Source: Shinella pollutisoli
GTDB taxonomy: Bacteria > Pseudomonadota > Alphaproteobacteria > Rhizobiales > Rhizobiaceae
Length of the DNA: 64,000 nt
Assembly: GCF_024609765.1 (NCBI RefSeq)
Contig: NZ_JANFDG010000006.1
Span: 1 to 64,000 of the forward strand
Reading direction: 5' to 3'
Positions 1 to 64,000 of the stretch are shown here, piece by piece. Made by a program: the position numbers and the translations under genes. The notes under the pieces were generated by a model. The model was not told the DNA's origin, searched no databases, and worked only from the letters and a program-made list of their open reading frames with translations. Within the stretch, counting starts at the first letter, position 1; each line of letters opens with the position of its first letter.

Positions 1-19
1 AACCACCACAATGACAAGA

Positions 20-49
20 GGCCGGAACATCGTAACCGATGTTCCGGCC
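20..49 (+). terminator. Strong hairpin, probable terminator of a gene left of the window
   Basis: Perfect 13-bp stem, GGCCGGAACATCG pairing with CGATGTTCCGGCC around a TAAC loop. Only a short TT follows, so termination is inferred from stem strength and from the second hairpin just downstream. The gene it would serve lies outside the window. Confidence 0.5.
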
Positions 50-60
50 TTCCAATGTAT

Positions 61-92
61 AAGGCCCCGGCGCGGCAAGCGCCGGGGCCTTT
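61..92 (+). terminator. Second GC-rich hairpin in tandem with the first
   Basis: Thirteen-bp stem, AAGGCCCCGGCGC pairing with GCGCCGGGGCCTT, around GGCAA, followed by TTCCTT. Together with the hairpin at 20-49 it forms a tandem terminator-like pair 11 nt apart. Direction is inferred from the T-rich tail on the plus strand. Confidence 0.5.
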
Positions 93-103
93 CCTTGCCC
101 CTC

Positions 104-236
104 GCCCTAACCCTCCCTCCGCAAGCGGGGAGAGGGGACCTGCCTTGCATGCGCGTTGAGGATCGAGGGAAACGGTACGGCAGGTTTCCTTCTCCCTGCC
201 CGCGGGGAGAAGGTGCCGGCAGGCGGATGAGGGGCG
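104..236. repeat. Two intergenic mosaic repeat copies of the CTTCTCC/GGATGAGGGG family
   Basis: The stretch 104-140 (CCCTCCCTCCGCAAGCGGGG type) and the stretch 188-236 (CCTTCTCCCTGCCCGCGGGG, ending GGATGAGGGGCG) are members of a short palindromic family that recurs at 33042-33158, 46228-46440 and 55172-55226. They carry no gene. The remaining DNA from 237 to 440 holds nothing else recognisable beyond the upstream region of the extensin-like gene. Confidence 0.6.
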
Positions 237-440
237 TGGCATCCCGCGCGCCATCCTTCCCCGCACCGGCGGGCCGGGCGACAACCGTTCGTTTACCTTG
301 TTCCCGTAAATTCCTCCGTATTTGCAAGGCCATGGCCGAAAGGCCGTGCAGGCGCCCGGCGCGGTCCGAATGCGGCCGGATGCGGCGTGCACCATGGCGG
401 CACATCGCGCCGGATCTCCCGGCCGGAAGCGGAAGTGACA

Positions 441-1553
441 ATGGGTATTGCGTCTGTTCCTCGTCTGTTGAGGCCGCTCGGGCTGCTCGCGCTGCCCTTC
501 CTGCTTTCCACCTGCTCCGGCGGCATGATCCCGCCCGACGACATCGACGGCGCGGGCGTCGGCGCGATCCAGCCGGTGCGCGAGACGGCCGTCGCCCGGA
601 CGGCGGACGCCCGGCCGGCCGAGAGCCAGCCGCTGCCGCGGATCGACAGCGACGAGGCGATGGGGATCGGCGAGCCGGTGCAGGCCTCGATGGGCGTGCT
701 CGCCGTGCCGGAGGGCGGGGTGAACATGGACGAGGGGCTCGGTGTCGGCCGCGTGCAGGGCCTCGCCGAGGCTGAGGCCGAGGAGATCGCCGAGGGCGGC
801 GCGACGCAGGTCGTGGTCGATGGCATCGGCACCGACACGCCGCGCCAGGTCGGCGAGCCGGTCTCCATCCCGATGACCGAGGCGGGAAGCGAGGGCTACC
901 TGCGCGTTCCGGACAAGGCGGGGGGCGGCGGCGAGCAGGTCGCCTTCATCCCGCGCCTTTCCGACCCGATGCAGGTGCCCGAGGGCATGGGCGGCATGCC
1001 GGCGTCGGAAAAGGCCTGCCGGCAGCGGCTGCGCCAGCTCGGCGTGGTGTTTCGCGACGTGCCGCGCATCGCGCGCGGGAAATCCTGCGGCATCGACTGG
1101 CCGGTGGAGCTCTCCGGCCTGTCGGGCGGCATCAGGATCAAGCCGGCGGCGCAGGTGAACTGCCAGATCACGGAGGCCTTCGCGCGCTGGGTGAAGCAGG
1201 AGCTCGTGCCGGCGACGCGGCTGCGCTATCTCTCCGGCGTCGGCGCCATCCACCAGATGTCGTCCTATTCCTGCCGGACCATGAACTCGCGCCGCGGTGC
1301 GGCCATGTCGGAGCATGCCAGGGGCAACGCCATCGACGTCGGCAAGATCGTGCTGAAGAACGGCAAGGCCATCGCCATCGAGCCCAAGGGCTTCTTCGCC
1401 TTCCGCGAGAAGGGCCTCCTGAAGTCGGTGCGCGGCGACAGCTGCAAGTATTTCTCCACCGTGCTCGGTCCCGGCAGCGACCGCTACCACAAGGACCATT
1501 TCCACTTCGACCTGAGGGTGCGCAAGTCGGGATACCGGCATTGCAGCCTGTAG
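441..1553 (+). CDS. Extensin-like C-terminal domain lipoprotein
   Basis: A 370-residue exported protein of the extensin family (extensin-like protein C-terminus). The N-terminus has a hydrophobic stretch ending in a lipobox-like LLSTC, with Cys about 25, suggesting a lipoprotein. Residues 30-185 are low-complexity, rich in Glu, Gly and Pro. The conserved domain covers about 190-370 and contains SEHARGNAIDVG and HKDHFHFDLR, an H-x6-D plus HxH pattern like that of M15 peptidases, so a peptidoglycan-directed or metal-binding role is plausible but inferred. An in-frame ATG lies 54 nt upstream at 387; the start at 441 is chosen because the signal sequence follows it directly. Confidence 0.85.
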   Translation: MGIASVPRLLRPLGLLALPFLLSTCSGGMIPPDDIDGAGVGAIQPVRETAVARTADARPAESQPLPRIDSDEAMGIGEPVQASMGVLAVPEGGVNMDEGLGVGRVQGLAEAEAEEIAEGGATQVVVDGIGTDTPRQVGEPVSIPMTEAGSEGYLRVPDKAGGGGEQVAFIPRLSDPMQVPEGMGGMPASEKACRQRLRQLGVVFRDVPRIARGKSCGIDWPVELSGLSGGIRIKPAAQVNCQITEAFARWVKQELVPATRLRYLSGVGAIHQMSSYSCRTMNSRRGAAMSEHARGNAIDVGKIVLKNGKAIAIEPKGFFAFREKGLLKSVRGDSCKYFSTVLGPGSDRYHKDHFHFDLRVRKSGYRHCSL

Positions 1554-2326
1554 ACGGGGCAGGGGAGATTCCCGAGCAGGCGCAGGCCGCGTCGGAAACC
1601 CTGCGCGGCCTGTTCGGCGATGCGCTGCGCGCAGTCTACCTGCACGGCTCCGCCGTCTCCGGCGGGCTGCGGCCCGGCAGCGACGTCGACCTCCTCGCCG
1701 TCCTCGACCGGCCCATGGCGGAGGCCGAGCGCGAAAGCCTTCTTTCCGCCCTGCTGCGGCTTTCCGGCCGCCATCCCGCCCCGCGCGGCGGCCCGCGCTG
1801 CATCGAGGTGATGGTGTTCCTGACGGCGGACCTCGCGGCGGCGGATTATCCGGCGCGCGTCGAGTTCCTCTACGGCGAATGGCTGCGGCAGGCCTTCGCG
1901 GCCGGGCAGCGTCCCGTGCCCGTTCGCGATCCGGAAAACACGCTCGTGCTGGCGCAGGCGCGGCGGCAGGCCCGGCCGCTGATCGGCCCTGCGGCCGGAA
2001 CGCTCCTGCCGGACATCCCGGCCGGGCAGGTCCGCCGGGCGATGCGCGACGCGCTTCCCGCGCTTCTCGCCGGCCTCGAGGACGACGCGCGCAACGTGCT
2101 GCTGACGCTCGCGCGGATGTGGCGGACCGCCGAGACGGGCGCCTTCGTCGCCAAGGGCGACGCCGCGGCGTGGGCGGCGGCGCGGATGCCGGCCGGCGAG
2201 GCGGAGACGCTGGCCGCCGCGCGCGCGGCCTATCTCGGCGGGACCGCGGACGAGCGGGCGGACCGGCAGGCCGCGGTGCGGGCGACGGCGGCCTATCTGC
2301 AGCGGCGCGTGACGGCGCTTCTGTGA
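1541..2326 (+). CDS. AadA-type aminoglycoside nucleotidyltransferase homologue
   Basis: 261 residues. The N-terminal nucleotidyltransferase motif is LHGSAVSGGLRPGSDVDLL, with the GS and DxD metal/nucleotide-binding pattern (about 35-53). The C-terminal half keeps hallmarks of ANT(3'')/ANT(9) enzymes: YGEW, GPAA, DARNVLLTLARMW, AWAAARMP and ARAAYLG. These enzymes adenylylate streptomycin or spectinomycin. The length matches AadA (about 260). The frame opens with TTG at 1541, overlapping the end of the extensin-like gene by 13 nt, so translation is probably coupled. No integron or mobile context is visible, which suggests a resident chromosomal gene; substrate is not proven. Confidence 0.8.
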   Translation: MQPVDGAGEIPEQAQAASETLRGLFGDALRAVYLHGSAVSGGLRPGSDVDLLAVLDRPMAEAERESLLSALLRLSGRHPAPRGGPRCIEVMVFLTADLAAADYPARVEFLYGEWLRQAFAAGQRPVPVRDPENTLVLAQARRQARPLIGPAAGTLLPDIPAGQVRRAMRDALPALLAGLEDDARNVLLTLARMWRTAETGAFVAKGDAAAWAAARMPAGEAETLAAARAAYLGGTADERADRQAAVRATAAYLQRRVTALL

Positions 2327-2414
2327 TCGCCGGTTGAAATCGGCCGCGGTTTGATGACAGTTGCCGCGCGCCCCCGCGAAATTCCTCGCGAGTCGCCCGC
2401 CTTCCGGAGTTCCC

Positions 2415-3236
2415 ATGCCGCCCGTCGCCGATCTCGTCCTGTTCGCGCTCGCGCTTGCCGCCGCGGGCGTCGTCTCCGGCCTGCTCGCCGGCATCTTCGG
2501 CATCGGCGGCGGGGCGATCCTCGTGCCGGTGTTCTACCAGGTGTTCGGCTATCTCGACGTGCCGGAGGCGGTGCGCATGCATCTGTCCGTCGGCACCTCG
2601 ATCGCCATCATCGTGCCGACCTCGCTGCGCTCCTTCACCGCGCACCGCCAGCGCGGCGCCGTCGACACCGGCCTGCTGAAGAGCTGGATCGTGGCGCTGC
2701 CGGCGGGCGCGATCCTCGCCTCGGTGATCGCGGCGATGATCTCCAGCGTGGGCCTGCGCCTCGTCTTCGTCGCCGTCGCGCTTCTCGTGGCGTTGCGCAT
2801 GCTGTTCAACCGCGACCACTGGCGCGTCGGCGACCATTTGCCGACCGGTCTCGCCAACCAGGCCGCCGGCGTCGTCATCGGCACGCTCTCCGGGCTGATG
2901 GGCATCGGCGGCGGCGTGCTCAACAACACCTACATGACCGCCTTCGGCCGGCCGATCCACCAGGCGGTGGCGACCTCGTCGGGCGTCGGCGTGCTGATCT
3001 CGATCCCCGGCATCTTCGGCTATATCTGGGCCGGCTGGGGGCTTGCCGGCCTGCCGCCGTTCTCGACCGGCTTCATCAACTGGGCGGCCGTGGCGCTGAT
3101 CATCCCGATCGCGCTCGTCGTCACGCCCTGGGGCGTGCGGCTCGCGCATGCGCTGAGCAAGCGGCAACTGGAGGTCGGCTTCGGCGTCTTCCTGATCTTC
3201 GTGTCGATCCGCTTCCTCGTCAGCATCTATGCCTGA
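2415..3236 (+). CDS. TauE/SafE-family sulfite/organosulfonate exporter
   Basis: 273-residue polytopic inner-membrane protein of the TauE/SafE family. It shows two related halves, each with a glycine-rich motif: GLLAGIFGIGGGAILVPV near residue 20 and GTLSGLMGIGGGVLNN near 160. About eight hydrophobic segments are visible. The family exports sulfur-containing or other small anions; the substrate cannot be read from sequence. The ATG at 2415 is preferred over the upstream in-frame TTG at 2361 because it has CCGGAG a few bases upstream. Confidence 0.85.
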   Translation: MPPVADLVLFALALAAAGVVSGLLAGIFGIGGGAILVPVFYQVFGYLDVPEAVRMHLSVGTSIAIIVPTSLRSFTAHRQRGAVDTGLLKSWIVALPAGAILASVIAAMISSVGLRLVFVAVALLVALRMLFNRDHWRVGDHLPTGLANQAAGVVIGTLSGLMGIGGGVLNNTYMTAFGRPIHQAVATSSGVGVLISIPGIFGYIWAGWGLAGLPPFSTGFINWAAVALIIPIALVVTPWGVRLAHALSKRQLEVGFGVFLIFVSIRFLVSIYA

Positions 3237-3327
3237 GCTTTTTCTGCGGGGAAGGGTGCAATCGCCGGCGGGATGGACCATATAGGGTGTCCTTCCGCAT
3301 GACTTTCCTCAATTTTGGACCCGTCCC

Positions 3328-4254
3328 ATGGCGCCCATCGTCTCCATCCGCAACCTCACGAAAAGCTACGCCACGGGCTTCACGGCGCTGAAGGGCGTCG
3401 ACCTCGACATCGAGGAGGGCGAGATCCTCGCGCTGCTCGGGCCGAACGGCGCCGGCAAGACGACGATGATCTCCATCGTCTGCGGCATCGTCACGCCGAG
3501 CGGCGGCACGGTGACGGTGGCCGGCAACGACGTGATCCGCGACTTCCGCAAGACGCGCTCGATCATCGGCCTCGTGCCGCAGGAGCTGACGCTCGACGCC
3601 TTCGAGACGGTGTGGAACACCGTCGCCTTCTCGCGCGGCCTGCACGGCTGCCGGCCGGACCCGGCGCTGATCGAGAGGATCCTGCGCGACCTCTCGCTTT
3701 ACGACAAGAAGGACACGATGCTGCGGCACCTGTCCGGCGGCATGCGCCGGCGCGTGCTGATCGCCAAGGCGCTCTCCTACGAGCCGAAGGTGCTGTTCCT
3801 CGACGAGCCGACGGCGGGCGTCGACGTCTCGCTGCGCAAGGACATGTGGCAGCTCGTGGAGCGGCTGCGCGCCTCCGGCGTCACGATCATCCTGACGACC
3901 CACTATATCGAGGAGGCCGAGGAGATCGCCGACCGCATCGGCGTCATCAACCACGGCGAGATCCTGCTGGTCGAGGACAAGAGGGCGCTGATGGCCAAGC
4001 TCGGCCGCAAGCAGCTGACCGTCGAGCTCGCCGAGCCGGTGGCGGCCGTGCCGGAGGCGCTGTCGCCCTACGGCGTCGCGCTGCGCGACGACGGCACGCG
4101 GCTCGTCTACGAGTTCGACAGGGCGGGCGAGCGCACCGGCATCGCCTCGCTGCTGTCGGCGCTGTCGCAGGCGGGGCTCCGGGTCAGGGACGTCTCCACC
4201 GAGCAGAGCTCGCTTGAGGATATTTTCGTGGCGCTGGTGGGAGAAGGCAAATGA
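3328..4254 (+). CDS. ABC-2 type exporter ATP-binding protein
   Basis: 308 residues. Walker A is GPNGAGKTT (about 38-46), the signature motif [15 protein letters not shown] (about 137-151) and Walker [13 protein letters not shown] (about 156-167). A C-terminal extension of about 80 residues follows the nucleotide-binding domain, as in YadG/CcmA-type exporters. The stop overlaps the start of the permease gene by 4 nt (ATGA), so the two form one transcription unit. It supplies ATP-driven export with the next gene; the cargo is unknown. Confidence 0.9.
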
Positions 4255-5012
4255 ACCTCGAGGCGATCCGGTCCATCTACATGTTCGAGATGGCGCGCAT
4301 GCGCCGCACGCTGCTGCAGAGCGTCGTCTCGCCGGTCATCACGACCTCGCTCTACTTCGTCGTCTTCGGCGCGGCGATCGGCTCGCGCATGCAGGAGGTC
4401 GAGGGCGTCTCCTACGGCGCCTTCATCGCGCCGGGCCTGATCATGCTGACGCTGCTCAACCAGTGCATCGGCAACGGCTCCTTCGGCATCTACTTCCCGA
4501 AGTTCACGGGCACGATCTACGAGATCCTGTCGGCGCCGGTGTCGATGATCGAGATCGTCATCGGCTATGTCGGCGCGGCGGCGACCAAGGGGCTGATCGT
4601 CGGCGCGATCATCCTCGCCACGGCCTCGTTCTTCGTCGACATCTCGATCGCGCACCCGTTCGTGATGGTGCTGTTCTTCGTGCTGACGGCGGTGAGCTTC
4701 AGCCTGTTCGGCTTCATGATCGGCATCTGGGCGAAGGACTTCGAGCAGCTCAACCTGTTCCCGATGCTGATCATCCCGCCGCTCGTCTTCCTCGGCGGCA
4801 GCTTCTACTCGATCAGCATGCTGCCGCCCTTCTGGCAGGCGGTGAGCCATTTCAACCCGGTGCTCTACCTCGTCTCCGGCTTCCGCTGGAGCTTCTACGA
4901 GATCGCCGACGTGAGCCCGGTGGTGAGCTTCCTGACGGTGCTCGCCTTCCTCGCCGTCTGTCTTGCCATCACGGCCTGGATCTTCAAGACCGGCTACAAG
5001 CTGAAGAACTGA
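4251..5012 (+). CDS. ABC-2 family transporter permease
   Basis: 253 residues with six hydrophobic segments and the ABC-2 membrane-domain layout of YadH-like permeases. It includes a conserved loop ending [12 protein letters not shown] and [12 protein letters not shown] in the C-terminal third. It overlaps the ATPase gene by 4 nt and almost certainly forms its homodimeric membrane partner. Substrate is not inferable; relatives export polysaccharides, lipids or drugs. The gene ends 5 nt before the convergent glycosyltransferase gene. Confidence 0.88.
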
Positions 5013-5017
5013 GCTGC

Positions 5018-6445
5018 CTATTCGGCTCCGGCCGGCTGCGCGTTGCGCCGGTAGAGCTCGTAGCCCGTCTGCAGTCCTCCGTCGCCGGCGGAGCGCAGCA
5101 CCCGGGCGTAGCCGTCGGCGAGCGCCTCGCAGGACGCCCAGTCCCGCCCGCCGGCCGCGCACCAGCCGTCATCGGTCATGACGAAGGCCGGCGCCTCCGC
5201 CAGCCGGGCGCGGTAGTAGCCGTCCTCTCCCGCGCCGTGGATGATTTCCGCATGGTCCATCCAGACCAGCGGCTGGAACGGGGTCGCGCCGGAATAGTAG
5301 AGAGGCTCGATCGGCGCGCGCATCGACATCACCTTCTCCGTGCCGACGATGTCCGAGATCTGCAGGTAGGGTCGCAGAAAGTCGTCCATCACATAGGCCT
5401 CGCCGCCGCGATAGGAGACGAATTTCGCGACATAGGCGAGGGATACGAGGGTGACGGCGACGCAGAGAAGCCCGTACCGCAGGTTCGACCGGTAATCCAC
5501 CATCAGGACGATGACGGCGGCCGGTGCGGCGAGCGTGTAGAGATAGTGCGGGAAGAACTTGCCGCTGAGGAAGAGCGTCGCGGCCGATCCGAGCAGGAGC
5601 AGCGCCAGCGCCCTGGCCGCGTCGCGTCTTGCCGGCTCGAAGACCGGAAACAGCGCGAGGAGCCCGGGCGCGGCCAGGATGGCGAGCTTGGCGAGGTAGA
5701 CCGCGTCCGGCGCGCCCGTCTCGCTCGCATAGCCCGTCAGGAAGCGCCGCTGCAGATCGAAGTACCGCGCCACGTCCATTCCGCCGATGAAGGCGGCGAG
5801 AAGCAGGGCGCCCATCAGGAGGATGCAGGCGAGGCCGTAGGCGGCCAGCCGGGCGGCGAAGGCGGGGACCGACCGCAACGACGTCCAGAGGGAGAAGACG
5901 AGCGCCGGAAACAGCGCGACGCCGCAGACGTAGTTGATGTTGAAGGCCGCGACCGCGGCCATGGCGGAAAGCAGGAGGTATCCGGAGCGGTCCCGGGAGC
6001 GGAGCGCGAAATGGATGGCGACGAGCTCGAAGGGGACGAAGAGAAGCTCGGAATTGCCGCTGTAGCCGACGCTGCCGACGGCGAAGGCGGCGACGACGAA
6101 CAGGACGAGCGGCAGGCCGAGGGAGCGGTCGAGAAACAGGCGCCAGACGAGGAGCGCGCTGAGGGCGAGCAGGACGGCCGATGCGGCCTGGAAGACGTAG
6201 AGGTGCACGTCCAGGAAGGAAAGGAGGCCGTAGAAGAAGTAGATCAGCAGCGGCTTGTGGTCGAACGCGAAATCGTACGGCAGGAGCCCGTGCTGGTAGA
6301 TGCCCTTCCCGACGAGGACATAGATCAGCGGGTCGTGGTCCTTGAGGGGCGCGTTGAACTGGGCCGCGAAATAGAGCGCGAGCGCGAGGCAGAGCCACGT
6401 GGCGAAAAGCCGGCCGCGGGCGAACTGGCAGAGGATCGTGGGCAC
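5018..6445 (-). CDS. Polytopic glycosyltransferase (GT39/PMT-like), third gene of a gtr-type cassette
   Basis: 475 residues with about ten membrane segments. The first periplasmic loop carries KDHDPLIYV, acidic residues after TM1 typical of GT-C lipid-sugar-dependent transferases. It starts at GTG (6445) behind GGGAAA. It lies 25 nt downstream of the GtrB-like gene and probably completes a three-gene glycosylation cassette in which GtrB charges polyprenyl phosphate, GtrA flips it, and this protein attaches the sugar to a periplasmic acceptor. The acceptor (O-antigen, another polysaccharide or protein) is unknown. The last ~75 residues, after the TM core, resemble a soluble periplasmic domain. 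Confidence 0.75.
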   Translation of the reverse strand: MPTILCQFARGRLFATWLCLALALYFAAQFNAPLKDHDPLIYVLVGKGIYQHGLLPYDFAFDHKPLLIYFFYGLLSFLDVHLYVFQAASAVLLALSALLVWRLFLDRSLGLPLVLFVVAAFAVGSVGYSGNSELLFVPFELVAIHFALRSRDRSGYLLLSAMAAVAAFNINYVCGVALFPALVFSLWTSLRSVPAFAARLAAYGLACILLMGALLLAAFIGGMDVARYFDLQRRFLTGYASETGAPDAVYLAKLAILAAPGLLALFPVFEPARRDAARALALLLLGSAATLFLSGKFFPHYLYTLAAPAAVIVLMVDYRSNLRYGLLCVAVTLVSLAYVAKFVSYRGGEAYVMDDFLRPYLQISDIVGTEKVMSMRAPIEPLYYSGATPFQPLVWMDHAEIIHGAGEDGYYRARLAEAPAFVMTDDGWCAAGGRDWASCEALADGYARVLRSAGDGGLQTGYELYRRNAQPAGAE

Positions 6446-6470
6446 GGCGGGTTTCCCGGTTGCGAGGGTG

Positions 6471-7460
6471 TCAGCGTGCGATTTCGACCGGACGCAGATG
6501 CCTCTTGGAGGCGTTCCGGCGGGCCGGCTGGATGTCCTGGCAGCCGATGACCTCGCGGATCAGGTAGCGGGGCCTGCGCTTGCTCTCGATGTAGATGCGG
6601 CCGATATATTCGCCGATTACGCCGATGCCGATGATCTGCACGCCGCCGAGGAACAGGATCGCGGTGATCAGCGAGGGATAGCCGGGCACCGGATTGCCGT
6701 TGACCAGCTTGTCGGCGGCCATCCAGAAGGCATAGGCGATGCTGACCAGGGAGATCGAAAGACCGATATAGGTCCAGATGCGCAGCGGCAGGGTGGAGAA
6801 GCTGGTGATGCCTTCCAGCGCCAGGTTCCACAGTTTCCAGCCGTTGAACTTGCTGGCCCCGGCCACGCGCGCCGGGCGCGAATATTCGACGATCTCCGTC
6901 CTGCCGCCGACCCAGGAGAGGATGCCCTTCATGAAGATGTTCCGCTCGGGCATCTGCTTGATGCACTCCACGGTCTGCCTCGACAGGAGCCTGAAGTCGC
7001 CGACGTTCTCCTCGATGCGCGGATGGCTGATGGCGTTGTGGAACTTGTAGAACAGCGACGCGGTGCCCCGCTTCAGCCGGCTGTCCGAGCTCCGTTCGCG
7101 GCGCTTGCCGAGAACGACGTCGGCGCCGGCGAGCCAGCGGCCGATCATCAGCGGAATGACCTCGATCGGGTCCTGCAGGTCGACGTCGATCGGGATCACG
7201 GCGTCGCCGCCGGCGATCTCCAGCCCGGCGAAGAGCGCCGCCTCCTTGCCGAAGTTGCGGGTGAGGTCGACGGCCACCACGAGGGGGTCGACATGGGCGA
7301 GCCGGTCGATGATCGCGAGCGTCTCGTCCCGGCTGCCGTCGTTGACGAAGACGATCTCGACCTCGTGGTCGTGCAAGGGCGCAAAGCCGCGCACGCGCTC
7401 GTAAAAGACCGGGATCGCCTCCTGCTCGTTGAAGACCGGCACGACCAGCGAGATTTTCAT
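6471..7460 (-). CDS. gtrB: GtrB-like polyprenyl-phosphate glycosyltransferase (GT2)
   Basis: 329 residues. The GT-A domain begins [17 protein letters not shown] and has [10 protein letters not shown], the DxD-type nucleotide-sugar site, near residue 95. Two membrane helices follow (about 235-255 and 270-290), as in GtrB and bactoprenol glucosyltransferases. It moves a sugar from an NDP-sugar to undecaprenyl phosphate on the cytoplasmic face. It overlaps gtrA upstream by 4 nt (ATGA), which supports the cassette assignment. The protein is of normal length for the family. Confidence 0.87.
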
Positions 7461-7819
7461 TTTTCGGCTCCGAAGACGAGAAATTTCGAGGTGATGAAAC
7501 CAACTGCGAGGCTGACGGACGAGAACACGACCAGCGTCACGAGAGGCGGGAGATCGTACCGCTCCGAGATCGCGCCGGTCGCCGCCGCCAGTCCCCCCAA
7601 AATCGCGATGAACAGGGCATACCGGCCGACGCGCATCCTGGACTTGAAGGTGAATGCCGCATTCGCGAAGTAGCTGAACGTCACCGCGAAGGCGAATGCC
7701 GCTATATTGGAGGCGGCCTGGCTGAAACCGTAGAATTTTAATAAAATAAGAAATATTATCCAGTGTATTAAGGTGTTCAGCAGCCCTATCAGATTGTATG
7801 AAACGAATTGAAGAAGCAC
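7457..7819 (-). CDS. gtrA: GtrA-family small membrane protein (putative glycolipid flippase)
   Basis: 120 residues with four hydrophobic helices and the GtrA opening [16 protein letters not shown]. GtrA proteins are thought to flip polyprenyl-phosphate sugars to the periplasm. The start is GTG at 7819. The first ~30 codons and the upstream 60 bases are clearly AT-rich compared with the surrounding DNA (for example AATTTTAATAAAATAAGAAA on the plus strand near 7735), a sign of different origin for the 5' end of the cassette. It is translationally coupled to gtrB. Confidence 0.85.
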
Positions 7820-7945
7820 TTCGATATCCCGCGCCGATATCCTTAATGCTTTATTGCTAGGTTATATTCCGGCCGCTGTCATGCGCGATCGATCGTCAAG
7901 GTTAATCCGGCCGCCGGCGGGTCCGCTCCGTCTCTTTGTTTCCAC

Positions 7946-7989
7946 GCAATTGCGGACGCAAAACCGCTACGCACTTTTGCTGGAATTGC
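7946..7989. repeat. Dispersed dyad element, copy A
   Basis: GCAATTGCGGACGC, AAAACCGC, CGCACTTTTGC and TGGAATTGC occur in order, with complementary ends GCAATT and AATTGC. The same layout recurs at 35346-35390 and 62270-62315 and, more weakly, at 18400-18444. This copy abuts the 3' end of the TIGR02281 protease gene. Confidence 0.65.
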
Positions 7990-7990
7990 T

Positions 7991-8692
7991 CTAATCCCTC
8001 AGCCGCAGCTCGTCGCGGGTGATCTCGATCGCGCCCAATGTCTCCAGGAAGCTCATGCCGAGCAGGCTCTGGTCGAGCCGGCCTTCCTCGGCCACCATGG
8101 CGCGGACGTTGCGCCGCACGATCGGGCCGATCGCCACCTCGCCGAGACGGACCGGGGCGGCGCGGGCGCGGCCGTTGGCGGTGGAGACGGAAATCGAATA
8201 GGTGAGGCCGGACAGGTCGATGCCGACGCGGGCGGCATCCTCCTGCGAGAGGACGACGGCGCTGGCGCCGGTGTCGACCAGCATGCGCAGCACCGTGCCG
8301 TCGATCGCGGCGTCGGCCTGGAAATGGCCGCCGAGGCCCTTGTGGACGACGAGGATGCTGCTGCCGTCGGCCCCGCTCGTCACCGTGGCGCGGCCGGGCA
8401 CGAGGCCCGCCGTCATGCGGCCGGCGAAATCCTGCAGGTCGGCGCGGTAGAGATAGCCGGCGGCGAGCGCGAGGATGATCACCAGCCAGAGGGCGGCCTG
8501 CCGGGCCGTCTCGCCGAGGCCGCGGCGGCCGGCGACGAGGAGGCCGCTGCCGATCAGCGCGGCGATCGCGGAAAGCTGCACGAGGCGGCCGAAATCGTCG
8601 TTGTCCATGCCGAGCGTGCGACCGCCCTCGTGGTTGAGCACGAGCAGGGCGAGGCCGGCGCCGAGGATGGCAAGAAGCAGATAGAACCTCAT
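7991..8692 (-). CDS. TIGR02281-family retropepsin-like aspartic protease, membrane-anchored
   Basis: 233 residues. Three N-terminal hydrophobic segments (about 3-20, 37-52 and 66-84) precede a clan AA aspartic-protease domain with the active-site motif MLVDTGASAVVLS at about 137-149. The single DTG per chain implies a dimeric retropepsin-like enzyme. This family is widespread in alphaproteobacteria and its substrate is unknown. The start codon overlaps the end of the DUF1289 gene by 4 nt, so the two are co-translated. Confidence 0.83.
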   Translation of the reverse strand: MRFYLLLAILGAGLALLVLNHEGGRTLGMDNDDFGRLVQLSAIAALIGSGLLVAGRRGLGETARQAALWLVIILALAAGYLYRADLQDFAGRMTAGLVPGRATVTSGADGSSILVVHKGLGGHFQADAAIDGTVLRMLVDTGASAVVLSQEDAARVGIDLSGLTYSISVSTANGRARAAPVRLGEVAIGPIVRRNVRAMVAEEGRLDQSLLGMSFLETLGAIEITRDELRLRD

Positions 8693-8910
8693 GCCTCGCC
8701 GCGCTCCCGCGCCATGCGGGCGCGGCGGGTCTCGCGCCGGGGCTTGCGCTCGACGGTGGCGAGGCGGGCGGGAAGCTCGGCCATGATCGCCCTCCGCTCG
8801 TCGGACGTGTAGAGCGTCCAGGCGCCGATCTCGTCGCGCGTGCGGCCGCAGCCGAAACAGTAGCCGGTCACCATGTCGATGGAACAGACGAGGATGCAGG
8901 GGGATTCCAT
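8689..8910 (-). CDS. DUF1289 small cysteine-rich protein
   Basis: 73 residues with the DUF1289 pattern CILVCSIDMVTGYCFGCGRT, four cysteines probably binding a metal or Fe-S cluster, followed by an Arg-rich tail. Function of the family is unknown. The ATG at 8910 is chosen because AAGGAAAG precedes it and the family motif follows within five residues; an upstream in-frame ATG at 8946 is possible. It lies between cobS and the TIGR02281 protease on the same strand. Confidence 0.82.
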   Translation of the reverse strand: MESPCILVCSIDMVTGYCFGCGRTRDEIGAWTLYTSDERRAIMAELPARLATVERKPRRETRRARMARERGEA

Positions 8911-8976
8911 GACGCCGCCGCTTTCCTTCCTTTCGTCCTCATGCAAGATTTGCCGGACGTGCTCTATATCGGCGCG

Positions 8977-9759
8977 TCAGAGCGTCAGCGCAAGGGCGAA
9001 GAGCAGGGCCGCCTCGGCGAGCTGCTGGGTGGCGCCGATCGTGTCGCCGGTATGGCCGCCGATCTTGCCCATCACGACGCGGTTGAAGCCGAGGACGGCG
9101 GCGAGCGCGCCGGCGAGCGCGAGCACGAGCGAAAACAGCGTGGCATGCGGCAGGAGCAGGACGACGGCGAGCGCCGTGCCGGAAGCGAGCGCCAGACGCG
9201 TCGCCGCCGGCTGCGGCTCGCCGACGGAGGCGGCCACGCCGTCACGGCGGGCCGGCGGCAGCAGCGACCAGTGCCAGACCATCGCCGTGCGGCTCGCCGC
9301 CGCGACGGCGACGAGCGCCATGCCGAGGCCGGACGGCGTGAGCGCCGCCGCGAGCCCGGCGATGGCGGCGGCGCGCAGGCCGAAGGAGAGCACGAGCGCG
9401 ACGACGCCGTAGGCGCCGGCACGGCTGTCCTTCATGATGGCGAGCGCGCCCTCCCGGTCCCTGCCGCCGCCGATGCCGTCGGCGCTGTCGGAGAGGCCGT
9501 CCTCGTGCAGCGCGCCGGTGACGAGCGTGGCGAGCGCGAGCGTGGCGAAGGCGAGGAGGGCCGGCGGGGCACCGACGGCGGCGAGGATCGCGGCAAAGGC
9601 CGCGGCCGGCAGCGCGATCAGCGCGCCGGCGAGCGGGAAGGCGCGCACCGCCCGGCTCAGCCGCCCGTCATGGCCGGCGAAATGGCGCTCCGGCACCGGC
9701 AGGCGCGACAGGAAGGCGACGGAGCGGGCGGTGTCGTCGATGAAAGAGGGGATGTCCAC
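8977..9759 (-). CDS. cobS: Adenosylcobinamide-GDP ribazoletransferase (cobalamin synthase)
   Basis: 260-residue polytopic membrane protein that joins adenosylcobinamide-GDP with alpha-ribazole (phosphate) in the last steps of cobalamin assembly. Visible CobS motifs are the N-terminal FLSRLPVP, HEDGLSDSADGIGGGRDR (about 80-97) with the acidic metal-binding residues, and GGHTGDTIGA near the C-terminus. The start is GTG at 9759 behind AGAAGGACC; the open frame continues upstream but without family sequence. It is divergent from cobT, which makes the lower-ligand nucleotide used by this enzyme. Confidence 0.93.
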   Translation of the reverse strand: MDIPSFIDDTARSVAFLSRLPVPERHFAGHDGRLSRAVRAFPLAGALIALPAAAFAAILAAVGAPPALLAFATLALATLVTGALHEDGLSDSADGIGGGRDREGALAIMKDSRAGAYGVVALVLSFGLRAAAIAGLAAALTPSGLGMALVAVAAASRTAMVWHWSLLPPARRDGVAASVGEPQPAATRLALASGTALAVVLLLPHATLFSLVLALAGALAAVLGFNRVVMGKIGGHTGDTIGATQQLAEAALLFALALTL

Positions 9760-9933
9760 GTTCGAGGGTCCTTCTGATGTCGCGCGATGGCGGGTGCCTT
9801 CGCCGCGTCGTCCGCTCCCCGACGGGGAGGCCGCCGCGACGTGGCGGGTGGTGCGATCCGCCGGCGTGCACGGGTCCGGGCCGCCCGCCCGGGCCTTCCC
9901 CGCCGAGGGGAGGGCAAGGCGGGCGGGAGGCAT

Positions 9934-9965
9934 CCGACATCGCATGGCGCAAATGCGGTTGTCGG
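9934..9965 (+). promoter_or_regulatory. Imperfect hairpin in the cobT leader
   Basis: CCGACA-T-CGCAT pairs with ATGCG-GT-TGTCGG around GGCGCA, ending 73 nt before the cobT start. It is the only strong dyad in the 279-nt cobS-cobT intergenic region. No B12-box or full cobalamin-riboswitch core was recognised, so a regulatory role is only a suggestion. Confidence 0.35.
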
Positions 9966-10038
9966 ACTCGCGCCCGGCCTCTATTAGGAGACACCAAATG
10001 CCTGCCTTTGAAAGCCCGAACCCGAGGAATTCCCCAAG

Positions 10039-11055
10039 ATGAGTGCCAGCGGCCTGCCGTTCGATGACTTCCGTGAATTGCTGCGCAACCTGCCGGGGCC
10101 GGATTCGGCGGCGCTTTCGGCCGCGCGCGCGCGCGACGCCGAGCTCACCAAGCCGCCGGGCGCGCTCGGCCGGCTGGAGGAGATCGCCTTCTGGCTCGCC
10201 GCCTGGACCGGGCGCAAGCCCGCCGTCACGCGCCCGCTCGTCGCCATCTTCGCCGGCAACCACGGCGTCACCAAGCAGGCCATCACGCCCTTCCCGCCGT
10301 CGGTGACGGCGCAGATGGTGGAGAATTTCGCCGCCGGCGGTGCGGCGATCAACCAGATCTGCATCGCCCACGACCTCGGCCTCAAGGTCTTCGACCTCGC
10401 GCTCGACTATCCGACCGCCGACATCACCGAGGCGCCGGCGCTGTCGGAGCGCGACTGCGCGGCGACCATGGCCTTCGGCATGGAGGCGGTGGCCGGCGGC
10501 ACGGATCTGCTCTGCATCGGCGAGATGGGCATCGGCAACACGACGATCGCCGCGGCGATCAACCTCGCGCTCTACGGCGGCACGGCCGAGGAGTGGGTCG
10601 GGCCCGGCACCGGCTCCACCGGCCCGCTCCTGGAGCGCAAGATCGCCGCCGTCGAGAAGGCGGTGGCGCTTCACCGCGCGCATCTCGCCGACCCGCTGGA
10701 GGTGCTGCGCCGGCTCGGCGGGCGCGAGCTCGCGGCCATGGCCGGCGCGATCCTGGCCGCGCGCATGCAGAAGATCCCCGTCATCATCGACGGCTACGTG
10801 GCGACTGCGGCGGGCGCGGTCCTGCGCGCCGCCAATCCGTCCGCCCTCGACCATTGCCTGATCGGCCACGTCTCGGCCGAGCCCGGCCACCTGAAATCGA
10901 TCGAGAAGCTCGGCAAGACGCCGCTGCTCGCCCTCGGCATGCGGCTCGGCGAGGGCACGGGGGCCGCACTTGCCGCCGGCATCGTCAAGGCGGCGGCGGC
11001 CTGCCATTCCGGCATGGCGACCTTCGCGCAGGCCGGCGTCAGCAACCAGGCGTGA
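10039..11055 (+). CDS. cobT: Nicotinate-nucleotide--dimethylbenzimidazole phosphoribosyltransferase
   Basis: 338 residues, normal for CobT. The enzyme transfers phosphoribose from nicotinate mononucleotide to 5,6-dimethylbenzimidazole, giving alpha-ribazole phosphate for CobS. Characteristic stretches are [10 protein letters not shown] (about 36), FAGNHGVT (about 72), [15 protein letters not shown] (about 160) and the C-terminal [14 protein letters not shown] with the catalytic Glu. The ATG at 10039 follows GAGGAA. It reads away from cobS and is followed by dgkA after 13 nt. Confidence 0.95.
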
Positions 11056-11068
11056 GCGGGCGGCACCG

Positions 11069-11452
11069 ATGCAGGAGGGACCGATCCGCAAGAAGACCGG
11101 CTTCAGGCATTTCCTGGCCGCCGCCACCTATTCGGCCGGCGGCGCGCGGCGGCTGATCGGCGAGGCGGCCTTCCGCCAGGAGGTCGCGGCCTTCCTCGCG
11201 ACGCTCGCCGTCTTCGCGCTCGTCGGCGCAACCGCGCTGCACTATGCGGCGATGACCCTGCTGTTCCTGCTGATGATGGCCTTCGAGGCGATCAACACGG
11301 CGATCGAGGAGATCGTCGACCGGCTTTCGCCGGAGATCTCCGACATGGCGCGGCACGCCAAGGACCTCGGCTCCTTCGCCTGCTTCTGCATGATCCTCGC
11401 CAACGGCGGCTGGGCCGCCTATGTGGTGATCGTCTCGCTATTCTTCCAATGA
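11069..11452 (+). CDS. dgkA: Diacylglycerol kinase, prokaryotic type
   Basis: 127-residue integral membrane kinase with three transmembrane helices. It recycles diacylglycerol to phosphatidic acid. Family motifs are EAAFRQE near residue 33 and [17 protein letters not shown] near 70, which carries the catalytic Glu, followed by AKDLGSFA. The ATG at 11069 has the family N-terminus directly after it. It probably shares a transcript with cobT. In a Gram-negative cell the diacylglycerol comes mainly from phosphoglycerol transfer, so a functional link to the LtaS-like enzyme at 38806-40779 is possible. Confidence 0.93.
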
Positions 11453-11459
11453 CAAGGGA

Positions 11460-12995
<1,536 letters not shown>

Positions 12996-13005
12996 CACGG
13001 ATTGC

Positions 13006-13023
13006 AACGGTTGCGATACCGTT
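13006..13023. promoter_or_regulatory. Perfect 6-6-6 inverted repeat upstream of the histidine kinase
   Basis: AACGGT, six bases (TGCGAT), then ACCGTT lies 11 bp upstream of the preferred kinase start at 12995, in the divergent region shared with the SNase-like gene. The geometry is that of an operator for a dimeric regulator; no regulator is identified. Confidence 0.35.
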
Positions 13024-13108
13024 GAATTCTAGGGTGGAATCCTTAAGAAGATGCTGCCGCGAATAAACCATTCGCGAACCATTCCGATGTTTTCCGAGGA
13101 CCGATGCC

Positions 13109-13675
13109 ATGGGCCTTTCGAGGCGCGCCCGCGACGCCGGTGTCGCCATCGCCATCCTGGCGCTGACCGGGCTCGTCGTGCTGCGCGTCTCCGGCGGGCA
13201 GGGCGAGGCGGTGACGGGCATCGCGCGCGCCGTCGACGGCGACACGCTGACGCTCGGCCGCCACCGCATCCGCCTCGTCGGCATCGACGCGCCGGAGCTG
13301 GCGCAGACCTGCCGGCGCGACGGCGCCGAATGGCGCTGCGGGGCGGCCGCGCGCGGCCGGCTCGGCGAGTTGCTGCGGGCAGGGCCCGTCACCTGCGAGG
13401 CGCGGCGCAACGACCGCTACGGCCGCATGCTCGCCCGCTGCACGACGGCCGGCGGCGACCTCGGTGCACGGCTGGTGCGCGAGGGGCTCGCCGTCGCCTA
13501 TGGCGGCTACGAGGAGGAGGAGGCGCTGGCGCAGGCCGAGCGCGGCGGGCTGTGGGGTGCCGAGTTCGAGCGGCCGCAGGACTGGCGCCGCCTCACCGGC
13601 CGGCCCTCCGAGGAGCGGCACCCGGCGGAGCCGGGAGTCCTCGACAGGATGCGCGGGGTCCTCGGGCTGGAATGA
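13109..13675 (+). CDS. Thermonuclease (SNase-like) family protein, membrane-anchored or secreted
   Basis: 188 residues. An N-terminal hydrophobic segment (about 11-28) targets it to the membrane or periplasm. The SNase core contains AVDGDTLTL, HRIRLVGIDAPE (catalytic Arg and acidic metal ligands), RNDRYGRMLARC and LVREGLAVAY. Family members cleave DNA or RNA with Ca2+, but many bacterial versions have untested activity. The ATG at 13109 follows GAGGACC. It is followed 13 nt later by the UDG-like gene on the same strand. Confidence 0.86.
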   Translation: MGLSRRARDAGVAIAILALTGLVVLRVSGGQGEAVTGIARAVDGDTLTLGRHRIRLVGIDAPELAQTCRRDGAEWRCGAAARGRLGELLRAGPVTCEARRNDRYGRMLARCTTAGGDLGARLVREGLAVAYGGYEEEEALAQAERGGLWGAEFERPQDWRRLTGRPSEERHPAEPGVLDRMRGVLGLE

Positions 13676-13688
13676 ACGGACGGACGCC

Positions 13689-14309
13689 ATGACGGAGGAC
13701 ATCGCCGCGCTGAGCGCCGCCATCGCCGCCTGCCGCCTCTGTCGCGACGCGCCGGCGCGCGGGGACCCGCTGCCGCACGAGCCGCGGCCGGTGGCGGTGC
13801 TGTCGGCCACCGCGCGCATCCTGATCGCCGGGCAGGCGCCGGGGCTCAGGGTGCACGAGAGCGGCCTGCCCTTCAACGACGCCTCGGGCGACCGGCTGCG
13901 CGACTGGCTCGGCGTGACGCGCGAGGCGTTCTACGATCCCTCGAAATTCGCCATCGTGCCGATGGGATTCTGCTTTCCCGGCTACGACGCCAAGGGCAGC
14001 GACCTGTCGCCCCGGCGCGAATGCGCGCCGCTCTGGCGGGCGCGGGTGATGGCGGCCATGCCGCAGGTCGAGCTGGTGCTGGCGATCGGCCAGTACGCGC
14101 AGGCCTGGCACCTCGGCAGCGCGCGGGCGAAGGGCATGACGGAGACGGTGCGCGACTGGCGCCGGCATCTTTTCGGCGACGATCCGCCGGCCGTGCTGGC
14201 GCTGCCCCACCCGAGCTGGCGCAACACCGCCTGGCTGAAGCGCAATCCGTGGTTTGCCGACGAAGTGCTGCCGGAACTGCGAAAGCGGGTGAAAACTCTG
14301 GCCTTCTGA
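13689..14309 (+). CDS. Uracil-DNA glycosylase-like family protein
   Basis: 206 residues of the UDG fold. It has an N-terminal CRLC pair near residue 15-18, the active-site-like segment LIAGQAPGLRVHESGLPFND (about 45-64) and a C-terminal LPHPSWRN replacing the usual HPSP-type loop. Further Cys residues in GFCFPG and RRECAPLW could complete an Fe-S cluster like that of family 4/5 UDGs; this is inferred. It begins at 13689, 13 nt after the SNase-like gene, so the two are probably cotranscribed. Activity on uracil is not certain. Confidence 0.82.
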   Translation: MTEDIAALSAAIAACRLCRDAPARGDPLPHEPRPVAVLSATARILIAGQAPGLRVHESGLPFNDASGDRLRDWLGVTREAFYDPSKFAIVPMGFCFPGYDAKGSDLSPRRECAPLWRARVMAAMPQVELVLAIGQYAQAWHLGSARAKGMTETVRDWRRHLFGDDPPAVLALPHPSWRNTAWLKRNPWFADEVLPELRKRVKTLAF

Positions 14310-14374
14310 AACGTATTTCTTTCATTTCCCGTCTTTCCGGGTATATGAGAAAAATAAATTTCGTGAGGAGACCC

Positions 14375-14863
14375 ATGGACCGCCTGGACCGCAAGATCCT
14401 GCGCCTGCTGCAGGAAGATTCCACCCTCGCCGTCGCCGACGTCGCCAAGAAGGTCGGCCTGTCGACCACGCCCTGCTGGCGGCGCATCCAGAAGATGGAG
14501 GAGGACGGCGTCATCCGCAAGCGGGTGGCGCTGCTCGACCCGGTCAAGGTCAACACGCGCGTCACGGTCTTCGTGTCGATCCGCACCAATGCCCATTCGA
14601 TCGAGTGGCTGAAGCGCTTCTCCGAGGTGGTCGGCGAGTTCCCCGAGGTGGTCGAGTTCTACCGCATGAGCGGCGACGTCGACTACCTGCTGCGCGTCGT
14701 CGTGCCGGACATCGCCGCCTACGACGCTTTCTACAAGCGGCTGATCGCCCGCATCGAGATCCGCGACGTCTCCTCCGCCTTCGCCATGGAGCAGATCAAG
14801 TACACGACCGAGCTGCCGCTCGACTACATGGTGGTGGACAACCAGAAGAGCGGCGAGGAATAG
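14375..14863 (+). CDS. Lrp/AsnC family transcriptional regulator
   Basis: 162 residues. The N-terminal winged helix-turn-helix begins MDRLDRKILRLLQEDSTLAV, with recognition helix STTPCWRRIQKMEEDGVI (about 28-47). The C-terminal RAM domain (about 65-150) contains YRMSGDVDYLLRVVVPD, the amino-acid-sensing and oligomerisation part. The ATG at 14375 follows GTGAGGAGACCC. The upstream 65 bases are AT-rich, fitting its own promoter. The target genes and effector are unknown; the nearest candidate targets are the converging AlkD-like operon and itself. Confidence 0.92.
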   Translation: MDRLDRKILRLLQEDSTLAVADVAKKVGLSTTPCWRRIQKMEEDGVIRKRVALLDPVKVNTRVTVFVSIRTNAHSIEWLKRFSEVVGEFPEVVEFYRMSGDVDYLLRVVVPDIAAYDAFYKRLIARIEIRDVSSAFAMEQIKYTTELPLDYMVVDNQKSGEE

Positions 14864-14871
14864 GCCGTCGC

Positions 14872-15558
14872 TCAGCGTTTGATCCGGGCGATCCGCTTCT
14901 CGTCCGTCAGCGCGCGCAGCGCGTCGCGGCCGATCCAGCGCGCGGTGCGGTCCTCGCTTCCGGCGAGTTTTTGCGCGAGCGCCAGCGCCGGGGCGTGACA
15001 GGCACGGGAGCGCTTGCCGACGTTGCGCAGCGCCCAGTTGACCGCCTTGCGGACGAAGTTGCGCGGGTCGGTCGCGTGCCGCGCGACGAGATCGAGCCAG
15101 CCGATCAGCGTGGCGTCCGGTTCTTGTTTCAGGTGGACGGCGGCGCCGGCGATCATCGCGAAGGCGGTGCGCCGCACGAATTCGCGCTCGTCCTCCGCGA
15201 ATTCGGCGATCAGCCCGGTGAGGCCGGCCGAAACGAAGATGTCGGCCGCGCCGTCGACGATCTCCCAGGAATCGAAATCGCCGGCGAGGCGGCGTGCCTC
15301 GTCCGGCGTCAGCTTTTTCGGCTCCAGCGTGTAGAGCGCGAGCATGCGCGCCTCGCGCACGTCCGTCTCCCAGAGGCGGAAGGCGCGGGCATGGTCCCTG
15401 CCGACGGTGCGGGCGATCCGGGCGAGATTCGGGTTGGAAATGCCGAGCGCCGTGTCGGTGACGATGCCGTAGCGCCCCATGCCGGCGACGGTCTCCTCCG
15501 AGCGCAGGCTGCGCAGATGCGCCAGGATCTCGCCGGCGCCGGAGGAGGGGCCGATCAT
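14872..15558 (-). CDS. AlkD-like DNA alkylation repair protein
   Basis: 228 residues of the ALK (HEAT-like helical repeat) fold. Conserved stretches include YGI near residue 31, SNPNLARIAR, LWETDVREARMLALY and SWEIVDGAADIF, where the Trp and Asp match the DNA-binding/catalytic surface of AlkD-type glycosylases, and FVRKAVNWALRNVGK. The family removes alkylated bases such as 7-methylguanine. The gene overlaps the upstream dehydrogenase gene by 4 nt and converges on the AsnC gene with an 8-nt gap. Confidence 0.85.
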   Translation of the reverse strand: MIGPSSGAGEILAHLRSLRSEETVAGMGRYGIVTDTALGISNPNLARIARTVGRDHARAFRLWETDVREARMLALYTLEPKKLTPDEARRLAGDFDSWEIVDGAADIFVSAGLTGLIAEFAEDEREFVRRTAFAMIAGAAVHLKQEPDATLIGWLDLVARHATDPRNFVRKAVNWALRNVGKRSRACHAPALALAQKLAGSEDRTARWIGRDALRALTDEKRIARIKR

Positions 15559-16427
15559 CTGCGTTCCAGCCGCGCCAGCAGCGAGGACGTGTCCCAGCGG
15601 CTGCCGCCCATCTCCTGCACGTCGGCATAGAACTGGTCGACCAGCGCGGTGACGGGGAGCTTGGCGCCGTTGCGGCGGGCCTCGGAAAGCACGATGTCGA
15701 GGTCCTTGCGCATCCAGTCGACGGCGAAGCCGTGGTCGTATTTGCCGGCGTTCATCGTCTTGTGGCGGTTCTCCATCTGCCAGGAGCCGGCGGCCCCCTT
15801 GGAGATCACCTCGACCACCTTCTCGATGTCGAGGCCGGCCTTCTTGCCGAAATGGATGCCTTCTGCGAGGCCCTGGACGAGGCCGGCGATGCAGATCTGG
15901 TTGATCATCTTGGTGAGCTGGCCGGCGCCCGCCGGGCCCATCAGGCCGACCATGCGGGCATAGGCGTCGATCACCGGCCGCGCCTTTTCAAACGTCGCCT
16001 CGTCGCCGCCGCACATGACGGTGAGCACGCCGTTCTCCGCCCCCGCCTGGCCGCCGGAGACCGGGGCGTCGACGAAGCCGCAGCCCTTCTCCTTCGCCGC
16101 CGCGTCGAGCTCGCGGGCGACCTCGGCCGAGGCGGTGGTGTTGTCGACGAGGATCGCGCCGGGCTTCATGCCTTCCAGCACGCCGCCCTTCGCGACCGTC
16201 ACCGAGCGCAGGTCGTCGTCGTTGCCGACGCAGGTGAAGACGAAATCGGCGTCCTTCGCGGCCTCCGCCGGCGTGCGGAACGCCTTGCCGCCGAATTCGG
16301 CGGCCCATTTCTCCGCCTTGGCGAAGGTGCGGTTGTAGACCGCGACGTCATGGCCGCCCTTGACCTTCAGATGACCCGCCATGGGATAGCCCATGACGCC
16401 GAGACCGATGAATGCGACTTTTGCCAT
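15555..16427 (-). CDS. 3-hydroxyisobutyrate dehydrogenase / tartronate semialdehyde reductase family enzyme
   Basis: 290 residues. The Rossmann motif is FIGLGVMGYPMAGHL (about 5-19). The substrate-binding signature is FVDAPVSGGQAGAENG (about 117-132), and the catalytic-Lys region is GAGQLTKMINQI (about 166-177). These define the beta-hydroxyacid dehydrogenase family, which oxidises short 3-hydroxy acids with NAD(P). The exact substrate is not certain. The start is backed by a near-perfect AGGAGGT site. It forms a two-gene unit with the AlkD-like gene. Confidence 0.9.
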   Translation of the reverse strand: MAKVAFIGLGVMGYPMAGHLKVKGGHDVAVYNRTFAKAEKWAAEFGGKAFRTPAEAAKDADFVFTCVGNDDDLRSVTVAKGGVLEGMKPGAILVDNTTASAEVARELDAAAKEKGCGFVDAPVSGGQAGAENGVLTVMCGGDEATFEKARPVIDAYARMVGLMGPAGAGQLTKMINQICIAGLVQGLAEGIHFGKKAGLDIEKVVEVISKGAAGSWQMENRHKTMNAGKYDHGFAVDWMRKDLDIVLSEARRNGAKLPVTALVDQFYADVQEMGGSRWDTSSLLARLERR

Positions 16428-16519
16428 GCCGTAACCTCCTGCAATGCGATGGCGAAGGTGTAGCGGATCGGCGGCAGAGTCGGAAGGGTTGTTGTGTCGG
16501 GAAGGATGTTACGCCGTCA

Positions 16520-16675
16520 TACCCCCCTCTGCCCTGCCGGGCATCTCCCCCTCAAGGGGGGAGATCGGATGGAGCGCCGTCTCGCCCGTCTTGGGCGATG
16601 CAATTTGAGCGAGGTTTCCGCCACTTGCCGATCTCCCCCCTTGAGGGGAGATGGCCGGCAGGGCAGAGGGGGGTA
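16520..16675. repeat. Large inverted pair of intergenic mosaic repeats
   Basis: Arm 16520-16565 (TACCCCCCTCTGCCCTGCCG, then CATCTCCCCCTCAAGGGGG) and arm 16631-16675 (ATCTCCCCCCTTGAGGGGAG, then GCCGGCAGGGCAGAGGGG) are near reverse complements separated by 65 bp, so the transcript could fold into a long stem. Related single arms occur at 45960-45990 and 46392-46438. This pair fills most of the 293-bp gap between the dehydrogenase and methyltransferase genes. Confidence 0.7.
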
Positions 16676-16720
16676 ACAAGACCGGGACGCGTCCCGTGTT
16701 CTCTACAAGCCGAGGGTCTG

Positions 16721-17536
16721 TCAGCCGCGATATTTCGCGATCACCAGATGGCCGGCGATCGGCTCGCCTTCCTCCATGCGCACGGTGATGCCGGTCATCT
16801 CCACGAGGTCGAAGCCGGTCTCGTCGAGGCGCTGGCGGACATAGGCCGCGGCATGGGCGAAGCGCTGGTGCGGGCCGACCATGAAGGGGCGGCCGCCGAA
16901 GGTCTCTTCGGGCAGCGTCTCCGAGGAAAAGGCGAAGAGGCCGCCGGGCACGAGATTGTCGGCGGCGCCGAAGAACAGCGGCTCCAGCGCGCCGAGATAG
17001 GGCAGCACGTCGGTCGCGGTGACGAGGTCGAAGGGCTCGTCCTCGTTGTCGTCGAGGAAGTCGACGGCCTCGGCGACGTAGAGCGTCTCGTAGAGGTCCT
17101 TGTCGTGAGCGACCTCGACCATGTTCTCCGAGAGGTCGACGCCGGTGATGTCGTCGGCCATGTCGCGCAGCGCCCCGCCGGTGAGCCCCGTGCCGCAGCC
17201 GAGGTCGAGCACGCGCGCGAACGGGCCGAGGCCGAGCGCCTGCAGGCGCTGGCGCAGAAGCAGCGGCACGCAGTAGCCGAGCTGGTCGACCAGCACGGTG
17301 TCGAAGACCTCGGCATGCTGGTCGAAGAGCGTGGCGACATAGGCGTCGGGCGCCTTTTCCGGCGTGTCGCCGCGGCCCATCGAGGCGAGCCGGACGGCCG
17401 CGCCGCCGTGGTCCTCGGGGTCGATGGCGAGAACCTCCGCATAGGCGCGGGCGGCGGCGTCGAAATCGCCGGCCTTTTCCAGGGCAAGCGCGCGGTTGTA
17501 GGCGTCGGCGAGCGCCTCTTCGTCGATCTTCTTCAT
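16721..17536 (-). CDS. SAM-dependent methyltransferase with N-terminal TPR-like segment
   Basis: 271 residues. Residues 1-45 form a TPR-like helical pair (ALADAYNRALALEKAGDFDA, then EVLAIDP). The class I methyltransferase domain has motif I VLDLGCGTGLTGG (about 110-122), GVDLSENM (about 132) and DLVTATDVLPYLG (about 172). Similar TPR-methyltransferase proteins are common in rhizobia with unknown acceptor. Start is ATG at 17536. It is divergent from the DUF2270 gene. Confidence 0.84.
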   Translation of the reverse strand: MKKIDEEALADAYNRALALEKAGDFDAAARAYAEVLAIDPEDHGGAAVRLASMGRGDTPEKAPDAYVATLFDQHAEVFDTVLVDQLGYCVPLLLRQRLQALGLGPFARVLDLGCGTGLTGGALRDMADDITGVDLSENMVEVAHDKDLYETLYVAEAVDFLDDNEDEPFDLVTATDVLPYLGALEPLFFGAADNLVPGGLFAFSSETLPEETFGGRPFMVGPHQRFAHAAAYVRQRLDETGFDLVEMTGITVRMEEGEPIAGHLVIAKYRG

Positions 17537-17663
17537 GGGGGCGTCTCATAGGCCTGGACACGCGCTTTGGCAATGGCGGCGCGCGCGGCCGAATTAGACG
17601 TTTATCAATCGATGAAAGAGGCGCATGATCGCCGCAAGACCAAAAAGACCAGGGAGGAATGCC

Positions 17664-18392
17664 ATGCCCGCCGATATGCCCCCGCTGCCGCTTCCCGCCG
17701 AGGCGATGCGGCGGGGAAGTCCGTCGCTGCCGGCGACGCCGGTCGAGACGATCAATACGATGGTGCACTACTACCGCGGCGAGCTCGGCCGGATGGCCGG
17801 CTGGCGCGACCGCATCGACCGCACGACCAACTGGGCGATCACCGTCGTCGCGGCGCTGCTCTCCGTCTCGCTGTCGACGCCGACCTCGCATCACGGCGTG
17901 CTGCTCTTCGCCATGCTGCTCGTGACCCTGCTGCTCCTGATCGAGGCGCGGCGCTACCGCTTCTTCGACGTCTACCGGGCGCGGGTGCGCCAGCTCGAGC
18001 GGGTCTATTTCGCGGAGATCCTCAACCCGCGCGGCGGGCTTGCGGCGGACTGGGCGGCGCCGATCGCGGCAAGCCTGCGCGAGCCGGAGTTCCTGATCAG
18101 CTACCGCGACGCGGCCTGCCGGCGGCTCCGGCGCAACTATTGCTGGATGTACCTCATCCTGCTGCTCGCCTGGGGCCTGAAGATCTCGTCCACCAGCATG
18201 CAGACGTCCGTGGCGCCGGGCCGGGACATGGCGATCGCCTTCGAGCACGTCGTCGCCAATGCCGCGCTGGGGCCGATCGGCGGCGGCGTGGTGCTCGTCC
18301 TCATCGCGCTGTTCTACGCGCTGATCGCCTACGGCTCGCTCAGGGTCGACCTGTCGGACACCGAGCTCGCGCACGGCTCCGTGCATGTGTGA
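17664..18392 (+). CDS. DUF2270 integral membrane protein
   Basis: 242 residues with four hydrophobic helices (about 62-78, 83-102, 160-178 and 215-235). The family core begins TINTMVHYYRGELGRMAGWR, and includes EARRYRFFDVYRARVR and LERVYFAEILNP. Function of DUF2270 is unknown. The ATG at 17664 is preferred over 17625 because AGGGAGGAAT lies immediately upstream. No operon partner is visible; the downstream Usg gene is convergent. Confidence 0.85.
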   Translation: MPADMPPLPLPAEAMRRGSPSLPATPVETINTMVHYYRGELGRMAGWRDRIDRTTNWAITVVAALLSVSLSTPTSHHGVLLFAMLLVTLLLLIEARRYRFFDVYRARVRQLERVYFAEILNPRGGLAADWAAPIAASLREPEFLISYRDAACRRLRRNYCWMYLILLLAWGLKISSTSMQTSVAPGRDMAIAFEHVVANAALGPIGGGVVLVLIALFYALIAYGSLRVDLSDTELAHGSVHV

Positions 18393-18399
18393 GCGTTTT

Positions 18400-18444
18400 G
18401 CGCCAGTCCGGACGGAAAGCCGCTTCGCACGTTTCCCGGACCTG
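18400..18444. repeat. Dispersed dyad element, degenerate copy D
   Basis: GCGCCAGTCCGGACGGAAAG, CCGCTTCGCACGTTTCCC and GGACCTGCC follow the same order of blocks as the better conserved copies at 7946, 35346 and 62270. It lies just after the DUF2270 stop codon in the gap before the convergent Usg gene. Confidence 0.45.
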
Positions 18445-18452
18445 CCTGCCGC

Positions 18453-18731
18453 TCAGTTGATGACGAACTCGCCCTTCAGCGCGCGCCATTCCGTCGCCGA
18501 GATCAGGCGGCGGTGGACGTAGCGCACCGAATGCAGCGGGCCGTCGAGCTTCTCCTGCCAGAACTTCAGGAAGCTCTTCATCTCCGGGAAATCGGGGGCG
18601 ATGTCGTAGTGCTGCCAGATATAGGTCTGCAGGAGCTTCGGATGGTCGGGCATGCGGTAGAGGATCTGCGCCGTGGTCATGCCGTAGCCCCTGAGCTGCA
18701 GGGCCATGTCGCCTGTCGTCGTCTGTGTCAT
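18453..18731 (-). CDS. usg: Usg family protein
   Basis: 92 residues matching the alphaproteobacterial Usg family (tryptophan-operon-associated small protein): LRGYGMTTAQILYRMPDHP, LQTYIWQHYDIAPDFP and LDGPLHSVRYVHRRLIS. Its biochemical role is unknown. In some relatives usg lies near trp genes, but none is seen here. The start ATG at 18731 follows GATGAGG. Confidence 0.88.
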   Translation of the reverse strand: MTQTTTGDMALQLRGYGMTTAQILYRMPDHPKLLQTYIWQHYDIAPDFPEMKSFLKFWQEKLDGPLHSVRYVHRRLISATEWRALKGEFVIN

Positions 18732-18843
18732 CGCGGGACCTCATCCGTTGCCAGTGATGGTCCCTCGGATTGAAAGGCCGACAGGGTTAATCGAGTCTTG
18801 ACGTTTTCCCGGAAGCGGAAATATTTCTTTGAAATCAGGGTGT

Positions 18844-18871
18844 TGGCAGCACCCTTCGCCGAGTGCTGCCA
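18844..18871 (-). terminator. Hairpin at the 3' end of the amino-acid ABC operon
   Basis: TGGCAGCAC pairs with GTGCTGCCA across a 10-nt loop, starting 10 nt after the permease stop on the minus strand. There is no clean T-run, so it may stabilise or terminate the transcript. Confidence 0.45.
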
Positions 18872-18880
18872 GATTTGCGC

Positions 18881-19711
18881 CTAGCGCTTCAGGTGGCGGG
18901 TGAGGCGGGCCTCGAGCCAGGCCCAGAGATTGCGCAGCAGCTCGACGATCAGCAGGTAGAGCAGCGCCGCCCAGAGATAGGCCTGGTAGTCGAAGGTGCG
19001 CGAGAAGGCGCGGCGCGTCTCGCCCATCAGGTCGAAGACCGTGACGATGGCGACGATGGCCGAGCCCTTGATCATCAGGATGATCTCGTTGCCGTAGGGC
19101 CTGAGCGCGACGATGAGCGCCTGCGGCAGGATCACCTTGAAGAAGGCGACGCGGGCGGGAAGGCCGAGGGCCGCCGCGCCCTCGTGCTGGCCGCGCGGCA
19201 CGCTCTCGATCGCGCCGCGCAGGATCTCGGCCTGGTAGGCGGCGGTGTTGAGCGTGAAGGTGAGCAGCGCGCAGTTCCAGGCGTCGCGGAAGAACCACCA
19301 GAGCCCGAGCGCCTTCAGCTCGCTGGAGAAGCTGCCGAGCCCGTAATAGACGAGGAAGAGCTGGGTGAGCAGCGGCGTGCCGCGGAAGAAGTAGACATAG
19401 GCGTAGGCGAACCAGGAGAAGACCGGGTTCTTCGACATGCGCGCGAAGGCGAGCGGCAGGGAGAGCACGCCGCCGAGCACGACCGAAAGGCCGACGAGCA
19501 GCAGCGTCACGCCGAGGCCGGAGAGGTAGCTTGGCCCGTAGCGGGAAAATTTCTCCGGGTCCCAGCCGTTGACGACCATCATGAAGATGCCGATCGACAG
19601 CGCCAGCCACACGCCCAGGAAGACGTTGCCGAAGAAGCGGCCGGCGGTGAAGGCGCGGGGCGGGGCGGGCGGCGGCGCCTGCGGTGCGATGAGGGTGGTG
19701 ACGTGGCTCAT
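18881..19711 (-). CDS. Polar amino-acid ABC transporter permease (HisM-like)
   Basis: 276 residues. The HisM/QM-type permease domain has five core helices, with FFRGTPLLTQLFLVYYGLG near the middle and the EAA loop EGAAALGLPARVAFFKVILP (about 178-197) that contacts the ATPase. The N-terminal 30 residues are Pro/Ala rich. It overlaps the HisQ-like gene by 4 nt. Together they form the membrane heterodimer for the binding protein encoded upstream at 21455. Confidence 0.9.
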   Translation of the reverse strand: MSHVTTLIAPQAPPPAPPRAFTAGRFFGNVFLGVWLALSIGIFMMVVNGWDPEKFSRYGPSYLSGLGVTLLLVGLSVVLGGVLSLPLAFARMSKNPVFSWFAYAYVYFFRGTPLLTQLFLVYYGLGSFSSELKALGLWWFFRDAWNCALLTFTLNTAAYQAEILRGAIESVPRGQHEGAAALGLPARVAFFKVILPQALIVALRPYGNEIILMIKGSAIVAIVTVFDLMGETRRAFSRTFDYQAYLWAALLYLLIVELLRNLWAWLEARLTRHLKR

Positions 19712-20511
19712 CGGGCGGCCTCCGAACGCTTCGTCCAGCCCTCGATGCCGGAGAAGACCAGCGAGGAGAGGAAGGCCAGCACGAGGAAGAGCAGGCAGGC
19801 GATGGCGTAGAACTCGAAGGCCTGCTTGGTGACGCGGGCGGCGACGCCCGTCTGGCGCAGGATGTCGGGCAGGCCGATGACGGAGACGAGCGCGGTGTCC
19901 TTGAGCAGGACCATCCAGAGATTGCCGAGGCCGGGAAGGGCGATGCGGATCAGCTGCGGCAGGACGATGAGGCGCATGGTGCGGCCGTGGTGCAGGCCGA
20001 GCGCGTAGCCCGCCTCGTACTGGCCGCGCGGGATCGCCTTGAAGGCCGACAGCAGCACCTCCGAGCAATAGGCGGAGAAGACCACGCCGAGCGCGATCAT
20101 GCCGGCGAAGAAGGCGTTGATCTCGACGGCGCCCGGATAGCCGACGGCGCTCATCAGGTTCTGCACGAGGATCTGCAGGCCGTAATAGATGATGAAGAGG
20201 GTGAGCAGCTCCGGCAGACCGCGGAAGAGCGTGGTGTAGATGTTGGCGGAAAGCCTGAGCGAGCGCTCCTCCGACTGCTTGGCGAGCGCGATGAAGAAGC
20301 CCGCCACCAGGCCGACCGGCAGCGTCGCCAGCGCCAGGCTGGCGGTGACGAGGAAGCCGAGCGCGATCTCGTCGCCCCATCCGGTGTCGCCGCAGGCCAA
20401 CAGCGTATTCTTGGCGAAGAGTGAGAAGATGCCGACCGGCCCGCACAGGGGATCGATGATCCCGAGGAATGCGGATGCCGCCTCGGCGATGGCGGCGAAA
20501 AGTCCGCTCAT
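19708..20511 (-). CDS. Polar amino-acid ABC transporter permease (HisQ-like)
   Basis: 267 residues from the ATG at 20511. It carries the FRGLPELLTLFIIYYGLQI segment and the EAA motif QYEAGYALGLHHGRTMRLIV near residue 165-185. It pairs with the HisM-like protein (4-nt overlap). A terminator-like hairpin upstream at 20594-20623 probably lowers its expression relative to the binding protein. The frame extends upstream to 20595, but the added residues are not family-like and would overlap the hairpin. Confidence 0.9.
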   Translation of the reverse strand: MSGLFAAIAEAASAFLGIIDPLCGPVGIFSLFAKNTLLACGDTGWGDEIALGFLVTASLALATLPVGLVAGFFIALAKQSEERSLRLSANIYTTLFRGLPELLTLFIIYYGLQILVQNLMSAVGYPGAVEINAFFAGMIALGVVFSAYCSEVLLSAFKAIPRGQYEAGYALGLHHGRTMRLIVLPQLIRIALPGLGNLWMVLLKDTALVSVIGLPDILRQTGVAARVTKQAFEFYAIACLLFLVLAFLSSLVFSGIEGWTKRSEAAR

Positions 20512-20593
20512 GCCAGAAGAACCCCCGATGCGCGTTGCGCTTCTTATATGTCCCGGCGCTTGCCGCGCGCGGTTTATCGCGGAGTTTTCGGGC

Positions 20594-20623
20594 AAAAAAG
20601 GCGGGAGGGCAAGCCCTTCCGCC
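20594..20623 (-). terminator. Intrinsic terminator/attenuator between binding-protein and permease genes
   Basis: On the minus strand GGCGGAAGGGC pairs with GCCCTCCCGCC across TT, followed by TTTTTT. It lies 50 nt after the binding-protein stop and 82 nt before the permease start, a common way to make more binding protein than permease. Confidence 0.8.
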
Positions 20624-20672
20624 TTTGCATTCTGCTGATGGGGTCAGAAAAACCCCGCATGAAGCGGGACGA

Positions 20673-21455
20673 TCAGTCGCCGTAGACGTCGAAGTCGAAA
20701 TACTTGGCGTTGATTTCCTGGTACTTGCCGCTGGCGCGGATGGCGGCGATCGCCGCGGTGAACTTGTCGGCGAGCTCCGTCTCGCCCTTGCGCACCGCGA
20801 TCCCCGCGCCCTCGCCGTTGATGACCGGGTCGACCGGCAGCGTGCCGAGCAGCTTGCAGCAGGCGCCGTCGTCGGACTTCAGCCATTCCGACAGCACCAC
20901 CACGTCGTCGATCACGCCGTCGACGCGGCCGTTGGCGACGTCGAGCTTGTATTCGTCGGCGGTCGGGTAGAGCTTGATCTCGGCGCCCTTCAGGTGCGCC
21001 TCGGCATAGTTGGCGTGGGTCGTCGAGCCCTGCGCGCCGAGCGTCTTGCCGTCGAAGGCCTCGTAGGTCGCCTCGGTCAGCTCCGAATCCTTCGGCACGA
21101 CGATCGCCGGCGGGGTGTTGTAGTACTTCTTGGAGAAGTCCACCTGCTGCTTGCGCTCGTCGGTGATCGACATGGAGGCGATGATGGCGTCGAACTTCTT
21201 GGCGATCAGCGCCGGGATGATGCCGTCCCAGTCCTGCGTCACGAAGGTGCACTCGGCCTTCATCTCCTCGCACAGCGCCTTGGCGATGTCGATGTCGAAG
21301 CCGGTCAGCGTGCCGTCGGCCTCCAGGTTGTTGAAGGGCGGGTAGGCGCCTTCGGTGCCGATCACGATCTTCTCGCCCTCGGCCATCGCGGCGGTGGAAA
21401 AGAGCGCGACGACGGCCGCCGAGGCGGCGAGCGTGAGACGTTTGGAAATACGCAT
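20673..21455 (-). CDS. Lysine/arginine/ornithine-type periplasmic binding protein
   Basis: 260 residues with a clear signal peptide (MRISKRLTLAASAAVVALFS, cleavage after AMA near residue 25). The mature SBP_bac_3 domain shows GTEGAYPPFN, LTGFDIDIAKALCEEM, WDGIIPALIAKKFDAIIASM and ITDERKQQVDFSKKYY, matching the ArgT/HisJ group for basic amino acids. The exact ligand is inferred. A GAGAGGA site precedes the ATG. It is the first gene of the importer operon; no ATP-binding subunit gene is found in the window next to it. Confidence 0.92.
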   Translation of the reverse strand: MRISKRLTLAASAAVVALFSTAAMAEGEKIVIGTEGAYPPFNNLEADGTLTGFDIDIAKALCEEMKAECTFVTQDWDGIIPALIAKKFDAIIASMSITDERKQQVDFSKKYYNTPPAIVVPKDSELTEATYEAFDGKTLGAQGSTTHANYAEAHLKGAEIKLYPTADEYKLDVANGRVDGVIDDVVVLSEWLKSDDGACCKLLGTLPVDPVINGEGAGIAVRKGETELADKFTAAIAAIRASGKYQEINAKYFDFDVYGD

Positions 21456-21737
21456 TTCGGTCCTCTCTGTTGCAGGCTCTCCGGTCTTTTGTTGTTTTCC
21501 GGGCCTTGGTTCCAAGCGGGCAGGGCTGCCCGCCTGACGGCGATAATCGTCCGTTTTTCTCCGGAAAATCAACCGTGTTGCGCCGTTTCGTCCGGAACTT
21601 TCGCATTCATCGTGAATTCATATGCGGATTGCTAGTTTGGCGGCACGATGAACGGGCCCGACGGCGGAATCACAAAACCGCCCCGAAGACCTGATCGAAC
21701 TGCGGACATCTCTTTTCGAGCAAACGAGGAAAGCTCC

Positions 21738-23720
21738 ATGGGTAAACGAACGAGACTTCTGGCCACGGTGGCGCTGCCGATCGCGTCCCTCGTCTGGCAG
21801 CCGGTGCAGGCGGCGCCGGTCCGCCCGGTCGTGGCGATCGACCATGCGTCCGCTGTCGTCACGGTGCAGGCGGAAGGCGGGGCCAGCGAGGAGGAGCTCC
21901 TGCGCAAGCGCAAGAAGCAGCGCGAGGAGCGGCAGGACGATCGCCAGAAGACGCGCGAGGAGCGCCGCCAGAAGCAGCGTGATTCCGCCGAGGGCGAGCA
22001 GCGCCAGCAGGATCGCCAGAAGGCGCGCGAGGAACGGCGCGAGAGGCAGCGCGACGCCGCCGAGGGCGAGCAGCGCCAGAAGACGCGCGAGGAGCGGCGC
22101 GAGAAACAGCGCGACGCCGCCGAGCAGGAGCAGCGCCAGCAGGATCGCCAGAAGGCGCGCGAGGAACGGCGCGAGAAGCAGCGCGGTGCCGCCGAGAAGG
22201 AGCAGCGGCAGGACGATCGCCAGAAGGCGCGCCAGGAACGGCGCGAGAAGCAGCGCGACGCCGCCGAGAAGGAGCAGCGCCAGGAAGAGCAGCGCCAGAA
22301 GGCCCGCGACGAAAAGCGCCAGAAGGAGCGCGACGCGGCCGAGAAGGCGAAGGAACGCGACGCCAAGCGCGACGCCGCCGAGAAGCGGGAGCGGCAGGAG
22401 GACCGGAAGGCCCAGGACGCCAAGAGCAAGCGCGACCGCACGACGGCCATCAAGGAAGAGGAACAGCGCAAGGCCGAGGAGGCCAAGCGCAAGAAGGAGC
22501 GCGAGGCCGCCGAGGCGGACAGGAAGCGTGGCGAGGAGGACGCCGGCAACCGGCCGCGCCGCAAGCGCGACGTCGAGCGCGAGCGCATCGCCCGCGACCC
22601 GAGCAAGACGTCCGACACGATCGAGCTGCCCTACGAGCGCGGGACCGCCGTGCTCGACAGCGACAAGGACGCCGACAACCGCCGCGACAGGTCGCGCGAC
22701 GAGACGCGCCGCAAGCGCGCCGAGGAGCGCGCCAAGGTGCGGGTGCGCGTGCCGCGCTCCGACGCCGACGCGCAGATCGGCCGCAGGGCCGAGCGCTACG
22801 AATCGGTCGAGCGCGAGCGCGGCGAACGCCGGGACCGCCGTCCGGAATTCGAGAACCGCGGCGGCTGGCGCGTCGAGCGCCGCGTGGACGACCGCCAAGT
22901 GATCAACTTCAACGACCGCATCATCGTGCGGTCCGACGACAGCCGGCGGCTGTCGCGCCAGGCGCGCGAGACCTATTACGAGGAGCTGCCGCGCGGCCGC
23001 GTCCGCGAGGTGATCGTGCGGCCGAACGGCGACCGCGTCGTGACGATCCGCGACCGCTACGGCGAGATCATCCAGCGTTCGCGCATCGATCGCTCGGGCC
23101 GTGAATACGTGATGTTCTACGCCCCGGAGATCGACCGCGAGAGCCGGCCGACCTTCGTCGATCCGGGCCTGCGCCTGCCGCCGATGCGGCTCGCCGTTCC
23201 GCTCGACGACTACATCGCCGACACGTCCTCCGAGGCGCCGCGCGACTATCGCGAGTTTCTCGAGCGGCCGCCGGTGGAGGAGGTGGAGCGCGTCTACACG
23301 CTGGACGAGGTCAAGTATTCGGCCCGCATCCGCGACAAGGTGCGGCGCATCGACCTCGACACCATCACCTTTGCGACCGGCAGCGCGGACGTTTCGATGA
23401 ACCAGGCGGCGACGCTGCGCAAGGTGGCCGACGCGATCAACCAGATCCTCGACGAGGATCCGGGCGAGACCTTCCTAATCGAGGGGCATACCGATGCCGT
23501 CGGCTCGGAGGAATCGAACCTGGTGCTCTCCGATGAGCGGGCGGAATCGGTCGCCGACATCCTGACCGACGCCTACGGCATCCCGCCGGAGAACCTCGCC
23601 ACGCAGGGCTACGGCGAGCGCTTCCTGAAGATCGCGACGGACGGGCCGGAACAGCTCAACCGCCGCGTGACGATCCGCCGCGTGACGCCGCTGGTCAAGC
23701 CGGTCGCGATGGCGCAGTAG
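21738..23720 (+). CDS. OmpA-family protein with long repetitive charged coiled coil
   Basis: 660 residues. Signal-like N-terminus (about 1-28), then a highly charged, repetitive region (about 55-250) built on RQKAREERREKQRDAAE-type units, predicted helical. A middle basic segment (about 290-440) includes repeated YGEIIQRSRIDR-like strands. The C-terminal OmpA domain (about 545-655) has FATGSADVSMNQAATL, IEGHTDAVGSEESNLVLSDE and NLATQGYGERF, the peptidoglycan-binding pattern. It probably tethers the envelope to peptidoglycan. The ATG at 21738 follows GAGGAAAG. DNA of the repeats makes long open frames on the other strands, which are artefacts. Confidence 0.85.
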   Translation: MGKRTRLLATVALPIASLVWQPVQAAPVRPVVAIDHASAVVTVQAEGGASEEELLRKRKKQREERQDDRQKTREERRQKQRDSAEGEQRQQDRQKAREERRERQRDAAEGEQRQKTREERREKQRDAAEQEQRQQDRQKAREERREKQRGAAEKEQRQDDRQKARQERREKQRDAAEKEQRQEEQRQKARDEKRQKERDAAEKAKERDAKRDAAEKRERQEDRKAQDAKSKRDRTTAIKEEEQRKAEEAKRKKEREAAEADRKRGEEDAGNRPRRKRDVERERIARDPSKTSDTIELPYERGTAVLDSDKDADNRRDRSRDETRRKRAEERAKVRVRVPRSDADAQIGRRAERYESVERERGERRDRRPEFENRGGWRVERRVDDRQVINFNDRIIVRSDDSRRLSRQARETYYEELPRGRVREVIVRPNGDRVVTIRDRYGEIIQRSRIDRSGREYVMFYAPEIDRESRPTFVDPGLRLPPMRLAVPLDDYIADTSSEAPRDYREFLERPPVEEVERVYTLDEVKYSARIRDKVRRIDLDTITFATGSADVSMNQAATLRKVADAINQILDEDPGETFLIEGHTDAVGSEESNLVLSDERAESVADILTDAYGIPPENLATQGYGERFLKIATDGPEQLNRRVTIRRVTPLVKPVAMAQ

Positions 23721-23746
23721 GAAGGGGCGTCGCCCCGGGACACGAA

Positions 23747-23775
23747 GGCCGCCGGAGCGATCCGGCGGCCTTTTT
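23747..23775 (+). terminator. Intrinsic terminator of the OmpA-family gene
   Basis: GGCCGCCGGA pairs with TCCGGCGGCC around GCGA, followed directly by TTTTT on the plus strand, 26 nt after the stop. It sits between convergent genes. Confidence 0.9.
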
Positions 23776-23779
23776 CGCG

Positions 23780-24421
23780 TCACTCCGCGGCGTCGTAGAC
23801 CACGTGGCCCCTGGCGCCGTCCGCCGGCGATCCGTCATAGGTCGGGTCGACCTCGAAGCGGGTCAGCACGAAGCCGCCGTCGCGGAAGGTCCAGGTGCCG
23901 CTGTCCCAGGCGTCGCCGAGGCCCCGCCAGGCGCCGACGCTCGTGACCGTCAGGGTCCTCTCGTCGAAGCGGGAGTTCACGAGCTGCAGCGCCGCGCCGA
24001 ATCCCTTCACGCCGGGCGGTGCCTTCAGCGTCGTCATCTCTTCGTCGGCATAAGCGTAGTCGAGCTCCGGCCGGGCGAAGGCGAGGAGCCTCAGGCCCTC
24101 CTCGTCGCTCGTCTTCAGCACGAAGGCGTGGCGGACGTTGTAGGCGCCGGCGACGCAGAAGAGCTGGTAGAGCTCCGCCTCGATCTCCGGCTCGTCGGCG
24201 GACTGACGGGCCGCGCGGTAGGTGAAGCGGTGGAAGAAATGGCCGAAGCCGTCGTCGTCGGGGCCGGCCATCGGCACCTCGGCCATGTCGTTCATCGTGC
24301 ATTCCGGGCCGAGCGCGGCCCTGGCGAGCGCTTCGGCCGCGGCAAGGCCCGCCGGCCGTTCCGCGGCGGCGGCAAGCGCGGGGAGGGTCGAGACGAGGGC
24401 GGCAAGCAGGATGGTCTTCAT
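23780..24421 (-). CDS. Secreted protein of unknown function
   Basis: 213 residues with a signal peptide (MKTILLAALVSTLPALAAAA). Mature features are one Cys in GPECTMNDM, a second in LFCVAGAYN (possible disulfide), and a beta-rich C-terminal half with TWTFRDGGFVLTRFEVDPTY. The latter resembles the final repeat of DUF1176-type secreted proteins, but I am not sure of family membership. It begins 22 nt after moaA on the same strand and may be cotranscribed with it. Confidence 0.7.
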   Translation of the reverse strand: MKTILLAALVSTLPALAAAAERPAGLAAAEALARAALGPECTMNDMAEVPMAGPDDDGFGHFFHRFTYRAARQSADEPEIEAELYQLFCVAGAYNVRHAFVLKTSDEEGLRLLAFARPELDYAYADEEMTTLKAPPGVKGFGAALQLVNSRFDERTLTVTSVGAWRGLGDAWDSGTWTFRDGGFVLTRFEVDPTYDGSPADGARGHVVYDAAE

Positions 24422-24443
24422 GGCGGTCCCCGCGTCCGGAAGG

Positions 24444-25490
24444 TCAGCCGCCGGTGACGCTCATGTGGCGGGCGACGGCCGGGCGGTTCTGCCGGCCGAT
24501 GACGAAGTCGTGGCCCTTCGGCTTGCGGCCGATCGCCTCGTCGATCGCCCGGTGCAGCAGCGCGTCGTCGTCCGAGGCGCGCAGCGGCAGGCGCAGGTCG
24601 GCCGCGTCCTCCTGGCCGAGGCACATGTAGAGCGTTCCCGTGCAGGTGAGGCGGACGCGGTTGCAGCTTTCGCAGAAATTGTGCGTCATCGGCGTGATGA
24701 AGCCGAGCCGCCCGCCGGTCTCGGCGACGTGGACGTAGCGGGCGGGGCCGCCGGTGCGCCAGGCGTCGTCCGTCAGCGTGAAGTCCTCGGCGAGGCGCGC
24801 GCGCATTTCGGAGAGCGGCAGGTAGCGGTCGGTGCGGTCCTCCTCGATCTCGCCCATCGGCATGGTCTCGATCAGCGTCAGGTCCATGCCGCGCCCGTGC
24901 GCCCAGCGCATCAGGTCGGGGATCTCGCGGTCGTTGAAGTCCTTGAGGGCGACGGCGTTGATCTTGACGCTGAGGCCCGCGGCCTGCGCCGCGTCGAGGC
25001 CCTCCATGACCTTCGAGAGGTCGCCCCAGCGGGTGACCGTCCGGAATTTCTCGGGATCGAGCGTGTCGAGCGAGACGTTGATGCGGCGCACGCCGCAATC
25101 GGCGAGCTCGGCGGCGTACCGCGAGAGCTGCGAGCCGTTGGTCGTCAGCGTCAGCTCGTCGAGGCGGCCCTCTTCGACATGGCGACCGAGCTCGCGCACG
25201 AGGTAGAGGATGTTCTTGCGCACCAGCGGCTCGCCGCCGGTCAGCCGCAGCTTGCGCACGCCGCGGGCGATGAAGGCGGAACAGAGCCGGTTCAGTTCCT
25301 CCAGCGTCAGCAGGTCCTTCTTCGGCAGGAAGGTCATGTTCTCCGCCATGCAATAGGTGCAGCGGAAGTCGCAGCGGTCCGTCACGGAGACGCGCAGATA
25401 GGTGATCGCCCGGCCGAAGGGGTCGATCATCGGGCCGGCGGAGGGCGTCAGGGCGCCGGCCTGGCGAAATTGTCCCGCATGGGTGTTCAC
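24444..25490 (-). CDS. moaA: GTP 3',8-cyclase (molybdenum cofactor biosynthesis protein A)
   Basis: 348 residues. Radical-SAM enzyme that starts molybdopterin synthesis by cyclising GTP. The N-terminal cluster motif is CDFRCTYC (about 40-47). SAM-binding LRLTGGEP is at about 80, and the C-terminal second cluster is [16 protein letters not shown] (about 270-285). The protein ends in Gly-Gly, as needed in MoaA for activity. It starts at GTG (25490) behind GGAGGATG. Other moa genes are not in the window. Confidence 0.95.
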
Positions 25491-25612
25491 GCTTCATCCT
25501 CCGTTCCGGCCGCGTCGGACAGCCTCGCAGCCGATTATGGCATCAATTTCACGCTTGCACATCCCCGGCCTGCGGCATAGTCCTTCGCTGGGAAGCAAGG
25601 GAATGCGGGACG

Positions 25613-25987
25613 ATGAGCGATCTGTGGCCGACGGAACTCAGGGTGTCGAAGGACCGCCAGCGCCTCGTCGTCACCTTCAACGACGGCGCGAGCTTCGATC
25701 TCTCCGCCGAGCTCCTGCGCGTGCTGTCGCCCTCGGCCGAGGTGCAGGGCCACGGGCCGGGCCAGAAGGTGACGGTGCCGGGCAAGCGCAACGTCGCGAT
25801 CATCTCGATGACGCCGACCGGCAATTATGCGGTGCGCATCGGCTTCGACGACATGCACGACACCGGCATCTACACCTGGGCCTACCTGCGCGAGCTCGGC
25901 GAGAAGGGCGCGGAACTCTTCGCCGCCTACGAGCGCGAGCTTGCCGAGAAGGGCATGAGCCGCGACCGCTCGGAAAGGCCGCGCTAG
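25613..25987 (+). CDS. DUF971 domain protein
   Basis: 124 residues of the DUF971 (GBBH-like N-terminal) family: WPTELRVSKDRQRLVVTFND, FDLSAELLRVLSPSAEVQGH and GNYAVRIGFDDMHDTGIYTW. Such small proteins are linked in other bacteria to Fe-S assembly or carrier metabolism, but the role here is unproven. It is divergent from moaA, with 122 nt between starts, so shared control is possible. Confidence 0.88.
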   Translation: MSDLWPTELRVSKDRQRLVVTFNDGASFDLSAELLRVLSPSAEVQGHGPGQKVTVPGKRNVAIISMTPTGNYAVRIGFDDMHDTGIYTWAYLRELGEKGAELFAAYERELAEKGMSRDRSERPR

Positions 25988-26051
25988 GATGGTGCGAATA
26001 GGCGGCGGCCGCCGGCCGTCTTCCGTTGGGACGCATTGCAAGGAGCATGTC

Positions 26052-26438
26052 ATGCGGAGAGGGATTTTGGCGGCGGCGCTCGCCGCCGGGCTCGGGCTTG
26101 CCGGGGGCGCGGCGCGGGCCGACGATCTGATCGAGACCTACAATGCCTATATCGGCCAGGACGATCTCTACAATTCCGGCAACCAGCGCCTGAGGGAGCC
26201 CTGGCAGGTCATCCGCCAGGACCGCGCCAACGTGCACCGGTTCGGCATCCGCCAGCCCGGCGACGACGTCGACGGCTTCTTCGGCTCGGCCCGCAACCGC
26301 GAACTCGCCGAGCGGATGATCCGCCGCGGCCGGATCGAGCGGTCCGCGGCGCGCCGCCTGCTCCAGGGCGACGTGCGGGTCTACGTGGAAATCTGGCGCG
26401 GGCCGGGAGGCGACTATCTCAACATCACGGTGGATTGA
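26052..26438 (+). CDS. Small secreted protein, unknown
   Basis: 128 residues with a signal peptide (MRRGILAAALAAGLGLAGGA, cut after ARA). The mature part is hydrophilic, with VHRFGIRQPGDDVDGFFGSA and a C-terminal strand VRVYVEIWRGPGGDYLNITV. I do not recognise a family. The ATG at 26052 is preceded by AAGGAGCATGTC. Its stop overlaps the proposed ATT start of the M15 peptidase gene (ATTGA), so the two may form a translationally coupled secreted pair. Confidence 0.72.
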   Translation: MRRGILAAALAAGLGLAGGAARADDLIETYNAYIGQDDLYNSGNQRLREPWQVIRQDRANVHRFGIRQPGDDVDGFFGSARNRELAERMIRRGRIERSAARRLLQGDVRVYVEIWRGPGGDYLNITVD

Positions 26439-27219
26439 GCGGGCCGGCCTGCTCGGGCTTCTTCTGCTCGCCGCTCTGCCGCTGCGCGCGGCGGAGCCGG
26501 ACCTCGCGGCGCGCCTGCGGCTGCTGGCCGACGCCTATCCGGAGACGATCGCCGGCGTGGAGGGCGGGAGCCTCGTCTTCCGCGACGGCGGGCCGGCGAT
26601 GGCGATAGACGACGGCAGGGCGAAGAGCCACCAGGAGGCGCTCGCCGCCGGCGATATCGAGGACAGCCTTTCCCAGCTCTACCCGCTCGGCGCCTGCGAG
26701 CGGGCGCCGGAGGTCGATTTCGACCCGGGCCGCATCCGCAGCGACGCGCTGATGATGCGGCTCTACGGCCGCTCGGCGCGCGCCGTCGAGGCGGACCTCG
26801 TGCCGGTGACGTGGTTCGGCGGCACCGTGCGCGTCACCAGGCGGCAGGGTGCGGCGGCGGCGCTGGAGCGGGTGCGCGACGCGCTCGCGGGGCGGCCGGC
26901 GCTGGCGCGCTATCTCGCGCCGTCGGCCGGCACCTTCAACTGGCGCAAGGTGGCGGGGGCGGCCAACATGTCGGTGCACAGCTTCGGCGCGGCGATCGAC
27001 CTCAACACGAAATTCGCCGACTACTGGGTCTGGGCCGGCGGCAAGCCCGGCAACGTGCCGTCCCACCGCAACAGGTATCCGCTCGAGATCGTCGCGGCCT
27101 TCGAGGCGGAGGGCTTCATCTGGGGCGGGCGCTGGTACCACTACGACACCATGCATTTCGAATACCGCCCCGAGCTGATCGCGATCGCCAGGGCGGCGGG
27201 CGCTTCCGCCTGCCGCTGA
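26434..27219 (+). CDS. Secreted M15-family peptidase (D-Ala-D-Ala carboxypeptidase/endopeptidase-like)
   Basis: About 261 residues if read from ATT at 26434. The domain has the M15 zinc motif SVHSFGAAIDLN (His and Asp ligands) and YDTMHFEYRPE (third His), plus FNWRKVAGAANMS before it, as in M15C peptidases cutting peptidoglycan peptides. The first ATG/GTG/TTG in frame is the GTG at 26557, inside the mature region. Upstream, the same frame encodes an excellent signal peptide (ERAGLLGLLLLAALPLRAAEP), so translation must begin earlier, probably at ATT in ATTGA overlapping the previous stop. Confidence 0.8.
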   Translation: MERAGLLGLLLLAALPLRAAEPDLAARLRLLADAYPETIAGVEGGSLVFRDGGPAMAIDDGRAKSHQEALAAGDIEDSLSQLYPLGACERAPEVDFDPGRIRSDALMMRLYGRSARAVEADLVPVTWFGGTVRVTRRQGAAAALERVRDALAGRPALARYLAPSAGTFNWRKVAGAANMSVHSFGAAIDLNTKFADYWVWAGGKPGNVPSHRNRYPLEIVAAFEAEGFIWGGRWYHYDTMHFEYRPELIAIARAAGASACR

Positions 27220-27227
27220 TCCCGCCG

Positions 27228-27863
27228 TCAGTCGCGGACGATCACCGTCGCGCCGATCCGGACCTGGGCGTAGAGGTGCTCGACGTCCTCGTTGGCCATG
27301 CGGATGCAGCCGGAGGACTGCGCCTTGCCGAGCGAGGAGGGCTGGTTGGTGCCGTGGATGCGGTAGATGGTCGAGCCGAGGTAGAGGGCGCGCGCGCCGA
27401 GCGGGTTGTCGAGGCCGCCGTCCATCGACACCGGCAGGATCTTGCCCTTCCTCGCCTCGCGGGCGCGCATGTCCTCCGGCGGCGTCCAGGTCGGCCATTC
27501 GACCTTGCGCGTGACCTTCTGCGAGCCGGTCCAGACGAAGCCCTCGCGGCCGATGCTGACGGCGTACTTCATCGCGATGCCGTGGCCGAGCACGTGGTAG
27601 AGGCGGCGCTCGGAATTGTCGACGACGATCGTGCCGGGCGCGAGCGTCTCCGGGAAGGCGACGAGCTCGCGGGCGATCGGCGCGCGGCTGACGGCGGCGA
27701 GTTTTCTCGCGGAGGCGACCGGCTTCCCGCCGGACAGCACCTGCAGCCATCCGGTCTTCTGCGCGGTCGCGGCGAGTGCGGCGACTTCGATCGGCCGGTC
27801 GGCCGATGCCGCCGCGGTGGCGGACAGGAGGCCGGCGAGGAGGGCGAGGGCGATGGTCTTCAT
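27228..27863 (-). CDS. L,D-transpeptidase (YkuD domain), secreted
   Basis: 211 residues. Signal peptide MKTIALALLAGLLSATAAAS. The YkuD domain (about 90-210) has IVVDNSERRLYHV and the catalytic motif IHGTNQPSSLGKAQSSGCIRM, with the nucleophilic Cys and conserved His. It makes 3-3 peptidoglycan crosslinks or anchors proteins to peptidoglycan in the periplasm. It converges on the M15 peptidase gene with 8 nt between stops, so two peptidoglycan enzymes lie end to end. The ATG at 27863 is chosen over upstream in-frame starts because the signal peptide begins there. Confidence 0.92.
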   Translation of the reverse strand: MKTIALALLAGLLSATAAASADRPIEVAALAATAQKTGWLQVLSGGKPVASARKLAAVSRAPIARELVAFPETLAPGTIVVDNSERRLYHVLGHGIAMKYAVSIGREGFVWTGSQKVTRKVEWPTWTPPEDMRAREARKGKILPVSMDGGLDNPLGARALYLGSTIYRIHGTNQPSSLGKAQSSGCIRMANEDVEHLYAQVRIGATVIVRD

Positions 27864-27981
27864 GGCGTTGATCCCCGTTTCTTGCGCCGGCGCGGTCATG
27901 CCCGGCTTTCGTCTTCCGATGGGGATCTTGTAGGAGACGCCGCCCGGCGGCGGTGTTCCGGCGGGAACAGGCACCGGAAAG

Positions 27982-28010
27982 CGGAACGGCGCCCCGCGGG
28001 CGCCGTTCCG
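27982..28010 (-). terminator. Hairpin after the diguanylate cyclase gene
   Basis: CGGAACGGCGCCC pairs perfectly with GGGCGCCGTTCCG around three bases, followed on the minus strand by CTTTCC, 21 nt after the cyclase stop codon. It is a strong stem with a weak T-tail. Confidence 0.6.
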
Positions 28011-28031
28011 GAAAAGGGGGAAGAGGGGTGT

Positions 28032-29102
28032 CTATTTGCGGTAGATGAGCCAGCTCTTGGAAAAGTCCTTCTTCATGCCCTCCTCGAAGGCCATGGTGCG
28101 GTTGCGCCCGCCGTTCTTGGCGCAGTAGAGGGCGATGTCGGCCTTGGAATAGAGCTCGCCCGGGCCTTCCGCCTCGGAGGCCATGCACAGGCCGAGCGAG
28201 ATGGTGATCGGGCCGTAGTTGACGCCGGTCCTGGAATTCTTGAAGGGCGTGTTCTCGAGCGCGATGCGGATGCGCTCGGCGATCGTCATCGCCTCCTCCT
28301 CGGTGTTGCCCTCGATCACCAGCGCGAACTCCTCGCCGCCGGCGCGGGCGACGAAGATGTCCTTGCGCACGTTGGCGCGGATGAGGCTCGCCACCGAGGC
28401 GAGGATCTTGTCGCCGACGGGATGGCCGTAGGTGTCGTTGATCTTCTTGAAATGGTCGATGTCGGCGAGGATCAGCGCGGTGACGTTGCGCGTCATCGAG
28501 GTGTTGTAGATCGCCGAGAGCTTGTCGTCGAAGGCGCGGCGGTTGGAGAGCTGGGTCAGCGAATCGGTGTTGGCGATGCGCTTGTACTCGTCGAGCTCCT
28601 TGCGCACGACGTCCATCTCGCGCGACTTCTGCACGACGTTCTCCACCATCTCCTTGCCCTGCGAGATGGTGTCGCCCGTCGCCTCCGTCAGCACGCCGAT
28701 GACGCTCTTCAGGATGTCGACGCTCGCCGTGTTCTTGCTGGTGATGCGCAGGAAGGTCTCGTCGAGCAGCTTGGTGTAGCTTTCGAGCGAGGTCTGCTCC
28801 TGCTTGAGCAGGCGCAGCAGCCCTTCGAGCTCGCCGACGAGCTTGGTGTGGGCGCCGTCGATGGCCTCCGTGCGGTGGTGATGGCCGAAATACTGCGCGC
28901 CGATCGCGTCGAGCTCCTCCTGCGAGGCCTTGCTGCCGAGGGCCGCCAGTTCGCGCGTCAGCTTGGGATTGGAGCCGATATAGGCCTCGTAGAACAGCTC
29001 GTAGTTGCGCGGAATGGGCGAGACACCCATGATGCGCATGGCATACGTCACCTGTGCCGCGATGTCCGGCACCTGTACCCTCTGCGCGACTGCCGTGTTC
29101 AT
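28032..29102 (-). CDS. Diguanylate cyclase (GGDEF domain)
   Basis: 356 residues, no clear membrane segment. A helical N-terminal region (about 15-180) precedes a GGDEF domain (about 190-350) with DSLTQLSNRRAFDDKL, DIDHFKKINDTYGHPVGDKI and the active-site loop ARAGGEEF. It should make cyclic di-GMP from GTP. The position of the allosteric RxxD site before the loop reads RKDI, so product inhibition at this site is probably lost. The ATG at 29102 follows AGGAGC. Confidence 0.92.
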   Translation of the reverse strand: MNTAVAQRVQVPDIAAQVTYAMRIMGVSPIPRNYELFYEAYIGSNPKLTRELAALGSKASQEELDAIGAQYFGHHHRTEAIDGAHTKLVGELEGLLRLLKQEQTSLESYTKLLDETFLRITSKNTASVDILKSVIGVLTEATGDTISQGKEMVENVVQKSREMDVVRKELDEYKRIANTDSLTQLSNRRAFDDKLSAIYNTSMTRNVTALILADIDHFKKINDTYGHPVGDKILASVASLIRANVRKDIFVARAGGEEFALVIEGNTEEEAMTIAERIRIALENTPFKNSRTGVNYGPITISLGLCMASEAEGPGELYSKADIALYCAKNGGRNRTMAFEEGMKKDFSKSWLIYRK

Positions 29103-29208
29103 GTCGGCTGCTCCTGACCGCTCTCGTTTGCTCGCGGACCCCAAAATATAAGTAAAATGCTTTGGGAAGTATTAACGAAACGCACTTCCGTAACGTAATG
29201 CGAGAGAT

Positions 29209-29246
29209 GCGAAAGGCCGCGAAACCAGGGGGTCGCGGCCTTTCGC
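29209..29246 (-). terminator. Hairpin after fumC
   Basis: GCGAAAGGCCGCGA pairs with TCGCGGCCTTTCGC across a 10-nt loop, 23 nt beyond the fumC stop on the minus strand. No strict T-run follows. Confidence 0.55.
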
Positions 29247-29269
29247 ATGGTGAAGGGCGGGAGAGGGGA

Positions 29270-30658
29270 TCAGCCCGGCATGATCATCTTTTCCGGCCGG
29301 ACGACCTCGTCGAATTCCGCGTCGGTGACGTAGCCGCCGCCGACGGCCTCCTCGCGCAGCGTCGTGCCGTTCCTGTGGGCGGTCTTGGCGATCTTCGCGG
29401 CGTTGTCGTAGCCGATCTTCGGCGCGAGCGCGGTGACGAGCATCAGCGAGCGGTCGAGCGCGGCCTTGATGTTGTCCTCGCGCGCCTCGATGCCGGTCAC
29501 GCAATTGTCGGTGAAGGAGACCGCCGCGTCGGAAAGGAGCTGCACGGACTGCAGGAAGTTGTAGGCCATCAGCGGGTTGTAGACGTTGAGCTCGAAATGG
29601 CCCTGGCTGCCGGCGAAGGTCAGCGCCGCATGGTTGCCGAAGACCTGCACGCAGACCTGCGTCAGCGCCTCGCACTGGGTCGGGTTGACCTTGCCCGGCA
29701 TGATCGAGGAACCGGGCTCGTTCTCCGGCAGCGCCAGCTCGCCGAGCCCCGAGCGCGGGCCGGAGCCGAGGAAGCGGATATCGTTGGCGATCTTGAAGAG
29801 GGCGGCGGCGGCGGCGTTGATCGCGCCGTGCGAGAAGACCATCGAATCATGGGCGGCGAGCGCCTCGAACTTGTTCGGCGCGGTCTTGAAGGCGATGCCG
29901 GTGATGGCGGCGATATGCTCGGCCACCTTCTCGGCGAAGCCGACCGGGGCGTTGAGGCCCGTGCCGACGGCGGTGCCGCCCTGGGCGAGCTCGCACAGCC
30001 CCGGCAGCGTCAGCTCGATGCGGGCGATCGAGGAGGCGACCTGCGCGGCGTAGCCGGAGAATTCCTGGCCCAGCGTCAGCGGGGTCGCGTCCTGCGTGTG
30101 CGTGCGGCCGATCTTGATGATGTGGTCGAAGGCCTTGACCTTGGCTTCCAGCGCGGCGTGCAGGTGCTTCAGCGCCGGGATGAGGTCGTGGACGATGCGC
30201 TCGGCGCAGGCGATGTGCATGGCCGTCGGATAGGTGTCGTTCGACGACTGGCTCATGTTGACGTGGTCGTTCGGATGCACCGGCTTCTTCGAGCCCATGG
30301 TGCCGCCGAGCATCTCGATCGCCCGGTTGGAGATGACCTCGTTGGCGTTCATGTTGGACTGGGTGCCGGAGCCCGTCTGCCAGACGACGAGCGGGAAGTG
30401 GTCGTCCAGCTTGCCGTCGATCACCTCCTGCGCGGCGGCGACGATCGCCTCGCCGAGCTTCGGGTCGAGGCGGCCGAGCTCCATGTTGGCACGCGCGGCG
30501 GCCTGCTTGACGATGCCGAGCGCCCGGACGACCGACAGCGGCTGCTTCTCCCAGCCGATCCTGAAATTGCCGCGCGAGCGCTCGGCCTGCGCGCCCCAGT
30601 AGCGGCTGCCGTCCACCTCGATTTCGCCGAATGTATCCGTTTCCGTGCGCGTCGTCAT
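29270..30658 (-). CDS. fumC: Class II fumarate hydratase
   Basis: 462 residues, the usual FumC length. It interconverts fumarate and L-malate in the TCA cycle, with no metal. The superfamily signature [15 protein letters not shown] is near residue 320, and other conserved blocks are [13 protein letters not shown] (about 98), [15 protein letters not shown] (about 130) and [20 protein letters not shown] (about 186). The ATG at 30658 is preceded by AAGGCGGAAGG; upstream in-frame ATGs give non-conserved N-termini. It is divergent from the large L,D-transpeptidase gene. Confidence 0.95.
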
Positions 30659-31121
30659 CGTGCCTTCCGCCTTGCCCATGCCCTTGCGTCCTGCCGCCGG
30701 CCCGTCGCCGCATGGTGGGACGGCCGGCGCGAAATCGGCCTTTCTCTGGCCCATCTGCGACCCGCTTGTAAAGGGGAGCGGGGGCGCTTGCGGGCGAGAC
30801 TTTCGGTTAAAATCGATTAGCGGCCGCCTGCCGCCCGACGCTGCGGCGGCTGTGCCTTTTGCGTCACAAGCGTCCGCCGGTTTTGCGCAGGCCGCGGGCG
30901 GCGCGTCGGGGATTTCCGCCGGCCGCCGCGAAAAATCGCGATCGAAATCAAATTTTTACCGGCCGTCATCCGTGTCCGGCACAGCGGTCCGCGCGGCGGT
31001 CGCCGCAGGGATGGGGGATGGGGCGTTTTCTTTTCATTCACCATCCTTTCCTATAACTTCCCGGCCTGCTGGTTCGGGCGCCGTCACGGAATCGGGTTTC
31101 CCGTCGGGGATTGGAATACAG
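30659..31121. other. 463-bp divergent intergenic region between fumC and the YcbB-like gene
   Basis: No conserved coding frame, repeat family or RNA was recognised. It must hold promoters for both flanking genes; an AT-richer patch at 30945-30962 (AAATCAAATTTTTACC) and another at 31020-31055 stand out from the GC-rich surroundings. Frames open across it run into the transpeptidase gene but have no signal sequence. Confidence 0.5.
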
Positions 31122-33014
31122 ATGAGATTGACCAAGACTGCGGCCATGGCCGCGCTGGCGCTTTCCTGCGCCTTCGCCACGTTCGACGCGACGCCGGCCT
31201 CCGCAAGCTCGCTGACCCTGATGGACATCCTGCGCGGCAAGCGCCAGCAGAAGGCCGAGCCGCTGCCCGGCGTCTCGCAGGGCATCGGACTGCCCGGCCA
31301 GAAGGGCGAGACGAAGCGCACGGCCGAGCCGCCGCGCGTCACCGGCCCGCGCTACTACACCTACAAGGCCGACGGGCTGAAGCGCATCGCCGTCGAGAAG
31401 CTCGCCGACCCGGTGGTGACGGCCTCGATCGCCAGCGAAGGCCAGTCGTCGATCCGCCATCCGGACGACGCGGGCGTGCGCGCCGCGTTCGCGAGCGTCG
31501 ACGTGCGCGCGCCGGCCGAAAGCGCCAAGGCCGTCGAGACCTTCTATGCCGACAACCGCAAGCCGCTCTGGGTCGGGGGCACGGCCGTCAACGCCCGGGC
31601 GCGCGCCGCGCTCGCCGTGCTCGCCGACGCGGCCGCCGTCGGGCTCGACCCGGCGGACTACGCCGTCGCCGTTCCGGACGACACGTTCGACGCGGCCGAC
31701 ATGGCGAGCCGCCACCGCGCGCTCGCGACGTTCGAGCTGCGCCTGTCGGCGGCGGTCGCGACCTATGTGCTCGACGCCGTGCGCGGGCGGATCGACCCGA
31801 ACCGCATCTCCGGCTACCACGACTTCAAGCGCAAGGAGGTGAACCTCGTCGCGGCGCTGCGCAACGTCGCGCTGAGCAACGACGTCGCCGCCTATCTCGA
31901 AAGCCGCTCGCCGGCGGGCGCCCATTTCCAGGCGCTGAAGGCGGAGCTGGCGCGGCTGAAGGCCGCCTCGGGCGCGGAGGACCGCATCACCATCGCCGAG
32001 GGCACGCTGCTGAAGCCCGGCCAGTCGAGCCCGGAGCTCGCCAATGTCGTCAAGGGCATCGTCCGGCACGGCTCCGAGGCGCTGAAGGCCGAGCATGCGG
32101 CGACGATCGCCGGCTACGGCGGCACGCCCGACTACACGCCCGAGCTCGTGGCGCTGGTCGAGGCGTTCCAGAAGGAGAAGGGGCTGAAGCCGGACGGCAT
32201 CGTCGGCAAGGCGTCGATCCGCCTCCTGACGGGCGGCGATTCGCTCGAAGGCAGGATCGCCAAGCTGGAGGTGGCGATGGAGCAGGCGCGCTGGCTGCCG
32301 GCCGATCTCGGCCCGCGCCACGTCTTCATCAACCAGCCGGCCTACACGGTCTACTACCACGAGAACGGCGCCGAGCAGTTCTCGATGCGCGTGGTCGTCG
32401 GCTCGAAGGCGAACCAGACCTATTTCTTCGAGGACCGCATCCGCACCGTCGAGTTCAACCCGTCCTGGGGCGTGCCGCAGTCGATCATCATCAACGAGAT
32501 GCTGCCGAAGCTGCGCTCCGACCCGTCCTATCTCGACCGGATGGGCTACGAGGTGTCGGTCGGCGGGCGCGCGGTCTCCTCCTCGGCGGTCGACTGGTAC
32601 GGCTCGACGGCGGGCGTCTCCGTGCGCCAGCCGCCGAGCAGCGACAACGCGCTCGGCGAACTGAAGATCCTGTTCCCGAACAGCCACGCCATCTACATGC
32701 ACGACACGCCGTCGAAGAGCTTCTTCAAACGGGACATGCGGGCGCTGAGCCACGGCTGCGTGCGGCTTGCCGAGCCGCGCCGGATGGCGGCGGCCGTGCT
32801 CGGCACGACGGTGGAGGCGGTCGGCGCGGAGATCGCCGGCGGCCGCAACAAGGCGGTGGGCGTCAAGGCCGACATCCCGATCTACATCGCCTATTTCACC
32901 GCCTGGCCGGACAAGGACGGCACGGTCGAGTATTTCGACGACGTCTACGGCCGCGACGACTACATGCGCAAGGCCTTCGCCGCGACGAAGGCGGCGCGGC
33001 AGGTGGAAGGGTGA
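31122..33014 (+). CDS. L,D-transpeptidase, YcbB-like, with peptidoglycan-binding domain
   Basis: 630 residues. Signal peptide (MRLTKTAAMAALALSCAFAT). A scaffold region (about 120-330) is followed by a peptidoglycan-binding repeat (TPELVALVEAFQKEKGLKPD, about 340-375). The catalytic YkuD domain (about 400-570) contains MHDTPSKSFFKRDMRALSHG and CVRL, with the nucleophilic Cys. YcbB/LdtD-type enzymes form 3-3 crosslinks. In rhizobia such enzymes are abundant and tied to polar growth. A purine-rich GTCGGGGATTGG is the only ribosome-site candidate. The mosaic repeat follows the gene. Confidence 0.92.
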   Translation: MRLTKTAAMAALALSCAFATFDATPASASSLTLMDILRGKRQQKAEPLPGVSQGIGLPGQKGETKRTAEPPRVTGPRYYTYKADGLKRIAVEKLADPVVTASIASEGQSSIRHPDDAGVRAAFASVDVRAPAESAKAVETFYADNRKPLWVGGTAVNARARAALAVLADAAAVGLDPADYAVAVPDDTFDAADMASRHRALATFELRLSAAVATYVLDAVRGRIDPNRISGYHDFKRKEVNLVAALRNVALSNDVAAYLESRSPAGAHFQALKAELARLKAASGAEDRITIAEGTLLKPGQSSPELANVVKGIVRHGSEALKAEHAATIAGYGGTPDYTPELVALVEAFQKEKGLKPDGIVGKASIRLLTGGDSLEGRIAKLEVAMEQARWLPADLGPRHVFINQPAYTVYYHENGAEQFSMRVVVGSKANQTYFFEDRIRTVEFNPSWGVPQSIIINEMLPKLRSDPSYLDRMGYEVSVGGRAVSSSAVDWYGSTAGVSVRQPPSSDNALGELKILFPNSHAIYMHDTPSKSFFKRDMRALSHGCVRLAEPRRMAAAVLGTTVEAVGAEIAGGRNKAVGVKADIPIYIAYFTAWPDKDGTVEYFDDVYGRDDYMRKAFAATKAARQVEG

Positions 33015-33041
33015 GGTAGGCGGAAGCATTCGGAAATTCCC

Positions 33042-33158
33042 CCCGCATCCGCCTGCCGGCACCTTCTCCCCGGCGGGGAGAAGGGCGGAAACGAGACGTC
33101 GGCGGCTATTTCCTTCTCCCCCCGGGGAGAAGGTCGCCCGAAGGGCCGGATGAGGGGG
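33042..33158. repeat. Tandem pair of CTTCTCC-type mosaic repeats
   Basis: Two palindromic units, CACCTTCTCCCCGGCGGGGA at about 33060 and CCTTCTCCCCCCGGGGAGAA at about 33112, the latter ending GAAGGGCCGGATGAGGGGG. They fill the 147-bp gap between the convergent transpeptidase and gph genes. Confidence 0.65.
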
Positions 33159-33161
33159 CTT

Positions 33162-33836
33162 TCAGCGCGACAGCAGCCGGTCGACGAGGTCGGGCGTCAG
33201 TTCGTCGAAATGGGAGATCACGTGCGTCGGGTCGAGCTCGGCGACGGGCACGTCCGAATAGCCGAAGGGCACGCCGATCGACGGCACGCCGGCATTGCGG
33301 GCGACCAGGACGTCGTTGAGGCTGTCGCCGACCATGACGGTGCGGGCGGGATCGCCCTCCGCCCGCCGCACCGTGCCGAGCAGGTGCTCGGCGTCGGGCT
33401 TGCGGACGGTGAACGTGTCGCCGCCGGTGATCGCCGAGAAGCGCGGCGACAGCCCCAGCTCGTCGATCAGCCGGCGGGCGAGCATCTCCATCTTGTTGGT
33501 GCAGACGGCGAGCCGGAAGCCGGCGCCGGAGAGCCGGTCCATGGCCGCGACGAGACCCGGATAGGGGGCGGAGACGCCCGGCATCGCCCCGGCATAGTGC
33601 TCGACGAAGACGCCCAGCATGCGCTCCAGGTCGCCTTCGGCGAGCTCGCGGCCGCGCAGCGAGAAGGCGCGGCGGATCATCACCTGGCCGCCGTGGCCGA
33701 CGAGCCAGGTGAGGTCGTCGAGGCCGACCGGCTCGAGTCCTTCGAGCGAGATCGTGTGGTTTAGGCTCGCCACCAGGTCCTGGGCGGTGTCGATGAGCGT
33801 ACCGTCGAGATCGAAGACGACAAGGGGAGCGGACAT
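33162..33836 (-). CDS. gph: Phosphoglycolate phosphatase-like HAD hydrolase
   Basis: 224 residues. HAD motif I is [11 protein letters not shown] (about 6-16) with nucleophilic Asp. Motif II Thr is in AVCTNKM (about 113), Lys in [10 protein letters not shown] (about 150) and motif IV in MVGDSLNDV (about 173). A C2-type cap domain lies between about 18 and 85. Gph removes phosphate from 2-phosphoglycolate formed by DNA repair or oxygenase side reactions. It lies divergently next to rpiA. Substrate assignment within the HAD family is by similarity and context. Confidence 0.88.
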
Positions 33837-34037
33837 GCGGGCGGACCTTTGCGGATGAGGGACGGGCGGGATTTCCCGGTAAGGGATGGGGGCCGCTTTT
33901 GCAATCCTTTCCCCGCCGCGGGCCGGCGCGGTCGCCCGTTTAGGGCTTTCGTTTGCGGCGGAGGGCGTGTAAGTGTCGGATCGCAATCCGCGGCCGGCCC
34001 GTCCGGCCGCAGACGACCCTCAGGGAGCTTTCGGCGC

Positions 34038-34736
34038 ATGGACGCCCGGGAAATGAAGATCAAGGCGGCCGAAGCCGCGCTTGCCCATGTGGAAGACGGC
34101 ATGCGTCTCGGCATCGGCACCGGCTCGACCGCGGAGGAATTCGTGCGGCTGCTCGCCGAACGGGTCGCCGACGGGCTGAAGGTGGAGGGCGTTCCGACCT
34201 CCGAGCGCACCGCGCGACTCTGCGTCGAGCTCGGCGTGCCGCTGAAATCGCTCGACGAGCTGCCGGAGCTCGATCTCACCGTCGACGGCGCCGACGAGGT
34301 GGACGGGAGCCTGCGGCTGATCAAGGGCGGCGGCGGCGCGCTGCTGCGCGAGAAGATCGTCGCGGCGGCCTCCGCCCGCATGATCGTGATCGCCGACGAG
34401 AGCAAGGTGGTCGACACGCTCGGCGCCTTCAAGCTGCCGATCGAGGTCAATCCCTTCGGCCTCGTCGCCACCCGCATCGCCATCGAGAAGACGGCCGCAC
34501 GGCTCGGCCTTTCCGGCCCGCTCGAGCTGCGCATGGCCGGCCGCGACCCGTTCACGACGGACGGCGGACACTACATTCTCGACGCATCTTTTGGCCGCAT
34601 TCCTGATGCAGATGCGCTGGCCGGAAGCCTCAATTTCATTCCCGGTGTCGTGGAAAACGGGTTGTTCATCAACATGGCGTCGCTTGCCATCATCGCCGGT
34701 CCGGCCGGCGCGCGCACGCTGACGGCGAAAGACTAG
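34038..34736 (+). CDS. rpiA: Ribose-5-phosphate isomerase A
   Basis: 232 residues. It interconverts ribose-5-phosphate and ribulose-5-phosphate in the pentose phosphate pathway. Motifs are [12 protein letters not shown] (about 24-35, phosphate loop), [11 protein letters not shown] (about 80-90, catalytic Asp), [12 protein letters not shown] (about 96-107) and [18 protein letters not shown]. The ATG at 34038 follows CAGGGAG. It is followed by the DUF2059 gene after 18 nt and gor, an arrangement typical of Rhizobiaceae. Confidence 0.94.
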
Positions 34737-34754
34737 ACAGGAGCACTGACCAAC

Positions 34755-35291
34755 ATGATCAACATCGCTGGTTTCGGCCGGACCCTTGCCGCAACGCTCG
34801 TCGTCACGGCCGGGCTCACCGGCGCGGTCAAGGCGCAGGACGTGACGGAAGACCAGATCAAGGTCGCCCGCGCCGCGATCGACGCGCTCGGCGCGACGGT
34901 GAACTTCGACAACATCCTGCCGGGGCTGGCCGAGCGCCTCAAGGCCTCGCTGATCCAGGCCTCGCCGAATCACGAGCCCGAGATCAACGCCGTCGTCGAC
35001 GAGCAGGCGCTGGCGCTGGCGCCGCGCCGCGCCGACCTCGAGCGCGAGGCCGCGACGATCTACGCCAAGACCTTCAGCCAGGAGGAATTGAAGGCGATCG
35101 CCGACTTCTACTCCTCGCCGGTCGGCAAGAAGCTGCTCAAGGACGGACCGATCGCCACGCGCGAGCTGGTGCGCGCCGCCGAGATCTGGGCGTCCGGCAT
35201 CCAGCGCGACCTCGCCGACGAGAGCGGCAAGAAGCTGCAGACCGTCGTCGGCGCCGCGCCGGAAGGCGGCGAAGCCCAGCCGCAGCAGTAA
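34755..35291 (+). CDS. DUF2059 secreted protein
   Basis: 178 residues. Signal peptide ends near VKAQ (residue 27). The DUF2059 domain contains YAKTFSQEELKAIADFYSSP and VGKKLL (about 98-122), the conserved helical hairpin of the family. Role unknown. A GGAGCACTGACC site precedes the ATG. It probably belongs to the rpiA transcript, 18 nt downstream of it. Confidence 0.87.
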   Translation: MINIAGFGRTLAATLVVTAGLTGAVKAQDVTEDQIKVARAAIDALGATVNFDNILPGLAERLKASLIQASPNHEPEINAVVDEQALALAPRRADLEREAATIYAKTFSQEELKAIADFYSSPVGKKLLKDGPIATRELVRAAEIWASGIQRDLADESGKKLQTVVGAAPEGGEAQPQQ

Positions 35292-35300
35292 CACCGCTTC

Positions 35301-35318
35301 CTCCGGCGGCACCTGTCG
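35301..35318 (+). terminator. Short hairpin after the DUF2059 gene
   Basis: Minimal stem CTCCGGCG and CGCCGGAG, with the 3' arm continuing to 35324, ten bases after the stop codon. It lacks a T-run, so it may only be an mRNA-stabilising stem before gor. Confidence 0.35.
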
Positions 35319-35345
35319 CCGGAGCCCCGCCTGCCTTCGCTTCAC

Positions 35346-35390
35346 GCAGTTCCGGACGCAAAGCCGCTTGCACATTTTTGCTGGAATTGC
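35346..35390. repeat. Dispersed dyad element, copy B
   Basis: GCAGTTCCGGACGCAAAGCC and CACATTTTTGCTGGAATTGC share block order with copies at 7946 and 62270. It ends 16 nt before the gor start codon, so its hairpin would sit just upstream of the gor ribosome site. Confidence 0.65.
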
Positions 35391-35406
35391 ATTCGGGAGA
35401 CCGTCC

Positions 35407-36795
35407 ATGCCGGCATTCGACTACGATCTCTTCGTCATCGGCGGGGGCTCGGGCGGCGTGCGCAGCGCGCGGCTCGCGGCGGCGATGGGCAGGAAGGTGG
35501 CGATCGCCGAGGAATACCGCTACGGCGGCACCTGCGTCATCCGCGGCTGCGTGCCGAAGAAGCTCTACGTCTACGCCTCGCAGTTCCCCGAGCATTTCGA
35601 GGATGCCGCCGGCTTCGGCTGGCAGGTGGGCGAGACCCGCTTCGACTGGCAGGCGCTCGTCGCCGCCAAGGAGAAGGAGATCACCCGGCTCGAGGGGCTC
35701 TACCGCAAGGGGCTCGAGAATGCCGGCGCGAGCCTCCTCGACACCCGCGCCGAGCTGACCGGCCCGAACGGCGTGCGGCTCTGCGCGACGGGCGAGGAGG
35801 TGACGGCCGAGCGCATCGTGATTGCCGTCGGCGGCCGGCCGACGCCGCATGTCGACCTGCCGGGCCACGAGCTCTGCATCACCTCCAACGAGGCCTTCGA
35901 CCTTCCGGAACTGCCGAAGTCGATCCTGATCGCCGGCGGCGGCTACATCGCCGTCGAATTCGCCAACATCTTCCACGGCCTCGGCGTCGAGACGACGCTG
36001 ATCTATCGCGGCAAGGAGATCCTCTCGCGCTTCGACCAGGACATGCGCCGCGGCCTGCATGCGGCGATGGAGGCGAAGGGCATCCGCGTGCTCTGCGAGG
36101 ACCTGATCCTCGCGGTGAGCGCGACGGAGGACGGCCGCCGCGCCGCGACCACGAAGAACAACGGCACGCTCACCGTCGACCGGGTGATGCTGGCGCTCGG
36201 CCGCACGCCGAACACCGAGGGCCTCGGCCTGGACAAGGCCGGCGTCGAGACGGACGCCAGGGGCGCGATCGTCGTCGATCCCTATTCGCGCACCAGCGTG
36301 GCGAGCATCTTCGCGCTCGGCGACGTGACGGACCGGGTGCAGCTCACCCCCGTGGCGATCCACGAGGCGATGTGCTTCGTCGAGACGGAACTGCGCGGCA
36401 ATCCCGTCTCGCCCGACCACGACCTGATCGCCACCGCCGTCTTCTCGCAGCCCGAGATCGGCACCGTGGGCATGAGCGAGGAGGCGGCGGCGAAGGCCTT
36501 CCCGGCGATCGAGGTCTATCGCGCCGAGTTCCGGCCGATGAAGGCGACGCTGTCGGGCCGCGCCGAGCGGACGATCATGAAGCTCATCGTCAACGCCGCC
36601 GACCGCAAGGTCGTGGGCGCGCATATCCTCGGCCACGAGGCGGGCGAGATGGCGCAGCTTCTCGGCATCCCGCTCAAGGCCGGCTGCACCAAGGACGACT
36701 TCGACCGCACCATGGCCGTGCACCCGACGGCGGCGGAGGAGCTGGTGACCATGTACCAGCCGAGCTACCGCGTGGTGAACGGCGAGCGGGCCTGA
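35407..36795 (+). CDS. gor: Glutathione-disulfide reductase
   Basis: 462 residues. FAD-dependent class I disulfide reductase. FAD motif FVIGGGSGGVRSAR (about 9-22), redox-active disulfide GGTCVIRGCVPKKL (about 41-54), NADPH-binding GGGYIAVEFANIF (about 178-190) and C-terminal catalytic HPTAAEE. It regenerates reduced glutathione with NADPH in the cytoplasm. The ATG at 35407 follows CGGGAGACC; an upstream in-frame ATG lies inside the dyad element and is less likely. Confidence 0.95.
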   Translation: MPAFDYDLFVIGGGSGGVRSARLAAAMGRKVAIAEEYRYGGTCVIRGCVPKKLYVYASQFPEHFEDAAGFGWQVGETRFDWQALVAAKEKEITRLEGLYRKGLENAGASLLDTRAELTGPNGVRLCATGEEVTAERIVIAVGGRPTPHVDLPGHELCITSNEAFDLPELPKSILIAGGGYIAVEFANIFHGLGVETTLIYRGKEILSRFDQDMRRGLHAAMEAKGIRVLCEDLILAVSATEDGRRAATTKNNGTLTVDRVMLALGRTPNTEGLGLDKAGVETDARGAIVVDPYSRTSVASIFALGDVTDRVQLTPVAIHEAMCFVETELRGNPVSPDHDLIATAVFSQPEIGTVGMSEEAAAKAFPAIEVYRAEFRPMKATLSGRAERTIMKLIVNAADRKVVGAHILGHEAGEMAQLLGIPLKAGCTKDDFDRTMAVHPTAAEELVTMYQPSYRVVNGERA

Positions 36796-36903
36796 CGGTC
36801 CGGGGCTGGAACGGCGGCTATGCAAGGACCATGTAACGGTTTATAAGCCCGCATCTTTCAATGCAGGGGCGCTCCCCGGGGCGTCCGAGGACAGGTGAGT
36901 ACC

Positions 36904-38277
36904 ATGGCACAGAATTGGACGCCGAGCAGCTGGAGGCAGAAGCCCATCCAGCAGGTTCCGGACTATCCCGATCTCGCCGCGCTGGCGGCGACCGAAGAGC
37001 GCCTTGCGAAGTTTCCGCCGCTCGTCTTCGCCGGCGAGGCGCGCCGCCTGAAGAGCGCGCTCGCCAACGTCGCCGAGGGCAAGGGCTTCCTGCTGCAGGG
37101 CGGCGACTGCGCCGAGAGCTTCGCCGAGCACGGCGCCGACACGATCCGCGACTTCTTCCGCGCCTTCCTGCAGATGGCCGTCGTGCTGACCTTCGGCGCC
37201 CAGCAGCCCGTCGTGAAGGTCGGCCGCATCGCCGGCCAGTTCGCCAAGCCGCGCTCCTCGGGCGTCGAGAAGCAGGGGGACGTGACGCTGCCCTCCTATC
37301 GCGGCGACATCATCAACGGCATCGAGTTCACGGAAGAGGCGCGCATCCCCAATCCGGAACGGCAGATCATGGCCTACCGCCAGTCGGCCGCGACGCTGAA
37401 CCTTCTGCGCGCCTTCGCGATGGGCGGCTACGCCAACCTGGAGAACGTGCACCAGTGGATGCTCGGCTTCGTCAAGGACTCGCCGCAGGCCGAGCGCTAC
37501 CGCAAGCTCGCCGACCGGATCTCCGAGACGATGGACTTCATGAAGGCGATCGGCATCTCGGCGGAGAACAACCCGTCGCTGCGCGAGACCGACTTCTTCA
37601 CCAGCCACGAGGCGCTGCTGCTCGGCTACGAGCAGGCGCTGACGCGCGTCGATTCCACCTCCGGCGACTGGTACGCCACCTCTGGCCACATGATCTGGAT
37701 CGGCGACCGCACGCGCCAGCCCGACCACGCCCACGTCGAATATTGCCGCGGCATCAAGAACCCGATCGGCCTCAAGTGCGGCCCGTCGCTCTCCGGCGAC
37801 GGCCTCCTGGAGCTGATCGACCTCCTGAACCCCGCCAACGAGCCGGGCCGGCTGACGCTGATCTGCCGCTTCGGCCACGACAAGGTCGCCGACAACCTGC
37901 CGCGCCTCATCCGCGCGGTCGAGCGCGAGGGCAAGAAGGTCGTCTGGTCCTGCGACCCGATGCACGGCAACACGATCACGCTCAACAACTACAAGACGCG
38001 GCCGTTCGAGCGGGTCCTGTCGGAGGTCGAGAGCTTCTTCCAGATCCACCGCGCCGAGGGCACGCATCCGGGCGGCATCCATGTCGAGATGACCGGCAAC
38101 GACGTGACCGAGTGCACGGGCGGCGCGCGCGCGCTGTCGGGCGACGACCTCGCCGACCGCTACCACACCCATTGCGACCCGCGCCTCAACGCCGACCAGG
38201 CGCTGGAGCTCGCCTTCCTTCTCGCCGAGCGCATGAAGGGCGGCCGCGACGAGAAGCGCATGGTGGTGAACGCCTGA
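36904..38277 (+). CDS. aroF: 3-deoxy-7-phosphoheptulonate synthase, class II (plant-like)
   Basis: 457 residues. First enzyme of the shikimate pathway, condensing phosphoenolpyruvate and erythrose-4-phosphate. Class II features are [14 protein letters not shown] (about 64, metal-binding Cys), [12 protein letters not shown] (about 112), [23 protein letters not shown] (about 262), [11 protein letters not shown] (about 345) and [18 protein letters not shown]. Only class II proteins have this length and these motifs. The ATG at 36904 is the likely start; a GTG nine bases earlier is in frame. Confidence 0.95.
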
Positions 38278-38354
38278 TCGCCTTTCGTTCGCGCTTCGGT
38301 TCCGTCCATCAGCGGAACTGATGCCTGCATTCAGAAAGCTGCATTTGACAGGAC

Positions 38355-38385
38355 CGGGCCGGCTGGCAAAGCTGGCCCGATCTTT
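38355..38385 (+). terminator. Terminator-like hairpin downstream of aroF
   Basis: CGGGCCGGCT pairs with AGCTGGCCCG (one G-T pair) around GGCAA, followed by ATCTTTGTT. It ends 15 nt before the GFA gene start, so it could also sit in that gene's leader. Confidence 0.6.
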
Positions 38386-38400
38386 GTTCGGGAGGATGCG

Positions 38401-38796
38401 ATGGGCGAGGAGCATACGGGGCGGTGCCTGTGCGGCGCGGTGCGGTTCCGCACGACGGGGCCGCTGCGCGACGTGATCGCCTGCCACTGCGGCCAGTGCC
38501 GCAGGCAGAGCGGCCATCACTACGCCGCGACGAACGTGCGCGACGACGCCTTCTTCCTCGAAGGCGGGGAGAACCTCACCTGGTACCGGGCGAGCGACAC
38601 CGCGTCGCGGGGCTTCTGCCGCACCTGCGGCTCGGCGCTGTTTTGGAAGGGCGACGGGCTCGACTACACCTCGATCATGGCGGGCAGCCTCGACAAGCCG
38701 ACCGGCCTTGCGATCGGCTACCACATCTTCTGCGACGACAAGGGCGACTATTACGAGATCGCCGACGACGCGCCGCGCTATCCGCAGGGGCGCTGA
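38401..38796 (+). CDS. GFA-family (glutathione-dependent formaldehyde-activating/CENP-V) protein
   Basis: 131 residues. Zinc-binding pattern of the GFA fold: GRCLCGAVRF (about 8-17), CHCGQCRRQSG (about 30-40) and GFCRTCGSALFW (about 63-74), with Cys pairs for two zinc sites. Proteins of this family may bind glutathione adducts, but few have proven activity. GGGAGGATGCG precedes the ATG. It stands alone, converging on the phosphoglycerol transferase gene with a 9-nt gap. Confidence 0.88.
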   Translation: MGEEHTGRCLCGAVRFRTTGPLRDVIACHCGQCRRQSGHHYAATNVRDDAFFLEGGENLTWYRASDTASRGFCRTCGSALFWKGDGLDYTSIMAGSLDKPTGLAIGYHIFCDDKGDYYEIADDAPRYPQGR

Positions 38797-38805
38797 GCCG
38801 CCCGC

Positions 38806-40779
38806 TCAGAAGCCCGCGGCCATCATGTCGGCGTGGGATTCGAAGAAGCGCTCCAGGCCGCGCTGCCGGCCGAACATCATGTCGTGCTGGAGCAGGCGGA
38901 AATCCTTCAGCAGCGGATCGACCGACTTGCCGCGCGACCATTCCGTCGTCGCCCTGCCGGCGGTGTCGACCAGCATGTAGCGGTCGATCACGCTCAGCTT
39001 CTCGCGCACGTCGCCGAGGAAGCCGGTGTAGTAGGGGTGCTCGTAGCCCGCTTCCTTGAGGATGTGGTAGGAGAGGAAGGCGGGGCTCACCGTGCCGATG
39101 TCCTTGCGCGGGCCGGTCTTGTTCGACCAGATGACGAGGGGCGTCTCGTGCTCCTTCTTCATCTGCTCGACCGTGCCCTTGCGCGAGGCGGTGACGCCCG
39201 GCATGTAGCCGGAATTCCTGTAGACGGTGTTGAGCGGCGGCAGGTGGTCGCCGAAGACGACGATGATCGTCTCGCGGTCGCGCGCGCTCGCCCAGTCCAT
39301 CAGCACCTTCAGGCTGTCGTCGGCCTCCTTGACGCCCTGCGTGTAGGTGGCGAGCACCTGCGTGTCGCGCGCATCGAGGCCGCCCTCGACGCCGATCGTG
39401 TTCTTCGCGTAGCGGCCGACCTCGTAGGGGCCGTGGCCCTGCAGCGTCACGGCGAAGAAGAAGAACGGGCCGCTCTGCGTGTCCGCCTGGCGCATGATCT
39501 CCTTCGTCAGCGCCATGTCGGAGGTGAAGTTGCCGCGCCTGGCGAGCGGCGGCATGGCCTCCACGTCCTTGAACGTGTCGAAGCCGAAGGCCTGGTAGAC
39601 GTTGGTGCGGTTCCAGAACCAGCCGCTGAACGGGTGGATCGCCCGCGTCGCATAGCCCTCGGCGCGGAAGAAGGTCGCAAGCGAGGGGATCGGCTTGCGG
39701 ACATATTGCTGGTAGGGGATGGAGCCCGTCGGCAGGAAGGCGTTGGAGAAGCCCGTCAGCGCCTCGAACTCGATATTGGCGGTGAGCCCGCCGAATTCCG
39801 GCGAGAAGACGTGGCCGCCCATGTTCTCGCGGATGACCGGCATCGGGTCGGCGGACAGCTTCACGCTCTCGATGCGGGTCGGGTCCCACAGCGACTCGCT
39901 CATGACGACGATGACGTCGGGCTTGCCGCGGTGGCTGGTGCCGGCCGGCAGCACCTTGGTCGGGATGCGGTCGATGGCGTCCGCCGTGTAGCCCGCCGGC
40001 GCCTTGACGTTCGCCATCGGCAGGTTGATGGCGAAGGCCATCGTGAAGCCGTTGTGGCGGTAGTTCTCGGCCTGGTCCCAGAGGATCGGGTAGATCTTCA
40101 GCCGGTCGCGCACCCAGGAGAAGTCGTTGTAGTCCATGATCGACGCGAAGCCCGCAAGCAGCGGCAGCGCGACCAGGAGCCGGGAGAGGCGTTCCCTGCG
40201 GGTCAGCGGCCGGAAGCGGCGCCAGGCGAAGATCCAGAGGCCGACGAGCGCCGCGACGGCGGCGAGCGCGCCGAGGCCAAGGCCGACGGCCGTCCAGGGC
40301 CGGTCCTGCACCAGCACGGGCATCAGCTCCATGATCTGGCGGCCGAAGAGAAGGTCCGTCGGGTAGAGCGGGTCGGTGAGGAAGACCTGCTTCTGCTGCG
40401 AGATCACGCCCATCAGCAGCATCAGCGGCGAGACGATCAGCACCGCCTTGTGCTGCCGGCCGATCAGCGCGTCGATGGCGAGATAGGCGAGGAAGAAGAC
40501 GCCGAGCGTCGCCCAGCCCGGCTGCTCGGCATTGGTGAGGAACGCGTAGGTCGCCTCGACCGAGCCGCGGGTGAGGAGCTCGACGGCGGCGACCGTCGCA
40601 AGCGCCAGCAGGAGGGAGACGGCGAGCGAGCCGGCGACGGCGGCGAGCACCCGCACCGGGCGCGCGAGCGCGTCCGCGCCGGCCTGCAGGCCCTCGGTTG
40701 CGGGTATCGCCGTCGCGCTGGTATTCCAAAGGGCCAAGGCCGTCTCCAAACTTTCATGAAAGTTTCGTACCCCTGTCAT
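38806..40779 (-). CDS. LtaS-like phosphoglycerol transferase (sulfatase superfamily)
   Basis: 657 residues. Five N-terminal hydrophobic segments (about 45-70, 87-105, 115-130, 155-180 and 196-212) precede an extracytoplasmic alkaline-phosphatase/sulfatase-type domain (about 275-600). Visible sites are VIVVMSESLWDP, GLTANIEFEALTGFSN with the probable nucleophilic Thr, FRAEGYATRAIHPFSGWFW and VFGDHLPPLN. In rhizobia related enzymes add phosphoglycerol to periplasmic cyclic glucans; that role is possible but not shown. The ATG at 40779 lacks a good ribosome site, and TTG codons about 30-45 bases downstream are alternatives. Confidence 0.83.
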   Translation of the reverse strand: MTGVRNFHESLETALALWNTSATAIPATEGLQAGADALARPVRVLAAVAGSLAVSLLLALATVAAVELLTRGSVEATYAFLTNAEQPGWATLGVFFLAYLAIDALIGRQHKAVLIVSPLMLLMGVISQQKQVFLTDPLYPTDLLFGRQIMELMPVLVQDRPWTAVGLGLGALAAVAALVGLWIFAWRRFRPLTRRERLSRLLVALPLLAGFASIMDYNDFSWVRDRLKIYPILWDQAENYRHNGFTMAFAINLPMANVKAPAGYTADAIDRIPTKVLPAGTSHRGKPDVIVVMSESLWDPTRIESVKLSADPMPVIRENMGGHVFSPEFGGLTANIEFEALTGFSNAFLPTGSIPYQQYVRKPIPSLATFFRAEGYATRAIHPFSGWFWNRTNVYQAFGFDTFKDVEAMPPLARRGNFTSDMALTKEIMRQADTQSGPFFFFAVTLQGHGPYEVGRYAKNTIGVEGGLDARDTQVLATYTQGVKEADDSLKVLMDWASARDRETIIVVFGDHLPPLNTVYRNSGYMPGVTASRKGTVEQMKKEHETPLVIWSNKTGPRKDIGTVSPAFLSYHILKEAGYEHPYYTGFLGDVREKLSVIDRYMLVDTAGRATTEWSRGKSVDPLLKDFRLLQHDMMFGRQRGLERFFESHADMMAAGF

Positions 40780-40962
40780 AGAAGTGTCATGTTGAACAGG
40801 GGATGAATGGATTGGCCAACGCGGCCCCACCGTTTTGGTTCCCCCTGTTGCGATGAGGCAATCGCCGGCCGGTTCATTCCCAAACGGTGCCGCATGCTCT
40901 AAAGAGCTTGTTCGGCGTCCGCCGCGGCGGCGCGCAGGGCAGCAGGAGACGGATCGGCTGAG

Positions 40963-42642
40963 ATGAATTCGAAGACGGAAAAGGCGACGCTGCGCATCGC
41001 GGTCGCACAACTGAACCCGATCGTCGGCGACGTCGCCGGCAACCTCGCCAAGGCGCGCGCCGCGCGCGCCGACGCCGCCTCGCAGGGCGCCGACCTCCTG
41101 CTTTTGACGGAGCTGTTCCTGTCCGGCTATCCGCCGGAGGACCTCGTGCTCAAGCCCGCCTTCCTGAAGGCCTGCCGGCGCGCCGTCGAGGCGCTCGCCG
41201 CCGACACGGCCGACGGCGGCCCCGGCGTCATCGTCGGCTTCCCGCGCCAGGACGAGACCGGCCGCTACAATTCCGCGGCGGTGCTCGACGCGGGCAGGGT
41301 GCTTGCCGTGCGCGACAAGGTGGACCTGCCGAACTACGGCGAGTTCGACGAGAAGCGCGTCTTCGACCAGGGCGCGATGCCGGGCCCGGTGAATTTCCGC
41401 GGCGTGCGCCTCGGCATCCCGATCTGCGAGGACATCTGGGGCGAGCTCGGCGTCTGCGAGACGCTCGCCGAGAGCGGCGCGGAGATCCTGCTGTCGCCGA
41501 ACGGCTCGCCCTACTATCGCGGCAAGGTCGACGTCCGCCACCAGGTCGTGCTGAAGCAGGTGATCGAGACCGGCCTGCCGATGCTCTACGCCAACCAGCT
41601 CGGCGGCCAGGACGAGCTCGTCTTCGACGGCGCGAGCTTCGCCTTCAACGCCGACAAGACGCTCGCCTTCCAGATGAGCCAGTTCGAGGAGACGATCGCG
41701 CTCACCACCTGGCGCCGGTGCCGCGACGGCTGGGCGTGCGATGCCGGGCCGATGTCGAAGATCCCCGAGCGCGAGGAGGCGGACTACCGCGCCTGCATGC
41801 TGGGCTTCCGCGACTACGTCAACAAGAACGGCTTCAAGACGGTCGTGCTCGGGCTTTCGGGCGGCATCGACTCGGCGATCTGCGCGGCGATCGCCGTCGA
41901 CGCGCTCGGCGAGGAGCGGGTGCGCTGCGTCATGCTGCCCTACCGCTACACCTCGGCCGAATCGCTGGTGGACGCGTCGGCCTGCGCACGCGCGCTCGGC
42001 TGCCGCTACGACATCGTGCCGATCGAGGCGCCGGTGGGCGGCTTCCTCTCGGCGCTGTCGGAGCTCTTCGAGGGCACGGAGGCCGGCATTACGGAGGAGA
42101 ACCTGCAGAGCCGCGCGCGCGGCACGATCCTGATGGCGATCTCCAACAAGTTCGGCGCGATGGTGGTGACGACCGGCAACAAGTCGGAGATGTCGGTCGG
42201 CTACGCCACGCTCTACGGCGACATGAACGGCGGCTTCAACCCGATCAAGGACCTCTACAAGATGCAGGTCTACGCGCTGTCGCGCTGGCGCAACGCCCAC
42301 GTGCCGCCGGGCGCGCTCGGGCCCTCCGGCGAGGTGATCCCCGCCAACATCATCGACAAGGCGCCGTCGGCGGAGCTCCGCCCCAACCAGACCGACCAGG
42401 ATTCGCTGCCGCCCTATCCGGTGCTCGACGACATCCTCGAATGCCTGGTGGAGCTGGAGATGGGCACGGAGGAGATCGTCGCGCGCGGCCATGATGAGGC
42501 GACCGTGCACCGGGTCGAGCACCTGCTCTACATCGCCGAGTACAAGCGCCGCCAGTCCGCCCCCGGCGTGAAGATCACCAGGAAGAATTTCGGCCGCGAC
42601 CGCCGCTACCCGATCACCAACCGCTTCCGCGACCGGGGATGA
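40963..42642 (+). CDS. nadE: Glutamine-dependent NAD+ synthase
   Basis: 559 residues, two domains. The N-terminal nitrilase-type glutaminase (about 8-255) has the Glu-Lys-Cys triad: TELFLSGYPPEDL, RDKVDLPNYGEFDE and PICEDIWGE. The C-terminal NAD synthetase (about 275-559) has the PP-loop LGLSGGIDSAICAA and TGNKSEMSVGYATLYGDMNG. It amidates nicotinic acid adenine dinucleotide with ATP and glutamine. The ATG at 40963 follows GCAGGAGAC. It overlaps the TolB-like gene by 4 nt. Confidence 0.95.
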   Translation: MNSKTEKATLRIAVAQLNPIVGDVAGNLAKARAARADAASQGADLLLLTELFLSGYPPEDLVLKPAFLKACRRAVEALAADTADGGPGVIVGFPRQDETGRYNSAAVLDAGRVLAVRDKVDLPNYGEFDEKRVFDQGAMPGPVNFRGVRLGIPICEDIWGELGVCETLAESGAEILLSPNGSPYYRGKVDVRHQVVLKQVIETGLPMLYANQLGGQDELVFDGASFAFNADKTLAFQMSQFEETIALTTWRRCRDGWACDAGPMSKIPEREEADYRACMLGFRDYVNKNGFKTVVLGLSGGIDSAICAAIAVDALGEERVRCVMLPYRYTSAESLVDASACARALGCRYDIVPIEAPVGGFLSALSELFEGTEAGITEENLQSRARGTILMAISNKFGAMVVTTGNKSEMSVGYATLYGDMNGGFNPIKDLYKMQVYALSRWRNAHVPPGALGPSGEVIPANIIDKAPSAELRPNQTDQDSLPPYPVLDDILECLVELEMGTEEIVARGHDEATVHRVEHLLYIAEYKRRQSAPGVKITRKNFGRDRRYPITNRFRDRG

Positions 42643-43472
42643 GGATGCGCAGCTCCGTCGAGATCTTCGACGTCGTCACGGGTGAGACGCGCGTCGTCTG
42701 GCAGACGGAGCGGCTGGTGGAGGCGCCGAATTTTTCGCGCGACGGGCGGTTCCTCGTCATCAACGGCGACGGGCTGCTCTACCGGCTGTCGCTCGACGGC
42801 GGGGAGCCGGTGCGCATCGACACGGGCTTCGCCACCCGCTGCAACAACGACCACGGGCTGTCGCCGGACGGACGCCTGCTGGCGATCAGCGACAAGACGG
42901 AATTCGGCAGGTCGGCGATCTACGTGCTGCCGGCGGAGGGCGGCACGCCGCGGCTCGTCACGACCAGGCTGCCGTCCTACTGGCACGGCTGGTCGCCGGA
43001 CGGGCGCGAGCTCGCCTATTGCGGCATCCGCGACGATCTCTTCGACATCTACACGATCTCCGTCGCGGGCGGCGAGGAGCGGCGGCTCACCTCCGGCGAG
43101 GGCCGCAACGACGGGCCGGACTGGTCGCCGGACGGCGAATGGATCTACTTCAACTCCAGCCGCACCGGCCGCATGCAGATCTGGCGCATCCGCCCGGACG
43201 GCAGCGAGCCGACGCGCATCACCGACAGTCCCTACGGCGACTGGTTCCCGCATCCCTCGCCGGACGGGCGGCACCTGCTGGTGCTCTCCTACGACGGCGA
43301 CGTGTTCGACCATCCGCGCGACCGCGACGTGCGGCTGCGGCTGATGGACATGGACGGCGGCGATGCCCGCGTGCTCTTCGCGCTGTTCGGCGGGCAGGGG
43401 ACGATCAACGTGCCGAACTGGGCGCCGGACGGCCGCCGCTTCGCCTTCGTGCGCTATGCGCCGGAAGCCTGA
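42639..43472 (+). CDS. TolB-like WD40/PD40 beta-propeller protein
   Basis: 277 residues with repeated PD40 motifs such as FSRDGRFLVINGDG, LSPDGRLLAISDK, WSPDGRELAYCGI, WSPDGEWIYFNSS, PSPDGRHLLVLSY and WAPDGRRFAFVRY, spaced about 40-50 residues, i.e. a six-bladed propeller. Unlike TolB it has no signal peptide and no N-terminal domain, so it is probably cytoplasmic. Ligand unknown. It starts inside the end of nadE (4-nt overlap), so it is translationally coupled to NAD synthesis. Confidence 0.85.
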   Translation: MRMRSSVEIFDVVTGETRVVWQTERLVEAPNFSRDGRFLVINGDGLLYRLSLDGGEPVRIDTGFATRCNNDHGLSPDGRLLAISDKTEFGRSAIYVLPAEGGTPRLVTTRLPSYWHGWSPDGRELAYCGIRDDLFDIYTISVAGGEERRLTSGEGRNDGPDWSPDGEWIYFNSSRTGRMQIWRIRPDGSEPTRITDSPYGDWFPHPSPDGRHLLVLSYDGDVFDHPRDRDVRLRLMDMDGGDARVLFALFGGQGTINVPNWAPDGRRFAFVRYAPEA

Positions 43473-43541
43473 AAGGCCTTTTCGCACAGGCCGCAAGGCG
43501 TGGAGGCTCGCAGATCGGATCGTGTCGGGGGACCGTCGCGG

Positions 43542-44684
43542 TCAGTTGACGCCGGCATCGGCGGGGCGGCCGAGGTCGATGGCCGATTCGTCGGCCGGCA
43601 GGAAAAGCGGGCCGACGACGCGCACCTTGCTGGAGGCCGGATCGTAGACGCGCTCCGCGCGCACGGGCGCCTTGGCGGTCACCGCCTCCCCGAGGGGAAG
43701 CGTGTCGCGGGGCAGGGTGCGGATGTCGGTGATCGAGCCGGAGGCGGCCCGGTCCCGATCCTTGCCGCCGTCGATGCGCGCGGTCGCCTCGTCGGTCGCC
43801 GCCAGCGCCTTCTCGCGGCGGATCATCTCCTGGTAATAGGCCGAGAGGTCGCAGCCGCAGGTCCCGGGCTTCGACAGGTCGCGGGTGCGGTAGGCGAAGG
43901 CGTTCGGCAGGGTGGAATAGGGCCGGCCGGTCACGGTCGAGGTCATGTCGCCGGTTTCCTGCCCGCCGGTCAGCGAATGATAGAACAGCTCCGTCTCGGT
44001 CTGCGGGCACATCATCGCGCAGACCTTCTGGTCGCGGCGGAAATCGAGCGGCGTGGCGCCGGAGGAGATCGGGAAGAAGCCGCCGTCGCAGGTGCGCACG
44101 CAGACGGTCCTGAGGTTGCCGTGGCCGCCCCTGCCGGGCGAGAGCAGCCCGAGGCGCTCGCCGCCCTCCGGCAGCACGCCCTGGAACAGGCCGGAGCGTT
44201 CCTCGTCGCTCAGCGTGCGCAGCGTCTCCGTCGCCGCCGCCGGCATGACCTGTGCCGGATCCTCGCCGTTGCAGCCGTTGGCGTCGAGCGCGGCGTGCAG
44301 CCGGTTGCGCGCGCCGTGGGTCGAGACTCCGGCGGCGTATTGCCGCCGCTTCTGGTCGAGGATTTTCAGGTTGCGCTCCATCTTGCCGATCACGGCGGCA
44401 AGCGTGCCGCAGGCCTCCGCGTTGCGGCCGCCGATGACCGTCACGCTGCGGCTGCCGCAGCCGAAGCGGTTCATGTCGCTCCGCGCCTTGCGCAGCTGGA
44501 TGTTCTGGCTGGCGATGGCGCCGGCATATTTGCGGGCGCTCGCCGTGTCGGCGACGATGCGCGGCAGGTTGGCAAGCTCCGCCCGCAGGCGCTCGCACGT
44601 GCCGGACGCCGCAGCGGCGCTGCCCGCCGACAGGAACGGCAGGCCGGCCAGAACGGCGATGAATAGGCGAGCGCGCGGTCTCAC
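43542..44684 (-). CDS. DUF2865 secreted protein
   Basis: 380 residues with a signal peptide (RLFIAVLAGLPFLSAGSAAA). The family region includes a long helical first half (CERLRAELANLPRIVADTAS, then a coiled stretch to about 110) and a Cys-rich core: TVCVRTCDGGFFPIS, KVCAMMCPQTETELFY and GTCGCDLSAYY, likely forming disulfides in the periplasm. Function of DUF2865 is unknown; it is characteristic of Hyphomicrobiales. Start is ATG at 44684. Confidence 0.88.
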   Translation of the reverse strand: MRPRARLFIAVLAGLPFLSAGSAAAASGTCERLRAELANLPRIVADTASARKYAGAIASQNIQLRKARSDMNRFGCGSRSVTVIGGRNAEACGTLAAVIGKMERNLKILDQKRRQYAAGVSTHGARNRLHAALDANGCNGEDPAQVMPAAATETLRTLSDEERSGLFQGVLPEGGERLGLLSPGRGGHGNLRTVCVRTCDGGFFPISSGATPLDFRRDQKVCAMMCPQTETELFYHSLTGGQETGDMTSTVTGRPYSTLPNAFAYRTRDLSKPGTCGCDLSAYYQEMIRREKALAATDEATARIDGGKDRDRAASGSITDIRTLPRDTLPLGEAVTAKAPVRAERVYDPASSKVRVVGPLFLPADESAIDLGRPADAGVN

Positions 44685-44892
44685 GTCCCTGAATCCCGAC
44701 GGTACGGATTGATCGAGCGGCCATGGCCGGCCGGTTCGCCCCTATCATAGGCCGGCGGCGCGCGAGCGCAACGTTCTCCCGCATTTGTGATTAACGCGCC
44801 TTCGCCATCCGGCCGTTGATCCGCAACCGCCGATGGGGCAGAGTGGCGAACTTCCGATTGCACGATCGCGGATTCCATCACAGGCAGGTACC

Positions 44893-45954
44893 ATGCGGAT
44901 TTCGTCCATTCTATTGAGCCCCCTCTATGCGCTTCAGCTCGCCTCCGGCGCCAAGTCCTTCGCGGACAATCCCGTCATCGGCAGCAAATGGCTGAACGGC
45001 AAGGGGCTGCACGAGAAACGCGTGGCGCTCGCCATGCGCATGGCGGCGTGGCGGCGGCGCAGGCTCGAGCACCTCGCCGCGCCCGAGCACCGGCGCCAGT
45101 ATGCCGAGAAGGGCTACGTGCAGATCGACGACTTCCTGCCGCCGGAGGTCTTCGCCGCCGTGACCCGGGAGGTCGCCGAGCGCGATTTCGACCGCTACGA
45201 CATGGTGCAGGGGGCGACGGCCACCCGCCGGGCGACCATCGACGACCGCGATATCGAGGGCCTGCCGGGCTTCAAGGCGGCGCGCAACGATCCGCGGCTC
45301 GCCAACCTGATCCGCTACGTCTCCTCCCATGCCGGCCAGCCGCTGCTCGTCGTGCAGGTGGTGATGGCGCTGCCCTCGGCCGTCGAGAAGGGCTCGACCG
45401 ATCCGCAGACCGTGCTGCACAGCGACACGTTCCATCCGACGGCGAAGGCCTGGCTGTTCCTGCGCGACGTCGGCGAGGAGGACGGCCCCTTCGCCTACGT
45501 GCCGGGCTCGCACGAGATGACGCCGCAGCGCTTCGCCTGGGAGCGGAAGATCAGCGAGAACGCCGACCATATCGACAACAAGTATTCCGCCCGCGGCTCG
45601 CTGCGCATCCGCGCCGACGAGCTCGCCGCGCTCGGCTACGGCGATCCGGTCAAGATGACCGTCAGGGCCAACACGCTGATCGTCGCCGACACGCACGGTT
45701 TCCATGCGCGCAGCCCGAGCTACAAGGCGACGACGCGCATCGAGATCTACGGCTCGCACCGGCGCAACCCGTTCCTGCCGTTCACCGGCCTGCATCTCGC
45801 CTCGCTGCCCTTCGTGGCCGGCAACATGCACCGCGTCGCCCTGTCGCTCGAACGGCTCAGCGGCCGGCTCGGCCTCAAGGGCTCGCCTTGGAAGCCGGTG
45901 GGGGCGGGCAGGCTCGACGAGTGGTCGACGCGGCTGAAGAAGCCGGAGTCGTAG
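44893..45954 (+). CDS. Phytanoyl-CoA dioxygenase family protein
   Basis: 353 residues, Fe(II)/2-oxoglutarate dioxygenase fold. The metal facial triad is LHSDTFHPTAKAWLFL (HxD) and DTHGFHARSP (distal His), with a 2-oxoglutarate-binding Arg in TTRIEIYGSHRRNPF. Substrate is unknown; bacterial members hydroxylate diverse lipids or small molecules. The ATG at 44893 follows CAGGCAGG. The stop codon lies within the first copy of the 102-bp tandem repeat, so the repeat begins at the very end of the coding region. Confidence 0.86.
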   Translation: MRISSILLSPLYALQLASGAKSFADNPVIGSKWLNGKGLHEKRVALAMRMAAWRRRRLEHLAAPEHRRQYAEKGYVQIDDFLPPEVFAAVTREVAERDFDRYDMVQGATATRRATIDDRDIEGLPGFKAARNDPRLANLIRYVSSHAGQPLLVVQVVMALPSAVEKGSTDPQTVLHSDTFHPTAKAWLFLRDVGEEDGPFAYVPGSHEMTPQRFAWERKISENADHIDNKYSARGSLRIRADELAALGYGDPVKMTVRANTLIVADTHGFHARSPSYKATTRIEIYGSHRRNPFLPFTGLHLASLPFVAGNMHRVALSLERLSGRLGLKGSPWKPVGAGRLDEWSTRLKKPES

Positions 45955-46251
45955 GCCCCTCCGGCCTGCCGGCCATCTTCCCCTCGAGGGCAAGGCAATC
46001 GCATATGGAATTATGAGGGCGCTTCTTGCCCTTCTCCCCGCCGGGGAGAGTCGTAGGCCCCTCCGGCCTGCCGGCCATCTTCCCCTCGAGGGCAAGGCAA
46101 TCGCATATGGAATTATGAGGGCGCTTCTTGCCCTTCTCCCCGCCGGGGAGAGTCGTAGGCCCCTCCGGCCTGCCGGCCATCTTCCCCTCGAGGGCAAGGC
46201 AATCGCATATGGAATTATGAGGGCGCTTCTTGCCCTTCTCCCCGCCGGGGA
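45946..46251. repeat. Three tandem copies of a 102-bp unit
   Basis: Copies start at 45946, 46048 and 46150 and look identical over GAGTCGTAGGCCCCTCCGGC, GGCAAGGCAATCGCATATGG and AATTATGAGGGCGCTTCTTG. The unit contains parts of both mosaic repeat families. The period of 102 (34 codons) keeps frames open through the array, making a repetitive but spurious peptide. The first copy includes the stop codon of the dioxygenase gene. The pattern points to recent slippage or unequal recombination. Confidence 0.92.
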
Positions 46252-46440
46252 GAAGGTCGCGGCAGCGGGATGAGGGGGCGCACCGAGCAAAATCATGTTC
46301 GTGCCGGCGTATTGCCCCCTCATCCGGCCCTTCGGGCCACCTTCTCCCCGCCGGGGAGAAGGGGAAGCGGAGACGCCGCATTCCACATGCGATTGCCTTG
46401 CCCTTGAGGGGGAGAGCCCGGCAGGGCAGAGGGGGCAGGC
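46228..46440. repeat. Mosaic repeat cluster between dioxygenase and malic enzyme genes
   Basis: After the tandem copies come an inverted pair, CCTTCTCCCCGCCGGGGAGA (ending GGGATGAGGGGGCG) and CCCCCTCATCCGGCCCTTCG (with another CCGCCGGGGAGAAGG), then a CTTGAGGGGGAGAGCCCGGC arm at 46392-46438. The two genes converge here, so the cluster separates two transcript ends. Confidence 0.65.
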
Positions 46441-46443
46441 CAC

Positions 46444-48756
46444 TCAATCCGGGTAGGAGGCCTCCACCACCGCCAAGGCCGCCATGTTGACGACGCCGCG
46501 CGAGGTCACCGACGGCGACAGGATGTGGGCGGGAAGGGCCGCCCCCAGCAGGATCGGGCCGACATGCAGGCCGTCCGTCATCGTCTTGACGACGCCGAGC
46601 GTGATGTTGGCGGCGTCGAGGCTCGGGAAGACGAGGAGGTTCGCCTCGCCGGTCAGCGTCGAGTTCGGCATGACGCGCTGGCGCAAAAGCTCCGAGATCG
46701 CCGAATCGCCGTGCATCTCGCCGTCGGCCTCCAGCTCGGGCGCCATCTCGCGCACCAGCTCCATGGCGCGGCGCATCTTGAAGGCGCTCTCCGAATCGCG
46801 CGAGCCGAAGTTCGAATGCGAGACGAGGGCGGCGCGCGGCGTGATGCCGAAGCGGCGGATCTCCTGCGCGGCCATCACCGTCATCTGCGCCACCTCCTCG
46901 GCCGTCGGGTCGAAGGAGACGTAGGTGTCGGTGAAGAAGGTCGCGCCGCGCTGCGAGATCAGGAGGCTGAGGGCGAAGAAGTCGAGCACGCCCTCGCGCT
47001 TGCCGATGATCTGGCCGACGTCGCGCAGGTGCTTGGCGTAGCGTCCCTCGACGCCGCAGATCAGCGCGTCGGCCTCGCCGCGGCGCACGGCGAGCGCGCC
47101 GATGACGGTGGCGTTGGTGCGCACGATGGTGCGGGCGGCCTCGGGGATGACGCCGCGCCGGCCGACGAGGCCGAGATAGTCCTCGACATAGTCGCGGTAG
47201 CGCGGGTCGCCCTCGGGGTTGACCACCTCGAAGTCGGCGTCGGGGCGGATGCGCAGGCCGTAGCGCTTCAGCCGCGCCTCGATGATCTGCGGTCGGCCGA
47301 TCAGGATCGGCTGGGCGATCTCCTCCTCCAGCAGCACCTGGGCGGCGCGCAGCACGCGCTCGTCCTCGCCCTCGGCGAAGACGACGCGCTTCTTCGCGGC
47401 CTTCTTGGCGGCGGCGAAGATCGGCTTCATCAGCAGGCCCGAGCGCCAGACGAAGCGGCTCAGCTGGTCGAGATAGGCGTCGAAATCGGCGATCGGGCGG
47501 GCCGCGACGCCGGTCTCGGCCGCCGCGCGGGCGACGGCGGGGGCGATCCGGAGGATCAGCCGCTGGTCGAAGGGCGAGGGGATGAGATAGTTCGGCCCGA
47601 ACACCGGCGTGTCGCCGGAATAGGCGCGCGCGGCGACGTCGGAGACTTCTTCGCGGGCAAGCGCGGCGATCGCCCGGACCGCCGCCATCTTCATCTCCTC
47701 GTTGATCGTGCGCGCGCCGCAATCGAGCGCGCCGCGGAAGATGTAGGGGAAGCAGATGACGTTGTTGACCTGGTTGGGGAAGTCGGAGCGGCCGGTGCAG
47801 ATCATCGCGTCCGGCCGGGCGGCGCGCGCCTCCTCGGGCATGATCTCCGGCGTCGGGTTGGCGAGCGCCATGATCAGCGGCTTCTCCGCCATGCGCTGGA
47901 GCAGCTCGGGCTTGAGCACGCCCGCCGCCGACAGGCCGAGGAAGACGTCGGCGCCGTCGATCGTCTCGGAGAGCTGGCGCTTGTCGGAGGCCTGGGCGTA
48001 GACCGCCTTCCATTCGTCCATCAGCGCCTCGCGGCCCGCGTAGACGAGGCCCTCGATGTCGTGGACCCAGATGTTCTCGCGCCGGGCGCCGAGCACCACG
48101 AGCTGGTTGAGGCAGGCAAGCGCGGCCGCGCCGGCGCCGGAGGCGACGATCTTCGCATCGGCGAGCGACTTGCCCGCGAGCTCCAGCCCGTTCAGGACGG
48201 CGGCGGCGACGATGATCGCGGTGCCGTGCTGGTCGTCGTGGAAGACGGGGATGTCCATCTTCTCGCGCAGGCGCCGCTCGACCTCGAAACATTCCGGCGC
48301 CTTGATGTCTTCGAGATTGATGCCGCCGAAGGTCGGCTCCAGCGCCGAGATGACGGTCACCATCTCCTCGACCGTCGGCGCGTCGATCTCGACGTCGAAG
48401 ACGTCGATGCCGGCGAACTTCTTGAAGAGCACGGCCTTGCCCTCCATCACCGGCTTGGAGGCGAGCGGGCCGATATTGCCGAGGCCGAGCACCGCCGTGC
48501 CGTTGGAGACGACGGCGACGAGGTTGGCGCGCGCCGTGTAGTCGGCCGCGCACGCCGGATCGTCGCGAATCGCAAGACAGGGGGCCGCGACGCCCGGCGA
48601 ATAGGCGAGCGCGAGGTCGCGCTGGTTGCCGAGCGGCTTGGTGGCGTTGATCTCCAGCTTTCCGGGACGGGGATGGCGGTGGAAGAACAGCGCCTGCTGG
48701 TCGATGTCGCCGCTCACGGGTCCGTTGTGTGTCCTCGGTTTGTCGCCGGTGCTCAT
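46444..48756 (-). CDS. maeB: Malic enzyme fused to phosphotransacetylase-like domain
   Basis: 770 residues. The N-terminal malic enzyme (about 1-430) has [46 protein letters not shown] and [12 protein letters not shown] for dinucleotide binding. A phosphotransacetylase-like domain (about 440-765) with [20 protein letters not shown] lacks proven enzymatic activity and is regulatory in relatives. It decarboxylates malate to pyruvate. Rhizobia carry NAD- and NADP-preferring versions (dme, tme); I cannot tell which this is. GGGCGGGAGAGAC precedes the ATG. Confidence 0.92.
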
Positions 48757-48906
48757 GTCTCTCCCGCCCATCATGCGATTTGCTTCGGCCCTTCCTTGCA
48801 TGAAAGTGCCGCCGCGTGAAGGTTCCGCCCCGTTTAAAGTCCTGTGACGGGACGTTGCGGGAAGGGCCGGCGCGCGGACCCGCAGATCTGGCGAGTTGGC
48901 GTACGT

Positions 48907-48933
48907 ACGTCGGCATGATAGAACCGCCGACGT
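48907..48933. promoter_or_regulatory. Perfect 8-bp inverted repeat between malic enzyme and MFS genes
   Basis: ACGTCGGC, 11 bases, GCCGACGT. It sits in the divergent promoter region, 23 bp before the MFS start, and overlaps a short CGTACGTACG palindrome at 48900-48909. It looks like an operator for a dimeric regulator; none is encoded next to it. Confidence 0.45.
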
Positions 48934-48955
48934 TCCAGCATGCAGGTCTCCCGTC

Positions 48956-50167
48956 ATGAACGCCCCTCCCGGGTTCGTCCTCACCGCCGGCGCGCCGCGA
49001 TTCTTCGCCGTGCGCATGGCGCTCGTCTTCTCGGCGCCGATGATGGTCAACGGCGTCGCGCTGCCCTTCTTCCCGGTCTGGCTGGAAACCCTGTCGATCA
49101 GCGATTTCCAGATCGGCATCGTGCTCGCCGTGCCGCTGTTCGTGCGCGTCTTCACGGCGCCGGCGGCCGGCGCCCATGCCGACCGGCTCAACGACCGGGC
49201 GACGGTGCTCGTCTGGTCGGGCCTGCTGTCGCTCGCGACGGCGCTCGCGCTCTTTTCCACGCAGGCCTTCTGGCCGATCCTGCTGCTCTACTCGCTGCAG
49301 GGCATCGTCTACGCGCCCTACATGCCGATCGCCGACGCGGTGGCGCTGAGCGGGGTGCGGCGCTGGAACGTCGACTACGGACGGATCCGCGTGTGGGGCT
49401 CGCTCGCCTTCATCCTCGCCACGATGGCCGGCGGCTGGCTGTCCGAGGTCCACGGCGGGGCGATCGTGCTGCCGGCCATGGCCTTCTGCTTCGCGCTGAC
49501 GGTGCTCGCCGCGCTGATCGCGCCCAGGATCGGCCGGCCGCGCCGGCCCTCGCCGATCGCCGCGCTCGCCGTCTCCCCGGCCGGAACGCTGCGCCAGCGC
49601 GACATCCAGCTGATGCTGGTCGGCGTGGCGCTGGTCAATGCCAGCCACGCCATGCTCTACGCCTTCTCGGCGATCTACTGGAGCAAGCGCGGCTTCAGCG
49701 GCACGGAGATCGGGCTGCTGTGGAGCGCCGGCGTCTTCGCCGAGGTGCTGCTCTTCGTCTTCGCCGCCAGCCTGCGGCGGCGATTCGACCTCTGGACGAT
49801 GATGATCTTCGGCTGTCTCGTGACGATCGGGCGCTGGCTGCTGTTTCCGGCCGACATGGGCTTTGCCGGCTATTTCGCGCTGCAATGCCTGCACGCCTTC
49901 ACCTTCGCCATCCTGCACATCGCCGTGCAGAGCCGCCTCGTCGAGCGCGTCGCCGAGGAGAGGGAGGGGGCGGCGCAGGGGGTCTATTTCTTCTACAACG
50001 GCATCTTCATGGCCCTCGTCACCTTCGCCTCCGGCTATATCTACGCCTGGTACGGCGTCGACGGCTTCTACCTGATGGCGCTCGTCGCCGCGGCGGGGCT
50101 CGCCTGCGTCGTCGCCGGGCGGCTCGCCGCGCCGCGCGACAGGGCGGCGCTGCTCGGCCCCGAATAG
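48956..50167 (+). CDS. MFS transporter, phenylpropionate-permease-like (MFS_1_like)
   Basis: 403 residues with twelve hydrophobic segments. It shows the loop 2-3 motif GAHADRLNDRATVL (about 62-75) and the GSLAFILATMAGGWL helix typical of the HcaT/LacY-related MFS_1_like group, whose members import small organic acids or sugars; the substrate is unknown. The ATG at 48956 follows CAGGTCTCCC. It is divergent from the malic enzyme gene, hinting at an organic-acid substrate, but this is only context. Confidence 0.85.
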   Translation: MNAPPGFVLTAGAPRFFAVRMALVFSAPMMVNGVALPFFPVWLETLSISDFQIGIVLAVPLFVRVFTAPAAGAHADRLNDRATVLVWSGLLSLATALALFSTQAFWPILLLYSLQGIVYAPYMPIADAVALSGVRRWNVDYGRIRVWGSLAFILATMAGGWLSEVHGGAIVLPAMAFCFALTVLAALIAPRIGRPRRPSPIAALAVSPAGTLRQRDIQLMLVGVALVNASHAMLYAFSAIYWSKRGFSGTEIGLLWSAGVFAEVLLFVFAASLRRRFDLWTMMIFGCLVTIGRWLLFPADMGFAGYFALQCLHAFTFAILHIAVQSRLVERVAEEREGAAQGVYFFYNGIFMALVTFASGYIYAWYGVDGFYLMALVAAAGLACVVAGRLAAPRDRAALLGPE

Positions 50168-50245
50168 CGGCGGCCCCGTGACAGAACGCAAGCGAGCCGG
50201 TATGACAGGACGCATGTTGTCCCAGAACCGGAAGATGCAAGAGAC

Positions 50246-51433
50246 TTGAGCGGCGCGACCCAGGCACCGGGCCAGGCACAGGGCCAGACACAGGGCCAGA
50301 CATCGGCGGAGATCGCGACGGAGCGCCTGGCGGACGGTGGCGAGGCCTGGCGCCTTTCCGGCGAGTGGATCAACATGACGGCGGTCGCCGCCAGCAAGCG
50401 GCTTTCCGACCTCGGCCGCGGGCAGGGCGGGGCGCTGGAGATCGACCTCAGCAAGGTGGCGGCGATGGACACGGCCGGCGCCTGGCTGCTGCGCCGCGCC
50501 ATCACGGACCGCCGGTCGGCCGGCGGCGAGGTGCGCGTCACCGACGGCCGCGACGCGCGCTATTCCGACCTCATCGCCGCCCTGCCGGAGCGGCTCGCCG
50601 AGCCCCGCCGCGATCCGGGCAGGCCCGCGACCCTCTTCCAGCGCGTCTTCGCGCCCCTCGGCAAGCAGATGGTCGACATCTGGCAGGACGTCGTCGCCGC
50701 CATGTTCATCCTCGGCTCGACGGTGCGCGGCGCGCAGTTGAAGCTCGGCCGCAAGAGCGGCGTGTCGCCGGCGGCGGTCGTCCACCAGATCGACCGGATG
50801 GGCGTGCGCGCCGTGCCGATCATCATGCTGATGTCCTTCCTGATCGGCGCGATCATCGCCCAGCAGGGCGCCTTCCAGCTCCGCTACTTCGGGGCGGAGA
50901 TCTTCGTCGTCGACCTCGTCGGCATCCTTCAGCTGCGCGAGGTGGGCGTGCTGCTCACCGCCATCATGATCGCCGGCCGCTCCGGCAGCGCGATCACCGC
51001 CGAGATCGGCTCGATGAAGATGCGCGAGGAGGTGGACGCGCTGAAGGTGATGGGGCTCAGCCCCGTCGGCGTGCTCGTCTTCCCGCGGCTGGTGGCCCTG
51101 ACGGTGGCGCTGCCGCTGCTGACCGTCATCGCCAATTTCTCCGCGCTCTTCGGCGCGGCACTCGTCGCCTGGTCCTATTCCGGCATCACCTTCGACACGT
51201 TCCTGTCGCGCCTCAAGGAGGCGATCGACCTGTCGACGGTCGTCTCCGGCATGATCAAGGCGCCCTTCATGGCGCTGATCATCGGCATCGTCGCCTCGGT
51301 GGAGGGGCTGAAGGTCGGCGGCAGCGCCGAATCGCTCGGCCGCCGCGTCACGGCCTCGGTGGTCAAGGCGATCTTCGTCGTCATCCTGGTCGACGGCCTC
51401 TTCGCCATGTTCTACGCCGCGATCGACTTCTAG
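50246..51433 (+). CDS. mlaE: MlaE-type ABC lipid transporter permease with N-terminal STAS domain
   Basis: 395 residues. The N-terminal STAS-like domain (about 20-125) has LEIDLSKVAAMDTAGAWLL. The MlaE permease domain (about 140-395) has GVRAVPIIMLMSFLIGAIIA, REVGVLLTAIMIAGRSGSAI and AEIGSMKMREEVDALKVMG, the MlaE signature. It moves phospholipids between membranes. Start TTG at 50246, with a Gln-rich N-terminus. It heads an operon with mlaF, mlaD and a PqiC-like lipoprotein. The STAS part replaces a separate MlaB. Confidence 0.92.
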   Translation: MSGATQAPGQAQGQTQGQTSAEIATERLADGGEAWRLSGEWINMTAVAASKRLSDLGRGQGGALEIDLSKVAAMDTAGAWLLRRAITDRRSAGGEVRVTDGRDARYSDLIAALPERLAEPRRDPGRPATLFQRVFAPLGKQMVDIWQDVVAAMFILGSTVRGAQLKLGRKSGVSPAAVVHQIDRMGVRAVPIIMLMSFLIGAIIAQQGAFQLRYFGAEIFVVDLVGILQLREVGVLLTAIMIAGRSGSAITAEIGSMKMREEVDALKVMGLSPVGVLVFPRLVALTVALPLLTVIANFSALFGAALVAWSYSGITFDTFLSRLKEAIDLSTVVSGMIKAPFMALIIGIVASVEGLKVGGSAESLGRRVTASVVKAIFVVILVDGLFAMFYAAIDF

Positions 51434-51441
51434 GAGAGCCA

Positions 51442-52227
51442 ATGGACAAGGCGGTCGCGGTGCAGAAGGAGGTGGTGCTGTCGGTCGAGGGCCTGACGGT
51501 CGGCTTCGGCAGCAACATCGTGCTCGACAAGCTCGACCTCGACATCTACCGCGGCGAGATCCTCGGCTTCGTCGGCGCGTCGGGGTCCGGCAAGTCGGTG
51601 CTGATGCGCACGGTGCTGCGCCTGCTGCCGCGCCGGGCCGGGCGCATCCGCATCTTCGGCGTCGACGTCGACGAGACGAGCGAGGAGGAGCGCCTCCGGC
51701 TCGACATGAAGCTCGGCGTGCTCTTCCAGCACGGCGCGCTGTTCTCCTCGCTGACCGTGCGCGAGAACATCCAGGTGCCGATGCGCGAATATCTCGACCT
51801 GCCGCAGGCGATGATGGACGAGCTGGCGCGGCTGAAGGTCGAGCTGGTGGGGCTCGCGCCGGAGGCGGCCGACAAGTACCCGTCGGAACTGTCGGGCGGC
51901 ATGATCAAGCGCGCCGCGCTCGCCCGGGCGCTCGCCCTCGACCCGGCGCTCGTCTTCCTCGACGAGCCGACCTCGGGGCTCGACCCGGTCGGCGCGGCCG
52001 AGTTCGACGAGCTGATCGCCAAACTGCGCGACACCCTGGGATTGACCGTGTATATGGTGACTCACGACCTCGACAGCCTGTTCTCGGTCTGCGACCGCAT
52101 CGCCGTGCTCGGCAACAAGCGGGTGCTGGTCGAGGGAACCATCGAGGACATGCTGGCCTGCGACGACCCGTGGGTACAGTCCTATTTCAGGGGCAAGCGC
52201 GCGCGCTCCATCGTGCGCGAGGCCTAG
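51442..52227 (+). CDS. mlaF: MlaF-type ABC transporter ATP-binding protein
   Basis: 261 residues. Walker A GASGSGKSVLMR (about 45-56), signature LSGGMIKRAALARALAL and Walker B LVFLDEPTSGLDP. GVLFQHGALFSSLTVRENIQ is characteristic of MlaF. It powers lipid transfer with the STAS-MlaE permease, 8 nt upstream. AGGAGAGCCA precedes the ATG. Good full-length match. Confidence 0.94.
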   Translation: MDKAVAVQKEVVLSVEGLTVGFGSNIVLDKLDLDIYRGEILGFVGASGSGKSVLMRTVLRLLPRRAGRIRIFGVDVDETSEEERLRLDMKLGVLFQHGALFSSLTVRENIQVPMREYLDLPQAMMDELARLKVELVGLAPEAADKYPSELSGGMIKRAALARALALDPALVFLDEPTSGLDPVGAAEFDELIAKLRDTLGLTVYMVTHDLDSLFSVCDRIAVLGNKRVLVEGTIEDMLACDDPWVQSYFRGKRARSIVREA

Positions 52228-52248
52228 AGCAGGATAGCCGGAGCCGTC

Positions 52249-53619
52249 ATGGAAACGAAAGCCAACTACGCCCTCGTCGGCTTCTTCACCATCTTCGTGA
52301 TCGCGGCCGCCTTCGGCTTCGTCTACTGGATGTCGCAATTCGGCCGCAGCGGCGAGATGGCGCCGCTCGCCATCCGCATCCCGGGCTCGGCCAACGGGCT
52401 GTCGATCGGCTCGCCCGTGCGCTTCAACGGCATTCCCGTCGGCTCGGTGCGCAGCCTCGCCATCGACCAGGACGACCCGAAATTCTCGGTGGCGCTGACG
52501 GAGGTCTCGACCAGCGCGCCGGTCAAGCGCTCCACCAATGCCGTGCTCGAGGTGCAGGGCCTGACGGGGGCCGCCTATATCGAGCTCGGCGGCGGCGATC
52601 CCGGCGACCCGAACATCCTGAAGGAGGCGATCGAGAACGACTCGACGGCGGTGCTCGACGCGCAGCAGTCGAGCGTCACCAACATCCTGTCGACCGCCGA
52701 CCGCATCCTCAAGAAGGTCGACGGCACGATCGACGACATCCAGGGCTTCGTCACCGAGGCGCGCGGACCGCTCACCAACACGATCCGCAACGCCGAGAAA
52801 TTCTCCGACGCGCTGACGCGCAACGCCGACAACATCGACACCTTCCTCCAGAGCGTCGGCGGGCTGTCGGACACGTTCCGCAACCTGTCCGGCCGGCTCG
52901 ACAGCACGCTCGCCTCGATCGAATCGCTCGTCAAGGCGGTCGACACGCAGAAGGTGGACAACGTCGTGTCGAGCATCGACAAGGTGACGACGGACCTCGC
53001 CGCCGCCTCCGGCGACGTCAAGGACACCGTCGCGGCGGTCCGCCGGACGGCCGACACGTTCGACGCCTTCGGCAAGAACGCCACGGCGACGCTCGACAAG
53101 GTGGACGAGCTGATCGCGTCGGTCGACGCGCAGAAGGTGAAGGGCGTGGTCGACAACATCTCCGTCGCCAGCGCCGACGCGCGCAAGGCGATCTCCTCCG
53201 TCACGGGCGTGGCCGACCGGATCGGCCGGCGCGAGGAGGACATCGACCAGATCATCACCGACGTGCAGCAGATGGCCAACAAGCTCAACAACGCCTCCAC
53301 CCGCGTCGACGGCGTGCTCGCCAAGCTCGACGGCTTCCTGGGCGAGGGCGATTCGGAATCGCTCTTCGCCGAGGCGAGGGCGACGCTGCAGTCGATCCGC
53401 ACCGCCGCCGACACGCTCGGCGCGCGGATAGGCCCCATCGCCGACAACCTGCAGCGCTTCTCCGGCAGCGGGCTTCGCGACGTGGAGGCGCTCGTCTCCG
53501 ATACGCGCCGCACGGTGCAGGGCCTCGAGAACGCCATTTCCGGCTTCGAGCGCAATCCGCAACGCCTGATTTTCGGCGGCGAGACCGTCAAGCAGTACGA
53601 CGGCCGCACGCGGCGCTGA
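52249..53619 (+). CDS. mlaD: MCE-domain (MlaD-like) lipid-binding protein
   Basis: 456 residues. One N-terminal transmembrane helix (about 8-29), an MCE domain (about 38-115) with GLSIGSPVRFNGIPVGSVRS and LEVQGLTGAAYIELGGG, then a long helical tail (about 125-440) of repeated heptad-like segments. The tail is far longer than E. coli MlaD (183 residues) and could form a periplasm-spanning tube or needle, as in PqiB/YebT-like MCE proteins. It follows mlaF after 21 nt. Confidence 0.92.
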   Translation: METKANYALVGFFTIFVIAAAFGFVYWMSQFGRSGEMAPLAIRIPGSANGLSIGSPVRFNGIPVGSVRSLAIDQDDPKFSVALTEVSTSAPVKRSTNAVLEVQGLTGAAYIELGGGDPGDPNILKEAIENDSTAVLDAQQSSVTNILSTADRILKKVDGTIDDIQGFVTEARGPLTNTIRNAEKFSDALTRNADNIDTFLQSVGGLSDTFRNLSGRLDSTLASIESLVKAVDTQKVDNVVSSIDKVTTDLAAASGDVKDTVAAVRRTADTFDAFGKNATATLDKVDELIASVDAQKVKGVVDNISVASADARKAISSVTGVADRIGRREEDIDQIITDVQQMANKLNNASTRVDGVLAKLDGFLGEGDSESLFAEARATLQSIRTAADTLGARIGPIADNLQRFSGSGLRDVEALVSDTRRTVQGLENAISGFERNPQRLIFGGETVKQYDGRTRR

Positions 53620-53649
53620 TTTCCTGCGCCGACGCGGTGACAGGAGCGT

Positions 53650-54309
53650 GTGCCGCTGCTACACATGCTTGCAGAACGGGTTCGAGGGACTATGACGGCA
53701 TCGGGTGCGGAGTTGTTGCGAAACGGGACGGCGGGACGCGCCGTGCTTGCCGTTCTGGTCTCGGGCCTGCTCGCCGCCTGCGGCAGCGCGCAGGCGACGA
53801 ACGACACGTTCGGGTTGTCGGCCGCCGCCACCGTCGAGGGCCCGTCGGCCCGCAACCGGCAGATCCTCGTGCCGCAGCCCTCGGCGCTGAAGGCGCTCGA
53901 CAGCGAGCAGATCGTCGTGCGCCCCTCGGCCTCCGAGATCCAGTACCTCGCCAAGTCGCAGTGGAGCGACAGCCTGTCGAAGATGGTGCAGGCGAGGCTC
54001 GTCCAGACCTTCGAGAACAGCGGCCGGGTCGGCGGCGTCGGCAAGCCGGGCGAGGGGCTGGCGATCGACTACCAGGTCGTCACCGACATCCGCGCCTTCG
54101 AGGTGCAGACGGGCGGCGCGGACACGGCGATCGTCGAGATCTCCGCGAAGCTCCTCAACGACCGCAACGGCACCGTGCGCGCGCAGAAGGTTTTTCGCGC
54201 GACGGCGCCGGTGGCGGGCTCGGCCAACACCGCCTTCGTCAAGGCGCTCGACACCGCCTTCAAGGCGGTCGCCGCCGACATCGTCGGCTGGACGCTGGGG
54301 AACATCTGA
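53650..54309 (+). CDS. ABC-type transport auxiliary lipoprotein (PqiC-like)
   Basis: 219 residues. The lipobox is VLVSGLLAACGS with Cys about 44. The ABC_trans_aux domain contains RQILVPQPSALKALDSEQIV, EIQYLAKSQWSDSLSKMVQA and a C-terminal IVGWTLG. Such outer-membrane lipoproteins partner MCE proteins to dock the transporter at the outer membrane. The start is GTG at 53650 behind CAGGAGC; an ATG at 53692 behind CGAGGGACT would give a more usual short signal peptide. It is the last gene of the Mla operon. Confidence 0.86.
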   Translation: MPLLHMLAERVRGTMTASGAELLRNGTAGRAVLAVLVSGLLAACGSAQATNDTFGLSAAATVEGPSARNRQILVPQPSALKALDSEQIVVRPSASEIQYLAKSQWSDSLSKMVQARLVQTFENSGRVGGVGKPGEGLAIDYQVVTDIRAFEVQTGGADTAIVEISAKLLNDRNGTVRAQKVFRATAPVAGSANTAFVKALDTAFKAVAADIVGWTLGNI

Positions 54310-54351
54310 TTCCCTGGAGGGCAGCGGCCGGAGCGCGCGGCTGTCCACCGG

Positions 54352-55101
54352 GTCGCCTCCGTCGCGGAGGCGCGGGTCGAAACACCACCTTCGCCACGCT
54401 TCGCACCGACGAGCGAGTCGCCCCCCTCGCGAGGCGCGGATCGAAACAGATAGTGGCCAAAAGCGTCGCCGGGCGTGAGAATGTCGCCTCCTCACGGAGG
54501 CATGGATCGAAACGTGCTGCACCAAGCACTCCACGCCGAGCATGAGGGTCGTCTCCTCACGGAGGTGTGGATCGAAACTGGTACGACGTGGAGACGGAAT
54601 ACTACGAACAGCGTCGCCTCTCACGCTGAGACGTGGATTGAAACCTGGCGAAGATGACGAGCGAACCCAACAAGCCGGGGTCGCCTCCGCGCGGAGGCGT
54701 GGATCGAAACACGGTGACATCGCGTCGGCTCTGCCGACGTCGGCCGTCGCCTCCCTTGCGGAGGCGTGGATCGCAACGACCTGATCTGCTGGGGCCTCTC
54801 ACACAAAGGGCGTTGCCTCCCGCGGGGCGTGGGATTGAAACCAGCCTCAGCTCGGGCAGCCTTGGTTCGAGCTGGCGGACTGCCTCCCTTGCGGAGGGCG
54901 TGAATTGAAACCGGACCGTGTTTGTCGGGACCAAGGGCCTGATGCGTCGTCTCCCCCGCCGAGGCGTGGATCGAAACGCTACCAACGATGAACGGACGGC
55001 AAAGCGCGTCTGTCGCCTCCGGCACGGGGGCGTGGATAGAAACCCGACGGCGGCAGCGACTTCGGCGTCCGAGAGCGTCGCTTTCCTCGCGCCGGCGTGG
55101 A
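54352..55101 (+). CRISPR. Degenerate type I-C-like CRISPR array, 12 repeats, no cas genes or leader
   Basis: Repeats start at 54352, 54417, 54483, 54548, 54613, 54680, 54746, 54812, 54879, 54946, 55012 and 55077 (30-33 nt; the last is truncated). The eleven spacers are 33, 35, 34, 34, 35, 35, 34, 37, 34, 34 and 33 nt with unrelated sequences. The consensus repeat is GTCGCCTCC, a 4-6 nt variable centre, then GGAGGCGTGGATCGAAAC, matching the type I-C layout of palindromic stem plus GAAAC end. Repeats differ from one another at several positions, unlike a live array, yet nine of the twelve keep GAAAC behind a near-intact GGAT-type handle. Only 42 bp separate the first repeat from the upstream stop codon, with no AT-rich leader. 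It lies between two convergent genes. Confidence 0.85.
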
Positions 55102-55171
55102 ACGGCGCGGATCGATCCGCCCGGACGGGGACCCGGTTTCCGCCGGCGGATCGGCAGTGCCGGAAAGGCGT

Positions 55172-55226
55172 CCGCCGGTCCCTTGCCGCAAGCGGGGAAG
55201 GGACCGGCAGGGCGGATGAGGGGCGG
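55172..55226. repeat. Mosaic repeat copy next to the CRISPR relic
   Basis: CCGCCGGTCCCTTGCCGCAA followed by GCGGGGAAGGGACCGGCAGG and GCGGATGAGGGGCG, the same family as at 188-236. It lies between the last degenerate repeat and the gpr stop codon. Confidence 0.6.
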
Positions 55227-55231
55227 GCGCC

Positions 55232-58200
55232 TTAGCCGAAGCGTCCCGCCGCGTGCGCCAGCATGGTGTAGACCTTGCCGGTGTCGGAGGTGAGGTAGGT
55301 CTGGGTCATCACCTTGTCGCGGTCGTTGCGGGCGACATCGGCGAGCAGCTTCTCGAAGTCGGAGATGTAGCGGTCGACGGCGGTGCGGAACTCCGGCTCC
55401 CGCTCGTACTTGCGCTTGATCTCGTCGAAGGTCTGCTGGCCCTTCAGCGTGTAGAGGCGGCGGGTGAAGACGTCGCGCTCGCCGCGCTGGTAGCGCCGCC
55501 ACAGGTCGACGGAGGCGTCGTGGTCGATGGCGCGGGCGATGTCGACCGACAGCGAGTTCAGCGATTCGACCACGTGGCGCGGGTTGCGGCTGTCGGCCGG
55601 GCGGGTCGCCTGGGCCTCGCCGCGCGGCTGGCCGAACTGGCTCTCCTCGCGCGAGGCGCCGCGCAGGAGGTCGCGCATCCAGCCGCCCTCGCCGGAGGAG
55701 GGACGGGCCTCGGCCTCGGCGGGAAGGGGCTGCGGGTGCGGCGGCTGCTGCGGCACGACCGTCGCCGCGGCGGCGCGCTCGAGGCCGAGGCTGCCGCGCA
55801 GCGGCAGGCTTTCCTCGCGGCGCGGCTCGGCACGCGTCTCCTGCGCCGCCGCCGGGCGGATGACCGGCTGGGCGGCGGGGCGGGCGACCTCGAGGGCGGC
55901 CGAGGACTTGCCGATGATGTCGGAGAGGTCCTGCAGCGCCTTGATCTGCTCGCTGACGGCGCGGCGCATCTGCGCGGCGTTCTCCTTGGCCTCCTCGGGC
56001 AGGTCGAAGGCGCCGCGCTTCAGCTCGCCGCGCGTGGCGTCGAGCTCGCGGCGGATCTCCGCGGCGGCGCGGCGGATCTCCTCGGTCGCGCCGGCGAACT
56101 TGCCGACCGCTTCCTCGACGGCGCCGCGCAGCGCCTCGCGCATGACGAGGGTCGCCTCCTCCGACTTCTTGCCGGATTCGCCGAGCATGCGGTCGACGTC
56201 GGAGAGCGAGGCGCCGACGCTGCCGCGCAGCCGGTTCGCCACTTCCTTCGTGCGCTCCTCGGCGCGGGTGAAGGCGCCCTCGACCGACTGGCCCGCCTCC
56301 TCGCCGGCCTTCACCAGCGATTCACGCAGCGTGCCGGCGGCGACTTCCGCGCGCTTCTCGGTCTCGCTCAGGATGCGGCCGACGTCTGCGAAGGCGCTCT
56401 GCAGGCCGCCGCGCAGATTGCCGGCGATCTGGCCCGAGCGCTCCTCGGCGCGGGCGAAGACGCCCTCGACCATGCCTTCGAGCGAGCGCATCGTCTTCTC
56501 GATCTCCTCCGAGCGCTGGACGAGGCCGACGGAGAGCGCGCGCAGCGCGTCCTGCCGTTCCTCGAGCGTCGAGGCGAGGTTGGACTGGGCGGCCGAGAGC
56601 AGGTCGGAGGCCTGCGCCAGGATGCGCGAATGGTCCTCGAAGCGGCCGACGATGCCGCCGATCTGCGACAGCGTGCCGGCCGAGATGTCGGCCAGGCGGT
56701 CGACCTTGCCCTCGAGCAGGCGCGACGAGGTCGAGACCATGTCGGCGGCGCGCTCGGCGGCGGTGGAGAAGCGCTCGCTGGTCTGCGACAGGCTCTGGTC
56801 GACGGCCGAGAGCGTGCGGCTCGCCTCGTCGACGAGGCCGGCGATCGCGCCGTTGCTCTGCGACAGGCGCGAGACGAGGCTCATGACGCTCGCCTGCAGG
56901 CCGTTCTCGATGTCGCGCATCACGCCGGCCGCCTCTTCCGTGCGGCCGGAGATCGCCGCCAGCGTGTCGGCCGTGCGGGCGGAGATGGCGTCGATCAGCG
57001 CGGTGTTCTCGCTGCGCAGCCGTTCGGCGCTTTCGCGCGCGGCGGCGCCGATGCGCTCGGCGGCCTCGCGGCCGGTCGCCGCATAGCGGTCGACGACGGG
57101 GCGGGCCTGCTCGTCGATGAGGCGCGAAAGCTCCTCGGTGCGGCTGGCGAGCATCGAGTTCAGCTCGCGCGTGCGCTCGTCGAGGGCCGCGCGGATCGAG
57201 CTGCCGCGGGCTTCCAGCGCCTTCTCGACGTCGCCGGCACCGGCCTTGATGGCTTCGGCCTGCGACTGCAGCCGGCCTTCGGTCTCCGCGAAGCGGGCGG
57301 CGGCGGCCTCGGTCGTCTCGGCGACCGTGCGGGCGAAGGCCTCGTTGCGGGCGCTGATGCTGCCTGCGAACTCCTCGCCGGTGCGGGCGAGGACCTCTGC
57401 CGCACGCTGCGCCTCGGCGCCCATCTCCTCGGCCGCGCGCGACACGGCGCCGCGCAGCGACTTGCTGAGATGGGTGAATTCCTCGCCGGTGCGGGCGATC
57501 GACTGGGCCGAGCGGATCGCCTCGGCGTCGAGGTCCTGCGCGGCCTGCGAGACCGCCTCGCGCAGCGTCTGGGCGAGGCCTGCGGCCTTGCCGTCGATCG
57601 TGCGGTTGACGCTGTCGAGGCCGACGGTCAGCGCCCGGTCCATGGTGCCGAGGCGCTCCTCGATGCGGCCGGTGCGTTCGTCGATGGTGGCGGCGATGCG
57701 TTCGGCGGCCTCGCCGGTGACGCGCTCGATGTCGCCGACGCGGCCCGACAGCACGGCCTCGATGCGGCTCGCGGCCCCCGTGCTCACGCGCTCGATCTCC
57801 TCGGCGCGGCCGGTCAGCGCCCCGTCGATGCGGCGGCTCGCTTCCTCGGTGACGCGCTCGATGTCGCCGACGCGGTCGCTGAGCGTGCCGTCGATGCGGC
57901 GGCTCGCCTCGTCGGCCATGCGTTCGAAGTCGCCGACGCGGCCGGCGAGTGCGGCGGCGATGCGCGCCGTCGCCTCGTCGCCGATGCGGTCGACCTCGGC
58001 CGCCGGGCGCGCCATGGCCTCGGCGATGCGGGAGGAAACGTCGTTGCCGACCCGGTCGAGATCGGCGAGCCGGTCGGCGAGCGTGTCGGAAATGCGCGCG
58101 GCGGCGGTGTCGACGATGCCCGAGACGGTGCCCAGGCTGTCCTCGACGCGCTGCTCCAGCCGGCCGAGGTTCTCCCCGATGCGGTTGCCGGTGGCGTCGA

Positions 58201-60901
58201 GGCGGATGCCGACGCCGTCGATCGTCTGCTCGATGCGGCTGCCGAAGGAATCGGCGGTGGCGGCGATGCGCGCGGAGGTCTCGCCGAAGCGCTCGGCCAC
58301 GGCGCCGACGCTTTCGCGCACGCGCTGGTCGAGGGCGGCGGCGCTGCCGTCGATGGCGCGGCTCAGCGCCTCCTCGTGCTGCTCGAGCGTCATCTCCAGC
58401 ATGCCGGCGCTGGTGGCGATCGACGTGCCGATGCTCGTCACCTGGTCGTTCAGCGTGTCGTCGAGCTGGCGGCGGCCGTCGGCGATGGCGAGATTGATGG
58501 CGTCGATGCGGTCGTCCAGCGTGGCGCGGATCTGCTCCTGGGTGGAGATGAGGGAGCCCGCGAGCTCCGCGGCGCGGCCGGACAGCGCCTCGGCGATGCT
58601 CGCGGCACGGCCGGAGAAGGCGTCGGCGAATTCGGCGGCCTGGCCCTGCAGCACGCCGCCGAGCTCGCGGCTGCCTTCCGACAGCGCGGTCTCGACCCGG
58701 TCGGCGGCGGCGTCGATCGCCGAGCGCATGGCGCCGGTGCTTTCGGTGAGGGCGGCGGCGAGGCCGGAGGTGCGGTCGGTCACGACCTCGTCGATGCGGC
58801 TTGCCGCCTCGTCGAGCGCGCTCTCGACGCGCCGGGCGGCGGAGCCGACCGACTGCTCGAGCCGGCCGCCGGTCTCGTCGAGCATGGTGGCGATGGCCGC
58901 CGTGCGCTCGGACAGCGCGCCGTCGATGCGGCTGTGGCCGGCGGCGAGCACCGAGCCGATCTCCCCGGCGCGGGCGCCGAGCGCCTCTTCCATGCGGGTC
59001 TGCGCGGCCTCCAGGCCGGAGGCGATCGCCGTGCCGTGATGGTCGAGCGCGCCGGTGAGGCGGCGCTCGCTGCCGGTGATCGTCTCGGCGAGCGCGTCGG
59101 CGCGGGCGCCGAAGCCGGTCTCGATGCGGTTCTGCACGTCGGCGAGGCCGCCGAGCAGGGCGGCGGACTTGTCCGTGAGCACCGAGCCGATGCGCTCGTG
59201 CGCGCCGCTGACGGCGGCGGCGATCGCGTCGGCATGGCCGGCGACGGCGCTTTCGAGCACTTCCTGGCCCGTGCCGAGCGTGGTGGCGAGCGCCAGCGAC
59301 TGGTCGGTCAGCGTGCTGCCGATGCGCTCGATGCTGGTCGTCAGGATGCCGTCGATCGCCTCGCGGCCGCCGGCGACGGTCTCGTTGATGCGGGCGAGGC
59401 TCTCCATCAGCTTGGAATCGAGCGAGCCGGCGCGCCGGTCGAAGGCCTCGGCGAATTCCTCCACGCGCTGGTCGAAGGCGCCACCGATGCGGTCGACCGT
59501 CGCCTGCATGCGCTCGTCGAAGAAGCCGGAGCGCAGGTCGAGGTCCATGATCGTGTCGTCGACCGCGTTCTTGAGGCTCTGGCGGAAGGCGGCACCCTTC
59601 TCGTCGAGGGCGGCGTTCATCGACTGGAGCACGCCGTCGAGGCCGCCGGTGACGGCCTGCTGGCCGACGCTCAGGCTCTCGCTGATCTCGCGCGTGCGGG
59701 CGATCAGCGTCTCGTTGAGCTGGCGGGCGCGGTCGTTGAGGGCGGCGTTGAGCTTCTCGGTGTTGGAATCGAGCGTCGAGGCGCGCGTCTCGAACTGCTG
59801 GAGCAGGGCGCGGCCGCGGCTGTCGAGCGTGCCGGCGAGCTCCTCCAGCCGCGTGTCGAACTCGGTGGCGAGCGCGAGGCTCGAGGCGTTGAGCGTGGAG
59901 AGCAGGCTGTCGGCGCGGGCCGACAGCATGGCGCCGATCGTCTGCGTGGCGCTGTCGGATTTCTCCATCAGCATGGCCGCGCGCGTGTCGAGCATGGAGG
60001 CGAAGGCCTCGCCGGAGGTGGCGATGCGGCTGGCGATGCTCTCGCCGGCGCTGGAAAGCTCGTCCTTCAGCTGCTCGTGCGCGCCGGAGATGGAGGAGCG
60101 GATGCGCTCGGCATGGCTGACGATCGCCTCGCGCTCGGCGCCGAGCTCCTGGACGAGCGTGCGCACGCGCAGCTCGTTGTCGGCATAGCTGCGCTCGAGC
60201 GCGTTCACCTCGGAGTGGACGAGCGTCTCCAGCTCGGTGGCGCGCGCGATCGTGCGCTCGATGCCCTCGTTCATCGCCGAGACCTCGCGGCGCACGGCCT
60301 GGCCGACGGACATGATGCGGTCGGCGGCGACCGTCTCCGGCTCGGAGAGGCGCAGCGCCACCTCGGCCATCGAGCGGGCGGCGTTGCGCAGCTCGTGGGC
60401 GCGCGAGATCATCACCGCGAAGGCGAAGAACAGCATGATCGGCATGACGATGGCGACGACCATGCCGATGGCGCCGGGCAGCGCCACGAGGTCGGCGACC
60501 GAGCGGATCTGCCAGATGCCCGGCGCGTAGAGGAGGTTGGCTACGCCGAGGCCGCCGATCACCCACAGGATGGAGACGAGGATCGCCATGCGGATCGAGC
60601 CGCGGCCGGAGCGCATGTCGAGCGACTTCAGGATGGCGGCCGGCGACTTGCGCGAGGCGTCGTTGGCGGGGGCGAAGACGGGAGCCTTGGGCGCCGGCTC
60701 CGGGCCGAGGCTGCGCGGCGGGGCGTCGGCGGCGGCCGTCTGGCGGGCGGACGCCTTGTCCTTGCCGGCGGCGTTGGTCTCCGCGGCGTCCTTCCTGACG
60801 GGCGTTTCCGGAGCCAGATCGTCGAAGTCGATTTTGAGAGCCTCTTCCAGGGCCCGGAAGGCCTTGTCGTCGATAGACTCGGTGGACTTGTTCGTCGCCA
60901 T
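55232..60901 (-). CDS. gpr: Growth Pole Ring-like giant coiled-coil membrane protein
   Basis: 1,889 residues. The acidic/Pro-rich cytoplasmic N-terminus (1-90) is followed by two transmembrane segments (about 105-128 and 145-168), then about 1,450 residues of helical coiled coil built on degenerate units such as DGTLSDRVGDIERVTEEASR. A Pro-rich linker precedes a conserved C-terminal domain (about 1780-1889) with DLWRRYQRGERDVFTRRLYT and FRTAVDRYISDFEKLLADVA. This layout fits GPR of Agrobacterium and RgsE of Sinorhizobium, needed for unipolar growth. The ATG at 60901 is preferred over 60940, with GAGG upstream. Confidence 0.82.
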   Translation of the reverse strand: MATNKSTESIDDKAFRALEEALKIDFDDLAPETPVRKDAAETNAAGKDKASARQTAAADAPPRSLGPEPAPKAPVFAPANDASRKSPAAILKSLDMRSGRGSIRMAILVSILWVIGGLGVANLLYAPGIWQIRSVADLVALPGAIGMVVAIVMPIMLFFAFAVMISRAHELRNAARSMAEVALRLSEPETVAADRIMSVGQAVRREVSAMNEGIERTIARATELETLVHSEVNALERSYADNELRVRTLVQELGAEREAIVSHAERIRSSISGAHEQLKDELSSAGESIASRIATSGEAFASMLDTRAAMLMEKSDSATQTIGAMLSARADSLLSTLNASSLALATEFDTRLEELAGTLDSRGRALLQQFETRASTLDSNTEKLNAALNDRARQLNETLIARTREISESLSVGQQAVTGGLDGVLQSMNAALDEKGAAFRQSLKNAVDDTIMDLDLRSGFFDERMQATVDRIGGAFDQRVEEFAEAFDRRAGSLDSKLMESLARINETVAGGREAIDGILTTSIERIGSTLTDQSLALATTLGTGQEVLESAVAGHADAIAAAVSGAHERIGSVLTDKSAALLGGLADVQNRIETGFGARADALAETITGSERRLTGALDHHGTAIASGLEAAQTRMEEALGARAGEIGSVLAAGHSRIDGALSERTAAIATMLDETGGRLEQSVGSAARRVESALDEAASRIDEVVTDRTSGLAAALTESTGAMRSAIDAAADRVETALSEGSRELGGVLQGQAAEFADAFSGRAASIAEALSGRAAELAGSLISTQEQIRATLDDRIDAINLAIADGRRQLDDTLNDQVTSIGTSIATSAGMLEMTLEQHEEALSRAIDGSAAALDQRVRESVGAVAERFGETSARIAATADSFGSRIEQTIDGVGIRLDATGNRIGENLGRLEQRVEDSLGTVSGIVDTAAARISDTLADRLADLDRVGNDVSSRIAEAMARPAAEVDRIGDEATARIAAALAGRVGDFERMADEASRRIDGTLSDRVGDIERVTEEASRRIDGALTGRAEEIERVSTGAASRIEAVLSGRVGDIERVTGEAAERIAATIDERTGRIEERLGTMDRALTVGLDSVNRTIDGKAAGLAQTLREAVSQAAQDLDAEAIRSAQSIARTGEEFTHLSKSLRGAVSRAAEEMGAEAQRAAEVLARTGEEFAGSISARNEAFARTVAETTEAAAARFAETEGRLQSQAEAIKAGAGDVEKALEARGSSIRAALDERTRELNSMLASRTEELSRLIDEQARPVVDRYAATGREAAERIGAAARESAERLRSENTALIDAISARTADTLAAISGRTEEAAGVMRDIENGLQASVMSLVSRLSQSNGAIAGLVDEASRTLSAVDQSLSQTSERFSTAAERAADMVSTSSRLLEGKVDRLADISAGTLSQIGGIVGRFEDHSRILAQASDLLSAAQSNLASTLEERQDALRALSVGLVQRSEEIEKTMRSLEGMVEGVFARAEERSGQIAGNLRGGLQSAFADVGRILSETEKRAEVAAGTLRESLVKAGEEAGQSVEGAFTRAEERTKEVANRLRGSVGASLSDVDRMLGESGKKSEEATLVMREALRGAVEEAVGKFAGATEEIRRAAAEIRRELDATRGELKRGAFDLPEEAKENAAQMRRAVSEQIKALQDLSDIIGKSSAALEVARPAAQPVIRPAAAQETRAEPRREESLPLRGSLGLERAAAATVVPQQPPHPQPLPAEAEARPSSGEGGWMRDLLRGASREESQFGQPRGEAQATRPADSRNPRHVVESLNSLSVDIARAIDHDASVDLWRRYQRGERDVFTRRLYTLKGQQTFDEIKRKYEREPEFRTAVDRYISDFEKLLADVARNDRDKVMTQTYLTSDTGKVYTMLAHAAGRFG

Positions 60902-61179
60902 GCGGATACGCCTCGTTACCATGTCCGGAGCCGGTTCCACGCGTCCTGCCGCTGCTCAGGCGAGTGCGAACCGTCTCGGTCGGCGTCCGGTCTTGCCGCG
61001 GACCCTCATGGTGCGCGGCGTCCGGGGTCGCCCTTCATTCCAAATTCGCTCCATAAGCTGCAACCGGCGAGCGGAATATCTCCGGAAACGGCTTATCCAC
61101 CGGGGAAACTCCCGGCCGTACCGTAGTGACACATTAGCCGGTATCACACAATTGATTGCGATCTCCCTTCCGGCGAAAC

Positions 61180-61194
61180 TTAACAGGAAGTTAA
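61180..61194. promoter_or_regulatory. Perfect CtrA-type binding site
   Basis: TTAA-CAGGAAG-TTAA, an exact TTAA-N7-TTAA full site for the alphaproteobacterial cell-cycle regulator CtrA. It lies 279 bp before the gpr start and 217 bp before the Hpt start. A TTAACCAT half-site is at 61252-61259. Confidence 0.6.
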
Positions 61195-61251
61195 TGTCGG
61201 GCCTGCCGGTATCGTGATGGAATAGCTGCAAAAACGGCAATTTTTCAGCCG

Positions 61252-61259
61252 TTAACCAT
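61252..61259 (+). promoter_or_regulatory. CtrA half-site-like TTAACCAT
   Basis: TTAACCAT matches the rhizobial CtrA half-site consensus. It is 58 bp downstream of the full site and 152 bp before the Hpt gene. On its own it is weak evidence, and only its proximity to the full site makes it notable. Confidence 0.4.
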
Positions 61260-61410
61260 AGTTTGCGATTCATGCCCCGATTGCGCCGCCTTTTAAGCCG
61301 ATAGGCGCCGGGCGCGGCGCAGACTGGCGCCCCGGCCGGCCTGCGGGCGCCGGGACAGGCGTGCGTCACAACGAAACAACGAAAACGGCCACAGGACAAG
61401 GAAGACGACG

Positions 61411-61779
61411 ATGGCAGCGCTCAGTATCGCATTCGAGGCGCCGGACAATTCGGGCGGGCAGGGCAACGGCCCGGCACGGCCGATCGACCTCGTGCACCTC
61501 GCCCGCCAGACCATGGGCGACAAGATGCTCGAGCTGGAGGTGCTGCAGATGTTCGCGCGCCAGGCGCGGCAGGGCATGAAGGAACTGGCCCAGGCCGAGG
61601 GCGAGGCGCGCTCCGCCGTGGCGCACCGGCTGAAGGGCTCCGCCCGGTCCGTCGGCGCCGTCGCCGTCGCCCATGCGGCCGAGACGCTGGAAGCCGCGCC
61701 GGCCGACGCGGCGGCGCTGGCCGCCGTCGCCGCGGCGGTGGTCGAGGCGGAGAACTTCATCCTCGGCCTCTGCCGCTGA
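61411..61779 (+). CDS. Hpt (histidine phosphotransfer) domain protein
   Basis: 122 residues. A single Hpt domain (about 28-120) whose helix AVAHRLKGSARSVGAVAVAH holds the phospho-accepting His (about 71). An N-terminal tail of about 25 disordered residues precedes it. It should pass phosphate between a hybrid kinase and a response regulator, partners unknown. It is divergent from gpr, with a CtrA-type site between them. ACAAGGAAGACGACG precedes the ATG. Confidence 0.85.
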   Translation: MAALSIAFEAPDNSGGQGNGPARPIDLVHLARQTMGDKMLELEVLQMFARQARQGMKELAQAEGEARSAVAHRLKGSARSVGAVAVAHAAETLEAAPADAAALAAVAAAVVEAENFILGLCR

Positions 61780-61929
61780 GCAGCGCGCCGGGACGGCGGC
61801 CGGGGGCGAGTTGACTGCGCGGGGCTTTTGTTGGAAGTAACCCGCAGGACCCGGCAGCCCGGCCTTTCCTCGGGCGCCGGCCGGTCATTCGCCCCTTGCC
61901 GGGCTGCCCACAGGAATCCGGACTATATC

Positions 61930-62250
61930 ATGAGCAAACTCACCATCGTCGCCTTCGACGGCACGCGCCACGAGCTTGACGTCGCCAACGGCTCCACGGT
62001 CATGGAAAACGCCGTGCGCAACTCCGTGCCCGGCATCGAGGCCGAGTGCGGCGGCGCCTGTGCCTGCGCGACCTGTCACGTCTATGTCGACGACGCCTGG
62101 AGCGCGGCCGTCGGCCCGCCGGAGGCGATGGAGGAGGACATGCTCGACTTTGCCTACGACGTCCGCCCGACGTCGAGGCTCTCCTGTCAGATCAAGATGT
62201 CGGACGCGCTGGACGGGCTCGTGGTGCACGTGCCCGAGCGGCAGGCCTGA
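61930..62250 (+). CDS. Adrenodoxin-type [2Fe-2S] ferredoxin
   Basis: 106 residues. Cluster ligands are in [15 protein letters not shown] (CX5CX2C) and [14 protein letters not shown] (fourth Cys), the pattern of adrenodoxin/Fdx-type ferredoxins, with VPERQA at the C-terminus. It passes single electrons, for example to P450 enzymes or Fe-S assembly. It is followed after 80 nt by the shortened reductase-like flavoprotein, a plausible redox partner, with dyad element C between them. Confidence 0.92.
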
Positions 62251-62269
62251 CATCTTCGTTTGTTTTTTC

Positions 62270-62315
62270 GCAATTCGCGGCAGGCAGAACCGCTGCACGC
62301 TTTTGCTGGAATCGC
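62270..62315. repeat. Dispersed dyad element, copy C
   Basis: GCAATTCGCGGCAGGCAGAA and CCGCTGCACGCTTTTGCTGG, ending GAATCGC, follow the block order of copies at 7946 and 35346. It lies between the ferredoxin stop and the flavoprotein start, ending 15 nt before the ATG. Confidence 0.6.
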
Positions 62316-62330
62316 CTTGAGGAGCGCGTG

Positions 62331-63002
62331 ATGGAGGACGGCGACGCGGACGTGGTTCTGGTCGGCGCCGGCCCGGCGGCGCTCTTCGCCGTCTTCCAGC
62401 TCGGGCTCTACGGTCTGAAATGCCGCTTGGTCGACAGCCTCGACCGGGCGGGCGGCCAGTGCGCCGTGCTCTATCCCGACAAGCCGATCCACGACGTGCC
62501 GGGCTTTCCTTCGATCGACGGGCTGGCGCTGACGGCGCGCCTGCTCGAACAGATCGCCCCCTTCTCGCCGGCCTTCAGCTTCGGCCGCACGGTGCTCGCC
62601 GTCGCGCAGCGGCCGGACGGTCGCTTCGCGATCCCGCTCGACGGCGGCGGGACGCTCTCGGCGAGCGTCGTCGTCGTCGCGACGGGCCTCGGCCGGTTCG
62701 GCGCGGACGGCGCGCTGGAGGCGGGGCCGGCGGCGGACTGGCCGTTCGAGCGGGCGGGCGACGCCTTCCGCGTCGACGCCGAGACCTTCGAGACCTCGCA
62801 GCCGGGCGTCTTCGCCATCGGCGACGCCTGCCGCTATCCGGGCAAGCTGCGGCTCATCCTGTCCGGCTTCCACGAGGCGGCGCTGATGACGCAGGCGGTG
62901 CGGCGCATCTGCTTTCCGGGCGGCCGCACGGCGCTCGAATACACGACCTCGTCCTCCCGCCTCAAGAAGAGAATCGGCAAGGCGGCGGCACCGCAAGAAT
63001 AG
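62331..63002 (+). CDS. FAD-binding reductase-like protein lacking the NADPH domain
   Basis: 223 residues. It resembles type 2 ferredoxin-NADP reductases (thioredoxin-reductase-like): FAD motif VLVGAGPAALFAVFQLGLYG, RAGGQCAVLYPDKPIHDVPG and C-terminal VDAETFETSQPGVFAIGDAC. Those enzymes are about 330-350 residues, with a central NADPH domain carrying a GGGDSA-like motif. Here VVVVATGLGRFGADG is joined by only about 25 residues to VDAETFETS, so the whole domain is missing in frame. TTGAGGAGC precedes the ATG. It may take electrons from another donor or be non-catalytic. Confidence 0.8.
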   Translation: MEDGDADVVLVGAGPAALFAVFQLGLYGLKCRLVDSLDRAGGQCAVLYPDKPIHDVPGFPSIDGLALTARLLEQIAPFSPAFSFGRTVLAVAQRPDGRFAIPLDGGGTLSASVVVVATGLGRFGADGALEAGPAADWPFERAGDAFRVDAETFETSQPGVFAIGDACRYPGKLRLILSGFHEAALMTQAVRRICFPGGRTALEYTTSSSRLKKRIGKAAAPQE

Positions 63003-63009
63003 ACGGACA

Positions 63010-63048
63010 AAAAAAGAGCCTCGCCGGTCGGTCAGGACGAGCGAGGCC
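63010..63048 (-). terminator. Intrinsic terminator on the minus strand
   Basis: GCCTCGC pairs with GCGAGGC and is followed by TC and seven T on the minus strand. No minus-strand protein gene ends nearby, which points to a small RNA. Confidence 0.75.
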
Positions 63049-63140
63049 AGGAGGGCGCATCGCAGGCAGGAGAGGGAGGAAACACCTGCTGCTTGAACGA
63101 GGACGCGCCAGGAGAACCTGTTACAAACCGTTTCATGCTG
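63010..63140 (-). ncRNA. Candidate small RNA ending at the 63010 terminator
   Basis: The minus strand between about 63140 and 63010 reads with a pyrimidine-rich anti-Shine-Dalgarno-like TTTCCTCCCTCTCC and ends in a strong intrinsic terminator, a layout of rhizobial trans-acting sRNAs. The 5' end is not defined. A 34-codon frame (starting ATG AAA CGG) crosses it but has no ribosome site. The rest of the 324-bp gap, 63141-63326, shows nothing else recognisable. Confidence 0.45.
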
Positions 63141-63326
63141 CTCCGGGAAGGAAAAACCGTCTTCCCGTTCATCGTTGGACTCAGAATATGACAATTCGCA
63201 TGTCCGCGCCATCGCTAGAATTCGTGAGTAATTTTCTGGGTCCGGACGGCCCCGCGGCGGCGCCATCGGCGGATTCATTAACGAAACGGCAGGAAATACA
63301 TGATCGCGCCCGCGGAAACGGCGCGG

Positions 63327-63938
63327 CTATTGCGTCCGGCTCTTCAGCCGGTGGGTGAGGAGCCGCATCATGCGCGCGTTGAAGTTCTTCGCCTCGACGC
63401 GGTCGAAACGGGCCTGGTCGGCGTCGTGGGCGGCGACGGCATCGGCCGTCGCCCGGTCGACGCGGGCCTGCATGCGCTCGCAGTCGGCCTCCGGCCGCAG
63501 CTTCGTCAGCGTGCGCTCGAGGCCGCGGGCGTGGTTGCGGGCGATCTCGGCATGGCGCTCCTCGTGGCGCTTGATGTCGGCGCTCAGCGTGTCCCAGATC
63601 AGGGCGAGCGAGGCGGGCGCGCGCTTGCGGTTCTTCCAGCGCGGCAGGATGATCTGGGTGGAGAGCGTCACCTTCGCCTCGCCGACGGCGCAGCCCTTGC
63701 CGCGCCGGACATAGGTGACGGAGCCGCCCCACTTGATCTTCGTGGCGCCCGGATGGCGCGCGCCGCTGTGCTTCATCAGCGGCCCGTGCTTGGCGAGCTC
63801 GGCGTCGAGCTCGGCGGCGGTGCGCCCGCCGACCGGGAAATAGGAGAAGGTCTTCGTCGTGATCGTCTCGGCCTGCGCCGGACAGGGAAGGGTTGCGGCA
63901 AGGGCGGCAAGGACGGCGAGGCGCATCACGGTCTTCAT
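63327..63938 (-). CDS. DUF922 secreted putative metalloprotease
   Basis: 203 residues. Signal peptide MKTVMRLAVLAALAATLPCP with AQA cleavage. The DUF922 domain includes FSYFPVGGRTAAELDAELAK and DIKRHEERHAEIARNHARGL, where HEERH is a zinc-protease HExxH motif. Family proteins are thought to be periplasmic, function unknown. The ATG at 63938 is preferred; the in-frame ATG at 63950 abuts AAAGGA too closely. It is the last complete gene; the final 62 bases are upstream DNA. Confidence 0.85.
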   Translation of the reverse strand: MKTVMRLAVLAALAATLPCPAQAETITTKTFSYFPVGGRTAAELDAELAKHGPLMKHSGARHPGATKIKWGGSVTYVRRGKGCAVGEAKVTLSTQIILPRWKNRKRAPASLALIWDTLSADIKRHEERHAEIARNHARGLERTLTKLRPEADCERMQARVDRATADAVAAHDADQARFDRVEAKNFNARMMRLLTHRLKSRTQ

Positions 63939-64000
63939 TCGGTCCAGCATTCCTTTCGCCGCCGCCGGTCGAACCGGCCGGTTGCACTCGCCCCAACCTT

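Follow-up and report, generated by a model that had tools for sequence, protein, structure and literature searches.

The stretch of Shinella pollutisoli DNA analysed here (64 kb, hereafter the window) carries a degenerate type I-C-like CRISPR array of 12 repeats and 11 spacers at positions 54352..55108 of the forward strand, as delimited by repeat and spacer alignment and by matches to congeneric arrays. Upstream and co-directional with the array lies a gene for an ABC-type transport auxiliary lipoprotein (53650..54309, forward strand; PF03886 by Pfam), itself downstream of MlaD-type and ABC-transporter genes and a possible source of read-through into the array. The 42-bp gap between this gene and the first repeat (54310..54351) yielded no promoter-like site and is unlike the leader block common to seven other arrays. 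On the right flank, a long reverse-strand ORF (55232..60940) resembles apolipoproteins (PF01442 by Pfam) and allows the orthologous slot to be located in related genomes.

Repeat and spacer architecture and its genomic slot

By orientation, repeat 1 (R1; 54352..54383, forward strand) forms the leader-side end and retains a canonical hairpin, and repeat 12 (R12; 55077..55108, forward strand), a degenerate terminal repeat, forms the trailer end. Repeats measure 30–33 nt, with repeat 9 (R9) set as 54879–54911 (33 nt), and spacers S1 to S11 measure, in order, 33, 35, 34, 34, 35, 35, 34, 37, 34, 34 and 33 nt. The spacers are mutually unrelated, sharing at most 16 identical positions per pair with shifts of up to 5. 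The original prediction, made from the letters of the sequence alone, had described 12 repeats of 30–33 nt and 11 unrelated spacers of 33–37 nt between 54352 and 55101; the lengths and the pairwise spacer comparison agree with this description and the start is correct, but the array reaches 55108. The repeat form is close to GTCGCCTCC-loop-GGAGGCGTGGATCGAAAC, and the 11 full repeats all differ, with a mean of 6.5 differences per pair.

The 750-bp array matches arrays in two congeneric genomes, where the repeats are near-identical, at E values of 3.5e-22 and 3.8e-22; since the array itself was not used as the model, these matches exclude a chance origin. One of the two genomes has Cas8c, Cas7, Cas4c and Cas1c next to its 53 repeats. 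The window array's repeats are homologous to those adjoining I-C cas genes and, judged by such sequence comparison, this is a real type I-C-like CRISPR array. An Rfam scan of 53500–55600 gave no match at the gathering score, and three of the ten sub-threshold matches in that interval were CRISPR-DR9 repeats within the array. CRISPR finders that require near-identical repeats can overlook arrays of this kind.

The array stands in place of a gene that is conserved in the genus. In all 20 congeneric genomes compared, a Tim44-like gene on the opposite strand comes next after the lipoprotein gene, and the apolipoprotein-like ORF lies beyond it in 18 of the 20, namely those whose fetched stretch extends far enough; the same arrangement of a Tim44-like gene between the two flanks recurs in 8 Shinella contigs, a set that partly coincides with the 20 genomes. 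In the window genome the array occupies this slot, with no Tim44-like orthologue elsewhere and just a 24%-identical paralogue. The repeat anchor (at most one mismatch) was absent from all 100 other flank loci fetched, and the best eight of the 80 loci kept for the lipoprotein gene were Shinella homologues with 74–78% identity. No transposase or integrase was found among the 14 window ORFs scanned with Pfam, 6 of which had no match of any kind. Elsewhere in the window, a 102-bp unit occurs three times in tandem at 45946–46253 without a single difference (100% matches) and has the look of an intergenic palindromic element.

Neither promoter-like nor terminator-like sites were found between 53500 and 55300. 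We also compared the stretches upstream of repeats at 11 places: seven of them have a leader block in common (one on contig C1 of the same genome, two in genome G015 and one each in G002, G020, G012 and G008), and those upstream of the window array, of an array on contig C3 and of two others resemble none of the rest. Together with the degenerate terminal repeat and a repeat divergence of about 10%, the missing leader bears out the predicted relic status, and the assignment to a I-C architecture is upheld by repeats like those beside a complete I-C operon and by TTC or TTT at most inspected spacer targets.

Cas genes in the genome and across the genus

The search for cas genes gave different answers for the window and for the genome (5.2 Mb in 79 contigs, 99.6% complete). 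With Cas3, Cas5, Cas8c, Cas7, Cas4 and Cas1 as tblastn queries (E up to 1e-3), no homologue was found in the 64 kb, and genome-wide model searches for Cas1, Cas8c, Cas7, Cas3 and Cas4 returned nothing inside the window. The array is thus an orphan, as predicted, but the claim that cas genes are lacking fails for the genome as a whole: a cas3-cas5c-cas8c-cas7 operon, called I-C by PADLOC profiles, lies on another contig (C3). The cas5c, cas8c and cas7 genes are open, and cas3 is interrupted at the 5' end: in place of roughly the first 47 codons stands a sequence of which 60 bp recur at the ends of six contigs, with different DNA after each. The six contigs of this genome (G000) that have this 60-bp edge in common are C3, C19, C23, C32, C35 and C40. 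Our interpretation is that a multi-copy element has inserted in cas3 and that this sequence is its border, the remainder of the element being absent from the assembly at that point. Cas3 has no copy above the cut-off in the genome other than that of the operon. The Cas1 and Cas4 models had no match in the genome either, the same models matching in 9 of 14 (Cas1) and 8 of 14 (Cas4) control genomes.

Further remnants accompany the operon. A 48-bp cas4 stub follows cas7 and ends at a four-repeat array, which is degenerate and in which all repeats differ; contig C1 carries a single repeat together with a second, degraded copy. A repeat sequence model, built partly from the genome's own copies, recovered 15 copies, of which the window array accounts for 10, the array next to the operon for 4 and C1 for 1; R8 and R12 scored below its threshold. 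Relative to genome G015, dN/dS was 0.09 for cas7, 0.18 for cas8c, 0.13 for cas5 and 0.21 for the remaining part of cas3, as compared with 0.35 for the lipoprotein gene; by this measure cas3, cas5c, cas8c and cas7 are under purifying selection. The corresponding dS values were 0.26–0.30 for the cas genes and 0.46 for the lipoprotein gene, and the lower cas values may reflect slower change or transfer.

To place these findings in the genus, 21 genomes were compared, including that of the window and with one genome per species. Cas8c and Cas7 occurred together in 3 of the 21, and any Cas1 in 2, in just one of which a I-C Cas1 stands beside the operon; repeats were found in 7, one of them through a single weak match. 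Genome G002 harbors a complete cas3-cas5-cas8c-cas7-cas4-cas1 system with 53 repeats, G015 an operon whose cas4 is fragmented and which lacks an adjoining array, and G012 four degenerate repeats. The I-C systems of the genus are thereby found complete, as an effector without adaptation genes, as an array without effector and as single repeats. The complete system of G002 and the window array have the same repeat family, spacer length and orientation, and Cas3, Cas5, Cas8c and Cas7 of G002 are 75–92% identical to those of the window genome. Unlike G002, the window array has no leader, adjacent cas genes or identical repeats; searches of its genome did not find cas4 or cas1, and the cas3 there is interrupted.

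Several other loci of these relatives deserve mention in their own right. In G020, a leader-bearing array of 21 near-identical I-C repeats (G020:C2:599191-600523, equivalent to L040:7192-8524) resides in a genome in which Cas8c, Cas7 and Cas1 are not detectable, and is apparently a fresh orphan array. Between cas3 and cas5 of G002, directly before the cas5 start, a lone consensus-like I-C repeat (L039:13419-13450) may act as a regulatory guide or may simply be a stray copy. An N-terminal cas3 fragment in G008 (L045:7820-8425; residues 1–175 matched) runs into CRISPR repeats, a junction that looks like a deletion scar between cas3 and array. Finally, three repeats of a G015 array (L044:7568-7728) depart from the genus consensus by a paired stem change, with A-T in place of G-C.

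Spacer targets and repeat divergence

The original prediction that the array may record past immunity holds for three, perhaps four, of the 11 spacers. Spacer S8 (54842..54878, forward strand; peptide QPQLGQPWFELA) matches traG in plasmids and at congeneric loci. Eleven plasmid records match, five of them annotated TraG at that place and one plainly unrelated; S8 also matches four congeneric genomes, in three of which, on inspection, the site is unannotated and was called traG from the peptide. Spacer S10 (54978..55011, forward strand; peptide ATNDERTAKRV) likewise matches traG: nine plasmid records, all typed as conjugative, were recovered, one annotated as TraG and one as a response regulator (E 0.9), and Komagataeibacter records encode the same peptide at the target. 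Spacer S11 (55044..55076, forward strand) matches traD in antisense; of 57 records, the top two (E 5e-4 and 0.02) carry a traD annotation. Among the matches listed (20 of 57), others with E values down to 6e-3 have no traD annotation, and many S11 matches look like chance, the query being GC-rich. In the closest targets inspected, mismatches fall at third codon positions (3/3 and 4/4 for S8, 4/4 for S10, 3/3 and 5/5 in the two S11 records) and leave the peptide unchanged; six more distant S8 targets differ by one residue, or two in one case.

The fourth candidate, S5 (54645..54679, forward strand), matches plasmid dinB over 28–30 of 35 nt in four plasmid records, of which one is annotated dinB and the other three encode the same or a near-identical peptide. 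S5 differs from these targets at 5–7 of its 35 positions, mostly changing the peptide, as decay would produce. The 5' flank of the target is TTC at 9 of 17 inspected places, which are not independent of one another (4/8 for S8, 1/3 for S10, 0/2 for S11 and 4/4 for S5), and TTT at 6 and TTG at 2, both of the latter for S11; TTC is the I-C PAM in Pseudomonas aeruginosa, according to the account of that system in PMC7913775.

For 7 of the 11 spacers no credible target was found, S1, S2 and S6 having been searched just as part of the whole array. Plasmid searches gave no matches for S4, S7 and S9, and none below E 0.3 for S3; the whole array as query returned one weak match (E 0.8) from a phage collection. 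Back-translated patterns, one frame per spacer, had no exact match in viral contigs for S3, S4, S5 and S7 and two for S9. The S9 matches were set aside, as they stop short of the spacer end and a few would be expected by chance by our estimate, and the S5 pattern is insensitive because it was built from the spacer's own, probably altered, peptide. Two further target classes were rejected. Self-targeting was dismissed in that array DNA matches its own genome at E≤0.001 only at itself and at the two other arrays (25 of 85 first-look candidates scored), and spacers against cas genes in that the best ungapped identity to the I-C loci of three genomes is 20–24 positions, the shuffled maximum being 23–24.

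Divergence among the repeats amounts to 35 substitutions over 345 aligned sites plus 9 indels (about 10%), and it is unevenly spread. In the window array, 11 of 50 loop sites are changed as compared with 22 of 273 stem-plus-handle sites (Fisher p 0.0056); counts from the two remaining arrays of the genome point the same way (5/24 versus 5/124, p 0.011), with p 2.4e-4 for the arrays pooled, where the loop consensus was chosen to minimise loop changes and alignment and region limits were set by hand. With a C consensus 9 of 121 handle sites are changed and with a T consensus 13 of 121, the T variant weakening the loop contrast. The loops of the G002 array with its 53 repeats are variable too and, given this variation and the hand-made alignment and limits, we regard the evidence for a temporary constraint on stems and handles as moderate. 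Stem pairing is kept in 70 of 75 cells, with P ranging from 0.004 to 0.15 by assumed mutation spectrum, so that under a strong transition bias the retention no longer exceeds chance. Six of 11 repeats (R1, R3, R5, R7, R9 and R11) fold into a canonical or near-canonical hairpin, R4, R6, R8 and R10 fold otherwise and R2 is weak; the canonical fold was obtained for 4/4 consensus-like repeats of congeneric arrays and for 4/5 repeats from the genome's own short arrays. Neighbouring repeats are no more alike than distant ones (Mantel r 0.06, p 0.34); had the variants arisen during acquisition, neighbours would be expected to resemble each other. At 8–10% divergence, at least three intact spacers of 11 would arise without selection with a probability of 0.05–0.16, and at the loop's 22% with a probability below 0.001. 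As proof of selection, the intact spacers are weakened by the fact that spacers with an unchanged peptide are the easiest to find and by the mostly peptide-changing differences of S5.

Origin, decay and significance of the array

We consider it likely that the array is a relic in decay, a memory directed against conjugative elements whose service in trans probably lasted up to the interruption of cas3. A complete system would have acquired the spacers, at least some of them from conjugative elements, with two traG targets and one traD target. The cas4 and cas1 genes, and presumably cas2, would have been lost next, the cas4 stub remaining at the short array beside cas7. With adaptation gone, no fresh repeat copies would have been made, and every repeat would have mutated alone. 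For a time, Cas5c may have processed array transcripts for loading onto the effector in trans, a possibility that derives from the purifying selection on the effector genes. As the array is leaderless and sits directly behind the MlaD-type operon, and as neither promoter-like nor terminator-like sites were found, any present transcript would probably depend on read-through from that operon. The multi-copy element would then have cut the 5' end of cas3 and ended interference, DNA destruction being probably off with this cut, and what remains would be mostly fossil memory. The suggestion that a distant Cas system serves the array in trans may accordingly hold for the past, given the I-C effector operon on another contig, and is doubtful for the present, given the interrupted cas3 and several repeats without a I-C hairpin. 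Three observations run against this reading of relic memory: change is more frequent in loops than in stems and handles, a pattern not expected from purely neutral decay; between S8, S10 and S11 and their closest targets, none of the differences alters the peptide; and 7 of 11 spacers have no credible target. The loop excess and the intact spacers fit past or partial constraint, and the array may have lived longer than the word relic implies.

Other accounts of the locus draw on the same observations. Were the array still live in trans, read-through pre-crRNA would be cut by Cas5c at the repeats that fold, and the effector, with or without Cas3, would block the DNA of conjugative elements. Selection on the effector genes, the lack of a terminator-like site in 53500–55300, six canonical or near-canonical hairpins and three apparently intact spacers speak for such activity; the cut cas3, the missing leader and promoter-like site, the misfolding of R4, R6, R8 and R10 and the weakness of R2 make it unlikely in our view. 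A further alternative is that repeat divergence after the loss of adaptation was favoured or tolerated, reduced recombination guarding the spacers while processing held stem and handle. This would account for the excess of loop change in the window array and in the other two arrays taken together, and for the differences among repeats within every one of them, and the terminal repeats described for Enterococcus faecalis CRISPR2 (PMC5491264) can be counted in its support. The loops of the 53-repeat G002 array vary as well, however, so the variation may predate decay; the retention of stem pairs hinges on the mutation spectrum, several hairpins are broken and the chance of three or more intact spacers without selection is not negligible at 8–10% divergence, and we hold this alternative to be very unlikely. 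Nor do we give much credence to a further reading, itself quite improbable, in which learning was lost and memory kept: effector, stems and handles would be selected and repeat divergence would lock the spacers, leaving a heritable in-trans guard against conjugative elements, leaderless and behind a housekeeping operon. That the element is a tandem coding or structural repeat instead is scarcely conceivable; several ORFs of at least 80 aa do overlap the array on both strands, but the unrelated, alternating 33–37-nt spacers, the I-C repeats and the TTC/TTT-flanked targets rule this out, and the spacer targets contradict it.

Known systems place the decaying relic array in context, and PMC8616872 gives a review of orphan arrays and of incomplete systems. 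As reported in the CRISPR2 sections of PMC5491264, the orphan CRISPR2 of E. faecalis works with a Cas9 encoded elsewhere, acts against conjugative plasmids and is transcribed from its own leader, and its terminal degenerate repeats prevent spacer loss. The window array resembles it in having no adjacent cas genes, Cas proteins encoded elsewhere and degenerate repeats; unlike the window array, CRISPR2 uses Cas9 and its own leader, and where PMC5491264 treats degeneracy it is described for terminal repeats only. More generally, repeat polymorphism is discussed as a guard against array collapse in the relevant part of a review (PMC8047081). The I-C systems on pKLC102-like elements of P. aeruginosa share the type and the TTC PAM, and some lineages have a frameshifted cas1; as far as the account in PMC7913775 goes, they differ in lying on a conjugative element, in having a demonstrated anti-phage function and in matched spacers that are mostly against phages or prophages. 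The orphan I-F arrays of Escherichia coli are similarly small arrays remaining after cas loss, as outlined in PMC8616872, and their spacers match I-F cas genes, whereas the window spacers match I-C operons no better than shuffled ones. Arrays distant from cas genes are shorter for most types, and leaderless arrays tend to be short, in the comparisons given in PMC12814883. We conclude that the locus is a further case of a known kind, an orphan, decaying type I-C array.

The occurrence of I-C systems at several stages of decay within one genus makes the order and the speed of loss measurable. Arrays like that of the window could escape finders that need near-identical repeats. If stems and handles do outlast loops, such arrays would become datable, and past activity could be inferred from sequence alone.
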